DNA from: Candidatus Heimdallarchaeota archaeon
GTDB lineage: Archaea > Asgardarchaeota > Heimdallarchaeia > Heimdallarchaeales > Kariarchaeaceae
Assembly (NCBI GenBank): GCA_015523565.1
Contig: WAKA01000180.1
Span: 1 to 53,122 of the forward strand
DNA length: 53,122 bases
Direction: 5' to 3'
The position numbers were made by a program, and so were the translations under genes. Position 1 is the first letter of the stretch. The number at the start of each line of letters is the position of its first letter. Shown here piece by piece: positions 1 through 53,122 of this stretch. The notes beneath the pieces were generated by a model. It ran no database searches, was not told the origin of the DNA, and saw only the letters and a list, made by a program, of their open reading frames with translations.

Positions 1-75
1 GTTTCTGACAATTCACAAGGCTTTTAAATTAATTTTTTGGCGGTTTATTTACTCAATTTCGAGGTGTTTTATCAT

Positions 76-633
76 ATGGGTAAACGTAAATTGAAACTAA
101 AATATTCAATTTTTATAGTAGCAATATTGATTTTGTCATCACTAAGCTTTTCAAATATGGTTAATGCTGACACACTTTATTTGTATAAAGCGGAAGTTTT
201 GTCCTATGTGGTTCATTCACATGACGATGGAACTGGTGAATTTACCATTGAGGGTTATATCCAATTCGATCGAGCTGATAACCCTGTTAAATTATTTTCA
301 TACGATGAAGACGGCGTTGAACCTGGCTACTTAATACCACGAAATGGTCAATATTTAACAATGTTTGACGACCGTTGGGTTGATATTAATGCAAGAATCT
401 GTGTTAAATTAATAGAACGAGACGGTCTTAGTTGGGATGGTCTTACAAGTAATGATAATGTTGTCCCAGCAAATTCATCACAAATTTGTGTTGACGTTTC
501 TGACATTGTAGGAGCCATTGGTACCGTAAATAGTTTTGATTTTTTTGAAAATGGGGATAGTGGTTGTCGAATTTACCTGAAACTGACTTTGATAAATTTT
601 CTAAGGACTGGTGGTGGAGGAAATTGGTTATAA
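76..633 (+). CDS. Small predicted secreted/lipid-anchored-like hypothetical protein with N-terminal signal peptide
   Basis: ORF 37..633; start at 76 (MGKRKLKLKYSIFIVAILILSSLSFSNMVNA) gives a typical signal peptide (KRK + hydrophobic core + A-x-A-like site); no family recognised. Confidence 0.55.
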   Translation: MGKRKLKLKYSIFIVAILILSSLSFSNMVNADTLYLYKAEVLSYVVHSHDDGTGEFTIEGYIQFDRADNPVKLFSYDEDGVEPGYLIPRNGQYLTMFDDRWVDINARICVKLIERDGLSWDGLTSNDNVVPANSSQICVDVSDIVGAIGTVNSFDFFENGDSGCRIYLKLTLINFLRTGGGGNWL

Positions 634-743
634 ACCCTGTTAAAATTTTATACGAATAGGAAAGATAATAAATTTTAATAAATTTCATTTGTTTTGTTCT
701 TAAGTCCATATTCTATTGCAGATCAAACTATTGTACTTTTCAA

Positions 744-2201
744 ATGCGGAAAAAATATTTTTTAGGAATAAATTGTTTAATCATGGATTTATCTGCTATG
801 ATGCATTACCATTCGTTTGCCCCACCAAAAACACTGAAGCCATATTATTTCATGTTGTTCCTGTTAGTGGTTGGTGAGGTTTTCTTCTGGAAAGATATTA
901 TTCTGGCGGTTCCAATTGAAGTTGATGGCTTATTGGTTGTCGCCCTTCTGTTTTTGTTTAATGGGATTCTTTTATTTGTCTTAAGCAAATGGCTGGATTT
1001 TGAACAATTGGTTCAGGTAATGGCTGAAAGCATTAGCGGAAGTTTAGTGGGTATTCTGCTGTTTCTTGTAATTGTTTTCTCAATTTTTGCTTTAGGTATC
1101 GTTCCTGCAATATTTTTAATAATTGTCCTCCTTTTTTCAATTGTCTCTTCTAATATAATCTCAACCAATTTTGGTATTGATCTCCTCATTTCACAGATAT
1201 TGGGTTTTAGTCTGGTCTCTTTCCTGCTTGGTGGACTTATTGCCTTGATCTTTCATCCTGTTCATAGGCTTATTGTTGGAAAACCACAAGATCTGTCCTC
1301 AGTTCAAGTTTTTTTAACAGATTTCCAAGAATTGGGCAAAAGAATTAATTTTTATGATGGGAGATTCTATGGTCTTGCCAACGGTTTGGTTATTGACAGG
1401 AAAACCAGTTCCATTTTACATAATGGTGCTTTTGGCATTGTAAACATAATATTTTTTGACCCGTTTCTTCTGGTGCATACGGGTAGATCTCAATTGTTCT
1501 TGTGGGAACATGCAAACGGATGGGCTTTTCATGGGGTTGTTGTCCACGAGGGGGGGTCTTTCACTGTCAAGCGAAAACGGGTTTTCACAGGCTTGTTCAA
1601 AATGAAACTGGTTGATGGGCATCTGTTCCTTGTCATTCGGAACAACAGATACTTGACTTCTGGGATATCGAAGGAAATGCATGCTGAGAAACTTGACTCT
1701 AGTGTCAAGGCAGTTGCAAATTACGGTGACCAATTAGTGCTTCTGAAAGAACTGAAAAAGGCTGGTGCTCTTGCGTCACTCCGTTCTGGAAAAATAACTG
1801 TTGAAATTGGCAATCGAAGGTTGCAATTGGCTGAAAATATAAGTTATCCTAACGATATTGAATTCAGGGGTGATTCCTTTGTTATTGTCGGCTCAAATGG
1901 CGTTTTCCTTTATCATTTTGATGAATCTGATGTGAACTTCGTCAAAAAACTTGTGGGTGGGATTGATGCAGTTTATCAAATAATTCCAAACGATTTCAAT
2001 GATCGTTATTTGTTTGTAAGGACTCAAAGAAATCTAATCTCACTTGTTGATTTCCATATTTCTGGAAATTTAATTGAATATGAATTGCCTGTCGGTTTCA
2101 GGATTCATTCATGCTACAATGGTTATTTGAACATATCAATCTGGAAGCACGCATTCATGCTTCCTTACAAGCACATGGATTCGTTTTTATCCCAATTGTA
2201 G
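744..2201 (+). CDS. Hypothetical membrane protein, N-terminal multi-TM region plus soluble beta-rich C-terminal domain
   Basis: 485 aa ORF; several hydrophobic segments in first ~180 aa, then long soluble region; start could be internal (MDLSAMM at 783). Confidence 0.6.
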   Translation: MRKKYFLGINCLIMDLSAMMHYHSFAPPKTLKPYYFMLFLLVVGEVFFWKDIILAVPIEVDGLLVVALLFLFNGILLFVLSKWLDFEQLVQVMAESISGSLVGILLFLVIVFSIFALGIVPAIFLIIVLLFSIVSSNIISTNFGIDLLISQILGFSLVSFLLGGLIALIFHPVHRLIVGKPQDLSSVQVFLTDFQELGKRINFYDGRFYGLANGLVIDRKTSSILHNGAFGIVNIIFFDPFLLVHTGRSQLFLWEHANGWAFHGVVVHEGGSFTVKRKRVFTGLFKMKLVDGHLFLVIRNNRYLTSGISKEMHAEKLDSSVKAVANYGDQLVLLKELKKAGALASLRSGKITVEIGNRRLQLAENISYPNDIEFRGDSFVIVGSNGVFLYHFDESDVNFVKKLVGGIDAVYQIIPNDFNDRYLFVRTQRNLISLVDFHISGNLIEYELPVGFRIHSCYNGYLNISIWKHAFMLPYKHMDSFLSQL

Positions 2202-2296
2202 CTGTATACGTCATCTCTACTTGAATATTACTCGTTTTCAACAAATTCCTGTTTCTATAGGTAGAAGTTTTAAGATGAATTTTTTATTGTGAATAA

Positions 2297-3130
2297 ATGG
2301 AGTGGCAGGTCGCTAAAGAGTACGAGGATATTACCTACAAAAAATCAAATGGCGTGGCAAGAATTGCCTTCAATCGACCAGAGGTTCGGAATGCGTTTCG
2401 GCCAAAAACAGTGTTTGAACTTTATGATGCTTTCAAGGACGCCCACGAGGATACTTCAATAGGGGTAGTGCTGTTGGCGGGTGAGGGTCCTTCTCCAAAA
2501 GATGGTGGGTATGCATTTTGCAGTGGTGGTGACCAGCGTGTTCGTGGTTCACAAGGATATGTCGATGACTCAGGCATGCCTCGTTTGAATATTTTGGAAG
2601 TTCAAAGGCAAATCCGATTTATGCCCAAGGTCGTCATTGCAGTTGTTGATGGCTGGGCTGTTGGCGGTGGTCATAGCCTCCATGTCGTTTGTGACATGAC
2701 TCTTGCCTGCAAGGAACATGCTATCTTCAAACAAACTGATGCGGATGTGACAAGTTTCGATGGGGGGTATGGGTCTGCATATCTTGCACGACAGGTTGGG
2801 CAGAAGCGGGCAAGAGAGGTGTTTTTCCTTGGTCGGAATTATAGTGCACAGGACGCATTTGAAATGGGTATGGTCAATGCAGTCGTGCCACATGAAAACC
2901 TTGAGGAAGAGGCTTACAAGTGGGCTCAGGAAATTCTTGATAAATCTCCGACCTCAATCCGGATGTTGAAATTTGCATTTAACCTGATTGATGATGGTCT
3001 TGTCGGTCAGCAAGTGTTCGCAGGCGAGGCGACCCGTCTTGCATACATGACTGAGGAGGCAAAAGAGGGTCGAAATGCATTTTTGGAAAAAAGGAAGCCA
3101 AACTTCAGAGATATCAAATGGTTACCATAA
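2297..3130 (+). CDS. menB: 1,4-dihydroxy-2-naphthoyl-CoA synthase (crotonase superfamily)
   Basis: Diagnostic MenB stretches: RPEVRNAFRPKTVFEL, AFCSGGDQRVRG, VDGWAVGGGHSLHVVCDMTLA, QTDADVTSFDGGYGSAYLARQVGQKRAREVFFLG, EKRKPNF. Confidence 0.93.
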   Translation: MEWQVAKEYEDITYKKSNGVARIAFNRPEVRNAFRPKTVFELYDAFKDAHEDTSIGVVLLAGEGPSPKDGGYAFCSGGDQRVRGSQGYVDDSGMPRLNILEVQRQIRFMPKVVIAVVDGWAVGGGHSLHVVCDMTLACKEHAIFKQTDADVTSFDGGYGSAYLARQVGQKRAREVFFLGRNYSAQDAFEMGMVNAVVPHENLEEEAYKWAQEILDKSPTSIRMLKFAFNLIDDGLVGQQVFAGEATRLAYMTEEAKEGRNAFLEKRKPNFRDIKWLP

Positions 3131-3213
3131 ACAGGCGAATTTCCCGCAAATATTTTATGTAACTTTCCATTTTTGTCCGATTAGATTTTATTCACCTTTT
3201 GCGATAATATCAT

Positions 3214-4062
3214 ATGGAATTTTCTGAAACTGAAATTCAAACGATCCACGCGTTGGATGGTACCCAACTTGTTTTGCATATATGGGAACCTTCTTCGGTA
3301 AAAGGTGTCATTTTGGCAATTCATGGGGGAATGGCTCATGGTGGCGATTATGTGACCCCCGCCATGTATTTCATGGAAAAAGGCTATGCAATGGTTGCTC
3401 CAGACCTTCGTGGGCACAAGAAAGAAAAGGTTGATTTAAAAAATTTTGACCTTTACCTAACTGATATCATGGATGTATATAAATGGATGTTGGATCGATA
3501 TGCCGACTTACCATTGTTTGTTTTCGGTCATTCCATGGGTGGCTTGATCGCAACTGTTCTTGGCTTGAAATTTCCTACAGAGATATCTCATGTAAAGGGT
3601 TTTGTATTGTCCTCACCTTATTTCAAAAATGCAGTTCCTGTACCAAAAATATTGGTGATTCTCACACCTTTGTTTGCCTTTTTGACCCCAAGGATGAAAG
3701 TTCCAGCAGAGGACTTTCTCGATTATTTGACGCATGATGAAGAAATTACTGCCCGCCATCATGAGGATGAACGGAAAGGGTTAAGGGGAAAATATGTAAC
3801 TGTCAGATGGGCACATCAAATCATGAAAGGCCAGTCATTTGTAGAAAAGCATATTTCTGAATGGAGATTTCCTTTATACGTGGTTGTTGCAGGGCAAGAT
3901 AAGCTTGCCGATACGTCTTACACTGAAAAATTACTTCAACAAGTGATCCCAAGCCTTTTGAAGTTCAAGAAAGCAGAAGGCAATTATCACGAGAATTTCA
4001 ATGAAACCAATCGGTTGGAGATATATGAAGAGATTTTTGAATGGATGAATTCTGTAGTGTAA
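3214..4062 (+). CDS. Alpha/beta hydrolase (monoacylglycerol-lipase/serine aminopeptidase-like)
   Basis: GHSMGG nucleophile elbow, HGG oxyanion motif, C-terminal catalytic His region (NYHENFNE). Confidence 0.85.
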   Translation: MEFSETEIQTIHALDGTQLVLHIWEPSSVKGVILAIHGGMAHGGDYVTPAMYFMEKGYAMVAPDLRGHKKEKVDLKNFDLYLTDIMDVYKWMLDRYADLPLFVFGHSMGGLIATVLGLKFPTEISHVKGFVLSSPYFKNAVPVPKILVILTPLFAFLTPRMKVPAEDFLDYLTHDEEITARHHEDERKGLRGKYVTVRWAHQIMKGQSFVEKHISEWRFPLYVVVAGQDKLADTSYTEKLLQQVIPSLLKFKKAEGNYHENFNETNRLEIYEEIFEWMNSVV

Positions 4063-4122
4063 ATCCCCATGCTTGTTGTACGATTTTTTTTCTTTCTACT
4101 ACATTCCATACAATAGTTTTTT

Positions 4123-5472
4123 TTGTATTCGATTTCTTTAATAGTAAATAAAAAAAAAGATAATTTGAGGTTCAAAGGGTTGAGAAATATTCAGGAACTA
4201 AAAAAGGCATATCCGCAGGAAATTACCCTGCCAAGGGGTGTAGATGATCCTGTCCTTTTGCTGATAACCTGTGAGGATGAACGGATTGCTAAAAAGTTGA
4301 AACACCATTTCCTTTCATATGGTTATGCAATAGCTGGACCTGCCTATAATTCCGATATGGCTCATTCTTTGTCTCGCAAAATTCCGATTGATGGTTTTGT
4401 TTATCATTTGGGTAATGATCTTGGAGAAATATTGTCCTTTTTCAAGGTTTTGCAGGAATTTTCTTTCCTGCCTGTTGTTTTCCTTGGGCAGATTGATGCA
4501 ACCGTCCGGCTTAGAATAAAGAAATTGGAAAATCCTTATTTTGCAACAGATTATCCTATTGCTGACCAACCCACCCTTCTTAAAGAAATGAACCGATTAT
4601 TTGGGAATCGTGGCGGAACCATTCCTGAACTTCTGATCTTTGCAAATGCAACTTTCAATGAAATGGTGTCACTAGCAAGAAGGAAAGAAAAAAGGGAGGT
4701 TGAACACATCATTTCGGAAATTGTGGGGCAATTGCCGAGCAGATGGGATAGCTTTGCCTTTGAAAATGATCCTTCTCCTACTTTAATTTACCTTTCACAG
4801 GCACCTTTTGACCGATCACAATTTTTTGTCATGCTAGAATTGCTTTTCAATGATTTGGAAGAAACCATCAATGACAAACTGAATGTGACTTGGGGCGCCG
4901 ATTTCATTAACGATGCAATTCTTCAGGCAATTGCCAGATATAAGTTTAAGGATGAATTGGTTTTAAACTTTGCAAAAGTCCGGGGATTGCCAGATCTGAA
5001 TATCAAACAGCTTGTTCAGAAAGTTACTGAGGCAGAAGGTTTTATTGGGGTGGGATACATTGAACTTAGTGATCATGGTCCTGAATTATTGAAAATGAAA
5101 GCAGACCCTGGCTTGGAAATGTTGATCAATGAGCAAACTGTTGCCCAACTTATCTCTATTGTTGGACAAGGTGAGAGCTATCGCGAAGGGCAATTTGGGA
5201 TTGTCCCGTTATTGCAAAGCCAAGATTATGTGGCTATTCTTTCAAGCAAGATCCTTGACTCCGAGACATTGGAAGATATTCGTATGGCTGGAAGATCGCT
5301 TACCTTGATCTTTGTGGTGATTCACAAGAACTTTTCCAATTTAGCAATGGACAAATCATTTCTTAAGGAAACCATGTCAGAATACTATTCTCTGGATAAT
5401 GTCAAGCAGGTCACTGATGAGTTAATTGAAAATATTTACCAGAAATTCAAATTCATTCTTCCTGTATCCTGA
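4123..5472 (+). CDS. Hypothetical multidomain protein with receiver-like N-terminal domain
   Basis: 449 aa ORF; N-terminus DDPVLLLITCEDERIAKKLKHHFLSYGYAIAGPA... resembles a degenerate receiver fold; remainder unassigned; true start may be downstream (region 4165). Confidence 0.5.
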   Translation: MYSISLIVNKKKDNLRFKGLRNIQELKKAYPQEITLPRGVDDPVLLLITCEDERIAKKLKHHFLSYGYAIAGPAYNSDMAHSLSRKIPIDGFVYHLGNDLGEILSFFKVLQEFSFLPVVFLGQIDATVRLRIKKLENPYFATDYPIADQPTLLKEMNRLFGNRGGTIPELLIFANATFNEMVSLARRKEKREVEHIISEIVGQLPSRWDSFAFENDPSPTLIYLSQAPFDRSQFFVMLELLFNDLEETINDKLNVTWGADFINDAILQAIARYKFKDELVLNFAKVRGLPDLNIKQLVQKVTEAEGFIGVGYIELSDHGPELLKMKADPGLEMLINEQTVAQLISIVGQGESYREGQFGIVPLLQSQDYVAILSSKILDSETLEDIRMAGRSLTLIFVVIHKNFSNLAMDKSFLKETMSEYYSLDNVKQVTDELIENIYQKFKFILPVS

Positions 5473-5479
5473 GATAAAT

Positions 5480-7459
5480 TCATTCTTCCTGCATTTTATG
5501 GAGGTATATAAATCCCAACCTATCCATTTTAGCTTTCCAATGGGGCGGCACCCAAATTGTGCTGTCCCCTTGTTCAACTATAAACGGTCCTATTTTTTCA
5601 AAGTTCTTTCCAATATCTTTCTTTTGGTATACCTCTACGGGTCCCACGTCAAAAACCTTTCTTTTTCCTATTGGTTTAGGATCTGGATAAGTTTCCACTT
5701 CAGGAAGAACAGGATCTGGATGGTGTTTTATTGCAGTAACTCTTGCCGCAACAAACTCCAAAGGTTCTTCTTCGTCTGCAAATCCATACTGTGTTCGGTG
5801 TTCTTCCAAAAATCGATTTCTTGTATTGGCAATGGTTTTCTCCCAAGGAACAGTCAACTCAAATGATTGACCCACGAATCTTATGTCCAACATTCTGATA
5901 AATTGGTCTGGTTTGTTTCCATCTTTTGCCATCTGATTCACAAGTTCTTTTTCCATTTCCATGAAGATGGATTCAATTTCATTTTCATTTATTTCTCCTT
6001 CCCTTTTCAGTATTCCTTGACTTTTATCATATTTGTAATCGGCAGACAGCAAACCAAATGCGGACCAAATTCCTGGATATGGGGGAATGATGGTTTCAGT
6101 CATCCCCATTATGTCTGCAAGCTCTGCGGCATGTACTGGGCCCGCCCCTCCAAAAGCCAAAAGGGAAAAGTTTCTTGGATCAACCCCCCGTTCTGTGGAG
6201 ACTGCCCTTAACGCCTTTGCAATGTTTTCATGGAAAATTCTACGGATTCCCTTTATGCAACTCTCTAATGTAATGCCCAATTCTTTGGCCAATCCCTTAA
6301 GAGCTTCTTCAGATAATTCCTTATTTAAGGTAATGGCACCTTCTCCAAGTGAACTTGGAAGTATTCCATACAATAGGTCTGCATCAGTAACTGTTGGATA
6401 TTTTCCTCCTTTTCCGTAAGCCGCTGGTCCTGGATCCGCCCCTGCACTTTGAGGTCCCACTCTAAGAAGTCCTGCTGATGTCCAGGCAATTGACCCTCCT
6501 CCTGCCCCGATTGTCTGCACGTCCACCGACGGAACTGAAATTGGGATTCCACCTAGTTTCAGTCCATATAACACGGTTCCTTTTTTCTCCTTTACTTGTG
6601 CCACATCACTGGAAGTTCCTCCAATGTCTAAAGAGATGATGTTGTCTCTCCCTGTTATTCTTGCAGTAAATTCGGCGGCAAGCACACCCCCTGCCAATCC
6701 AGAAACCATTATTTCCACAGGTCGCATGCTTAGGCGTTGTGGTACGGCAAGTCCGTTATTGGATTTTATTATGGCAATTTTCGCATGTTTACTTGCTTTT
6801 TGAACTTTGAATGCTAACCTCTCCACATAGCTTGAAATAAGTGGCTTTACATATGCGTCTGCAATGGTTGTCGAAAAACGTTCATATTCCCTGTATTCTG
6901 GTACAACCTTTGAGGAAACGGATATGGGTATTCCCAGTTTTTCCAACTCTTTCTCTAGTTCAAGCTCATGTTTTGGATTTAAAAAACTAAATAGAAATCC
7001 TATTGCAATCGATTCTGGCTGTAGGCTTTGAATTTGATCAATAACCTGATTGATATCCTCGTCAGAAAGTCCTGTTCTGATGGTACCATCGGATAAAACC
7101 CTTTCATTCACAGTTATTCTCATGTCTTGAGGGACAAGGGGTACTGGTCTAGTGGGGATGATGGAATAAATGTCAAGACGGTTTTGTCTGCCTATCTCAA
7201 CAACATCTCTAAATCCTTTTGTGGTTATAAACAAGACTTTTGCCCCTTTTCTTTCAAGCATGGCATTAGTTGCTACTGTTGTACCATGCAACAGCTCTTC
7301 AAACGCCCCGTCCAATTTTTCTAGAATAAGGTCTACTGCCTCCGTTGGATCTTTTGGTGTGGACAAAACCTTGATGACTTTTAATTTTTTGTCTCCAATG
7401 GCTATTGCATCGGAAAAACTTCCCCCTATATCAATGCCTATAATCTGCCAAGAATGCAC
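5480..7459 (-). CDS. hyuA: Hydantoinase A / 5-oxoprolinase family protein (HyuA)
   Basis: IGIDIGGSFSDAIAI, LLHGTTVATNAMLERKGAKV, LDIGGTSSDVAQV, GAGGGSIAWTSAGLLRVGPQSAGADPGPAAYG, LLAFGGAGPVHA; ORF extends to 7549 but a GTG at 7459 (VHSWQIIGIDIGG) is the more plausible start. Confidence 0.92.
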   Translation of the reverse strand: MHSWQIIGIDIGGSFSDAIAIGDKKLKVIKVLSTPKDPTEAVDLILEKLDGAFEELLHGTTVATNAMLERKGAKVLFITTKGFRDVVEIGRQNRLDIYSIIPTRPVPLVPQDMRITVNERVLSDGTIRTGLSDEDINQVIDQIQSLQPESIAIGFLFSFLNPKHELELEKELEKLGIPISVSSKVVPEYREYERFSTTIADAYVKPLISSYVERLAFKVQKASKHAKIAIIKSNNGLAVPQRLSMRPVEIMVSGLAGGVLAAEFTARITGRDNIISLDIGGTSSDVAQVKEKKGTVLYGLKLGGIPISVPSVDVQTIGAGGGSIAWTSAGLLRVGPQSAGADPGPAAYGKGGKYPTVTDADLLYGILPSSLGEGAITLNKELSEEALKGLAKELGITLESCIKGIRRIFHENIAKALRAVSTERGVDPRNFSLLAFGGAGPVHAAELADIMGMTETIIPPYPGIWSAFGLLSADYKYDKSQGILKREGEINENEIESIFMEMEKELVNQMAKDGNKPDQFIRMLDIRFVGQSFELTVPWEKTIANTRNRFLEEHRTQYGFADEEEPLEFVAARVTAIKHHPDPVLPEVETYPDPKPIGKRKVFDVGPVEVYQKKDIGKNFEKIGPFIVEQGDSTIWVPPHWKAKMDRLGFIYLHKMQEE

Positions 7460-7508
7460 ATGGTAGAAATAAGTCTGGCTGTTTAAGCCTTTTTGATTTT
7501 GGCAATCC

Positions 7509-7850
7509 CTAAATCTTACATTCGTGTTTTCTTTTTCTTTGGAAAGCATGAAGGAGTAATGTCAAGAACTTCTTTACGGGATATGCTTCCGCAACTTGTC
7601 CCATCAACTTTCCCAAAGGAAGTAGCCTCATGAGCTCAGTAATCGCCTCTGATTCTGAATACCACTTGTTACCTTTTACGACATGAAAACTTTTCCAATA
7701 CTGTAAATGCCCAATTCTTGCAATTCCTTCTTCCAAAATCATTGGATTTGACATGTTTACCACCTTTGTTTCCCTTCCTACAATATACCTGATTATTTTT
7801 GCAAATTTAGTACAGATGGAACAATCGTCGTCGTAGGTAATAATTGCCAC
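7509..7850 (-). CDS. DCC-family (DUF393) thiol-disulfide oxidoreductase-like protein
   Basis: VAIITYDDDCSICTKFAKII with DxxCxxC motif near the N-terminus; ORF extends to 7874, GTG start at 7850 preferred. Confidence 0.72.
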   Translation of the reverse strand: MAIITYDDDCSICTKFAKIIRYIVGRETKVVNMSNPMILEEGIARIGHLQYWKSFHVVKGNKWYSESEAITELMRLLPLGKLMGQVAEAYPVKKFLTLLLHAFQRKRKHECKI

Positions 7851-7951
7851 AATCAAATATTCCCAATGATGCAATTATTATTTTGCATAAATCCAATTAT
7901 TTTACTCTATTCTGGGGAAATTCATTAAAGTTGCAAATTTTGTCCTTATTC

Positions 7952-8854
7952 ATGAAACAAGCAATCTCTATTTCCTTAGGAAGCAAATCGAGAGATCATA
8001 AGGGTGTCATTGAACTTGGTGGTGAAAAAATAGAGGTACAAAGAATAGGGACAGATGGGGACACGACAAAGATGCAGATCCTTTACAGGGATCTTGACGG
8101 GAAGGTTGACGCTTTTGGTGCAGGTGGTTTTCTTTTTGGGTTCCATGTTGAAGACAAATTTTATGAACTTCGCACGGTCAAAAAACTGACAAAATATATT
8201 AAAAAAACCCCTATTGTTGATGGGAATGGTGTCAAAGACACAATTGAACGCACCTCATTGCAAAAAGTTTGGGATGAGGTTGCCCCGTTGTTTGAAGACA
8301 AACCAAAAACTGCCCTGTTGACATCTGCTGTCGACAGATATGGCATGGCAAAATCCGTTGAGGAGGCAGGGTTTGAAATGGTGTGTGGTGATTTTTACTT
8401 TGCCTTGGGGATTCCCATTAAAATTAGAAGTTTAAAAGGTGTCAGGCGCCTTGCGCGGGTCATGATGCCCATTGTCTCTTTCTTCCCCCTAAGCTGGCTT
8501 TACCCACTTGGCGAAAAACAAAAGGAAAGGACACCTAAATACGGAAAACTTTTCAAGAATGCCACCTTGATTGCAGGAGACTTTCTTTATACCAAAAAAT
8601 ATTCTCCAGATGACATGAAAGGAAAAATCATTCTGACAAATACCACCACACAAGAAGATCGTGACGACCTATTCGCAAGGGGTGTAGAAGCAATTATTAC
8701 GACCACTCCAGAGATCGGAGGTCGATCCTTTGGGACAAATGTCCTTGAAGCGGCAATTGTTGCCCACGTTGGATTGGGTCGCCCATTGACCTCTGAAGAA
8801 ATGAAAGAACAAGTTGAGAAATTGGGTCTTAAACCACAAGTTCATTTTCCCTGA
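7952..8854 (+). CDS. Quinate/shikimate-5-dehydrogenase-like protein (NAD-binding, function uncertain)
   Basis: MKQAISISLGSKSRDHKGVIELGGEKIEVQRIGTDGD...GKVDAFGAGGFLFGF; PVVDGNGVKDTIER-like segment; resembles proteins annotated 'quinate 5-dehydrogenase'; ORF track start 7844, internal Met at 7952 preferred. Confidence 0.6.
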   Translation: MKQAISISLGSKSRDHKGVIELGGEKIEVQRIGTDGDTTKMQILYRDLDGKVDAFGAGGFLFGFHVEDKFYELRTVKKLTKYIKKTPIVDGNGVKDTIERTSLQKVWDEVAPLFEDKPKTALLTSAVDRYGMAKSVEEAGFEMVCGDFYFALGIPIKIRSLKGVRRLARVMMPIVSFFPLSWLYPLGEKQKERTPKYGKLFKNATLIAGDFLYTKKYSPDDMKGKIILTNTTTQEDRDDLFARGVEAIITTTPEIGGRSFGTNVLEAAIVAHVGLGRPLTSEEMKEQVEKLGLKPQVHFP

Positions 8855-8865
8855 GGTGGAATGCA

Positions 8866-9690
8866 ATGAAATATAAGGTTCCTTTTATTGTCCTCGCAGG
8901 TAGCCCCCCTACCAGAGATCAATTGATGGAATATGCAAATACAGACTATAAAGCATTGATAGATATCAATGGTAAACCCATGTTGACCCGAGTGTTGGAG
9001 GCAATTCGAGATTCCAACAGAGCTTCGTATATCCTCATAGTTGGTCTTCCCAAAGATAAAATAGAGTTGCCTGAAGGCATAGATGCAAATATCGTTGAAT
9101 TCTATGAAATTGAAGGCAAACAGGTTGACAAGATCATCAATTCATGCAAATATATTTATGACTTGGGTCAAAAAAATCCTGACATATTCCCTAAAGGCTC
9201 TTATCATACTGTGATAACAACTTCAGACATCCCTGCATTGACAGGTAGAACAATAGATGATTATTTGGATAGGTGCTTTGAAACAGATCATGCTTTCTAT
9301 TATTGTGTGGTTGAAAAAGAACACATGGAAAGGGAATTTCCCAATAGCGGTAGATCATGGATTAAAATGGATGGGAACAAATACTGTGGCGCTGATTTAG
9401 CCCTTTTCGATGTCACCTATGCGGAGCAATCCTATGATTTGCTTAAAGTAATCACGGAAAATCGAAAATCTTTCACCAAGGCTCTCTTCAAGGCTTCTCC
9501 AATCACGTTTTTCAAATATGTCCTCAAAATCGCAAAAATGAAAGATGTAGAGCGACTGATGACAAAGATTTTCGGCTTTCCCTCCAAGCTTATTATCGAC
9601 GAGGATGCTCGTATTGCTTTTGATGTTGACAAGCCTTACCAACTGGATTTGATGCGTTCTTACATTTCTTTACATGAAACTCCCAAGTAA
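8866..9690 (+). CDS. MobA-like nucleotidyltransferase
   Basis: VPFIVLAGSPPTRDQL...YKALIDINGKPMLTRVLEAI NTP-transferase N-terminus; gaggtgg SD-like motif just upstream; 11 nt after previous gene. Confidence 0.75.
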   Translation: MKYKVPFIVLAGSPPTRDQLMEYANTDYKALIDINGKPMLTRVLEAIRDSNRASYILIVGLPKDKIELPEGIDANIVEFYEIEGKQVDKIINSCKYIYDLGQKNPDIFPKGSYHTVITTSDIPALTGRTIDDYLDRCFETDHAFYYCVVEKEHMEREFPNSGRSWIKMDGNKYCGADLALFDVTYAEQSYDLLKVITENRKSFTKALFKASPITFFKYVLKIAKMKDVERLMTKIFGFPSKLIIDEDARIAFDVDKPYQLDLMRSYISLHETPK

Positions 9691-10986
9691 TGTTCTTTCT
9701 ATAAACTCATCCGCGATCCATTTGAGATTTGTCGCTTGTTCCCTATCAATTGTTTCTTCCATGAATTTCAACTTGCTGATGCTCCTTTCAATTGATATGT
9801 CATACAGTGATTTTTCCGTTTGCATTACCTTTTCTCCTATTCTGCACCCGCAGGCAATCCCGTCCAGAAAAAGTTCTTTGATCTCATTTGAAACAGCGGC
9901 ATGTACTAAATCCATAGCCACTTTTTCTAAAGATGCATTGAATGACTTGGTAGTAAACTCAAGCATTGCTGCAATGACTGCACCCGCATTAGCCAAAAAA
10001 TCTGGAATGACAGTCACTCCGTTTTCTTCCAAAACTTTTCTTCCTTCAAATGAAAAGGGATAATTTGCGGCAGGCACAATGATTTTAGTTCTTGCTTTGA
10101 CAATTCTTTCTGCAATTTCTTGATCTATTCTCTCAACTCTTGTCCCTGGCACCAGTAGGTCGACAGTTACATCAAACAATGCATCTGTATCTAGTAATTC
10201 TATATCAAGGTCATAAATGAAATGGTCTCCCTTTTCCAAAAAAAGAGGCATGATCTTGTCAATGTCAAAATATCCCTCATCTGTGCAGTATTCTGAGTTT
10301 TTCTTCGCCACCACTGTCCCGAATCGATTAGAGAACGCCTTTAGTTTTGCCCTTCCCTTCAATAATTTTGCAATTCCGCTTCCAACTTTTCCAAACCCCT
10401 CTATTGAGTAATTTATTCCATCGAGTGGATCAACTTCTTTTTGAGTGGCATTTAATGTCTTGAATGTTTCTTCTGCCGCCACAACAATCCCATACCCTGT
10501 CAATATATTATCCAAAGGCAGTTCAAATTTTTCAGAAATCTGAGAAAGTAGGCCTTTTCTGGCTATATTCCCCATTCCATTTACTCTCAATGCATCTAAA
10601 TACCCTTCTTCAGAAGTCCCCATGTCTGGACCAGTTACCAATTGGATAAAAACGTCATTTGGATAACCTGTACAGGCTTTCATCTTAATGTTTCCAAGGT
10701 TTGCTCCCTTTATGAAGTCCGCAATCTCCCCGACAAATTCTTCTAGAACCTTTTGATCATATGGTTCATTACTTATGCCGCATTTAGCTCCTGAAAACGG
10801 AAGCTGATATGTTGCAAGTTTCAATGCCATTGATATTGATAACTTCTCAACTTCCTCTTTTGTGACATTGGGCATCATCCTAATTCCTCCGATACATAAC
10901 GGAAATTTTGTATGGGCAAACGAAACAAAAGCTCTTTCTTTATTGAAACAATATGTAAGAGGCTCGAATTCACTCCTCTCGTCCAT
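9670..10986 (-). CDS. gdhA: Glu/Leu/Phe/Val dehydrogenase (glutamate dehydrogenase family)
   Basis: LPFSGAKCGI, GPDMGTSEE, EGFGKVGSGIAKLL, IIVPAANYPF, VIPDFLANAGAVI: Glu/Leu dehydrogenase architecture. Confidence 0.85.
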   Translation of the reverse strand: MDERSEFEPLTYCFNKERAFVSFAHTKFPLCIGGIRMMPNVTKEEVEKLSISMALKLATYQLPFSGAKCGISNEPYDQKVLEEFVGEIADFIKGANLGNIKMKACTGYPNDVFIQLVTGPDMGTSEEGYLDALRVNGMGNIARKGLLSQISEKFELPLDNILTGYGIVVAAEETFKTLNATQKEVDPLDGINYSIEGFGKVGSGIAKLLKGRAKLKAFSNRFGTVVAKKNSEYCTDEGYFDIDKIMPLFLEKGDHFIYDLDIELLDTDALFDVTVDLLVPGTRVERIDQEIAERIVKARTKIIVPAANYPFSFEGRKVLEENGVTVIPDFLANAGAVIAAMLEFTTKSFNASLEKVAMDLVHAAVSNEIKELFLDGIACGCRIGEKVMQTEKSLYDISIERSISKLKFMEETIDREQATNLKWIADEFIERTLLGSFM

Positions 10987-11110
10987 AATGATCTTCTTTT
11001 AATGTGGTTTATCAAAAATTCCAATTCCCATTGAATATTTGTTCAACATAGTGTTGCTTCCTGTACCAACCAAAACATGAATAAAGTGCTTTTTCATCAA
11101 TTGTTATTGA

Positions 11111-12331
11111 TTGCCGAACACTCATGATCAATTATTCAAGCCTTGGTATCTTTTTATTTTCGGATTTTTCTATTTTGGTCAGGGCTATTCGCTTGGCTCA
11201 CTTGCATTGATGTTTCCAATTTATATTAGGGATGTCCTAAACGTCAATGATGAGGCAACAACAATATTCATCAGTTCGATGCTCCTCTTTCCATGGTATT
11301 TGAAAGCAGTTTATGGTTTTCTTTCTGACAACTTTCGCATCGGTAGATTTGGTAGAAGAAAGCCATTTCTGATTTTTGCCGCTCTTTTATCTTTTTATGG
11401 ATGGACAACATTGGAACTATACAAATCTGTCAATTTGGGATTTATAATAAGTGCCTTGGCTTTGGCTTTGGGCTCTGCAATTTCCGATACTGTCATTGAT
11501 GGTTTGGGAGTTGAATTAACTCCAACTGAATATATCTCTAGACTTCAAGGCACCTCTTGGGCTGGAAGAGGCATTGGCATTGGCATGACTGGAATTGTGT
11601 CTTCCTTACTTGTAAAGTATTTTGGCTGGAAAACCATGATCGACGTATCTGCTTTTTTTGGGATTGCAATGGTTTTTTCTGTATTGATTCTTCCTGAATC
11701 CCCTGTTTCAGCAAACTTAAATCTTCGAAATTCCCTTTCCAGCATCTCTTCAATGTTGTCTGGATCTATTTCAAAACTGCTCTATATTCTCTTTTCTGGA
11801 GCATCTCTTACAATAATTCCCCTTTTTTCATTTCTTCTGAACAATGATTTGGGTTATCCAGTTGAAAACTTTGCAATTCCCTCTTTCCTTTTCTCTATTG
11901 GGGTGTTTTTCGGTTCTTATTCAATGGCATATCTTTTCATCAAGAATGAAACAAAAGCAAAAATTCTGCTTATTCATTTGCTATTCCTGACTACTATTGT
12001 TTTTGGAATGATTGCGGCAGAACTAAGATATCCATATCTTGTTAACATTTTTTTTGTAGCCTCTGGCTTTGGTACAGGATTGGTTGAATCGTACCAACTA
12101 AAAGTGATCCAAGAACTGTCTCCTGAAGATGTTGAAAGCACTGCCTTTGCAATATGGACTGGTATCTCAAATGTTGGACAATTTATTGTCGGAGGAATTG
12201 TCTTTTCACAAATTAGCAAACTTCTGAAACTAGAATTGATGAAAGTTATTCAACTGACCCATATTTGTGTCATATTTTCCATTATCGCCCTGTTTAAGTT
12301 CAAGTTTCATGAAAATCGTTCTGCTATATAG
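11111..12331 (+). CDS. MFS transporter
   Basis: ~12 hydrophobic segments; YGFLSDNFRIGRFGRRKPFL loop 2-3 motif. Confidence 0.82.
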   Translation: MPNTHDQLFKPWYLFIFGFFYFGQGYSLGSLALMFPIYIRDVLNVNDEATTIFISSMLLFPWYLKAVYGFLSDNFRIGRFGRRKPFLIFAALLSFYGWTTLELYKSVNLGFIISALALALGSAISDTVIDGLGVELTPTEYISRLQGTSWAGRGIGIGMTGIVSSLLVKYFGWKTMIDVSAFFGIAMVFSVLILPESPVSANLNLRNSLSSISSMLSGSISKLLYILFSGASLTIIPLFSFLLNNDLGYPVENFAIPSFLFSIGVFFGSYSMAYLFIKNETKAKILLIHLLFLTTIVFGMIAAELRYPYLVNIFFVASGFGTGLVESYQLKVIQELSPEDVESTAFAIWTGISNVGQFIVGGIVFSQISKLLKLELMKVIQLTHICVIFSIIALFKFKFHENRSAI

Positions 12332-13395
12332 TAATCCTCTGACTGATCTTGGAAATCATGAATTACGATCGCATTTCGCTTCTGCAATGCCACAATTGTA
12401 AACAGGATATTCAATCCTTTTATATCTGGGTTTTTGTCAATTCTCAATGTTTTGAGGGTTCTGATTGCATCCAAATCAGGTAGTGTTTGCAATTTGTTTG
12501 AATCAAGTGTCAATGTATCCAACGGTAAATTAATTATGCTTCTTGGAATTCTTTTCAGTCTATTCCTTGAAAGATAAAGATATTTAAGCCCTATGCAATT
12601 CCCGATTGTACTTGGAAGTTCTGAAATGTGGTTGTCTTGAAGCCACAACATTTCCAGTTGTTCCAAGAATCCAATGGAGCTGGGAATGTTCTGTATCTGG
12701 TTGTTGTGTGCAAAAAGTTGCCACAAATTTCTCAGCAGTCCGATTGCTTCAGGAATTTGATCAATGAAATTATACTGGATGAATAGTTTTCTCAATTGTG
12801 AAAGTCTATCTATGTCATTTGGCAATGAAGAAAGCTTGTTGTTCTGCAAATGAAGAATTCTAAGGTTCACCAATTTTGTCAATGATTTTGGAAGTGTCTC
12901 GATTTCATTATATGAGATGTCAAGCTCCTTAAGTTTAGTCAAATTTCCAATTGTTTCTGGAAGTTCTGTAATTTGGTTCTTGCCAAGATTCAAGTACTCC
13001 AAATTCCTTAGTTCTCCAATGCTTTCTGGTATTTTTCGTATCCTGTTAGACGAAACATTAAGTCTTTTAAGGTTTTTGAGATCGCCAAGCTCTTCTGGGA
13101 GTCGATAGATATAATTGTTTGAAATAAACAAGTGTTTTAACTTTTTCAATTCGAAAATTTCTGGTGGCAGATCATCTATTCCAGTAAAAGAAAGGTGTAA
13201 GCCTTCCAAATTTTCAAACAACCCTATCTCTTTTGGAACTTTTTTGATGTATCTATCTGTCAATCTTAGATAAATCAGATCGCCATTCTCATCAAACTGG
13301 GAACGCTCATACGTTTTTACCTTTCCCCTAATGGAGCAACCAAGTGCGCGTTCCAGTTCCTCAACCTTATTCATTGGATTATATACTTTTTCCAT
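12307..13395 (-). CDS. Leucine-rich-repeat protein
   Basis: About ten 23-aa repeats of LxxLPxxIgxLxxLxxLxLxxNxI type (e.g. IRKIPESIGELRNLEYLNLGKNQITELPETIGNLTKLKELDISYNEIETLP). Confidence 0.93.
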   Translation of the reverse strand: MEKVYNPMNKVEELERALGCSIRGKVKTYERSQFDENGDLIYLRLTDRYIKKVPKEIGLFENLEGLHLSFTGIDDLPPEIFELKKLKHLFISNNYIYRLPEELGDLKNLKRLNVSSNRIRKIPESIGELRNLEYLNLGKNQITELPETIGNLTKLKELDISYNEIETLPKSLTKLVNLRILHLQNNKLSSLPNDIDRLSQLRKLFIQYNFIDQIPEAIGLLRNLWQLFAHNNQIQNIPSSIGFLEQLEMLWLQDNHISELPSTIGNCIGLKYLYLSRNRLKRIPRSIINLPLDTLTLDSNKLQTLPDLDAIRTLKTLRIDKNPDIKGLNILFTIVALQKRNAIVIHDFQDQSEDYYIAERFS

Positions 13396-13431
13396 CTTAA
13401 AATTAAAAAAAGTTGTTATTCAATATAATCA

Positions 13432-14100
13432 TTAATTCTTTTTTTGTAATGCAATCAAAAATGGGTTGTTTATTTTTTCAAATGCAATGGTGGATGCATC
13501 TCCATGTCCTGGCCAAAAGTCTGTATTGTTTGGAAGCTTCTCAACTAATTTCTTAAGTGATTTGTCCATTGTCTCTGGATCGCTGAAAGGAAAATCGGTT
13601 CGACCTATTGAAAGTTGAAAGAGTACATCACCTGTGAATGCTAAATTGGAATCTTCCACATAATATACCGTGGATCCAGGTGTATGACCTGGTGCATGGA
13701 TTGCCTCTATTCTGATACCTTCCAAATTCAAAATGATATCTGGCTCTATCCATTCGTCTGGCATTGAAATCGTTTTTGAAGGGAAACCAAACCTTTGTGG
13801 CCACTGGTTGAAGTCTGGTAATGGTTCCTTTTCAAATTTGCTTGCATATATTTTGCATCCATCCCCTGAAATTTTTTTGACTTCCCCTGCCCAACCTATG
13901 TGATCAAAATGTCCATGCGTAATAAGTATATGCTTAATCGGAGTTCCCCTATCCATCATTCTCTTCGCTATGTCAACTGCTTCTGGACCTCCTGGATCAA
14001 TCATGATCATTTTGTCCGTTCTGGAAAAAACAAAGCAGTTTGTCGCCAACGGAGAAAGAACACTATGTTCCCAATAACTGGCTTGCAAAATTGATTTCAC
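13432..14100 (-). CDS. Metallo-beta-lactamase-fold hydrolase (glyoxalase II-like)
   Basis: ITHGHFDHIGWAGEV (HxHxDH), APGHTPGSTVYYV, FTGDVLF, FWPGHGDASTI. Confidence 0.88.
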   Translation of the reverse strand: MKSILQASYWEHSVLSPLATNCFVFSRTDKMIMIDPGGPEAVDIAKRMMDRGTPIKHILITHGHFDHIGWAGEVKKISGDGCKIYASKFEKEPLPDFNQWPQRFGFPSKTISMPDEWIEPDIILNLEGIRIEAIHAPGHTPGSTVYYVEDSNLAFTGDVLFQLSIGRTDFPFSDPETMDKSLKKLVEKLPNNTDFWPGHGDASTIAFEKINNPFLIALQKKN

Positions 14101-14161
14101 ATATGGTCTTCATGCTGAATTATCTTATTATTTGCTATTGCTCTTGGGTGATTTGCAATAA

Positions 14162-15586
14162 TTAAAATCCAAAAAAGCCTTGGATAACTGGCAATGCAAC
14201 ACCCCCAAGAGCACTAAGTTTCGGTAAATATGCCTTGACATAAAATGAAAGGGACTTTGTGAACTTCATCTCCAAGCTGTTTCCAAATAACAATTGCCCT
14301 TCTTCATTTTCTATTTGAACTGTGACAACTTTGTATCCAAATGAATTTGGCTTAAATCTGAACCAAACGGTATCTCCTGTTTGCAATAATGCTGTTAAAA
14401 TACTAAGGACATCTTCACCATCACTGACAAACTTTGGAGGGTCTTCAGGTAATTCAAAAGTTAATCTGTCTAGTGGCATTACAACTTGTTGAGCATGAGG
14501 TTGGACATTGTTGATGTCAGAATTTGTCTTGACAGTTACTCTTGAATTTTCCTCTCCTTTCATGTTCAGGACAAACACCAAAAGACCTGTGGATTCCTTT
14601 ATGCTTCCCTGTTGTGTCTTGCCCATCACATCAAAGTACATCTCTTTCTTCCTGAAGGATTTATAGTCATCCATTAGTTTTATCACTAATTGGTCAACAA
14701 GTCTGAAAACCTCTTCTGCTTGATTCTCAACTTTTCTAACTATGTTCTTGATTTCTTTGTAGGTGAGTCCCGTTTTTTTACCTTTGACAAAAGCGTCATA
14801 ATTTTGTCTGCCCACTACTTCCATGATTTCCTTTTTCTCAATTTCTGGTGTAACCATTTCTGGCAATGATTGACTTAAATAGGAAATCAAAAGTATTCTT
14901 TCCATTGCTCTTTCAACCCTGGTCTCCTGTTTTTCCCCTTTTTCAAATTCTTCTGGAAGAAATGATTCAAGTTCTGCTAACCATTCGTCTATATCCATAT
15001 AGGTTGCAGGATCGAGATATGTCAAAAATACGTCTGACAATAAATTGTCCAAAGTCAATGGGAAAACGTCTGGTTCATAAAAGCCAATCAGCCCTCCTGG
15101 CGAAAAACTGGTCTCTTCAGGATATTCAACAAGGAAGATTACGCTTATTACGATAAATGCAAATGCAATGGCAAGGGTTGTCAGGTTTTTCACCTCTGTC
15201 AGTCCCAAATATTTAACTATATACAAAGAAAATGAAAATATAGAACCTACTGTTATCGCAATTGATAAATTTCTTGCACCGTTCAATGATGAAACAAGAT
15301 CATTATATCCACGAACGCCCTGAACTGGTTTTCCCTCTTTCCGATAACGTGAAACTGCCTTGTCAAACGAAATCTTGAGAAGAATTCCGTTTAATGTATA
15401 GAAGAATGAAAACAAGGTGAACAATGACCAAAAACCTAAGGTCAAAGTTCCTGTAACACTTTGCAATTGTTCTTCCCTAAAACCAAGGCTTAAGAGCAAA
15501 CTAAAGATAATAACACCAAAAGCAGTCATTATCCATTTATTGAATGTCCGCGAAAGTTTGTTGATGGTATTAGCCAAAACAGCCAT
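14162..15586 (-). CDS. Hypothetical membrane protein
   Basis: 474 aa ORF with paired N-terminal TM segments and long soluble middle/C-terminal region. Confidence 0.6.
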   Translation of the reverse strand: MAVLANTINKLSRTFNKWIMTAFGVIIFSLLLSLGFREEQLQSVTGTLTLGFWSLFTLFSFFYTLNGILLKISFDKAVSRYRKEGKPVQGVRGYNDLVSSLNGARNLSIAITVGSIFSFSLYIVKYLGLTEVKNLTTLAIAFAFIVISVIFLVEYPEETSFSPGGLIGFYEPDVFPLTLDNLLSDVFLTYLDPATYMDIDEWLAELESFLPEEFEKGEKQETRVERAMERILLISYLSQSLPEMVTPEIEKKEIMEVVGRQNYDAFVKGKKTGLTYKEIKNIVRKVENQAEEVFRLVDQLVIKLMDDYKSFRKKEMYFDVMGKTQQGSIKESTGLLVFVLNMKGEENSRVTVKTNSDINNVQPHAQQVVMPLDRLTFELPEDPPKFVSDGEDVLSILTALLQTGDTVWFRFKPNSFGYKVVTVQIENEEGQLLFGNSLEMKFTKSLSFYVKAYLPKLSALGGVALPVIQGFFGF

Positions 15587-15652
15587 AAAATGGTCTAAAG
15601 CGACACCATTAAAAAACTACTCTGGCAACTTTCATTTTAAACTAAAATTTTT

Positions 15653-16678
15653 TCAAGTTTCTTTTTCGAAAATTTCCTCAAACTTCTTTATTTCCTCCTC
15701 ATTTGCATTTCTTACCATTGTCATTCCCAAAGGAATTCCCATATCATAAAGATGTCTCCTGAGATTATTGACATTTCGTTCATGATATCTTATGAAATAC
15801 AATAAACCAGTTAAGTATGCTGGACCACTAATGGCTATTAAAGTTATGAAGAGCACAATGACGGCAAGGAAATATACTTCCACAAAACTTAGATTCTGAC
15901 CGTTATCAACAACCAAAGGCAAAATGTCTATCAACAATGAAAGTCCTCCCAAAATCCCTGTGAATCCTAATAGTCTATTCAATGCTCCATTTTTTACATT
16001 TGCCGCAACTTCTCTGACTGTGTTTCGTTTAGTTACCTCCCTAACCGCACTGTCTTGCAATGTCCAAATAACGGGAATCAACCATCCAACCAAGATTGGG
16101 GAAATGAGAAGCACAAATCCTGTCAATGCGCCAAACACTTCCCTTGCCTGACGGAAATTAAGATCAGATTTTGGAAGCATGGCTCTTAAAACAGACGCGA
16201 AAAGTACTGTAACACCAAGACAGGCTGACATTAAGTCAATAAGCCTATCCTTGAAAATTTCTTTCAAATGAGTCATGTCAACATCTGGAACTTCTTCTTC
16301 AATGAAATAGTCCTTATTCGTATCCAGATAAATACCCAATAACATTGAAAGATATTTCTTGATTTTTCCTCCTAGACCAATAAACCTTTGTGTTCCATGA
16401 ACTTTTTCAGAAATGTAACTTTCAAAATTCTCATCCACAAATTTGCTCAAAACCATACGTCCCAATATTTTCCAGCTTCCAATTGCCAAGCCGACAACAA
16501 ATGCAAAAAAGATTATTGCTCCCCCTCCAACAATTAAACCCCAATAATAAAAACTAATCAGAATAAATGCAAACAATCCTGCCCATTTCTTTTTTGAAGG
16601 TCTTGTAACATTAAATTTCAAATGCTCTAGATTGGCAACCTTTGGCTCTAGTATGAATGCACTTGTCATGGTAATCAA
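15653..16678 (-). CDS. Hypothetical multi-pass membrane protein
   Basis: 341 aa ORF with several TM segments; same strand and 66 nt from the preceding membrane ORF. Confidence 0.6.
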   Translation of the reverse strand: MITMTSAFILEPKVANLEHLKFNVTRPSKKKWAGLFAFILISFYYWGLIVGGGAIIFFAFVVGLAIGSWKILGRMVLSKFVDENFESYISEKVHGTQRFIGLGGKIKKYLSMLLGIYLDTNKDYFIEEEVPDVDMTHLKEIFKDRLIDLMSACLGVTVLFASVLRAMLPKSDLNFRQAREVFGALTGFVLLISPILVGWLIPVIWTLQDSAVREVTKRNTVREVAANVKNGALNRLLGFTGILGGLSLLIDILPLVVDNGQNLSFVEVYFLAVIVLFITLIAISGPAYLTGLLYFIRYHERNVNNLRRHLYDMGIPLGMTMVRNANEEEIKKFEEIFEKET

Positions 16679-16729
16679 TAATTCTTCAAAGGATAGTTAT
16701 AAAAATATAACTCATTTAATACATCATTC

Positions 16730-17323
16730 TCAAAAATTGAACTTGGTCAGTTGCTCATGGAAACGGGCTAGTCGTATCTGTTCTTCTTCCAACATACTTG
16801 AAGCTATTTTGAGAACTTTTTTGAGATATTCTTTGGAAACCGCCATTTCACCATCAAACCCAAGAGGCAAAGACATGTGCCCTGTCCCCAAAATTTCAAC
16901 CACAATGCCAGGGCTGATTGACTGAAATTTTGATTTCCCTAATCCTGAATTAAGGGCAAGCTTTACCATTGTTTCTGCATAATCTAGATTTTTCGCACCA
17001 ATATGAAAGTTAGGTGGTTCAAGAAGCATCCATAATTCCTTTTGTTTGAATTCTATTGGGTATCCGATTTTTTCAATTGATAATTCATTAGGGTTATGGG
17101 ACTTGAAAATGAAATCTGTGTGGTATTTGGATCTAACCGCACTTTTACTGATAATTGTCAGTCTTCCTGCACAACTCGAAGTGGTATAATAATGATCAAA
17201 TCCATTAATCAATTCAACCAAGGGAATGACTTCAATGTCGACTTTGTTCTCATCTACTGCATTTGTCCATTTTTTCAAAGCTGCAATCTTTCTTGTTTTG
17301 AAAATATTTTCCACAATGATCAC
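16730..17323 (-). CDS. taw3: tRNA(Phe) wybutosine-family methyltransferase Taw3/TYW3
   Basis: YYTTSSCAGRLTII motif, LEPPNFHIGAKNL, GLGKSKFQSISPGIVVEILGT: TYW3 family. Confidence 0.9.
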   Translation of the reverse strand: MIIVENIFKTRKIAALKKWTNAVDENKVDIEVIPLVELINGFDHYYTTSSCAGRLTIISKSAVRSKYHTDFIFKSHNPNELSIEKIGYPIEFKQKELWMLLEPPNFHIGAKNLDYAETMVKLALNSGLGKSKFQSISPGIVVEILGTGHMSLPLGFDGEMAVSKEYLKKVLKIASSMLEEEQIRLARFHEQLTKFNF

Positions 17324-18229
17324 TTATCGAAATTCATCAAATACATCTTCTGGTGAAATATTGTTTGCTTTAAGTCCCATTGGGGATTTAAAGGGATTCA
17401 TGCCTGTGGATAATGTCCTCTCAATTTCCTCAAGTGGTTGCCTGTTTTCCTCATAGAATTTTCCAATTGGAATTCTGTCTCCCCATTCAAGTCCTCTTGC
17501 AAACGCTTGGACAATGTCTTTGGGATTATATCCTTCCTCCTCGTCAAGATTATAGATTCTGCTTTCATACCAATCATATGTGTTCAATCTGTTGAAAGTG
17601 ACACATGGGCTTATGTCATCTATGAAGGAAAATCCTTTGTGCTCTATTGCGTCAATAATAGTATCTTCCAAGTGTTTTCCTTGTCCTGAGAATGTCCTTG
17701 CCACATAAGTTGCTCCGGCTCCCAATGCAAGTGTAATTGGATTGATTCTTCTTTCATCAACCCCGTCAGGTGTTGTCAATGTAACCATGTGTTCCTGGGA
17801 TGTTGGAGATGCTTGACCTAACGTTAATCCATAAATTTGATTGTCCATTACAATATAGGTGAGATCCATGTTCCTGCGTGCAGCATGGACAAAATGTCCT
17901 GCTCCAATTCCAAATCCATCCCCATCCCCTCCAACAACAACAACCTTAAGGTCTGGATTTGCCAACTTAATCCCCATTGCTATGGGCAATGCCCTTCCAT
18001 GTGTACCATGAAATCCATATGTGGTCGTAAAATGGGGGAAATTCCCTGAGCATCCTATGCCACTGACAATCACGATTTCCTCCGGCGAATAGCCGAGTCG
18101 AGCAAAGGCTTTCGTTGTGGCGGAGAGTAATCCATAATCTCCACATCCAGGACACCATGAGGGTCGAGGTCCTTTGAAATCTTTAGCACTAAATATTTTT
18201 GTGGTACTGGGTTCTAACGCCGTAGCCAT
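17324..18229 (-). CDS. korB: 2-oxoacid:ferredoxin oxidoreductase beta subunit
   Basis: RPSWCPGCGDYGLL, SGIGCSGNFPHF, THGRALPIAMGIKLANPDLKVVVVGGDGDGFGIGAGHFVHAARRN: TPP-binding beta subunit; substrate not resolvable. Confidence 0.9.
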   Translation of the reverse strand: MATALEPSTTKIFSAKDFKGPRPSWCPGCGDYGLLSATTKAFARLGYSPEEIVIVSGIGCSGNFPHFTTTYGFHGTHGRALPIAMGIKLANPDLKVVVVGGDGDGFGIGAGHFVHAARRNMDLTYIVMDNQIYGLTLGQASPTSQEHMVTLTTPDGVDERRINPITLALGAGATYVARTFSGQGKHLEDTIIDAIEHKGFSFIDDISPCVTFNRLNTYDWYESRIYNLDEEEGYNPKDIVQAFARGLEWGDRIPIGKFYEENRQPLEEIERTLSTGMNPFKSPMGLKANNISPEDVFDEFR

Positions 18230-18285
18230 ACCTTATCCTCTTCTAGTTGAGTCGTTCTATCATTGAAAAATAATTAAAGGTATAG

Positions 18286-19314
18286 ATGAAGTCGTCAATT
18301 GATGGAAATATTGTCTTAAATTCTATTTGCATTGGATTATGGGAAACCTTTTTGTTTCCAATAGCCTTGGAAAACTTTGTGGATAATGTAACTGAAATAA
18401 AAGCATTCTTGTCACACTATTTCACATTGGAAAAATTAACCCCCTTGAATAAAGGACTTTCAACACTTAAGTATACCTATATTGTCGATAAAGATGATTT
18501 GCGCCGTTTTTCGTCTATGGGACAAATAGAACAAAAAGACATTGAAATTGGACAAAAACTCTTGCTTCGCATTTATTCGGCCTCCACTCATGGTGAAAGG
18601 TTCTACGATTTTGCGATTCGGGAACAAACTGCTCTGGATTGGCTTGAAAAACAACATTTTGATAAAATTCAGGTTCCAAAATTTATTGGGGTTGTTAAAA
18701 CCATTAAGTACCATGCAAACATCGTAACTTGGGTTGAAGGTTCGTCTACATGCGATATGGAAACTTTATTTGATGTTTGGAATTTTATGGACAAGCATTT
18801 CATTGTCACAAATCCTCCTCCCCTTCCCATTCATCATGACATCATAAAAGAATCTGTTTTTGAACTAAAGGAATTCCTGATGTCAACGAATTTTTTTTCT
18901 TCAAACACTAAAAAACTAGTCTCTGAGTTGGATGTGAATGATTTGTATCCACCACCCACCCACGTCATCCATGGCGATTTTCATAGATACAACCTGATTT
19001 ATAATGTCCCGATAGGCATTATTGACTGGGAATACGCCTCACTGGGAGACCCTTGGTTTGATTTGATTTATGAATTGCTCTATGGTTTCAGTCTCCAATC
19101 TTCCCTTCCCATTGATGAATTTCTTGACAATCAGCTTGCAAAACTGAATGTCACAATTCCAGATAATGAACGCATTCTAATTAACTCAATAATGGTCTTG
19201 GTTGTAATGGCTCAATGGTTCTTTTCAAGATACAAAAAAACAAAAAGAGAACATAATTTACAGAAAGGGAGTCGTTGTCTTGACGGAATGCTGAAACTTT
19301 TCCAAAAATTATGA
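18286..19314 (+). CDS. Aminoglycoside phosphotransferase / choline-kinase-like protein
   Basis: HVIHGDFHRYNLIYNVPIGIIDWEYASLGDPWFDLIYEL (HGDxxxxN and IDWE motifs). Confidence 0.8.
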   Translation: MKSSIDGNIVLNSICIGLWETFLFPIALENFVDNVTEIKAFLSHYFTLEKLTPLNKGLSTLKYTYIVDKDDLRRFSSMGQIEQKDIEIGQKLLLRIYSASTHGERFYDFAIREQTALDWLEKQHFDKIQVPKFIGVVKTIKYHANIVTWVEGSSTCDMETLFDVWNFMDKHFIVTNPPPLPIHHDIIKESVFELKEFLMSTNFFSSNTKKLVSELDVNDLYPPPTHVIHGDFHRYNLIYNVPIGIIDWEYASLGDPWFDLIYELLYGFSLQSSLPIDEFLDNQLAKLNVTIPDNERILINSIMVLVVMAQWFFSRYKKTKREHNLQKGSRCLDGMLKLFQKL

Positions 19315-19357
19315 TGCCCTGTCAATTAAACTTAAATTGTTCTAATTTCTGAATTCA

Positions 19358-20467
19358 TTGGAGGAATGCATATTTACCGACTCATCGAAACTAGACCAAC
19401 TGAGAAATGAAATAAAAGAAATAGACAAACAACTTGTTGAACTAATCTCAAAAAGATTAAGGGTTGCCAAACAAATCGGTCAAATAAAAAGTGTCCAAGG
19501 GCTTCCCATCCGAAATTTCCAAGTGGAGAAAAAAGTGTTTGAACGTGTTTCTCAACTTTCTGAAAAGCTTTCTGTTCCTCAAGAACTTTCAAACGATGTG
19601 TTTGAAAAAATTGTCGCAAACTCTGTTGCCATTCAAGAAAACCTCCCAATGAAAATTCAAAAAGAAACGGAACAGAAGAAAATCTTGATTTTAGGTGGTA
19701 AGGGACGAATGGGACAATGGTTAACACATTATTTCTCATCTTCTGGTCATTGTGTCAAATCTGTTGATCCATCCTATCCTGAAACTGAAGATAACTATCA
19801 AAGTCTTCCTTCTGATTTAAACCAATTTGATGTCATTGCGATCTCTACTCCTCTTCATCGAATTGCAGATGATATTGCTGAAGTCATGGAAAGAAATCCT
19901 TCTGGGCTTATTTTTGACATCGCATCATTGAAATCTGAGATCTTGAAAGTATTGACTGATCATCCGGAATTTAGAAATCTTCAATACGTTTCAGTTCATC
20001 CAATGTTTGGACCTAGTGCAGTCAATCTGCATGGTAAAAATCTGGTTGTCTGCAAGGTGTTTTCTGAAACGCCAGTCGAAAAATTCATCCGCTTTTTTGA
20101 GGACACAGCTGTCAATATCCAAATCATAGATATTTCTGAGCATGACAAGTTGATGGGTTATTCCCTTAACCTTGTGCATCTCATAAACATAATATTGGCG
20201 GATCTTTTGACATCAAATGAATATTCGTTCTCATATCTCAAAAAATTCTCCTCTACCACCTTTGAAAAACAAATCCAAACTACTTATGAAGTCGCCCACG
20301 AAAACCCTGAACTTTATTGGGCTATCCAACATTTTAATTCCTATAGGGACAAATTGTTTGAGGAACTTCAAAAATCTATTTCCAAAGTTCATGACGCATC
20401 AAGAACACAAACTCCCTTTGATTTCATGACAATCTTGGCAAACAGTAGGGCTTATTTTAAATCCTAA
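19358..20467 (+). CDS. tyrA: Fused chorismate mutase-prephenate dehydrogenase
   Basis: N-terminal AroQ helix (LDQLRNEIKEIDKQLVELISKRLRVAKQIGQIKS) plus dehydrogenase Rossmann (KILILGGKGRMGQWLTHYFSSSGH...ISTPLH...SVHPMFGP); TTG start. Confidence 0.88.
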   Translation: MEECIFTDSSKLDQLRNEIKEIDKQLVELISKRLRVAKQIGQIKSVQGLPIRNFQVEKKVFERVSQLSEKLSVPQELSNDVFEKIVANSVAIQENLPMKIQKETEQKKILILGGKGRMGQWLTHYFSSSGHCVKSVDPSYPETEDNYQSLPSDLNQFDVIAISTPLHRIADDIAEVMERNPSGLIFDIASLKSEILKVLTDHPEFRNLQYVSVHPMFGPSAVNLHGKNLVVCKVFSETPVEKFIRFFEDTAVNIQIIDISEHDKLMGYSLNLVHLINIILADLLTSNEYSFSYLKKFSSTTFEKQIQTTYEVAHENPELYWAIQHFNSYRDKLFEELQKSISKVHDASRTQTPFDFMTILANSRAYFKS

Positions 20468-20529
20468 AACTCATTAATTTTCCAAATTTTGCTCCGATAG
20501 TCTAAAAAAACAAGTGTCCATGTGACTTA

Positions 20530-21756
20530 ATGAGTGATGAAATACGTGTTGATGCCGAAATTGCCTTTGTTGGAAATGGTGAAATTGTCAAGGATGCCAC
20601 TATAGTTTTCAACAACCGGGAAATCGTCTATTTTGGCGAACAAGAACATGCACCTGATGTACCGTTTGAAAGGTCAGTTCCTGCCATGATGCCTGGAATG
20701 TGGGAATGCCATACTCATTTTACAGGCTCTTATACTCCGTCTGTTGAAGCCATGCTTTTCATCAACCCTGTTGTTGGTGCAGCTAGGTGCACTTGGGACT
20801 TGAAAGAAACTTTAAAGGCAGGTTTTACAAGTGTCAGGGAGGTTGGTGGATTTGGTGTTCATCTAAACAAGGCTGTTCAAGAAGGGGCTATTATTGGTCC
20901 ACGAATTTATGGTGCTGGGGATATCTTAAGCATTACTGGTGGTCACGGGGATGTACATTCCGCTCCATTGGCTGTATTGGATGCCATGCAGGAAGGATTG
21001 GGCGCTTTGGTTGATGGTGTTGATGAATGCCTAAAGGGTGTAAGAAAACAATTGAGAAAAGGTGCTGAAATTATCAAAGTTTGTGCGTCTGGTGGTGTTA
21101 TGAGTGAAGTCGATCATCCCATCCATCAGCAATTTTCTCTTGAGGAATTGGTGGCAATTGTAGAGGAAGCAAAACGAGCTGAAAGACAGGTTGCCGCCCA
21201 TTGCCATGGCGCGCCTGGCATAAAAGTCGCATTGGAGGCTGGTGTCAAAACAATTGAGCATGGAACATATTTGGATGAAGACTTGGCTCAAATGATGATT
21301 GAAAAAGATGCAATACTGGTTCCAACACGATATGTTGTGGAAAAACTGTACAAGGCAAGTGCCGCCGCCAATGTTCCAGAATATGCCATGGCAAAATTGA
21401 GGGCCTTGTATGACCAACATTTCGAAGCCATGAAAATTGCAATAAAGGAAGGTGTTAAAATTGCCTTAGGAACTGATATGTTTGTTACTGGCCCCAACGG
21501 AATTTTCAGGCATGGTGACAATGCCGAAGAAATTGGTTATTTGGTTAATGCAGGCATGAAACTTGAAGATGCATTGGTTGCTGCCACTGCGAATGGTCCT
21601 TTGACTGTCGGCAAACTTGCGGGCAAGTCTGGTCAATTGAAAGCAGGCTATGCCCCAGATATTCTCTTACTTAAAGAAAACCCATTAAATGATCCAACAG
21701 TATTGACAAACAAGGAAAATATTCTATCTGTCATTAAACAAGGAGTCTTTTATTGA
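20530..21756 (+). CDS. Amidohydrolase family protein (imidazolonepropionase/Xaa-Pro dipeptidase-like)
   Basis: MPGMWECHTHFTG, IKVCASGGVMSEVDHP, AAHCHGAPGI, TIEHGTYLD, ALGTDMFV metal-ligand motifs. Confidence 0.88.
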   Translation: MSDEIRVDAEIAFVGNGEIVKDATIVFNNREIVYFGEQEHAPDVPFERSVPAMMPGMWECHTHFTGSYTPSVEAMLFINPVVGAARCTWDLKETLKAGFTSVREVGGFGVHLNKAVQEGAIIGPRIYGAGDILSITGGHGDVHSAPLAVLDAMQEGLGALVDGVDECLKGVRKQLRKGAEIIKVCASGGVMSEVDHPIHQQFSLEELVAIVEEAKRAERQVAAHCHGAPGIKVALEAGVKTIEHGTYLDEDLAQMMIEKDAILVPTRYVVEKLYKASAAANVPEYAMAKLRALYDQHFEAMKIAIKEGVKIALGTDMFVTGPNGIFRHGDNAEEIGYLVNAGMKLEDALVAATANGPLTVGKLAGKSGQLKAGYAPDILLLKENPLNDPTVLTNKENILSVIKQGVFY

Positions 21757-21757
21757 C

Positions 21758-22189
21758 CTACATCTGCTGATAATTCATTCCCTGACGTGCTGCAATTTTC
21801 TTCTTAACCTTTTCCATTGTCAATGCTGATTTATCATCTTCCTGTATTTGTGTACTTATCCCTGAAAAAGAAGATGTAATGGATTTCTTTGTTCCTGCAT
21901 ATGCCATCCTGTCTCTGACAGATGATTCCATTGGCATCCAAAAGAGAAATAACATTCTTGTATCATCAAGCCCGACCCTGTTTTTTATCGGAAAATCATA
22001 AAGGACATATCTTGGTTCATTGTCTGGCAATGATTGCACCAAATGGTCAAACGGCTCATCACTTCTTTTTTCAAGTGTTATCTGTCCATCATGAATTTTC
22101 AACACCATTCCTTGAGGTTTTTTCTCAAATCTCATTTTGTTGTACTCTTCAATTAGCTCAGGTGGAATTTCAATGCCTGTTGTACTCAT
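21758..22189 (-). CDS. ADF/cofilin-family actin-depolymerising factor (single ADF-H domain)
   Basis: TGIEIPPELIEEYNKMR...SLPDNEPRYVLYDFPIKNRVGLDDTRMLFLFWMPMESSVRDRMAYAGTKKSITSSFSGISTQIQEDD aligns by eye with yeast cofilin SGVAVADESLTAFNDLK...KLPENDCLYAIYDFEY...[43 protein letters not shown], full length, same domain order, ungapped through the long-helix region. Confidence 0.93.
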   Translation of the reverse strand: MSTTGIEIPPELIEEYNKMRFEKKPQGMVLKIHDGQITLEKRSDEPFDHLVQSLPDNEPRYVLYDFPIKNRVGLDDTRMLFLFWMPMESSVRDRMAYAGTKKSITSSFSGISTQIQEDDKSALTMEKVKKKIAARQGMNYQQM

Positions 22190-22275
22190 TTTCCTCTTTT
22201 TAGTTTCAATTTCCCCGCATATAAACTTTATAGGATAAACGGGATTAATTGTGATAATTTGGTTTCACCTGCAAA

Positions 22276-22281
22276 TTTAAA
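22276..22281 (+). promoter_or_regulatory. Putative TATA-like element for RNase P RNA
   Basis: aaatttaaatt centred ~28 nt upstream of the predicted RNA 5' end (22307). Confidence 0.4.
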
Positions 22282-22306
22282 TTCATGGCATCCCATATCC
22301 CCATAA

Positions 22307-22585
22307 GGAGAGACGGTGATGGCTGGCGGAGTCCTTTGGCTCTGAGGAAAGTCCAAGCACCACAAGGCAAGCGGTATAGGCGCAAGCCTATCATGCGAGA
22401 GCATGGCTCTGGTTACAGAAACGAACTTTTCCTTATGGAAATGCTGAAACGAACCACCACCGCTGGTGAAATTGCAAGCAGGATCCTATGAATCGCCTTG
22501 TGAGGATCCGGGTAGCAAGAGTAGATGAATGCCATCAGACCTTGGCTTTTTAGCAGGTCTACAAAACTTGGATTACCGTCTCACC
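22307..22585 (+). ncRNA. rnpB: RNase P RNA (archaeal-like)
   Basis: Conserved GAGGAAAGTCC (22344-22354), ACAGAAACGAAC-type block, AGAGTAGATGAATGCCATC, and terminal ACAAAACTTGGATTAC; ends can pair as P1: ggagagacgg (22307-22316) with ccgtctcacc (22576-22585), one mismatch. Confidence 0.92.
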
Positions 22586-22587
22586 TG

Positions 22588-23250
22588 TTAAAACAGTTCT
22601 TTTGCGTTTTTCATTGGCTTGAATGCCCCAGTATATGATTGGGGGAATCTTACAAAAGCCTCTGCATGGTCTGTTCCAGCTTGTATCCCTCTCAATTTTG
22701 TACGATGGTTATGAAACTGTGAATAGAAGCCTTGACCTCCTTTATGCAATTGACTTTCATAACATTGAATTGCTTTCATCCTTTTATCATTTTCATCTGT
22801 AATATCAACCAAAATTTCAGGGAATGGTATAAGCACTGTGGTTTCTGCACCAAAAACTCCCTTAACTTGATGGGCGTCTCTATCCGCTGTTGTATGGCTA
22901 GCCCACTCCACCGCTTCCAATACGATATGGTGAACTCTTCTATGCTCTCTATGATAATCAAATGGGACGTGTGTTATGATATATTCTGGCTTAATCTCAA
23001 TTATCAAAGATATTATTTGTTTGATAATCTCGTCATTGTTTGCAGGTGTTACATTTCTATTCTTAAGAACAATCGGTCTGGCGCCAAGAATTTTACATGC
23101 AGATTTGAATTCCTCTTCCCTGTTTGGATCCGATGTCACACTGACTGCCCATGCTCCTCCTTTTTTTGCATAAATGGCCAAAGTTCCTCCTGCTGAAAAT
23201 GTCTCATCATCTTGATGTGCAAATATTGTCATAATCCGTTGCTTTTCCAT
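22588..23250 (-). CDS. bshB: PIG-L/LmbE deacetylase, BshB-like
   Basis: IMTIFAHQDDETFSAGGTLAIYAKKG (AHxDDE), THVPFDYHREHRRVHHIVLEA; context with bshA- and bshC-like genes; internal Met at 23250 preferred over ORF start 23283. Confidence 0.75.
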   Translation of the reverse strand: MEKQRIMTIFAHQDDETFSAGGTLAIYAKKGGAWAVSVTSDPNREEEFKSACKILGARPIVLKNRNVTPANNDEIIKQIISLIIEIKPEYIITHVPFDYHREHRRVHHIVLEAVEWASHTTADRDAHQVKGVFGAETTVLIPFPEILVDITDENDKRMKAIQCYESQLHKGGQGFYSQFHNHRTKLRGIQAGTDHAEAFVRFPQSYTGAFKPMKNAKELF

Positions 23251-23392
23251 TAAAAACGCTCCAATTTCTAAAAATATTTGCATGTTAAAACTCTCATGTT
23301 GGTGAAATCACTAAATTTTCACAAATCTCTCACAATTTCAAGAATTTCTTCTTGAATCAAGACCACATCCATTTAATCCCACTTTTCGGTGC

Positions 23393-25588
23393 ATGAATAT
23401 GGTCTATTCTTTGGTTGCCTCAAAACTCAATCTCTCTGAAAATCAGGTCAGGACTGTCATGGGACTTGTTGAAAAAGGTGCAACAGTTCCTTTCATTGCA
23501 CGATACAGAAAGGAAATGACAAATGGTCTTGATGAAGAGGCAATTCGGAACATTATTTCTGAAACTGAAAAACAAAAAAAGCTGGCTGATAGGAAACTCT
23601 CCATTATTTCTTCTTTAAAAGAAAGAAACATTCTTTTTGAATCTCTCGAAAACATGATCAAAAATGCCCAGACTCTTGCAGAATTGGAATCCATTTATTC
23701 CCCCTATAAGACGTCAAGAAAAACAAGAGCTCAAAAAGCAAGGGAAATGGGTCTTGACGTATTGGTTGAGAAATTCAAGAAAACACCTCGGCAATTAAGA
23801 AGTATTATGCAGGATTTTCTCTCAACATCATCCTTCGATGAAGAAACGGTTGTGGATGGAATTAAAGACATTATCGCCGAAGATATGAGCGTGAATCAAA
23901 AGAGCAGGGAAAAATCTCTTGTTCTTTCACGCCAACAAGGTTATCTTCAAACCACACCTATTCCCCCAGAAAAACGGAAGGCCGCAAAAGGATATGAAGG
24001 ACAGGAAATGAAAGAATCCAAAATCGCTGAAGATGTAATGCAGCTAAAAATTTCTAGATTACGACCTCACCAGGCGTTGGCACTCAGAAGGGCTGAAAAG
24101 CGTGGTCAAATAAAGCTTAAATGGGAATTTCCTGAAAAAAGGATTATTTCAATACTTAAAGAAAACTTTCCTGTGAAATCAAGGGATATAGATGGCTTTG
24201 CTCAAAAGGTACTTGATGAATCCGCCAAAGATTCATACTCTCGATTATTGGGTCCAAGTCTTCAAAGACAAATTTATCGTGAACTCATAGAAAAAGCCGA
24301 ACAACATTCTATAGATGTATTTGCGAAAAATGTAAAAAACCTACTCTTACAACCCCCTCTTAAGGGTCATAAAATCATGGGACTGGATCCTGGTCTCAGG
24401 ACAGGCACAAAGGTTGCAATAATTGATGAAAATGGCAGTGTATTATATACTAGTACCGTCAATACCCTATCCACTAATTCTGCTGAAAAAGAATTTACCC
24501 ATCTTATCAATACCTATCATGTCACTTATATTGCATTAGGCAATGGTACTGGATCTAGAGATGTAGAAAAAATTCTTTCAAACATTTTCAAGAAAACTGG
24601 GTGCAAATATGCTATTGTTCCAGAAACTGGTGCCTCTGTATATTCCGCAAGTAAATTGGCACAGCAGGAATTTCCAGATCTTGATGTCTCTTTACGTGGT
24701 GCAATTTCCATTGCCCGTAGACTGATGGACCCAATGGCTGAACTCATAAAAATTGATCCCAAATCATTGGGTATTGGTCAATATCAACACGATCTCAATC
24801 AGAAATTACTCCAAAAAAAATTAGATGAGACATTGGAAGAAGTGGTGAACCTTGTTGGTGTTGATGTGAATACTGCATCTAGCCACCTTCTTCAATATGT
24901 GTCTGGGTTGAACAAGAAAATTGCTGATGCAATTGTAAAATTTCGAAAGACTAAACCTATAACAAACCGTGAGATGCTGAAATCAATCAAGGGGATTGGA
25001 GAAAAAACCTTTGAACAGTCCGCAGGTTTTTTGAGGGTATACAACGGCGATAATCCTCTTGATGCGACATCAATCCACCCAGAATCCTACTCTGTAACTA
25101 CTCAATTCCTTAGCAAACTTGGTTTTGAACTTTCAGACCTGCAAAAGAATCATTCTTCTGTTCAAAAAACAATCTCAAAACTTTCTTCCAAACAAATCAA
25201 TTCCTTTATCGAGGAACTTAACATTGGAAAAGAAACCTTTTTGGATATTTTAGATAATCTGAAAAACCCATTTTTTGATCCACGTGGTTCATTCCAAGAA
25301 ACAATGTTTGATCAAAACGTACGAACTATCGAAGATCTTGAGGTTGGCATGATACTTCCTGGCGAAGTCAGAAATGTCACCGATTTTGGTGCGTTTGTTG
25401 ATATAGGTGTTAAACATGATGGTCTTGTTCATATTTCCCAATTGTCCGATAAATTTGTAAACCATCCCAGCGAAGTGGTAAAGGTCGGGCAAAAAGTTCA
25501 TGTGAAAATAATCTCTGTGGAAAAAAATCGGATCTCACTTTCCATGAAAGAAGTAAAAGATAAATCCCTACTTCAAAAAGAAAATTAG
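23393..25588 (+). CDS. tex: Tex-family RNA-binding protein (YqgF-like, HhH and S1 domains)
   Basis: VPFIARYRKEMTNGLDEEAIR N-terminus, IMGLDPGLRTGTKVAIID, VPETGASVYSASKLAQQEFPDLDVSLRGAISIARRLMDPMAELIKIDPKSLGIGQYQHD, C-terminal S1 (GMILPGEVRNVTDFGAFVDIGVKHDGLVHISQLS). Confidence 0.95.
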   Translation: MNMVYSLVASKLNLSENQVRTVMGLVEKGATVPFIARYRKEMTNGLDEEAIRNIISETEKQKKLADRKLSIISSLKERNILFESLENMIKNAQTLAELESIYSPYKTSRKTRAQKAREMGLDVLVEKFKKTPRQLRSIMQDFLSTSSFDEETVVDGIKDIIAEDMSVNQKSREKSLVLSRQQGYLQTTPIPPEKRKAAKGYEGQEMKESKIAEDVMQLKISRLRPHQALALRRAEKRGQIKLKWEFPEKRIISILKENFPVKSRDIDGFAQKVLDESAKDSYSRLLGPSLQRQIYRELIEKAEQHSIDVFAKNVKNLLLQPPLKGHKIMGLDPGLRTGTKVAIIDENGSVLYTSTVNTLSTNSAEKEFTHLINTYHVTYIALGNGTGSRDVEKILSNIFKKTGCKYAIVPETGASVYSASKLAQQEFPDLDVSLRGAISIARRLMDPMAELIKIDPKSLGIGQYQHDLNQKLLQKKLDETLEEVVNLVGVDVNTASSHLLQYVSGLNKKIADAIVKFRKTKPITNREMLKSIKGIGEKTFEQSAGFLRVYNGDNPLDATSIHPESYSVTTQFLSKLGFELSDLQKNHSSVQKTISKLSSKQINSFIEELNIGKETFLDILDNLKNPFFDPRGSFQETMFDQNVRTIEDLEVGMILPGEVRNVTDFGAFVDIGVKHDGLVHISQLSDKFVNHPSEVVKVGQKVHVKIISVEKNRISLSMKEVKDKSLLQKEN

Positions 25589-25649
25589 AAAACTTTTATA
25601 CTTTTGAAAGATAATGTAAGCTATCCCTGATAATTTATGGAGATGTCAT

Positions 25650-27827
25650 GTGGTGATGTCGGAACAAATACCCCTTAAAATTCCAGATGAGTATCAATTT
25701 CTGTTTGATGCGATACCTGAAAAAGACAAGGAAAGTTTCTATATAACTTGGGCTCGAATGGAGAATGGAGGGGATCTTTTCCTTGATTTCACGAAATCCA
25801 TAAAAAGAACTCTTGAAATTTGGAAATCACCACACCCTATGTGGCTTTACATTTATTCCAGACTTATTTTTACACAATCACGGTATGATATTCTAGAGAA
25901 ATTGGCAAAACAATATCCCAATGATTCTTCAATAAAACTACATCTTGCACGAGTCATGATTTACAAAACAGAGTTTGACAAGGCAAAAGAGCTGTGCGAT
26001 GATATTCTCCTAAAAATAGACTTGGAAAGAGAGAGCAACTTGCTGGATACCATCATTCTTTTGGACACATATTTCACAATCGGCATGATTCATATTTATA
26101 AAAGAGAGTTTGAGATGGCTGATGAAATAATTGAGAAATATGAAAGCCTGACGGATCAACATCGCGTCAAAAAATGGATCCCCAAATCAGAATTTGCAAG
26201 CTATCTTATTCCATCATACCTCTTAAAATCTCTCAAGGCTTTATACACTGGTCAATTTGATCTGCTCTCTACCACTGTTCATGAAGTCAACAATTGGTTC
26301 CCTGGTGTCAAAGATCTCTGGTATCGAGGTTTCTATCTGAACTTGTCTGGTATCGCAAACATCATGGCAAATGAAACCAACAGGGGGATTCAAGATTTAA
26401 AAATGGCATTAAGATGCTATAAGAAGTTGCATGACAGAAGAGATTATTCCGTGGTTGGGGCTAATCTTGCAGTCACATTGATATTGCAAGGTAAAAGAGG
26501 AGAAGGGCGAGATGTACTTGAATCTCTTCTTGATCCTTTGGAAGAACTCCAAAATTATAATCTTGCATTAACCCATACCTTGTTAGTTAGTAAGTTGTAC
26601 ATGGATGAAAAGAAGAATTCCAAAGCCAAAGAATTATTGCAGAGAGCCGAAAGTCTCGCAAAGAAAGTGGAAATAACCGAACCTGCCACATTTGCATACT
26701 TTGCAATTTTGCATTCCCGACTTGGAAATCCTGAACGGGCAGAGTATTACAGTCAGAAACTGAAGTCAATGATTGACCCTGACCTTTTAAACTTTAAAGG
26801 GGAGATTGAACTTCCTGAAAATACACATGGAAAAGACCTTTATACTGCTATTTGGTATCTGAATGCATCATCAATCCAGTCCATGCTCCAAGGGAATCTC
26901 AAAGATTCATATCAAATTTTGACTCAAGCCCTTGAAATTGCAGAAAAAGAGAACATGTATGATTCTGTCCTTGAGCTTTCAACAGTTTTCATTGAGGTAC
27001 TCCTGAAAAAATATATGATTGAAAATGATACTTCCTACCTTCATGAAGCCATTGACGTTCTTGCAGATTTAAGGCCTCTTATCCTTCAAATTGAAAATCC
27101 CTACTACAATACCCTCATTTTCTTAACACAGATTTACATTCTAATTGCCTTAAATCAAATTAATGCTGCATTGAACCTTGCTGATGAAGTTCAAGACCTT
27201 TATTTGAAAACGGCAGTCGATATCCGTGGGGATCAATCCTATGAATTGGAATTGGTCACCAAGAGATTGGATGCGTTAACTCGCCCTCGAACTCCAGAAG
27301 AAGATGAAATTGGATACAACGTTTGGTTTTTGGGAAATTCCTATGTAAGTAAACTTGCGGCATTTGAGGCAATTAGACTAATCAATGATCTTCAAATCCA
27401 ACAAAGTGCAATCGGTGAAAAACCAAGAGAAACATCATCTAAACCTTCTTTGGTATTGATAACTCAGTCCACTGGTCAAGGTGTTTTTTCAAGAACCATG
27501 GATGAAAACGACCAAATTGATGAACAACTAATTTCTGCATTCCTAATGGCAATATCGACCTTTTCAAAAGAGGTTTTGGGTGGTGGAAGTCTTAACAAGA
27601 TAGAACAGGTAGGGCATGTACTCTTGATGGAACATATTGGAAAGGGATATACCGCAGTTTTGGTTATTAAGGAAGATTCGTATACTATCCGTAAAAAATT
27701 CAAAAAATTCATCAATGAGTTAAAAATGTTGCGTATTACCGATTATTTTGGTATAGAGTCCTTATTATCCCCTGGAGACCCACAATACGAGTTAATCAAC
27801 AATCTTGTTGAAGAGATATTTTTCTAG
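25650..27827 (+). CDS. TPR-repeat protein with C-terminal longin/roadblock-like domain
   Basis: Helical TPR-like repeats through ~550 aa; C-terminus PSLVLITQSTGQGVFSRTMDENDQIDEQLISAFLMAISTFSKEVLGGGSLNKIEQVGHVLLME resembles a longin-type sensor domain. Confidence 0.65.
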   Translation: MVMSEQIPLKIPDEYQFLFDAIPEKDKESFYITWARMENGGDLFLDFTKSIKRTLEIWKSPHPMWLYIYSRLIFTQSRYDILEKLAKQYPNDSSIKLHLARVMIYKTEFDKAKELCDDILLKIDLERESNLLDTIILLDTYFTIGMIHIYKREFEMADEIIEKYESLTDQHRVKKWIPKSEFASYLIPSYLLKSLKALYTGQFDLLSTTVHEVNNWFPGVKDLWYRGFYLNLSGIANIMANETNRGIQDLKMALRCYKKLHDRRDYSVVGANLAVTLILQGKRGEGRDVLESLLDPLEELQNYNLALTHTLLVSKLYMDEKKNSKAKELLQRAESLAKKVEITEPATFAYFAILHSRLGNPERAEYYSQKLKSMIDPDLLNFKGEIELPENTHGKDLYTAIWYLNASSIQSMLQGNLKDSYQILTQALEIAEKENMYDSVLELSTVFIEVLLKKYMIENDTSYLHEAIDVLADLRPLILQIENPYYNTLIFLTQIYILIALNQINAALNLADEVQDLYLKTAVDIRGDQSYELELVTKRLDALTRPRTPEEDEIGYNVWFLGNSYVSKLAAFEAIRLINDLQIQQSAIGEKPRETSSKPSLVLITQSTGQGVFSRTMDENDQIDEQLISAFLMAISTFSKEVLGGGSLNKIEQVGHVLLMEHIGKGYTAVLVIKEDSYTIRKKFKKFINELKMLRITDYFGIESLLSPGDPQYELINNLVEEIFF

Positions 27828-28351
27828 TTTTCTTCTCCATAAAGCTCATCCATAATATGTTTTTGAATTTCAACGACTTCTGATGACGTTTTCGCCTTCG
27901 AATATTTTTCCAATCGTTCAAAATTCAATTGAATGAATGTGTTGCCATACTTGAAGTGACTTGCATATTTTTTTGCCTTGTCCTTATATCCTAAAATCCA
28001 TAGGGCGGCAATGGTTGCCTCAATGGTGTTCAATTTTGTCGGTTTTCCGAAATTCACGGTATTGGCCGCAACAAGAAATGGTAGGGCTCGAGGTATCCCC
28101 TTCTGAAAAAATGGCTTCAATGACTCTATCTGGTTCCAACTCCCATCAATCAACACCAATCCAAACTCTTCTACAACTTCTCTATCTGCAGGTGAAAGGG
28201 CAATGTTTGATATGGGCGAAAGAACAAGTGCCTTTCCTATTTTATTTGCTTTAATGATCTTTGCAAGTCCAAATCTAATCATGCGACTTCCTGAACATTT
28301 CTTGGGATCGCATTGATCAAAATGAATGATTTTTACATTGGGCTTTGACAT
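27824..28351 (-). CDS. tsr3: Tsr3-family 16S/18S rRNA aminocarboxypropyltransferase (DUF367)
   Basis: [77 protein letters not shown]-like: Tsr3 signature. Confidence 0.93.
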   Translation of the reverse strand: [175 protein letters not shown]

Positions 28352-28460
28352 ATGTTCCACTCTTACGTTGGTTTTCTTTTAAAAAATGATTAGTTTTGTT
28401 TTGCCTATCTCTTATAGGTCATCCTAAAATCTTATTTACTTTGCCTTAATTTTTAAAGCA

Positions 28461-29558
28461 TTGAAAATAGGTATTGTTGGCTATCCCACTCTAGGTGGCA
28501 GTGGGATGGTTGCTTTCAACCTTGCATCAGAATTGGCTAATGCAGGTCATATTGTCCATTATATATCCTACAAGCCACCTTTTTTTTATTCCGAAAAATT
28601 AGTTTCTGATAACCTAAAATTCCACCAAGTGCCTATTCAAACATATCCACTCTTCCGCGATATCGGCTCAAATTATGGAATTCAATTAAGTAGCTACCTG
28701 ATTTCTCTACAGAAAAGAGAACCTATGGATCTGATTAACGTTCACTATTCAATTCCACATGCAGTAAGTGCCTATCTTCTAAATCAAGCAACAAATATTC
28801 CTGTCATTAACACTTTTCATGGTTCAGACGTTCATTTATTGGGACAAATGGACAACTTCAATCAGACTCTGAAGGCAGTTCTTCCTTCATTGTATAATAC
28901 GGCTGTATCAAATTTCCTTGCAAAACTTGCCCAAAGAACTTTTGACTTGAAGGAAATTCCCTCTACAATCTACAATTTTGTGGACAATCAAAAATTTTAT
29001 CCGATCCCTTCTGAAAATCGTGAACTCACAATTGTTGCGGCAGGAAACTACAGACCGATTAAACGCTTTCCATTCTTGGTAAAAACCTTCGCAAAAATAT
29101 GCAGAGACTATCCGGATTGGAAGCTTAGAATGATCGGAGATGGTCCTGAAAGATCTCTTTGCTATAAGATTGCTTATGACCTAAAAGTAACGAAACATGT
29201 CGAATTTGTTCCACCAACAAAGAACATTCCTTTAGAGTTGCAAAAAGCTTCAATTTTGGCGGCTCCAAGCCAAATGGAATCTTTTGGGTTGACTATTGCT
29301 GAAGGGATGTCTTCTGGATTACCAATTTGGGCTTCAAGAGTTGGTGGAATTCCTGAAGTCTGTATTCATGGTGAAAATGGTTTGCTTTTCCATCCTAGTG
29401 ATGACCAAGGTGCGGAAATGGCTCTAAGAACACTTATGGATGACCGCTCACTTCGAGAAAGGCTTGGAAAAAAGGCAAGGGAACGAATTTTAAATTATTT
29501 CAATCCACAAAAGATTGTGAATGAGTATTTAAAATTTTACAGGAAAATCGCGAACTAA
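28461..29558 (+). CDS. bshA: Glycosyltransferase family 4, BshA-like (N-acetylglucosaminyl malate synthase type)
   Basis: MKIGIVGYPTLGGSGMVAFNLASELANAGHIVHYIS, LINVHYSIPHAVSAYLL, INTFHGSDVHLLG, IYNFVDNQKF, NYRPIKRFPFLVKTFAKI, LRMIGDGPERS, ESFGLTIAEGMSSGLPIWASRVGGIPEVCIHGENGLLF match BshA landmarks end to end; TTG start. Confidence 0.85.
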   Translation: MKIGIVGYPTLGGSGMVAFNLASELANAGHIVHYISYKPPFFYSEKLVSDNLKFHQVPIQTYPLFRDIGSNYGIQLSSYLISLQKREPMDLINVHYSIPHAVSAYLLNQATNIPVINTFHGSDVHLLGQMDNFNQTLKAVLPSLYNTAVSNFLAKLAQRTFDLKEIPSTIYNFVDNQKFYPIPSENRELTIVAAGNYRPIKRFPFLVKTFAKICRDYPDWKLRMIGDGPERSLCYKIAYDLKVTKHVEFVPPTKNIPLELQKASILAAPSQMESFGLTIAEGMSSGLPIWASRVGGIPEVCIHGENGLLFHPSDDQGAEMALRTLMDDRSLRERLGKKARERILNYFNPQKIVNEYLKFYRKIAN

Positions 29559-31132
29559 GGACATTGATTTGCTCCTCCTCCCCCTGGGGTTTTAATGATC
29601 AATGTTTCTCCCTTTTCAGCTTTAAATGTGGTTCTTCCTTTGAGCATTCTCTTCTTTCCCTCTTTCGAAATTAGAATGTTCTCCCCGTTTGCGCCTGGAC
29701 CTGCTCCGAATATGCCCCATGGCCTAAATTTCCTTCTTTCCGTTTGCAATGAAACAGTGGCATCACTCTGAAATTCATATTCTCTGACAATGCCATTTCC
29801 ACCTGAAAAATCCCCAGTTCCCCCCGACATTTCTCTAATTTCGTATCGTTTGACTATCAATGGAAACTGACTTTCCAATGCTTCTATTGGAGTGTTCTCT
29901 GTGTTAGTCATATGGCATTGTATCGCGGATGTTCCACCTTCCCTGCATGTAGCGCCACTCCCGCCCCCTATTGTTTCATAAATAGTCCAATTGCCATCCT
30001 CCTTTGTGCCGCCAATTATGACATTATTCATGGTTCCTTGAGATGCTGCTGGAAGCCAAGGTATTAACTGAACCATTGCACCAAGAATAGTGTCTACAAT
30101 CCGTTGACTTGTTTCAGTATTCGCACTTGATGTAGCTACCCTGAAATCAGGATTAACAACACTTCTTTTTGGAGCCTTAATTTCTATAGGTCTAAAACAT
30201 CCCCAATTTGTAGGTACGTTTCTTCCAATCAATAGCCTGACAACATAATATGCCGCTGCCGTAGTAATGGAAAAGGGTGCATTGACATTCCCTGGTTGTT
30301 GTGAATCTGATCCTTCAAAATCAAAAATAATACGGTTATCTTCCGTAATGGTTACTTTGCACCTTATTTTTACAGGGTTGTCATTGTATCCATTGGAATC
30401 AAGGTAATCCTCAAATAAAGCACTACCCTTGGGAAATGATTCTATTATTTTTTCAGTTCCTTGTTTTGATTCTTTGAAAAGTGCTTCATGATATTTCTCA
30501 ACCTGTTCAAACTCTGTATTTTGGATCAATTCCTCTAGTCTTTTGACGCCAAGCATCAATGCAGAATATTGGGCATTAAGATCTCCCTTTCTTTCACGGG
30601 GTGTTCTCACATTTTCTAAAATCAGGTCCATGACATCCTTATTGACTTCCCCTTTTGAGAAAAGCTTGATTGGTGGGATGATCAAGCCCTCTTGATACAC
30701 TTCTGTAGAATTTGCAGGTAGTGAGCCTGGTACCATCCCCCCAACGTCTGCATGATGTGCCCGTGTTGCAACAATATACCTTAATTCCATGTTTTTGTCA
30801 AAAACAGGTGCTAAAAGTGAAATATCTGGTAGATGTGTTCCTCCAAATTCTGCACGGGGAGAATTGACAATGATTGCATCCCCTGCTTCCCATTTCCCCT
30901 TATACTTTTCTAAAATTGGTTTCGCCACAAACCCCATAGACCCTAAATGCACAGGAATGGCCTCTGCCTGAGCAACCAACCTCGCTTGATTGTCAAAAAT
31001 GGCACAAGAAAAATCTGCCCTTTCTTTGATGTTGGGTGAATATGATGATTTTCTGAGTACCTTGCTCATTTCTTCTGCAATCCCTTCTAATCTATTTTGA
31101 AGGATTGTCAGGCTAATTGGGTCAATTTCCAT
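29555..31132 (-). CDS. hyuB: Hydantoinase B / oxoprolinase family protein (HyuB)
   Basis: MEIDPISLTILQNRLEGIAEEMSKVLRKSSYSPNIKERADFSCAIFD, VNSPRAEFGGTHLPDISLLAPVF, ETIGGGSGA, GGGGANQ. Confidence 0.92.
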   Translation of the reverse strand: MEIDPISLTILQNRLEGIAEEMSKVLRKSSYSPNIKERADFSCAIFDNQARLVAQAEAIPVHLGSMGFVAKPILEKYKGKWEAGDAIIVNSPRAEFGGTHLPDISLLAPVFDKNMELRYIVATRAHHADVGGMVPGSLPANSTEVYQEGLIIPPIKLFSKGEVNKDVMDLILENVRTPRERKGDLNAQYSALMLGVKRLEELIQNTEFEQVEKYHEALFKESKQGTEKIIESFPKGSALFEDYLDSNGYNDNPVKIRCKVTITEDNRIIFDFEGSDSQQPGNVNAPFSITTAAAYYVVRLLIGRNVPTNWGCFRPIEIKAPKRSVVNPDFRVATSSANTETSQRIVDTILGAMVQLIPWLPAASQGTMNNVIIGGTKEDGNWTIYETIGGGSGATCREGGTSAIQCHMTNTENTPIEALESQFPLIVKRYEIREMSGGTGDFSGGNGIVREYEFQSDATVSLQTERRKFRPWGIFGAGPGANGENILISKEGKKRMLKGRTTFKAEKGETLIIKTPGGGGANQCP

Positions 31133-31174
31133 AAGGTATGTCCTGTTCGATATTTCTAAAACCTTGTCAAAACC

Positions 31175-32107
31175 CTATAATTTGATTAAAATATCCGCAA
31201 GTTTTTCAGCATCATCCAACGCCCTGTCCAATGTCTTTTCACCTGGGATAACATCTCCAATTGCAAAAATTGCAGGATGACTTGTTTGATAGCTGTTTGT
31301 AATAATATGGCCATTCTCATCCATTTCAACCAGACCTTTAACAATGTCTGTATTGGGTTGTGGCTCTCCTTCAATAAAAACAACATCGATTTGCAAATCT
31401 TGCCGTCCTTCAACACTGTCGAATTTAATTCCCTCTACAACATCCGATCCATATATCTCCACATTTTCCACCTTTTTGTAGAATTTTACTGAATCATTGT
31501 TTTTCAATGCCTCAAAATGATCAATTTGCGGGACTTCCTCTCCAATCCATAGAACACTTAATTCTCCAACTACTCCAGAAATGAATCTTGCACTTTTTAA
31601 GGTATATTTGTGATTCCCTATGATTGCCGCCTTTCTCCCCTTGAATAAATTGACATCACAAACCGCACAATCAGAAACACCCTTGTGCAAGTATTCAGTT
31701 TCCCCCTTGAAACCAAAATTTTGTTGTTTTGATCCTGTGGCAACAATCAAAATATTTGCATAGAAATCAACCATCTTTGTTTTGATCAAGAGATTTTCGC
31801 CCTTATCCTCAACGAGAATTGCCTTGCTTGATCTATGTTTTACCCCACTTTGTTTTGCCTCCTCCAATTTAGTCTCTATCCATTTCATGCCTTTTGTATC
31901 TGCGTCTATCTTTTCTGAATCTTCAATATACCCTGCCTTTGCGATTTGGGAATCATATGGACTGCCTAAAACATAAACGTCCTTGCCTGATTCTGCTAGT
32001 TTCTTGGCGAGAGTCAGTCCTGCCACACCCGAACCTAAAACCAAAATGTCTGTCTTTACTGGATCAAAAGTAGGCATTGAAAACATATCATATGTCATCC
32101 TTTTCAT
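31175..32107 (-). CDS. Thioredoxin-reductase-like FAD-dependent disulfide oxidoreductase
   Basis: DILVLGSGVAGLTLAKKLAESGK FAD motif, SDCAVCDVNLFKGRKAAIIG (CxxC), IFAIGDV C-terminal FAD motif; second nucleotide motif degenerate (IIGNHKYTLKSA). Confidence 0.85.
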   Translation of the reverse strand: MKRMTYDMFSMPTFDPVKTDILVLGSGVAGLTLAKKLAESGKDVYVLGSPYDSQIAKAGYIEDSEKIDADTKGMKWIETKLEEAKQSGVKHRSSKAILVEDKGENLLIKTKMVDFYANILIVATGSKQQNFGFKGETEYLHKGVSDCAVCDVNLFKGRKAAIIGNHKYTLKSARFISGVVGELSVLWIGEEVPQIDHFEALKNNDSVKFYKKVENVEIYGSDVVEGIKFDSVEGRQDLQIDVVFIEGEPQPNTDIVKGLVEMDENGHIITNSYQTSHPAIFAIGDVIPGEKTLDRALDDAEKLADILIKL

Positions 32108-32206
32108 ATAGATTAATGCTTTGTATCAACCCAAACTCATTGATAAATTTTAAAGATTAATGGGGTGATACCATTTAAATTAAAAAGAAATAAAAAAAAG
32201 GAGATT

Positions 32207-33835
32207 ATGGAACATGAGCACAAGGGGATTAACCCTAATGTTCTCTATGATAAAGTTGTCCTTGGTATGGAAAAGGATCTTGGATCTAAACTATGGGGAA
32301 AAGTACCTCAATCAATTGAAAATATCCCGGAATTGATTACCAGAAAAACAAATAAAACCTCAAAAGAAACTCTGAACAAACTTGTAGATGTTCTTAGGGA
32401 TTTTCATCAAACAAACAATGTTTATTCTGAAAAGGTAGAGGCAAACCTCTTAAAAATCAAGAATGGATCCGTTTTTGTCGGACATCAACCTGTCTTGCTT
32501 GGTGGTCCTGGGTTTATTGCAAATAAAATAGCTGCATTGTCAGCAATCACTGATGAATTAGCTAAACATAATATCCACTTTGCGCCTATTTTCATGATTG
32601 GTGATTATGATGGGCTTCAAAAAGAGTTGGGAAGAACATATTATCCCAATCCAATTTCTGGAAATGCAACGATATTGGATGCAGAACGAGCAATTGATGT
32701 TCCAGATGATACCGTAATTCATTCAGTAAATGTTCCTGACGAAAAATGGTTCTTAGAAATCCTTGCTCAACTTGAGTCTTCTTTCAACGGTTTTAAAAAA
32801 CAAGTGAAAGTTTCTGATAAAAGAAAAATTCTTGAAGAACGGTTTTCCCACATTGCTTCCTTTCTTAGATTGACCCATTCTTATTCGAAAACATTTCCAG
32901 ATTTTTTTGTCAAGGTTTGGGGTTATCTGACCAACAAATTAAACGATTATGGGATTGTTTTCCTTCCTACATCTCTGCCGACCATCAGGAAACTCTATGG
33001 TTCCGCTTTATTCAAAATGGCTCAAAACCATGAGATATATGTTCATGAATTTAACGAAACCTACAATTGGATCTCAAGTCTAGGTTATCATCCCACTCTT
33101 CCAAAAAGGGATCTTAAATATCTTCCATTCTTCTATGAATGCCCTTGCACACAATTTCGTGTACCATTGGAAATCAATGGAAACAATGGTCATGGTAAGT
33201 GCAAAAATTGTGGACACACTATTGATATTCCAATTGATGAGCTTGATTCATTCATGAACCACATTGAAAAAATCGGTCCACGTGTTGATTCTTCACAAGT
33301 TGCGTTTCAAGATCTTCTCAACATCCAAGTGCGGATTTCGGGTCCTGGTGAAATTGCCTACTATACAATTGTTTCTCCTGCTGTTCGTGCCGCTGGATTT
33401 GAAACCCCTGTGTTTTTTAAGTACAAAAGGGTCTTCTATAACACCCCTTGGAACGAAAAACTTGGTAAACTTCTTGCTCAACGCAAACAACCTTCATTGC
33501 ATACCTCCGAATTGTTCAAACTTGTCCGAAAGAGAATTGATGCCATAAAAAATGATGACTTGGATAACTTTAGAGATGCAGAAATTTCCATGGATCGTTT
33601 CATTAATGCGACATTTCAAAACCTAGGAAAATATAGGACCAAGCTTGATGCCCAAAAATATTTGTCATGGATGTTCGGGCAGTTTGCGCCCCAAAAATTT
33701 GGACAGGAGGTGTCATGGGTTTGGATAGATATGGCATTACAGACTGGATTGAATGATTATATCCCAACATACCGTCGATTATACCACAAATATTCAATTC
33801 CGGGTTTAAAGCAATTCATCAATACAATGACCTGA
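32207..33835 (+). CDS. bshC: BshC-like putative cysteine ligase, with zinc-ribbon-like insertion
   Basis: VFVGHQPVLLGGPGFIANKIAALSAITDEL and PIFMIGDYDGLQKEL correspond to BshC tGQQaGLfTGP.YtiyKa.. and PvFWiagEDHDfdEi; length (~542 aa) matches; start at 32207 preferred (ORF 32165). Confidence 0.75.
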   Translation: MEHEHKGINPNVLYDKVVLGMEKDLGSKLWGKVPQSIENIPELITRKTNKTSKETLNKLVDVLRDFHQTNNVYSEKVEANLLKIKNGSVFVGHQPVLLGGPGFIANKIAALSAITDELAKHNIHFAPIFMIGDYDGLQKELGRTYYPNPISGNATILDAERAIDVPDDTVIHSVNVPDEKWFLEILAQLESSFNGFKKQVKVSDKRKILEERFSHIASFLRLTHSYSKTFPDFFVKVWGYLTNKLNDYGIVFLPTSLPTIRKLYGSALFKMAQNHEIYVHEFNETYNWISSLGYHPTLPKRDLKYLPFFYECPCTQFRVPLEINGNNGHGKCKNCGHTIDIPIDELDSFMNHIEKIGPRVDSSQVAFQDLLNIQVRISGPGEIAYYTIVSPAVRAAGFETPVFFKYKRVFYNTPWNEKLGKLLAQRKQPSLHTSELFKLVRKRIDAIKNDDLDNFRDAEISMDRFINATFQNLGKYRTKLDAQKYLSWMFGQFAPQKFGQEVSWVWIDMALQTGLNDYIPTYRRLYHKYSIPGLKQFINTMT

Positions 33836-33870
33836 AAAAATTGAAAATCGATCTGTGAATTATCAATTCG

Positions 33871-33878
33871 TATAAATA
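33871..33878 (+). promoter_or_regulatory. Putative TATA box
   Basis: tataaata ~40 nt upstream of the 33914 start, followed by aggggtgagg SD-like sequence. Confidence 0.45.
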
Positions 33879-33913
33879 GGTAACTTCCATAAAAGGGGTG
33901 AGGCAATCTTAGA

Positions 33914-35848
33914 ATGACTCAGTTCAACTTGCAGGATGCATTGAAAGATCTACCAAAGATCGCTCCTCTTGATTATGATAGACCTGTAGAACGTTTTGCT
34001 GTTAGATGGGGTGGCGCCGCAGGTGACGGTCTCCAATCTACAGGGCTTTTGGTTTCAAAATATTTTAATAAATTGGGATATCATATCCATGGTGTTCCTG
34101 GCAATCAATCCGCTATTAGAGGTGGACACATTTGGTATCACCTTGAATTTTCGACAAAAGAATTCCATAACTACGACAATATGGCAGATATGCTGATTGC
34201 CTTGAATGAATTTTCAATAGGTATGCACCTAAAGGAATTAAAAAAGAAGGGAATTCTCCTCTACAATAACAGTAAACGGGTAAATCTCGACAAATTCAAG
34301 GATCAAATCGAAGAAAAGGAAATTACTGTGATTGCAGTTCCATTAACAAACATTGCCCGTGAAATCGAATTGAAAACTCCTGTTCTTGGAAATACTGTTG
34401 CAGTTGGGGCAATGCTGAAAATTCTTGATTTGCCAACTGAACCCTATCTTGAAACCTTGAAAAAACGATTTTTCACAAAAGAAAGAATTTACAAGATGAA
34501 TGAAGAAGCTCTTCATAAAGGATATGATTTTGTTGATAAAAACACATCCATTCGTCTGAAAATGGCATCAACAACATTGGAGCCTTCACATGGAATTGTC
34601 GTTAACGGAAACCATGGTGTCGCATTGGGTGCCGCCGCCGCAGGACTGAAATTCCTTGCACAATACCCAATCACCCCTGCATCCAGCATTTTGACGTATT
34701 TGGCAAAAAATGCCAAAAAATTTGGAATTGTTGTCAGACAAGTTGAAGATGAAATCTCTGCAATTTCTTCAATAGTCGGTGCAGGATGGGCTGGTGTCAG
34801 GGCAATGACTGCAACATCTGGTCCTGGAATCTCATTGATGGCTGAAAACATTGGATTGGCTGGCATTACGGAAACACCAATTGTTATTGTAGATTCTATG
34901 AGGGGTGGTCCCTCAACAGGCGTCCCAACCAAAACTGAACAAGGAGATTTGTTGCCTGTCATAAATGTAAGCCATGGTGAGTTCCCACGGGCAGTATTTG
35001 CACCTAGGAACATTCAAGAGGCTTATTCCCTCACAGTCAAGGCATTTAATATTGCCGAGAAATATCAAATGCCCGTATTTGTTCTTGTTGATTTTGGTCT
35101 TTCTGAAAGGCTTGAAAATGTCAAACCATTTGATTTTGATGTTGAGATAGACAGGGGTAAAATATGGGATGGGCCAACCGACGAACTTCCTGAATACCAT
35201 AGATATGCATTCACTGACGACGGTATTTCTCCACGGGCATTTCCTCCCTCTCCTGAAGGAAAGCATATTGCAGTCGGTGCCGAGCATGACATCGATTCAT
35301 TTTCACTTGCAGGTCATAAGGCTGGCTTTCCAGAAGCAAGAATTGCAAAAGTCAAAATGTTTGAAAAAAGGTATCGGAAACTGGAAAAACTAGCTAAAGA
35401 GGATATGGCTCCTCCTAAATGGGATGGTCCTGAAAATGCAGACTATACTCTCGTTTGCTGGGGAAGTGTCTATTCCGCATGTATTGAAGCCATGAATGTT
35501 CTTAACCAACAAACTGAATTTACTTGGAATGTATTGAGCTTTGCTGAAATGTATCCTGTTCCCACAGAAAAAGTCAAAACTGAATTATCTAAAATCAATG
35601 CCAGCATAATGGTGGAAGCAAACTATACTGGACAGCTTGAGTACCTGTTGTGGCTTTATGCCCAATGGAGACCAAATGGGAGCATTAGACATATTGATGG
35701 GGAAATTCTTACAGCAACTCGCATTATTTCCTACCTTAAGGACTTGAAATTGGTGGAAGACCCTTACTCAGTTCCATACAGCATTCCTTCCAAAGAATGG
35801 AATGACGTAGGCTATATTGTCGCGAATAAGGCAAGTCATCCACTTTAA
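33914..35848 (+). CDS. korA: 2-oxoacid:ferredoxin oxidoreductase, fused gamma-alpha subunit
   Basis: GGAAGDGLQSTGLLVSKYFNKLGYHIHG gamma domain; AAAGLKFLAQYPITPASSIL, EDEISAISSIVGAGWAGVRAMTATSGPGISLMAENIGLAGITETPIVIVDSMRGGPSTGVPTKTEQGDL alpha domain. Confidence 0.93.
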   Translation: MTQFNLQDALKDLPKIAPLDYDRPVERFAVRWGGAAGDGLQSTGLLVSKYFNKLGYHIHGVPGNQSAIRGGHIWYHLEFSTKEFHNYDNMADMLIALNEFSIGMHLKELKKKGILLYNNSKRVNLDKFKDQIEEKEITVIAVPLTNIAREIELKTPVLGNTVAVGAMLKILDLPTEPYLETLKKRFFTKERIYKMNEEALHKGYDFVDKNTSIRLKMASTTLEPSHGIVVNGNHGVALGAAAAGLKFLAQYPITPASSILTYLAKNAKKFGIVVRQVEDEISAISSIVGAGWAGVRAMTATSGPGISLMAENIGLAGITETPIVIVDSMRGGPSTGVPTKTEQGDLLPVINVSHGEFPRAVFAPRNIQEAYSLTVKAFNIAEKYQMPVFVLVDFGLSERLENVKPFDFDVEIDRGKIWDGPTDELPEYHRYAFTDDGISPRAFPPSPEGKHIAVGAEHDIDSFSLAGHKAGFPEARIAKVKMFEKRYRKLEKLAKEDMAPPKWDGPENADYTLVCWGSVYSACIEAMNVLNQQTEFTWNVLSFAEMYPVPTEKVKTELSKINASIMVEANYTGQLEYLLWLYAQWRPNGSIRHIDGEILTATRIISYLKDLKLVEDPYSVPYSIPSKEWNDVGYIVANKASHPL

Positions 35849-35860
35849 TCTTTAAATTCC

Positions 35861-36910
35861 TTATTCATTCAATCTTGCAATCAAATTTTCTACATTCAAT
35901 TCTTCCATAATTTTGTCCCATTCAATCAACTTTTCCTCTTGATCTGGTCTTATAAGACCCCTGATCTTATGAGTTGCTAAGTATTGAACTGTTGTGTATG
36001 TGTCCCAATTTACCAATACAATGGGTATTTTCCTCTCTTGTGCTCTAGCAAGTACTGTTGAGGGCGGATAAATTCCACCTGTCAATATCAGCATCGAGGT
36101 ATCTGTCTCCATGGCTGCTAATGCCAGTGCAGGTCGATCTCCTCCAATAATGACCGCCTTGTTTACCGATCTTCTAAAAAATTTCAACGCACTGTCCAAC
36201 TCCATGGCACCAACTTGGAAATCTTCAACAATTTTATTCTTGCATTCCTCACAGCAAAGATATTTTGCACCCAATAATGAAACAATTTCTTCAACTGTTG
36301 GCGCTGAAAGATTAGATTTGTCAGGAATTACTCCTATCAACGGTATTTGCCATTCCCTTGTTACTGTTTCTGCTATTGCCTTCTCTCTTTCAATAACTTC
36401 CAAGGGAACTAAAGAAAGAACGGTTCCTGTCAATTCTATATCTATATCATTGAAATAAGAGACACCAAGTGCCAAATCATCCAATTGGGAGTCATTCGAA
36501 CCTGATACCAACAGTAACACTTCTGTTTCTAGCATTTTTGCAAGTTCCCTTGCAGAGAGACCTAATGTAGCTAAATAATTCATGGTTTTACAACCTTCAA
36601 CAACTAGGACTTCATATTTTTGGTTCAATGTCTCATAGGCGTTTTTGATTTTTTCAATCAACCTCTCAATTTCCTCTTTACTCAGATCATAATCCCATTC
36701 ACTTATTGTTACTGGGGCGATGGTGTCTTCGTCTTCTTCCATTTTTAGGAACTCTTTTGCAACCAACGCATCTTGATCATCTTTTGAAGCCCTAATTGGT
36801 TTGAAATAACCGACTTTATATCCCTCTTTTACAATTCTCCTGGCAAGTGCCAAAGTAAATGAACTTTTTCCTATACGCTCATGACATGATGTAATCATTA
36901 AATTCTTCAT
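35861..36910 (-). CDS. BioD/Pta-like AAA P-loop protein with DRTGG-type domain
   Basis: MKNLMITSCHERIGKSSFTLALARRIVKEGYKVGYFKPI; C-terminal DRTGG-like (AVIIGGDRPALALAAMETDTSMLILTGGIYPPSTVLARAQERKIPIVLV); 4-nt overlap with acd. Confidence 0.85.
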   Translation of the reverse strand: MKNLMITSCHERIGKSSFTLALARRIVKEGYKVGYFKPIRASKDDQDALVAKEFLKMEEDEDTIAPVTISEWDYDLSKEEIERLIEKIKNAYETLNQKYEVLVVEGCKTMNYLATLGLSARELAKMLETEVLLLVSGSNDSQLDDLALGVSYFNDIDIELTGTVLSLVPLEVIEREKAIAETVTREWQIPLIGVIPDKSNLSAPTVEEIVSLLGAKYLCCEECKNKIVEDFQVGAMELDSALKFFRRSVNKAVIIGGDRPALALAAMETDTSMLILTGGIYPPSTVLARAQERKIPIVLVNWDTYTTVQYLATHKIRGLIRPDQEEKLIEWDKIMEELNVENLIARLNE

Positions 36911-39081
36911 TGCTCTTCCTCCTGATTTTCTTTCTGTGCAAAATGATCCTCCTTGGATATGGTGATCTTCACATCCACGGCCATTACTCCAATTTCATCT
37001 GCAAACATTGGGTTAATGTCAAGATCTGTTATCTGTGGAAAATCTTGAATTAACTTTGAAATTCTTTCCACTGCCTCAATAATTTGAGGAATGTTTGCCT
37101 TCTTTCCTCCTCTCGCCCCTTGCAAAATTGAAAATACTTTGGTATTTTGCAACATTTCTGTCGCTTCTGTATGTGTAATCGGAATTAAACCAAAACTTAC
37201 ATCCTCATAGACATTGGTATATATGCCGCCTGTTCCAACAATTGCCAAATGACCAAATTGTGGGTCTTTTGAAACTCCTACAATCAGTTCTGTTGATGGG
37301 GTTGCAAGCTGTTGAATATCCACTCCAATCACTTTTGCATGTGGATAATGTTTCCTGGCCGACCGCATCATTTCCTCAAAAGCATCCAAAAGTTCATTCT
37401 CATTTTTGATCCCAATGCGGACACCTCCGATATCTGTCTTATGTAAAATGTTTGGGGATGTAATTTTCAATACCAATGGATATCCAATATTGTTTGCAAT
37501 TTCAATTGCCTCTTTTCTCGAAAAAGCTGTTGCCGTTTCTGGTACCCTTATCCCATATGCACCCGCAACTTTTATTGCTTCGCTTCCCAAAAGGGTTACC
37601 CTTCCTTTTTCTATCACGGCGTCAAATATTTTTTGAACCGTGTCCCTGTCAACATCTGGAAAATCACGGGGCATTTCATAAAATTCTGGTCTTGCCAAAA
37701 TCTCTTGATATTTCCACAACCCTGCAAGGGCAACAACACCTTTCTCTGGAAATGGAAATGCTGGGATGTGGTGTGACTTTAAAATCTGGAGCCCCTTCTC
37801 CATCTCCTTGCCACCAAAAAATGATACCGCTATCGGTTTTGACGGGTATATCTCATTTATTTCAATGATTGTTTTCGCAATTTCCTCTGGTGCGGTCATT
37901 TCCTGCGGTGCCAAAATCACTAAAATCATTCCGACGTTTGGATCTTTCATTGCCAATTCCATTGCAAGCCTATACTCTTTTGCCCCCCCAGTTCCCAACA
38001 CATCAATTGGATTATGAGTTGCCGCGGCAGGATGCAGGTTTTCTTTCAATGTATTGATTGTCTGGGCTGTCAAAGTCGCCAAGTTCAATCCATTAAATTC
38101 TGCATGGTCTGTTGCCAATATTCCTGGTCCGCCTGCATTGGTTATTATGCATAAGTTATTTGATTTTGGCAATGGTTGCCAACTGAATGTTGTTGCCACT
38201 GTAAAAAGATCCTCTACCGTCTCAACTCGAATAACCCCTGCTTTTCTGAAGGCAGTCTCATATGCGGTATTGGCTCCTGCCATGGCTCCAGTATGTGATG
38301 ACGCCGCTTTTGCTCCCGCTTTAGAGATACCTGATTTTATCGCTATTACGGGTTTTTTCCTGACTATACGTCTGCATACATCAATAAATGCTCTTCCCTT
38401 GTTTATCGCTTCAAGATACAAGAGAATCGCTTGTGTATTTCTATCGTTTCCCATTAATTCAATCAATTCTACTTCATCCACATCTAACTTGTTTCCAACA
38501 GAAACAAATTTTGAAAATCCAATTTCTTCCTTGATTGACCAATCCAATATCCCCGTAATCAATGCGCCAGATTGGGAAATAAACCCTAAATTCCCTTTTC
38601 TTGAATTGCTTTTTGTAAAGGTAATATTCATTGGTGTAAAATTGTCAATTAGACCTAAACAATTTGGACCAACGACCCTCATTCCATGTTTCCGTATTTT
38701 TTTGAATAATTTCTGCTCAAGCTTACTGCCTTCAGCCCCAATCTCTTTAAAACCCGCTGAAATTATTAAAACCGCCTTAATTTCCAAAGATGCTGCCTCA
38801 TCAATCAAATCAAGAACAAACTGTGACGGAATGGACACTACAAGAAGATCTATAGGTTCCCCAATCTCCGAAAGGGTCTTATATGCTTTGAGACCTTGGA
38901 CTTCCTTGTGTTTCAGATTTACTGGATAAATCTTGCCTTGATATCCACTTTTCAAAAGATTGTGGAGCAAACTGTATCCTACTTTTGAAGGGTTGTTGGA
39001 TGCCCCAACTATTGCGACACTGCTTGGAGTAAAAAAATTCTGTAAAACCTCAAGATCTTGTACTAATTGCAATTTAACCAT
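36907..39081 (-). CDS. acd: Acetate--CoA ligase (ADP-forming), fused alpha-beta
   Basis: FTPSSVAIVGASNNPSKVGYSLLHNLLKSGYQGKIYPVN, VGPNCLGL, ASSHTGAMAG, C-terminal ATP-grasp (YPLVLKITSPNILHKTDIGGVRIGI). Confidence 0.95.
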   Translation of the reverse strand: MVKLQLVQDLEVLQNFFTPSSVAIVGASNNPSKVGYSLLHNLLKSGYQGKIYPVNLKHKEVQGLKAYKTLSEIGEPIDLLVVSIPSQFVLDLIDEAASLEIKAVLIISAGFKEIGAEGSKLEQKLFKKIRKHGMRVVGPNCLGLIDNFTPMNITFTKSNSRKGNLGFISQSGALITGILDWSIKEEIGFSKFVSVGNKLDVDEVELIELMGNDRNTQAILLYLEAINKGRAFIDVCRRIVRKKPVIAIKSGISKAGAKAASSHTGAMAGANTAYETAFRKAGVIRVETVEDLFTVATTFSWQPLPKSNNLCIITNAGGPGILATDHAEFNGLNLATLTAQTINTLKENLHPAAATHNPIDVLGTGGAKEYRLAMELAMKDPNVGMILVILAPQEMTAPEEIAKTIIEINEIYPSKPIAVSFFGGKEMEKGLQILKSHHIPAFPFPEKGVVALAGLWKYQEILARPEFYEMPRDFPDVDRDTVQKIFDAVIEKGRVTLLGSEAIKVAGAYGIRVPETATAFSRKEAIEIANNIGYPLVLKITSPNILHKTDIGGVRIGIKNENELLDAFEEMMRSARKHYPHAKVIGVDIQQLATPSTELIVGVSKDPQFGHLAIVGTGGIYTNVYEDVSFGLIPITHTEATEMLQNTKVFSILQGARGGKKANIPQIIEAVERISKLIQDFPQITDLDINPMFADEIGVMAVDVKITISKEDHFAQKENQEEEQ

Positions 39082-39343
39082 AATCTTCCAGCTTTTTGAG
39101 TTATAAAATAATATGAAAACTTACTGGATAATTGCAAAAAATTTTATTGGAAACGAAAAAAAGTAATTCAATATTATCTTTTTAATTTATTGTCCATTTT
39201 TCACCCTCGGTATTTCAATTTCTTCAGCTGATACGATTGTTATCCAATCCTTCCTGATTTATGGTGTAGGTTTTATTATATATGAAAACAACAATTTCAA
39301 TGATATGAATCATTTTCAAAATTTGTCAATCATCAACTGAAAG

Positions 39344-39350
39344 TATAAAT
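39344..39350 (+). promoter_or_regulatory. TATA box of a probable leaderless transcript
   Basis: tataaat centred ~26 nt upstream of the GTG start at 39373. Confidence 0.5.
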
Positions 39351-39372
39351 AATCCTATCCAAATAAAAAATT

Positions 39373-40125
39373 GTGTCTTCAACAAAAGAAAAACTCGAAT
39401 TAATTTGGAAAAAAATACGGGAGGATTTTCTTGTTGTACTTTTCACAATGCTTCTGATGGTTACAATCAATTACATTGTGACCATGGGGTTGGGTTGGGG
39501 TAAAAGCATAGCAATCCTTCCTGCCATCAATCAAGATGGTGCATCTATCTATTGGTCAAATACTGCTCCTGATTCCGATGGTGACCAACTTCCCGATTTA
39601 GTCGAACTTACCCCCAAAGGAGAACCTGTGTTGGTGAATGGAAGGGAAGTCGGAAGGGGGACAGGTACCAACCCCCTAAAAGCTGATACGGACGGGGATT
39701 TCTTCCCTGACAATGCTGAAAACAAATTGGGTAGTAATCCAAACAGTTGGATTGACCCTGGTTGGGTTTGGATACTCTGGTTGATATTTCTTGGTATAGT
39801 AGTCTATAAAGTATATATTGAAAAACCTGATAGACTCAGGGAATATATAAAGAACGAAGAAATGATCTCAAAAGCTGTCTCTGGAAAAGGTGGGAAATTT
39901 GCCTATGGCGGCAGCTCAATCTTCAGCAAAAAAGCAGATGAACTGACTGAGGAAGAAAAGAAACAAATTCTAGAAAGTGACGCTCGCTTCCATGAGCTTA
40001 CTGGTCTGCCTGAGGAAGAAGAAGAACCCATCAAACCATCATTCTGGAAACTTTATGGTAAGTCAATCATCCAAATCATAATAATAACAATTGTTGTATT
40101 GATCGGATGGGCAATCATTTCATGA
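39373..40125 (+). CDS. Bitopic membrane protein with thrombospondin-3/EF-hand-like DxDxDG calcium-binding repeats
   Basis: TM segment, then APDSDGDQLPDLVE and KADTDGDFFPDNAENKLGSNP repeats, then TM (WVWILWLIFLGIVVY) and a C-terminal TM. Confidence 0.75.
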   Translation: MSSTKEKLELIWKKIREDFLVVLFTMLLMVTINYIVTMGLGWGKSIAILPAINQDGASIYWSNTAPDSDGDQLPDLVELTPKGEPVLVNGREVGRGTGTNPLKADTDGDFFPDNAENKLGSNPNSWIDPGWVWILWLIFLGIVVYKVYIEKPDRLREYIKNEEMISKAVSGKGGKFAYGGSSIFSKKADELTEEEKKQILESDARFHELTGLPEEEEEPIKPSFWKLYGKSIIQIIIITIVVLIGWAIIS

Positions 40126-40159
40126 GAAAGTTAAAATTCACTCCTCATCAATTAATCTT

Positions 40160-41218
40160 GTGGAGATACTTTTCGATAAGGGAATTGCTCTTTCATTGAA
40201 TAATCAAAAACTGTATTTGGATCCCGAAACATCTAAAGTGCCAATTAAATCAAATTGCTTGGTATCCCACTCACATAGTGACCATTCGGCAGGCTTGGGA
40301 AGTGACGGTGCTTCATATTCAACGGCTCCAACCGAATCCCTCTTTAAATCCCTTCATCCCAAAAAATTACGAAATAACGTAACTCTTGATTTCAACTCCC
40401 CAATTGAAATTGGAGATTTTCAAGTTGAGCTTTTTCGTGCAGGTCATCTTTTGGGTGCCGCCCAAATTCTTGTAAGAACCAAAAACATGAATGTTTTCTT
40501 CACTGGTGATTTTTGTCCAGACAACCTTTTAACCGTAAACAAAGCGGAATTCCCAAAAGATGGCATTGACGTACTGATAATTGAAACAACTTATGGAAAT
40601 CCCGTATTGTCATTTCCAGACCGCCAAAATGCCAGAATGGATTTACTGAATTGGGTAATCCAAAAAATTAGTAACAATGTTGTCCCTGTGATCAATGTGG
40701 CTCAATTAGGTGGTGCCCAAGAGCTTATAACTCTGTTTAATCAATTTCTAATGGATATTCCTGTTTATGTTCATCCAAGAATCTGCAAATTGAATTCTGT
40801 CTTTCAAAACCATGGTGTAAAATTGCAATATTCTTCTGTTGATCAATTTGGTGGGGGGGATATGGGGATCATACTTATCCCAAGAGGGGAAAAGACTCTA
40901 CCTTCGGTTCTCAAAGAAAAAAAGATTGCTAGAGGAATGGTTACTGGTCAATCAATAAAATTCAGTTTCCGATCCTACGAATATACTGCTGCATTGACAA
41001 CTCATGCCACCTATCATGAGCTAATAAAAACTGTCAAATTATTGTCGCCTCAATTAGTGGTGACAAGATATTCATATGAAGAAAAATTTGCAGAAACTGT
41101 TAAACAAACTCTCGGAATTCATGCAATTCCTTCCAAATTTTTGAAAAAAAAACAAGTCAACCTTTCAACTCTAGTCAATAAACCAAAAAACCTTTCTCTT
41201 CTAAATTTTTTAGATTAA
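40160..41218 (+). CDS. Metallo-beta-lactamase exonuclease-like (CPSF/beta-CASP-related) protein
   Basis: LVSHSHSDHSAGL, FRAGHLLGAAQILVRTKNMNVFFTGDFCPDN, IIETTYGNP. Confidence 0.8.
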   Translation: MEILFDKGIALSLNNQKLYLDPETSKVPIKSNCLVSHSHSDHSAGLGSDGASYSTAPTESLFKSLHPKKLRNNVTLDFNSPIEIGDFQVELFRAGHLLGAAQILVRTKNMNVFFTGDFCPDNLLTVNKAEFPKDGIDVLIIETTYGNPVLSFPDRQNARMDLLNWVIQKISNNVVPVINVAQLGGAQELITLFNQFLMDIPVYVHPRICKLNSVFQNHGVKLQYSSVDQFGGGDMGIILIPRGEKTLPSVLKEKKIARGMVTGQSIKFSFRSYEYTAALTTHATYHELIKTVKLLSPQLVVTRYSYEEKFAETVKQTLGIHAIPSKFLKKKQVNLSTLVNKPKNLSLLNFLD

Positions 41219-41604
41219 GCTTTGATTCTCTTGATTGCATTTTCCAACTTGCTAAGGGTTGCAGGTTTTAAGATATATTCATCTACCTGAATTGTTTTCT
41301 TGACACTTGGACGTATTGGTTCACTGGAAATGATAATCAATTTTGTTCTTCTATTGTGTTTCTTGTCAAAATCATTGATGAATCTTGCTAAGGTCGTTCC
41401 ATTTTGTTTAGGTAATACTTGGTCTATGGTGACCAATGTCGGGTTCAATTCCTCAAATTTTTCCATTGCCTCCTCTGCTGTTGCAACCATGTCAACTACT
41501 TCATGCCCCATCTCCAAAAAGTAACGTTTTAGTGCAAGTCTGTTTAAAGGTGAATCGTCCACGATTAATACTCTTTCCATTGCATATCTTTTTCTTTTTA
41601 CCAT
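41215..41604 (-). CDS. Stand-alone CheY-like response regulator receiver domain
   Basis: RVLIVDDSPLNRLALKRYF, TIDQVLPKQNGTTLARFI (phosphoacceptor D), IISSEP, DEYILKPATLSKL; start may be internal (MERVLIVDD). Confidence 0.88.
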   Translation of the reverse strand: MVKRKRYAMERVLIVDDSPLNRLALKRYFLEMGHEVVDMVATAEEAMEKFEELNPTLVTIDQVLPKQNGTTLARFINDFDKKHNRRTKLIIISSEPIRPSVKKTIQVDEYILKPATLSKLENAIKRIKA

Positions 41605-41678
41605 TATTATGTATTTTGTAATTGCCTAGTATTAATCCCAATTTCCATTATCTCTTCAAATTCCATTCTAATGGTCTT

Positions 41679-42134
41679 TTATGAAATTTTTCGGACATAT
41701 TCTGCGTGAAGCTTCAATGGCAACCCCATTGAACTTGATGCAATTTCTGCTGTGATTTCTTGGTTGGCATGATCTACCCTTGTAATCCTTGCCCTTGATC
41801 CCTTGAATGGTCCCTTAATGATCTCAACCAAATCCCCTTCCTGCAATCCTTCTATTGCAGGTCGTGGAACCAGAATATCTTCCAATTCTGATAAGTCTAC
41901 GGGTTGATTTTTAATGGGTTTATTATTTACTCCTCTTATTGTGGAAGTTACCTTTTCAATACTTTGAATGTCTGGACCCTCTATGAATATATAGCCTTTA
42001 ATGCCCTCTGTAACCATTACCGAATAAACTGTCCCTTCGTACTGTTCCAATGTACTTGCCTTTCGGTTGATTAGCTGTGCAATTGACTTTTCTTTTCCAT
42101 TGCTTGCTCGAAAAATATAGACTGGCATTTGCAA
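41679..42134 (-). CDS. spt5: Transcription elongation factor Spt5 (NusG family)
   Basis: NGN + KOW architecture: GYIFIEGPDIQSIEKVTSTIRGV, LVEIIKGPFKGSRARITRVD. Confidence 0.93.
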   Translation of the reverse strand: MQMPVYIFRASNGKEKSIAQLINRKASTLEQYEGTVYSVMVTEGIKGYIFIEGPDIQSIEKVTSTIRGVNNKPIKNQPVDLSELEDILVPRPAIEGLQEGDLVEIIKGPFKGSRARITRVDHANQEITAEIASSSMGLPLKLHAEYVRKIS

Positions 42135-42137
42135 ACC

Positions 42138-42323
42138 TCATTTTCCAATGGCAAATGAAACAACAAGCTGAACGACAAATCCAATTAATCCTATAAAAAT
42201 AACTCCTAATGCTGTAATCCTGCTTGTGATGATTAATTCTCTTCGTGATGGTCTTTTTGTAGACTGGAACAGCAATCGCTTTGAATTAATATAATATTTC
42301 ATCACTGTTTGTGTAAATCCCAT
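42138..42323 (-). CDS. secE: Protein translocase Sec61 gamma / SecE
   Basis: 61 aa, amphipathic N-terminus + single TM; STKRPSRRELIITSRITALGVIFIGLIGFVVQL; immediately upstream of spt5 as in archaea. Confidence 0.9.
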   Translation of the reverse strand: MGFTQTVMKYYINSKRLLFQSTKRPSRRELIITSRITALGVIFIGLIGFVVQLVVSFAIGK

Positions 42324-42433
42324 AATTTACTTTAATTCTATTATTGATATAAGATTTGTTATTAGTCTCTTCATTTTCTTTTGTAATGCCTTGATTTACA
42401 AATAATTAAAAAGTGTGCAAATGCCTGATAATT

Positions 42434-43123
42434 ATGGAAGATTCAGTTGATCCTGCACTGGTGAATGACTTGAAGGAATTCTTGGTTGTAGGTGAACAAA
42501 TCGAGTTTTTGGATACTTTCCATGAAACAAAGACTCTTAATCTTATCCTTTCATTGATACTTCTATTAAGCTTTGTTTATTCATTATTTCGCGCATTGGA
42601 AGACCTGTCCTTTTGGATCATTTTCACAATTATCACATTCACTTTCTTCTTGTACTATTCATCTCGAGTTAGGTTGAAAATGCTCTATGCCATTACAAAA
42701 TTCCGGGTTATGAAAATCGAAATCAATCCTGTCAGGAGGTTAGTATTGGGTATTTGGAAATTCTCGAGATACAGCGACCTTCATTTCTCACATGCTGAAA
42801 CTATTCAAATCGGGGTGACCCCATTCAACTCCCGAAGATTCTGGTTGTCAGGGCTTGCCTTGTCTGTTTCATGGTTCATTTTAAATGGTGAGGAAATATT
42901 TTCTTTTCTCCGAAGTGAATCTCCATTAATTCCTATGGCATTGGTTATCTTTCTATATGGGGTAGTTTCTCTTTTTTCAAGCCTCCCACTTGGAAGTGAT
43001 CGGATATTGGTCAACAGTCTTTCTGGATATTCTATGACATTTCCCCTGAAAAAACTAAGGAAAGAGTTTATTGAACTTCTTGTGGATCGCAGTAGAACAT
43101 TTCTCACTTATGGAGTTGATTAA
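42434..43123 (+). CDS. Hypothetical membrane protein with PH-like domain
   Basis: 236 aa ORF; two hydrophobic stretches and ITKFRVMKIEINPVRRL...-type segment reminiscent of bacterial PH domains. Confidence 0.5.
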   Translation: MEDSVDPALVNDLKEFLVVGEQIEFLDTFHETKTLNLILSLILLLSFVYSLFRALEDLSFWIIFTIITFTFFLYYSSRVRLKMLYAITKFRVMKIEINPVRRLVLGIWKFSRYSDLHFSHAETIQIGVTPFNSRRFWLSGLALSVSWFILNGEEIFSFLRSESPLIPMALVIFLYGVVSLFSSLPLGSDRILVNSLSGYSMTFPLKKLRKEFIELLVDRSRTFLTYGVD

Positions 43124-45068
43124 GATTTTCCTGATTGGCAAAAAAAAGCAACATAAATATTATCCCATTTTGGCATTCAATGAATTCAAGGACGAATTTT
43201 TAGACCAAGGTGTCGGAATTTCTAGATCTGATATTTATTGGAAGGGATTGGCTTCAGTTGCTCTTTTTTCCATTGTTTCATTTCAAGGTCTTCCATTGTT
43301 GTTTTCTACTATTGGCATGATCATCTTATACTTGACTGATTATCACATCGCCTCTTTCACTTTTACGCGAAAGAGAATCATAATCGAGAAAAAGAAACAA
43401 AAAAGCAGAAGGAAAAAGCTTGCTGTATTTTTTTTACTTATTAGTGGTTTTTCTATTATTTATCCTTTAAACATAGAAATGCAAATTAACATCATGACAT
43501 TTCTAATACCTCCATTGTATCCTGCCCTGCTTTTTTACCTAGTTGCTGTTTTTTATCCTTCCATCCTTCCAATCCTGCCCGCGATTGGTCTTTTTCTCTT
43601 TTCTATTACCACATTTTGGATACTATGGTTTGCATATAGGGATGAGCATGAAATTACAAGCATGCCTTCATCCCATCTGAAAGCTATTTTATTGTCACGA
43701 ACTCATGGATTAAACAAAAAAGGATATTTTGTAATTCTCTTGGTAATGATGCTTCAATTAATCATGAATATTCTCATAAAATATACCGTAACCCCTGTCT
43801 TTAACTTAATTGCTTTTTTCCTGTTTCCATTGACCATTTTTGTTGTTGCCAGGTTCAGAAATGAGGAGAAATATGCTCTAGTAATATACAATAAGAAGGG
43901 CATGCCGATTTCTACTGAAATAATATTTGAAAAAAGTAATTTAAGCAGGGTGAAAAAGGCATTTTCATATTATCTAAATTATCCCCCCTCTTACGATGAA
44001 ACTTTTCCAAAATCCATTATTGATTCCACTTATTTCTCAAAATTTCCAACTGGAAAGTTCTATATACAAAAAAAATTCTACAAGAAAAGTTTCCTCATCA
44101 GTAGATCACTCTCTATTCTCTTATTTATCATTGTTATCCTGATCGATATTTCAAGGGGAGATACCCTTTTTTCTTTTTTCATATTCTTTATTGCGACCAT
44201 TGGTGTCTTTTATGTTTCCAATTTTCTCATGACCAAATTGGTCTATAATCTAACCAACACTGAAGATACTCATTATTTGCTGTTTTCAGATTATTTGGTT
44301 GCTTTTATCTCACAAAACAAGATTTTTTTGGTTACTCTTGCATCATTGGGAGGAATGGAAATCGTCAAACAATTCAACACCAATTTATATGAATTCAATA
44401 ATTTAGGGGGAAAGAAAATAAATTGGAAATTACTGGTTGCCTATGTTCTTGGTCTCCTGTTTTTCGGGTTGATAAGCCAATTTGTAAGATTTGGATTCAT
44501 CAGCCTCTATGGACTGATGAAAATCACCTCTTATTTCTTTACTCTTATCCTTCAAAAATCATTTAATTTTATATTGAATCATCGTTTCATAATTCTTTAT
44601 TTCATTGCTCTATTCTGGCTTGCACTTACTTTAGTTTTGCCTCGTATAATGTTGCTGATCAGGTCTGATTTGATTATCCATACATTACCCAAATCAGATT
44701 TTGAATTTCAATCTGATGAATTGTCAGGATCAATTTTCATAAACAACATTCTTACTTCATTCAAAATGGGGTCTATGAACACGCAAAATAACCGCCCTGT
44801 AGCGGTTCATGCAACGATTGAACTGAAAAACATCAGTGATAAACCTCTGACCCTATTTATTGGAGCCCATGAAAAACAATTCAGTTTAATGCCAAATGAA
44901 CTCAAACGATGCAGAATAAAATCTATTGTAAAGGGGTTGGATATTACCATTCATATTTCCTCTGACGTTTTCCAAACAACTTCCCTGCATTTCAAAAAAA
45001 AGGGGGGAATTGTTTCCGTCGAGAATTTCTTAAAGGCAAAACTTCTGAACTATGTGATCAGACTCTAA
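43110..45068 (+). CDS. Hypothetical multi-pass membrane protein
   Basis: Long ORF (43071..45068, likely start 43110 overlapping the upstream gene), many TM segments, beta-rich C-terminal domain. Confidence 0.55.
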   Translation: MELIKIFLIGKKKQHKYYPILAFNEFKDEFLDQGVGISRSDIYWKGLASVALFSIVSFQGLPLLFSTIGMIILYLTDYHIASFTFTRKRIIIEKKKQKSRRKKLAVFFLLISGFSIIYPLNIEMQINIMTFLIPPLYPALLFYLVAVFYPSILPILPAIGLFLFSITTFWILWFAYRDEHEITSMPSSHLKAILLSRTHGLNKKGYFVILLVMMLQLIMNILIKYTVTPVFNLIAFFLFPLTIFVVARFRNEEKYALVIYNKKGMPISTEIIFEKSNLSRVKKAFSYYLNYPPSYDETFPKSIIDSTYFSKFPTGKFYIQKKFYKKSFLISRSLSILLFIIVILIDISRGDTLFSFFIFFIATIGVFYVSNFLMTKLVYNLTNTEDTHYLLFSDYLVAFISQNKIFLVTLASLGGMEIVKQFNTNLYEFNNLGGKKINWKLLVAYVLGLLFFGLISQFVRFGFISLYGLMKITSYFFTLILQKSFNFILNHRFIILYFIALFWLALTLVLPRIMLLIRSDLIIHTLPKSDFEFQSDELSGSIFINNILTSFKMGSMNTQNNRPVAVHATIELKNISDKPLTLFIGAHEKQFSLMPNELKRCRIKSIVKGLDITIHISSDVFQTTSLHFKKKGGIVSVENFLKAKLLNYVIRL

Positions 45069-45121
45069 TGACATATGATGTTATCCAAACACTTTAAGGA
45101 ACATATGAAATATATTACATA

Positions 45122-45496
45122 ATGATCAATCTGGGATCTGTTGACGTTTTCGTCACAATTACCCCTGCTGCACGGAAGGAACTTAAAAGACAGCTTGAAT
45201 TGGCAAAAGACAGAGATTTGGCTGTACGGATTTTTGTCATGCTGGATCGGTTTGCTGGATTTGCTTTTGATCTCGAATTTTCCAAGCCAACAACAAATGA
45301 TTATCAGGCAAAAGTAGATGATATCCCAATTGTCGTCGATAAAAGCTTTCTTGAATATGTTAAGGGAATGGAAATCGATTATGATCCCGAAACCCATGAA
45401 TTTTCTTTAGTCAATAAAAAACCAGCCTATAATTGTGTTCCAGGTTCAAAATTTGAATGTCCTTCCTGCAATTTATACTTGGAAGCAAATTCATAG
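45122..45496 (+). CDS. HesB/IscA-like protein with atypical cysteine pattern
   Basis: VTITPAARKELKRQLE...VRIFVMLDRFAGFAFDLEF...VDKSFLEYVKGMEIDYDPETHEFSLVNKKPAYNC...CPSC. Confidence 0.7.
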   Translation: MINLGSVDVFVTITPAARKELKRQLELAKDRDLAVRIFVMLDRFAGFAFDLEFSKPTTNDYQAKVDDIPIVVDKSFLEYVKGMEIDYDPETHEFSLVNKKPAYNCVPGSKFECPSCNLYLEANS

Positions 45497-45558
45497 TCAA
45501 TAAAAAAATATCGATTAATATATTAAGGAACAGTTGTAGTTAAGCTTAGGAGAGAAAA

Positions 45559-48500
45559 ATGAGTAAAGCAGTGCAAGAAGTTTTCGCACCAGTCCCTCCC
45601 CATAATGATTTTCCAAAAATGGAGGAAAAGATCCTTGAATATTGGAAAAAGAACAAAACCTTCCAAAAAATTCAGGAATTAAGAGCAAAAGAATCAAAAG
45701 GGATCTGGACTTGGTTGGAGGGACCTCCAACAGCCAACGGTCTTCCGCATGCGGGTCATGCCCTGACTCGAACCCTAAAGGATATCATGCTACGTTTCAG
45801 AACAATGCAGGGATATTGGGTTCGACCAAGAATTGGTGGATGGGATTGTCATGGGTTGCCAGTTGAACTTGAAGTTGAAAAACAGATGGGCTTCAAAAAC
45901 AAGCAAGATATAGAAAACTTCGGAATTGAAAAATTCAACAAGCTCTGCAAGGAAAGTGTTCTCAAATACGAAAAAGAATGGCGAGAAATGACTGAGCGTG
46001 TTGGATTTTGGCTTGATCTTGACCATCCTTATATCACCATGGCCGATACTTATATTGAAAGCGTTTGGTGGTCTCTAAAGACTCTATTTGAGAAAGGTCT
46101 TCTCTATAAGGGTGTTCGTGTGGCTCCACTTTGTACCCGGTGTGGAACAACACTTTCCAGCCATGAACTGTCTCAAGGATATAAGGAAGTCAAGGATCCC
46201 GCTATCTTCATAAAATTCGAAGCGGACGATCCTGAACTCGAAGACGTCAAGTTCTTGGCTTGGACAACCACCCCTTGGACTCTTCTCTCCAATGTTATGC
46301 TGTCCGTTCATCCTGATGTCGACTATGTAGTTGTAGAACATGAAGGTGAAAAGCTACTTCTCGCAGAACCATTGGTTGAGAAAGTTTTGAAGGTTAAAAA
46401 GAAACCCTTGAAAAAATTCAAGGGAAAAGAGCTTGAATTCAAAAAATACAAACCACTTTTCCCCTATTTCAAGGATATCGGTGGAAATTCATTTATTGTC
46501 ACAGTTGCTGATTATGTCACTACAGAGGACGGTACTGGAATTGTGCACTCCGCTCCTGCATTTGGTGCTGATGATGCGGAAACTGGTAGGAGATACAATG
46601 CCCCCATAATTCAATGCGTTGGGTTGGATGGGAAATTTACTGAAGATGTCCCTCCTCTCGCGGGCATGTGGGTCAAAGATGCAGACAATAAAATCATCAA
46701 AATGCTCAAAGAAGAAGGCAAGCTCTTCAGAAAGGACGCATATGTTCACCAATATCCCCACTGCTGGAGATGTGATACACCTCTGCTCTATTATGGAACA
46801 GAATCTTGGTTTATTCAGATGTCAAAGCTCCGGGATCAACTTGTTGCTAATAATCAAGGAGTTGCTTGGCAACCAAAATATATCAAGGATGGACGCTTCG
46901 GAAACTTTCTTGAAAATGTCGTTGATTGGAACCTCTCTAGGTCACGATATTGGGGTACTCCTCTTCCAATCTGGGTCTGTGATGACTGTGGACACTCTGT
47001 GGCAATTGGCAGTATTGCTGAACTAAAAGAAAAAGCAGGGAATCTCCCGGAAAACTTTGAGCTTCATAGACCATACGTGGACGAAGTCAAATGGAAATGT
47101 GAAAAATGCAACAAGGGTACTATGATTCGTGAGGAGTATGTGATTGACTGTTGGTATGACTCAGGATCGGCTCCTTTTGCCCAATATCATTATCCATTTG
47201 AGAAACAGGATGAATTTGAACAGGATTTCCCCTTTGATTGGATTACTGAAGCGATTGACCAAACTAGGGGCTGGTTTTACACTCTCATGGCCGTAAACAC
47301 TGCCTTATTCAACAAATCCCCCTATAAATCCGTTCTTTGCATGAACCATATTGTCGATGAACATGGTCGGAAAATGTCTAAAAGCAAAGGCAATACAATC
47401 AATACAAAAGACCTCTTCAAAGCTGTTGGCGCTGATTCAACAAGGTGGTACCTGAGCAAGAGCCCTGCATGGAACCAAACACGTTTCAGTATCAAACTTG
47501 TGGAAGAGGCCCAACGCAAAATGCTTAACACCCTCTGGAATGTTTACAGTTTCTTTGTCACCAATATCAATGTGGATGGTTATGTTCCTAATTCAGATCC
47601 TGTTGATTATTCAGAACGACCTGAAATTGATCAATGGCTTCTTTCTAGGTTACAGAATCTTACCAAGACTGTTGCCAAGGGTGTTGACGAGATGACTTTC
47701 CATGTCTCTGTAAATGCTCTTGACTATTTCATCATTGAAGAGTTGAGTAATTGGTATGTTAGAAGGTCTCGAAGAAGATTCTATACCGATAAGCTTGATG
47801 CTGACAAAAGGTCTGCATATGATACCCTTTATGAATGCTTAACAACCTTGACAAGACTTTTGGCTCCCTTTACTCCATTTTTGGCTGAGGAACTCTTCCT
47901 TAACCTTGAAGGGTCACGTCAAAACAATGGAATCAAGTCTGTCCATTCAGAACTTTTCCCAGAAGCAAAAGAAGAATTGATCAACGTTACGCTTGAAGAA
48001 AAGATGGGCTGGGCATTGAATGCCGTAATCGCTGGAAGGTCTGCACGTTCCGCCGCCAATATTAAACTTAGACAGCCTCTCAAGGAATTAATCATCTCCG
48101 TGAATGACAAAGCCCCTGATTTTACCGACCTTCTCCCAGTCATCGCTGAAGAATTGAACGTCAAGGATGTAAGATTAACAAAAGAAAATGAATCCATGGT
48201 TGAATACAAAATCCTTCCCAATTTAAAGGTTCTCGCCCCCAAAGTGAAGGGTGAAATCACAAAAATCAAGGATTATCTCTCAAACATGCCATTAAATGAG
48301 GCCAAAAAATTTGTGACAACCATGAAAGGCAAGGGTAAGGCTTCCGTGACCATTGACGGTAAGACTTGGGAGTTTACTGAAGATGAGGTAAAAGTTAGCG
48401 AGATCGCTCCCGAAGGATATTCAATGGGCTCTTCAAAAGGTGTTGACGTATTTGTCTCCACTGAAATTACCCCTGAATTAAAATCTGAGGGGTTGGCGAG

Positions 48501-48744
48501 AGAATTGATTCGCCGATACCAAGAAATGAGAAAAACCGCAGACCTTGCATTTACAGACCGTATAGCGTTGGGTATCAGAACCAAAGATGAAACCATTCTT
48601 GGTGCATTTGAAAAATTCAAGAAATATATAATGGGTGAAACTCAGGCAGATAAGGTCATGAAACAATTCAGGGGCGGATATAAACATGAATGGGACATTA
48701 ATGGTTCCAAAGTTACACTTTTCATCAAGAAGTTGAATGTTTAA
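45559..48744 (+). CDS. ileS: Isoleucyl-tRNA synthetase
   Basis: WLEGPPTANGLPHAGHALTRTLKD (HIGH variant), WDCHGLPVELEVEKQ, KMSKSKGN, zinc CWRCDTPL and CEKC; upstream SD-like taggaga. Confidence 0.97.
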   Translation: MSKAVQEVFAPVPPHNDFPKMEEKILEYWKKNKTFQKIQELRAKESKGIWTWLEGPPTANGLPHAGHALTRTLKDIMLRFRTMQGYWVRPRIGGWDCHGLPVELEVEKQMGFKNKQDIENFGIEKFNKLCKESVLKYEKEWREMTERVGFWLDLDHPYITMADTYIESVWWSLKTLFEKGLLYKGVRVAPLCTRCGTTLSSHELSQGYKEVKDPAIFIKFEADDPELEDVKFLAWTTTPWTLLSNVMLSVHPDVDYVVVEHEGEKLLLAEPLVEKVLKVKKKPLKKFKGKELEFKKYKPLFPYFKDIGGNSFIVTVADYVTTEDGTGIVHSAPAFGADDAETGRRYNAPIIQCVGLDGKFTEDVPPLAGMWVKDADNKIIKMLKEEGKLFRKDAYVHQYPHCWRCDTPLLYYGTESWFIQMSKLRDQLVANNQGVAWQPKYIKDGRFGNFLENVVDWNLSRSRYWGTPLPIWVCDDCGHSVAIGSIAELKEKAGNLPENFELHRPYVDEVKWKCEKCNKGTMIREEYVIDCWYDSGSAPFAQYHYPFEKQDEFEQDFPFDWITEAIDQTRGWFYTLMAVNTALFNKSPYKSVLCMNHIVDEHGRKMSKSKGNTINTKDLFKAVGADSTRWYLSKSPAWNQTRFSIKLVEEAQRKMLNTLWNVYSFFVTNINVDGYVPNSDPVDYSERPEIDQWLLSRLQNLTKTVAKGVDEMTFHVSVNALDYFIIEELSNWYVRRSRRRFYTDKLDADKRSAYDTLYECLTTLTRLLAPFTPFLAEELFLNLEGSRQNNGIKSVHSELFPEAKEELINVTLEEKMGWALNAVIAGRSARSAANIKLRQPLKELIISVNDKAPDFTDLLPVIAEELNVKDVRLTKENESMVEYKILPNLKVLAPKVKGEITKIKDYLSNMPLNEAKKFVTTMKGKGKASVTIDGKTWEFTEDEVKVSEIAPEGYSMGSSKGVDVFVSTEITPELKSEGLARELIRRYQEMRKTADLAFTDRIALGIRTKDETILGAFEKFKKYIMGETQADKVMKQFRGGYKHEWDINGSKVTLFIKKLNV

Positions 48745-48803
48745 ATCATGCATTAACCATTGAGTACAAGAACCCTTAAAATTATTGTTCTTATTTTTAT
48801 CTT

Positions 48804-50660
48804 GTGTCAAATGGAAAACAAGTGTCGCTTGTTAACCTAATACATGATTCTCTCTTTGGGCAAACAACAGAGTATTGGATGCAAAGCCTTTCAGTAACTA
48901 TCTGGTTATTTGGGGGATTGCTTGACGATCCTTACATTTATCTCATTGGAATATTGTCATCCGTTTTTTTCTATCTGCTTTCAATTTTTCAAGAAATTAG
49001 AAGAAACGGCACATTGGATGCTATTCCCTATGGCATAACATCAAAACTTCTTTTTGGTAGTTTAGCATACTTGTTTTATTTTAAATGGGGAAATCAAGGA
49101 CCTCCACAAATAACCGCTTTTTCAATTTCCATCGATGTAAATTATATTTCAATTGTTGTTTTAGCTTCATTGTTCATAGTTTGGGTTATTGGTCGGTCGT
49201 TTGATACAAGAAAATGGCTGTCAAAACTTGATCTCACAAGTTATTTTCTACTGACTATTTCTGGAATTTTTAAGCTATTTCTTCTTATTTTTGCAGTGAG
49301 AATTTATCTCGGATTTAATTTTCCCTATTCATTTTACGAAATGGTATTTGCATCCGCACTTTTAGACCCAATAATTGTTTACTTCTTCCATAAACGTAAT
49401 TTTACCCTTTCCAGTTTTGAATTGGCAGTTTCCGATAAAAAGTTCCCTGCAAACGCTTCTCTCAATTCTTGCATTATGAATATTTTTTATCTTTCTCTTG
49501 GAATATATTGGGGAGAGGATTACATTGAAGAGGCAAAACTTATCCGCGCAATTCTTATCATGTTTCTCTTGTTCTTTTTTACCCAAGGTCGTTCTTCCCT
49601 CCAAAAGTTTGCAAAAAACCCTTTGCAATTCTCTCCTATTGGGGACATTTTGGAAGAAACTCCTGAATTGCTTTCAAGAATCAATCCAGACAACACTCCT
49701 GCATATATTGTTGCAAGTAATGAACGTATTGGGTTAAATTCAGACCTTTCAATTGATCTTCCAAAGAATTCTCTAATTATTCCATTGAAGGAAACAAAAG
49801 GCAAGATTGAAGTTGCAGTTATTGGCTCTTTAAAAGGGATAGATAACAAACACGGTCTTCCTTCTGTTGAAAATCTGGAAGGAATTACCCTCACTCTTTT
49901 TCCGAAAAAGACATTCAAAACCATTGTTTCAAAATCTGACATTTCAACTCTTTCCAAGATTGACTTTGATGCCTTGGGTCTTCCAAATCTAGAAAGTATC
50001 CAAAATCTGCTTCAGATGCAAACCTCCAAAATAAAGAACTGGACTGATCAAGTAACTACAGATCTGACAAAATTTAATCCTGGAAATCTATCAATTCACA
50101 CAGAAAATGGATTTACAAACGTGAACCTTGGGCTAATTCAGGTTCTAGAGCATGAAGGGGATGGTGCTCTGCCTGGATTTACAAGATTCAAAATGCCTGG
50201 TATTCGTGTTCTTGAAACAGAACAAGGAACCATTGTTAAGTTGTTTGGATATGACATTTTTGATCATCCCGATTTTTCATTTGTAAACCTTCCAGGGATT
50301 ACGGTAATTGACTTTGAAGGAAAAGGGACCGTTGCCAAAATTTTTGGAATCAAGGTAGGTGATAATCTCAATCCCGAAAAAATTGACGAACTAAAAAATC
50401 TCTCTCTTTCCCTTATTGCCCAATTTGAAAAACAATTTGACAGCGGCATAGGCAGACTTCTTTCAAGAAAGAAAAGCCTCCCTCTCTTCAATATCTCCTT
50501 CGCGGGTGAATTCCGTCCATTATTCGCATCTCCTTCAAATGAGCAAATTGTTATGGCCTTGCCTCCTGATCATGCAATGCAAATGGAAAAATCAAACAAT
50601 GAACCTCCTCTATTAACCAGTCCTGATTATGAAATAATTGATGAGGAGCCTGAGACATAA
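48804..50660 (+). CDS. Hypothetical membrane protein with soluble C-terminal repeat region
   Basis: 618 aa ORF; ~7 hydrophobic segments in N-terminal 280 aa, soluble C-terminal half with imperfect repeats. Confidence 0.6.
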   Translation: MSNGKQVSLVNLIHDSLFGQTTEYWMQSLSVTIWLFGGLLDDPYIYLIGILSSVFFYLLSIFQEIRRNGTLDAIPYGITSKLLFGSLAYLFYFKWGNQGPPQITAFSISIDVNYISIVVLASLFIVWVIGRSFDTRKWLSKLDLTSYFLLTISGIFKLFLLIFAVRIYLGFNFPYSFYEMVFASALLDPIIVYFFHKRNFTLSSFELAVSDKKFPANASLNSCIMNIFYLSLGIYWGEDYIEEAKLIRAILIMFLLFFFTQGRSSLQKFAKNPLQFSPIGDILEETPELLSRINPDNTPAYIVASNERIGLNSDLSIDLPKNSLIIPLKETKGKIEVAVIGSLKGIDNKHGLPSVENLEGITLTLFPKKTFKTIVSKSDISTLSKIDFDALGLPNLESIQNLLQMQTSKIKNWTDQVTTDLTKFNPGNLSIHTENGFTNVNLGLIQVLEHEGDGALPGFTRFKMPGIRVLETEQGTIVKLFGYDIFDHPDFSFVNLPGITVIDFEGKGTVAKIFGIKVGDNLNPEKIDELKNLSLSLIAQFEKQFDSGIGRLLSRKKSLPLFNISFAGEFRPLFASPSNEQIVMALPPDHAMQMEKSNNEPPLLTSPDYEIIDEEPET

Positions 50661-50683
50661 TCTTTTATTATTTTTTGAAACGA

Positions 50684-51046
50684 TTATTCATTTTTCTTGA
50701 GGTCAACATCAAGCCAAGAAACATCCGATTTTGGATTTATGGTCAACATCAGTGTTTTCAAGAGCAATGCCTCTTCTTCTGTCAAAATGTTGTCCCTCAT
50801 TGCTGTGAAATAGCTGTCTGAATACATTTTTTCTTCCAAATCCAGTAACTCATTTCTTTCTTCAGGCGTAATGATATTGTCTTCAACTGCTTTGTCAAAT
50901 ACAGATTCATATACTTCCAAGGATTCTGTCACTGCATCAATAATTGCTTTTTCATCTTCTGTAACAACACCGTCCTCTTTTGCCTTTTCCCATAATTTAT
51001 TGAGCGCTTGGCGTATCAGTTCAAGTCTTTTTTGCGCTTTTTCCAC
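50684..51046 (-). CDS. Small acidic three-repeat EF-hand-like protein
   Basis: KEDGVVTEDEKAIIDAV / VEDNIITPEERNELLDLE / MRDNILTEEEALLLKTLM internal repeats. Confidence 0.6.
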   Translation of the reverse strand: MEKAQKRLELIRQALNKLWEKAKEDGVVTEDEKAIIDAVTESLEVYESVFDKAVEDNIITPEERNELLDLEEKMYSDSYFTAMRDNILTEEEALLLKTLMLTINPKSDVSWLDVDLKKNE

Positions 51047-51165
51047 AGATATTGGTTAGTTTATACTTATTTACTATTTCCCATTGAATGATAGTCTATT
51101 AACAAAGTTTATTTATCTTAAAATGCAATTTACAATTGACTCTCTACCAATAGAGAGGTGACAAA

Positions 51166-52245
51166 TTGACTATTTCCCCTAAGCTCTCTGTCCCTGTTAT
51201 CCGGGCAATGAAACCTTCAGATGCAGTTGCAGTTGCGGAACTCGCATTCAAATCAATGAACCCTGTAATTACAAGTGCCTTTAAAGACAAAAAAGAAGAA
51301 GGGATTAAACTTCTTGCCCAGCATTATCGCAAAAATCCCGAAAACATTTTCGTGTTGACAGAGGGTTTGGACATTATTGGTGCAATTAAGATTGTCCTAC
51401 AAAACAATAAGGATTCAATATCAATAGGCTTTCGAGAACTTATCAAGCATTTGGGACTACTCAAAGGCATTCGTGCGGGTTTACTCTTGGCACCATGGGA
51501 TGAATATGCTCCCAAAACCCATGAGGCATTTGTTGAATTCCTTAATGTTGATCCTGAATGGCTTAACTCAGGTGCGGTTGATTTGTTATTGGATAAATGC
51601 AAAGCAATTGCTCAGGAGCATTCCAAGAAATTCCTTAGCATTTTTACGGAAAGCCAAGACTTCCGTACTTTGGGAAGGTTTGAAAAATGGGGTTTCTCCG
51701 ATTATAAAAAATCCACTTCATTTTTGGCAAAACTGTTGGGTGGTCCATACAAATGGAGAAAATTGGTGGCTCCTGTCAGCAACGATCCAATTACCATAAA
51801 AGAAATGGTTCTTCAGAAGGTTCAAATTGTAAAGCAACTCTGGGTTGATCGAAAAGAAGAATTCATTTTCGCAACAAAATTGGCCACAGGTTTGACCGCA
51901 GTCCCAATCATTGCAGGAAGCTTTGCATATTACCGTGGCTATTATTTAGCGGCTTATGGGTGGGTCTTGGTTGTATTGGCGCATCTGATTGGAGTTGCCA
52001 TGGTCTATAAGGAAATTGAATTCGGTCGAATTGCCCTATCAACCGCAGTTGTCCTCGAAAGTGGAAATATGGTTCTTCGTGCCTTGGCAACTTTGTCATG
52101 GACTGATCGCACATGGTTGCTTATTTTGGCTTCAATAAATCTCTATATTGCCTATGTAATGCTATTCAGCCAAACTTATCAAAATGATATGAGAGAGACA
52201 GCTCCTCTTGAAAAACCCAAACCGATTGAGAATTTCTGGAAATAA
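51166..52245 (+). CDS. GNAT-like N-acetyltransferase domain fused to C-terminal membrane domain
   Basis: PVIRAMKPSDAVAVAELAFKSM N-terminus, DPEWLNSGAVDLLLDKCKAIAQEHSKKFLSIFTES..R...F.KWGF; C-terminal ~4 TM; gaggtgac SD-like motif then TTG start. Confidence 0.65.
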   Translation: MTISPKLSVPVIRAMKPSDAVAVAELAFKSMNPVITSAFKDKKEEGIKLLAQHYRKNPENIFVLTEGLDIIGAIKIVLQNNKDSISIGFRELIKHLGLLKGIRAGLLLAPWDEYAPKTHEAFVEFLNVDPEWLNSGAVDLLLDKCKAIAQEHSKKFLSIFTESQDFRTLGRFEKWGFSDYKKSTSFLAKLLGGPYKWRKLVAPVSNDPITIKEMVLQKVQIVKQLWVDRKEEFIFATKLATGLTAVPIIAGSFAYYRGYYLAAYGWVLVVLAHLIGVAMVYKEIEFGRIALSTAVVLESGNMVLRALATLSWTDRTWLLILASINLYIAYVMLFSQTYQNDMRETAPLEKPKPIENFWK

Positions 52246-52249
52246 TTTA

Positions 52250-52987
52250 TCAATCCAAAAGGTACTTCTTAATCCTTCGTTCCAGAAAATCTGGTTCATC
52301 ATGCATAAGCCCAATAACTCCTGAAATATTCAATATAGTGTTTATCGAACTGTATGGAAGTTTGGCCACCTGATTCAATTCCTCTTCAGTTAAACTATTC
52401 AGTTGCGTCTGAAAGGTTTTCATAATTGCTGATTCCAAAGAATTCATGAACTTTGCAAAATTTATCCGTGTGTTTTCCACAGGGTAGATAGACTTAAGTA
52501 AACTCAGTAATGCAATTCCCTTTTGTGAATCCTGATGAATTCCATCATCTCTGCAAGCAATGCAATTTTCATCACATAATTTGTCCTTGAAATCCTCGTC
52601 CTCTTTTCTTTGGATGAAAAAAACTTTGGCAGTTCTCCCCCAAATTTTTTCTGTTGCAGTTTGACCCTTGATCACCCTTTGACCAACTTCGTCAATCAGT
52701 CCACCATTTTTCAATTCTCTCAGATATCTATAAATTGTCTTTTCTGATTTCGCTTTTGTCCTTGACCCCGCATATGTAGAATACAATTCTGTAATTTCCT
52801 TGACTGTGAAACTACCATGTCTCAGTAACGCTAAAATGGGATACAAATCGTTCCTAAGCATTAAGTTTATCTTTTCAGGGTCTGAAATGAATTCTATGGT
52901 TTTTGGCTGGGTATGGATAATATCGAAAAACTCTTGTTCGTCTTCTTCCAATTCGTTCTTCTCATCACTAAAATTATCTTTATCCAT
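52250..52987 (-). CDS. Winged-helix transcriptional regulator-like protein
   Basis: LYPILALLRHGSFTVKEITELYSTYAGSRTKAKSEKTIYRYLRELKNGGLIDEVGQRV wHTH segment; CDENCIAC cysteine cluster. Confidence 0.65.
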   Translation of the reverse strand: MDKDNFSDEKNELEEDEQEFFDIIHTQPKTIEFISDPEKINLMLRNDLYPILALLRHGSFTVKEITELYSTYAGSRTKAKSEKTIYRYLRELKNGGLIDEVGQRVIKGQTATEKIWGRTAKVFFIQRKEDEDFKDKLCDENCIACRDDGIHQDSQKGIALLSLLKSIYPVENTRINFAKFMNSLESAIMKTFQTQLNSLTEEELNQVAKLPYSSINTILNISGVIGLMHDEPDFLERRIKKYLLD

Positions 52988-53122
52988 GATTTAAATTAAA
53001 TAAACCTCATTTTATATCTTTTCTAAAATTCTAATCTCTTGAGTGAAAAGTGAAGGAATAAAATTTATCCTTTTGTCTATCGTATTCTCAAAAAAATTGA
53101 TTTGCATATACATGCTTAGAAA

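Follow-up and report, generated by a model that had tools for sequence, protein, structure and literature searches.

A thioredoxin reductase-like flavoprotein without NADPH motifs, linked to bacillithiol genes in Heimdallarchaeia-type Asgard archaea, as a candidate disulfide reductase

Asgard archaea are relatives of the ancestors of eukaryotes and the archaeal group closest to eukaryotes. To our knowledge, the known disulfide reductases of the glutathione, mycothiol and bacillithiol (BSH) systems are all fed by NAD(P)H, the known NADPH-dependent bacillithiol-disulfide (BSSB) reductase being YpdA (Bdr). For a proposed Asgard bacillithiol pathway, BshA and BshC were found together with almost no YpdA (PMC7278568), and a 2025 study states that no archaeon has bshA, bshB and bshC homologues (PMC12719100). 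We describe here a flavoprotein that is a specific candidate for the step which this proposed Asgard pathway lacks and that may keep BSH reduced; if this is true, a thiol redox buffer would be coupled directly to the low-potential carriers ferredoxin or F420 in Asgard archaea. A literature search, with most subscription journals outside its coverage, returned no description of a bacillithiol-linked enzyme of this type.

The closest described enzymes are thioredoxin reductases (TrxRs), which in their canonical, NADPH-dependent form carry the motifs GGGxSAxE and HRRxxxR. Enzymes that have lost such motifs are usually taken to be independent of NAD(P)H, as with the ferredoxin-dependent FFTRs of Clostridia (PMC10880999) and with Desulfovibrio vulgaris TRi (DvTRi; PMC5627308). 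The M. jannaschii enzyme MjTR, a DFTR, is without HRRxxxR and uses F420. HRRxxxR is missing as well from the Thermoplasma acidophilum TrxR, which had been named as a precedent when the present gene was read from its sequence alone; NADH is now the donor reported for this enzyme (PMC6262447), so that its value as a precedent has shifted and a missing motif is no proof that an enzyme works without NAD(P)H.

The flavoprotein gene, its motifs and its fold

The window (the whole 53,122-nucleotide stretch of DNA that was analysed, from a Candidatus Heimdallarchaeota archaeon) carries the following features:

22588..23283, minus strand: bshB-type deacetylase of the PIG-L/LmbE fold (TIGR04001 2.5e-19, below cut-off)
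28461..29558, plus strand: bshA, GlcNAc-malate synthase (TIGR03999, 286.7 bits; cut-off 273.7)
29555..31132, minus strand: hydantoinase B-like gene (hyuB), downstream of the flavoprotein gene and on the same strand (PF02538 1.8e-190; near in 6 of 8 loci)
31175..32107, minus strand: TrxR-like FAD/CxxC flavoprotein without NADPH motifs (ORF of 310 aa; start likely at 32086, giving 303 aa)
32087..32206, no strand: probable divergent intergenic region between flavoprotein and bshC genes, about 120 nt if the likelier starts are assumed
32165..33835, plus strand: bshC-like cysteine-adding enzyme (PF10079 3.9e-17, over cut-off; TIGR03998 2.9e-18, below cut-off; likely ATG at 32207)
33914..35848, plus strand: 2-oxoacid:ferredoxin oxidoreductase (OFOR) alpha subunit (TIGR03710 3e-171; after bshC also at loci L033 and L034 only)

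The flavoprotein gene is transcribed divergently from the bshC-like gene, with the 57-nt gap between ORFs as called that had been reported for the pair. Translation probably starts at 32086 for the flavoprotein and at 32207 for bshC, because M8 is the sole methionine invariant across the flavoprotein family (alignment of eight orthologues) and because the ATG that follows AAGGAG at 32207 suits bshC better. The hydantoinase B-like neighbour is probably outside the system. Within the flavoprotein, these elements were located:

32018..32035, minus strand: FAD-binding loop GSGVAG, residues 25-30 (G25, G27 and G30 invariant, n = 8 orthologues)
31658..31669, minus strand: redox-active CAVC, residues 147-150 (C147, C150 and D151 invariant)
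31601..31618, minus strand: GNHKYT, residues 164-169, replacing the dinucleotide loop GGGxSA (G164, H166 and Y168 invariant)
31547..31549, minus strand: W187, invariant, at the strand end where NADPH enzymes have HRRxxxR
31250..31258, minus strand: C-terminal FAD motif GDV, residues 284-286 (G284-D285-V286)

Residues 162-176, at the site of GGGxSAxE in thioredoxin reductases, read IIGNHKYTLKSARFI; GGGxSAxE has thus become GNHKYTLK, HRRxxxR is gone, and the protein ends in ...KLADILIKL. Its Pfam match is Pyr_redox_2 (4.9e-21) and its best NCBIfam match the thioredoxin reductase family TIGR01292 (4.6e-42), at 143.9 bits against a cut-off of 343.45, thus about 200 bits under it.

A single-sequence scan of genome contigs gave no match to the flavoprotein, and a search with the family alignment gave 14 loci, the named relatives being Heimdallarchaeota and Kariarchaeota MAGs, which places the source genome with Asgard archaea of the Heimdallarchaeia/Kariarchaea type. 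Orthologues that are 33-47% identical to the flavoprotein are present in seven other genomes of the source genome's own family (f1; families f2 to f4 belong to the same order), and orthologues score 428-458 bits, with anything else in the order at 178 bits or less. GGGxSAxE and HRRxxxR are absent from all eight orthologues, in which the FAD-loop glycines, CxxCD and the C-terminal GD are invariant. Each of them has G(N/S)H(E/K/Q)Y(T/S) as its dinucleotide loop: two of the three loop glycines are exchanged, with His invariably in the place of the third, and the E of GxGxxAxE is missing too. In NADPH enzymes, this third glycine closely contacts the pyrophosphate of NADPH (PMC5627308). Where HRRxxxR would be expected, there is a stretch that follows the invariant Trp187, with a deletion of about 8 residues in this region in five of the seven other orthologues and of about 6 residues at locus L034, and the flavin-side GGQ motif of canonical TrxRs is (D/E)SQxxKAG in this family. 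Since all seven other orthologues keep G(N/S)HxY(T/S) and the invariant Trp, the missing motifs indicate a conserved remodelling and neither a sequencing error nor decay, and we infer that NADPH would be excluded by Trp187 together with the conserved loop GNHxY(T/S). L003, the canonical TrxR encoded in the source genome, retains GGGDSAMEE and HRRDKFR. All three motifs that the sequence-only reading had listed as intact are present (GSGVAG at G25-G30, CAVCD at C147-D151, GDV at G284-V286), and its central observation, that a normal NAD(P)H glycine motif is lacking, was borne out; a search of the orthologous family for homologues with an intact motif found none.

A structure model had been proposed as a check, and an AlphaFold2 model (14 sequences; pLDDT 92.3, pTM 0.85) gave a confident TrxR fold whose top Foldseek matches are solely thioredoxin reductases and AhpF (E 6.7e-28). 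TM-scores are high against flavin-reducing (FR)-state structures (5mh4, 0.85; 1f6m, 0.84) and low against flavin-oxidising-state structures (5mjk and 1trb, 0.60 each), so that the model is in the flavin-reducing arrangement. The T. acidophilum TrxR (3cty) reaches 0.83-0.84. By E-value, Foldseek ranks the Gloeobacter FFTR 5j60 first, yet with a TM-score of 0.56, a measure that domain rotation affects, and in a search of PDB sequences with the family profile the Clostridium FFTR 6gna comes fifth. PDB 5nii, which we take from its length and description to be D. vulgaris TRi, is a weaker profile match to the family (E 3.6e-18). In the tree, 6gna groups with the canonical enzymes (97/96) and not with the flavoprotein family, on a long branch and as the sole FFTR sequence used. 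Sequence and fold place the FFTRs among the good matches without singling them out.

When compared with each described system in turn, the flavoprotein shares with NADPH-dependent LMW TrxRs (TrxB, TIGR01292; 5mh4, 3f8p, 4zn0) the two-domain FAD fold, the FAD motifs and CxxCD, with a TM-score of 0.85 to the FR-state L. lactis TrxR, and it differs from them by the absent GGGxSAxE and HRRxxxR, by the score far below the TIGR01292 cut-off and by the change of GGQ to (D/E)SQxxKAG. With the FFTRs (Clostridium acetobutylicum; 5j60/6xtf from Gloeobacter), it has in common that the NADPH motifs are lost while CxxC and FAD motifs are kept, that the second domain is shortened in most orthologues, and a good profile and fold match; its loop is GNHxY(T/S) where 6gna has GYNKEA, and in the tree it does not group with 6gna, which sits on the long branch. 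Cyanobacterial FFTRs have a C-terminal tail whose Trp stacks on the FAD (PMC12796991), whereas the flavoprotein and the Clostridium FFTR are without this tail. The F420-dependent DFTR of M. jannaschii, likened here by description, is also archaeal and without HRRxxxR (PMC6262447), and the flavoprotein's class has the F420 ligase. DvTRi is a TR that works without NAD(P)H, from a donor not yet known; its motifs are degenerate and it has a role in disulfide stress (PMC5627308); it differs by its GEGxxAxN and TQ/NGK motifs, and no bsh link is described for it. YpdA/Bdr (TIGR04018; 7a76, 7a7b) shares the proposed BSSB reduction and the link to BSH genes, but Bdr works with Cys14 in GGGPCG and NADPH, whereas the flavoprotein has GSGVAG without a Cys there and CxxC instead. 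Because it does not pass the TIGR04018 cut-off, has no Cys14 and has CxxC, the flavoprotein is not a Bdr. By its sequence, it seems to resemble those members of the LMW-TrxR superfamily that are NAD(P)H-independent (FFTR, DFTR, DvTRi) and to fit none of them, FFTR and DFTR being defined by their donor.

Bacillithiol genes linked to the flavoprotein and its homologues

Among 197 genomes of the Asgard phylum, bshC is found in 100, bshA in 90 and both in 86 (one contig-edge bshC added). These counts, and the contiguous bsh clusters of several families, contradict the statement that archaea have no homologues of these genes (PMC12719100). Complete loci with contiguous bshB-bshA-bshC were seen in f9 (5/5), f16 (3/3) and f4 (2/2), with no flavoprotein neighbour at the loci of these three families, which counts against a dedicated BSH role of the flavoprotein. 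The deacetylase of the window gives weak matches to both BshB1 and BshB2, and its assignment as BshB is supported because the three genes are contiguous in these other Asgard families.

The divergent pair of flavoprotein and bshC is present in all eight f1 genomes that have the flavoprotein gene; bshA is found at six and bshB at five of these loci, those without them being mostly cut by contig ends. In the sister family f2, bshB is immediately preceded by a flavoprotein homologue of the same orientation at 19 of the 19 loci fetched (21 f2 genomes sampled), with a spacing of about 50-55 nt where measured and with bshA-bshC 13-26 kb away where the contig is shared. These f2 homologues are about 27-33% identical and have the loop G.GNxVARG and the flavin-side motif PFDSNTAKKG; as distant homologues, they keep a GxG loop and do not keep HRRxxxR. 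The tie to bacillithiol, which the sequence-only reading had drawn from the bshC-like neighbour, has therefore gained from linkage to bsh genes in two archaeal families (bshC in 8/8, bshB in 19/19) and from bshA and the BshB-type deacetylase of the window, which that reading had not named. Chance adjacency to one of the three bsh genes would be about 0.2% per family (for about 3000 genes, a rough estimate that ignores shared descent), and two differing arrangements with one pathway, in f1 and in f2, are hard to get by chance. Part of the flavoprotein-bshC synteny may be inherited by position, hyuB being often near too.

The bsh-linked proteins of f1 and f2 come together in two trees (97/94 and 95/94); we nevertheless do not treat them as a proven clade, the alternative topology not being rejected (AU p = 0.35). 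As a separate observation, the bshB-linked f2 homologues (L047, L048, L081-L097) have AGS, AGT or AGV in place of AGD, so that the Asp of the C-terminal GD is lost, which is odd for an FAD enzyme.

One reduced f1 genome of 1.4 Mb (G200; locus L145, G200:C23:6001-26000; assembly 80% complete) retains all three of bshA, bshB and bshC, with hyuB beside bshC, and is without the flavoprotein. The flavoprotein is therefore not needed for BSH synthesis, which fits a recycling role, yet one that is dispensable.

A flavoprotein match near the bsh genes of family f6 was set aside, since it corresponds to Nfn/GltA-like enzymes outside the TrxR-like flavoprotein family. The f6 loci concerned (L133-L136) are bshC-bshB-bshA operons beside Nfn/GltA-like genes, with a bshC (PF10079 E about 1e-80) that scores far better than the other Asgard copies, and this operon looks like a separate acquisition.

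Substrate and electron donor

Our best explanation, to which we give a probability of about 0.5, is that the flavoprotein is an LMW TrxR-type, dedicated disulfide reductase of the BSH system in Heimdallarchaeia-type Asgard archaea, running on a donor other than NADPH; donor and substrate are those that we infer. In this scheme, the FAD would receive its electrons from ferredoxin or F420 in reduced form, two donors that we rate nearly alike with a slight preference for ferredoxin. The FAD would then reduce the C147-C150 disulfide on a swinging second domain, and the resulting dithiol would act on bacillithiol disulfide, either directly or by way of a small thioredoxin-like protein. The narrower proposal of a CxxC TrxR-type bacillithiol disulfide reductase that runs specifically on ferredoxin or F420 in place of NADPH is a tentative one that we would sooner doubt than believe.

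BSSB is favoured as the substrate because of the bsh linkage, because the genome has a separate canonical TrxR and because YpdA is missing or altered. A first impression that the source genome simply lacks YpdA was wrong: a match over the TIGR04018 cut-off was found, at C134:11344-12306, the only one in that genome. Three other f1 genomes also have YpdA over this cut-off and a fifth has a truncated copy, so that a YpdA homologue coexists with the flavoprotein gene in five of the eight f1 genomes that have the latter, which weighs against our best explanation; among the sampled Asgard genomes, matches over the cut-off were confined to this family, with none in the f2 genomes. All the homologues inspected (L115:7332-8378 on G000:C134, L116:8291-9346, L117:1104-2120 and L118:389-1384) have Val for Cys14, the source-genome protein reading GAGPVGL where Bdr structures have Cys. 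Since Cys14 is required for BSSB reduction by S. aureus YpdA (PMC6591457), the Val14 protein of the source genome may not be a working Bdr. Contamination is unlikely to explain this YpdA, because its contig carries what look, by eye, like archaeal ribosomal-protein genes. A search of the 58 genomes of the class for the bacilliredoxin families PF11009 and PF06491 found neither, so that no support comes from the proteins with which BSH usually works.

The flavoprotein could alternatively be a second thioredoxin reductase that works in the manner of the FFTRs known from Clostridium and Gloeobacter, or of TRi from Desulfovibrio, its bsh neighbourhood then reflecting shared stress regulation. Two strong thioredoxin homologues in the source genome would provide substrates, 6gna and 5j60 stand high in the profile and Foldseek searches, and a distant f7 relative (L046) carries, as a fusion, a thioredoxin-like domain with WCPDC. 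General thioredoxin reduction is nonetheless covered by the canonical NADPH TrxR (L003), the linkage in both f1 and f2 is to bsh genes and to no thioredoxin gene, 6gna lies with the canonical enzymes on its long branch apart from the flavoprotein family, and the FFTR TM-score of 0.56 compares with 0.85 for the FR-state L. lactis TrxR, subject to the effect of domain rotation on this score; thioredoxin is a serious rival as the substrate, though we regard this reading as rather unlikely. Nine f1 genomes were searched for the beta subunit of FTR (PF02943) without a match and gave no sign of an Fe-S ferredoxin:thioredoxin reductase. A much smaller chance goes to a dithiol oxidase of the GliT/HlmI type, a TrxR-fold CxxC flavoenzyme with no NADPH site and with oxygen as its electron acceptor. 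The flavoprotein has the same fold and the CxxC and has likewise lost the NADPH site, and GliT (4ntc) and the related 4ntd are among the profile matches, but they stand at 1e-9 to 3e-11 against 1e-43 for the reductases, and no natural-product genes were seen beside the flavoprotein, so that we hold this function to be very improbable.

The donor of the proposed bacillithiol disulfide reductase bears on two further rivals. Ferredoxin is our tentative choice, at somewhat less than even odds. The sequence-only reading had pointed to a nearby OFOR as the ferredoxin source: its alpha gene does follow bshC, but this neighbour is kept in three genomes of the same genus only and the beta subunit lies about 16 kb away, so that it is weak evidence for ferredoxin and we set it aside as a local source. 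Thus the TrxR-like flavoprotein, the conserved loss of NADPH motifs and the tie to bsh genes put forward in that reading stand, whereas ferredoxin as the donor is not established. The enzyme might instead use F420H2, as does the M. jannaschii DFTR, with any disulfide as substrate, a close rival to ferredoxin that overlaps the best explanation, that the sequence-only reading had not raised and that is possible though doubtful. MjTR works with F420 and is without HRRxxxR (PMC6262447). A match to the F420 ligase family PF01996 over its cut-off is present in every one of the 58 genomes of the class, with two copies in the source genome, and among 14 control genomes in three archaea only; the source organism is accordingly predicted by its gene content to be able to make F420, but the presence of F420 in a genome is not specific to the flavoprotein. 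A pyridine nucleotide, most likely NADH, could also still be used in a non-canonical way, as reported for the T. acidophilum TrxR. This enzyme has NADH activity without HRRxxxR and is close in fold, and GxGNxVA loops are kept in the f2 homologues; against this stand the loss of two loop glycines out of three in all eight orthologues, with an invariant His for the third, and the missing E of GxGxxAxE, which make this route decidedly improbable. Over both pyridine nucleotides together, NADH or NADPH as the donor has an equally low chance, and a donor other than ferredoxin, F420, NADH or NADPH is hardly more probable.

Several other thiol-active proteins were noticed in passing. In the source genome, L119:9019-10200 (G000:C204) encodes a glutaredoxin/thioredoxin-like domain (SWCSDCK) fused to a TrxR with GGGNSAYEE and with VRSTPKA instead of HRRxxxR. 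The f7 relative mentioned above (L046:7210-8622, G193:C121) is TrxR-like, with YSSQLARAG, a degenerate NADPH site and the thioredoxin-like domain at its C-terminus. Finally, a short ORF of the window (7509-7874, minus strand), which gave no NCBIfam match, has DDDCSICTKF near its start and what we take to be the look of a DCC-type thiol-disulfide oxidoreductase.
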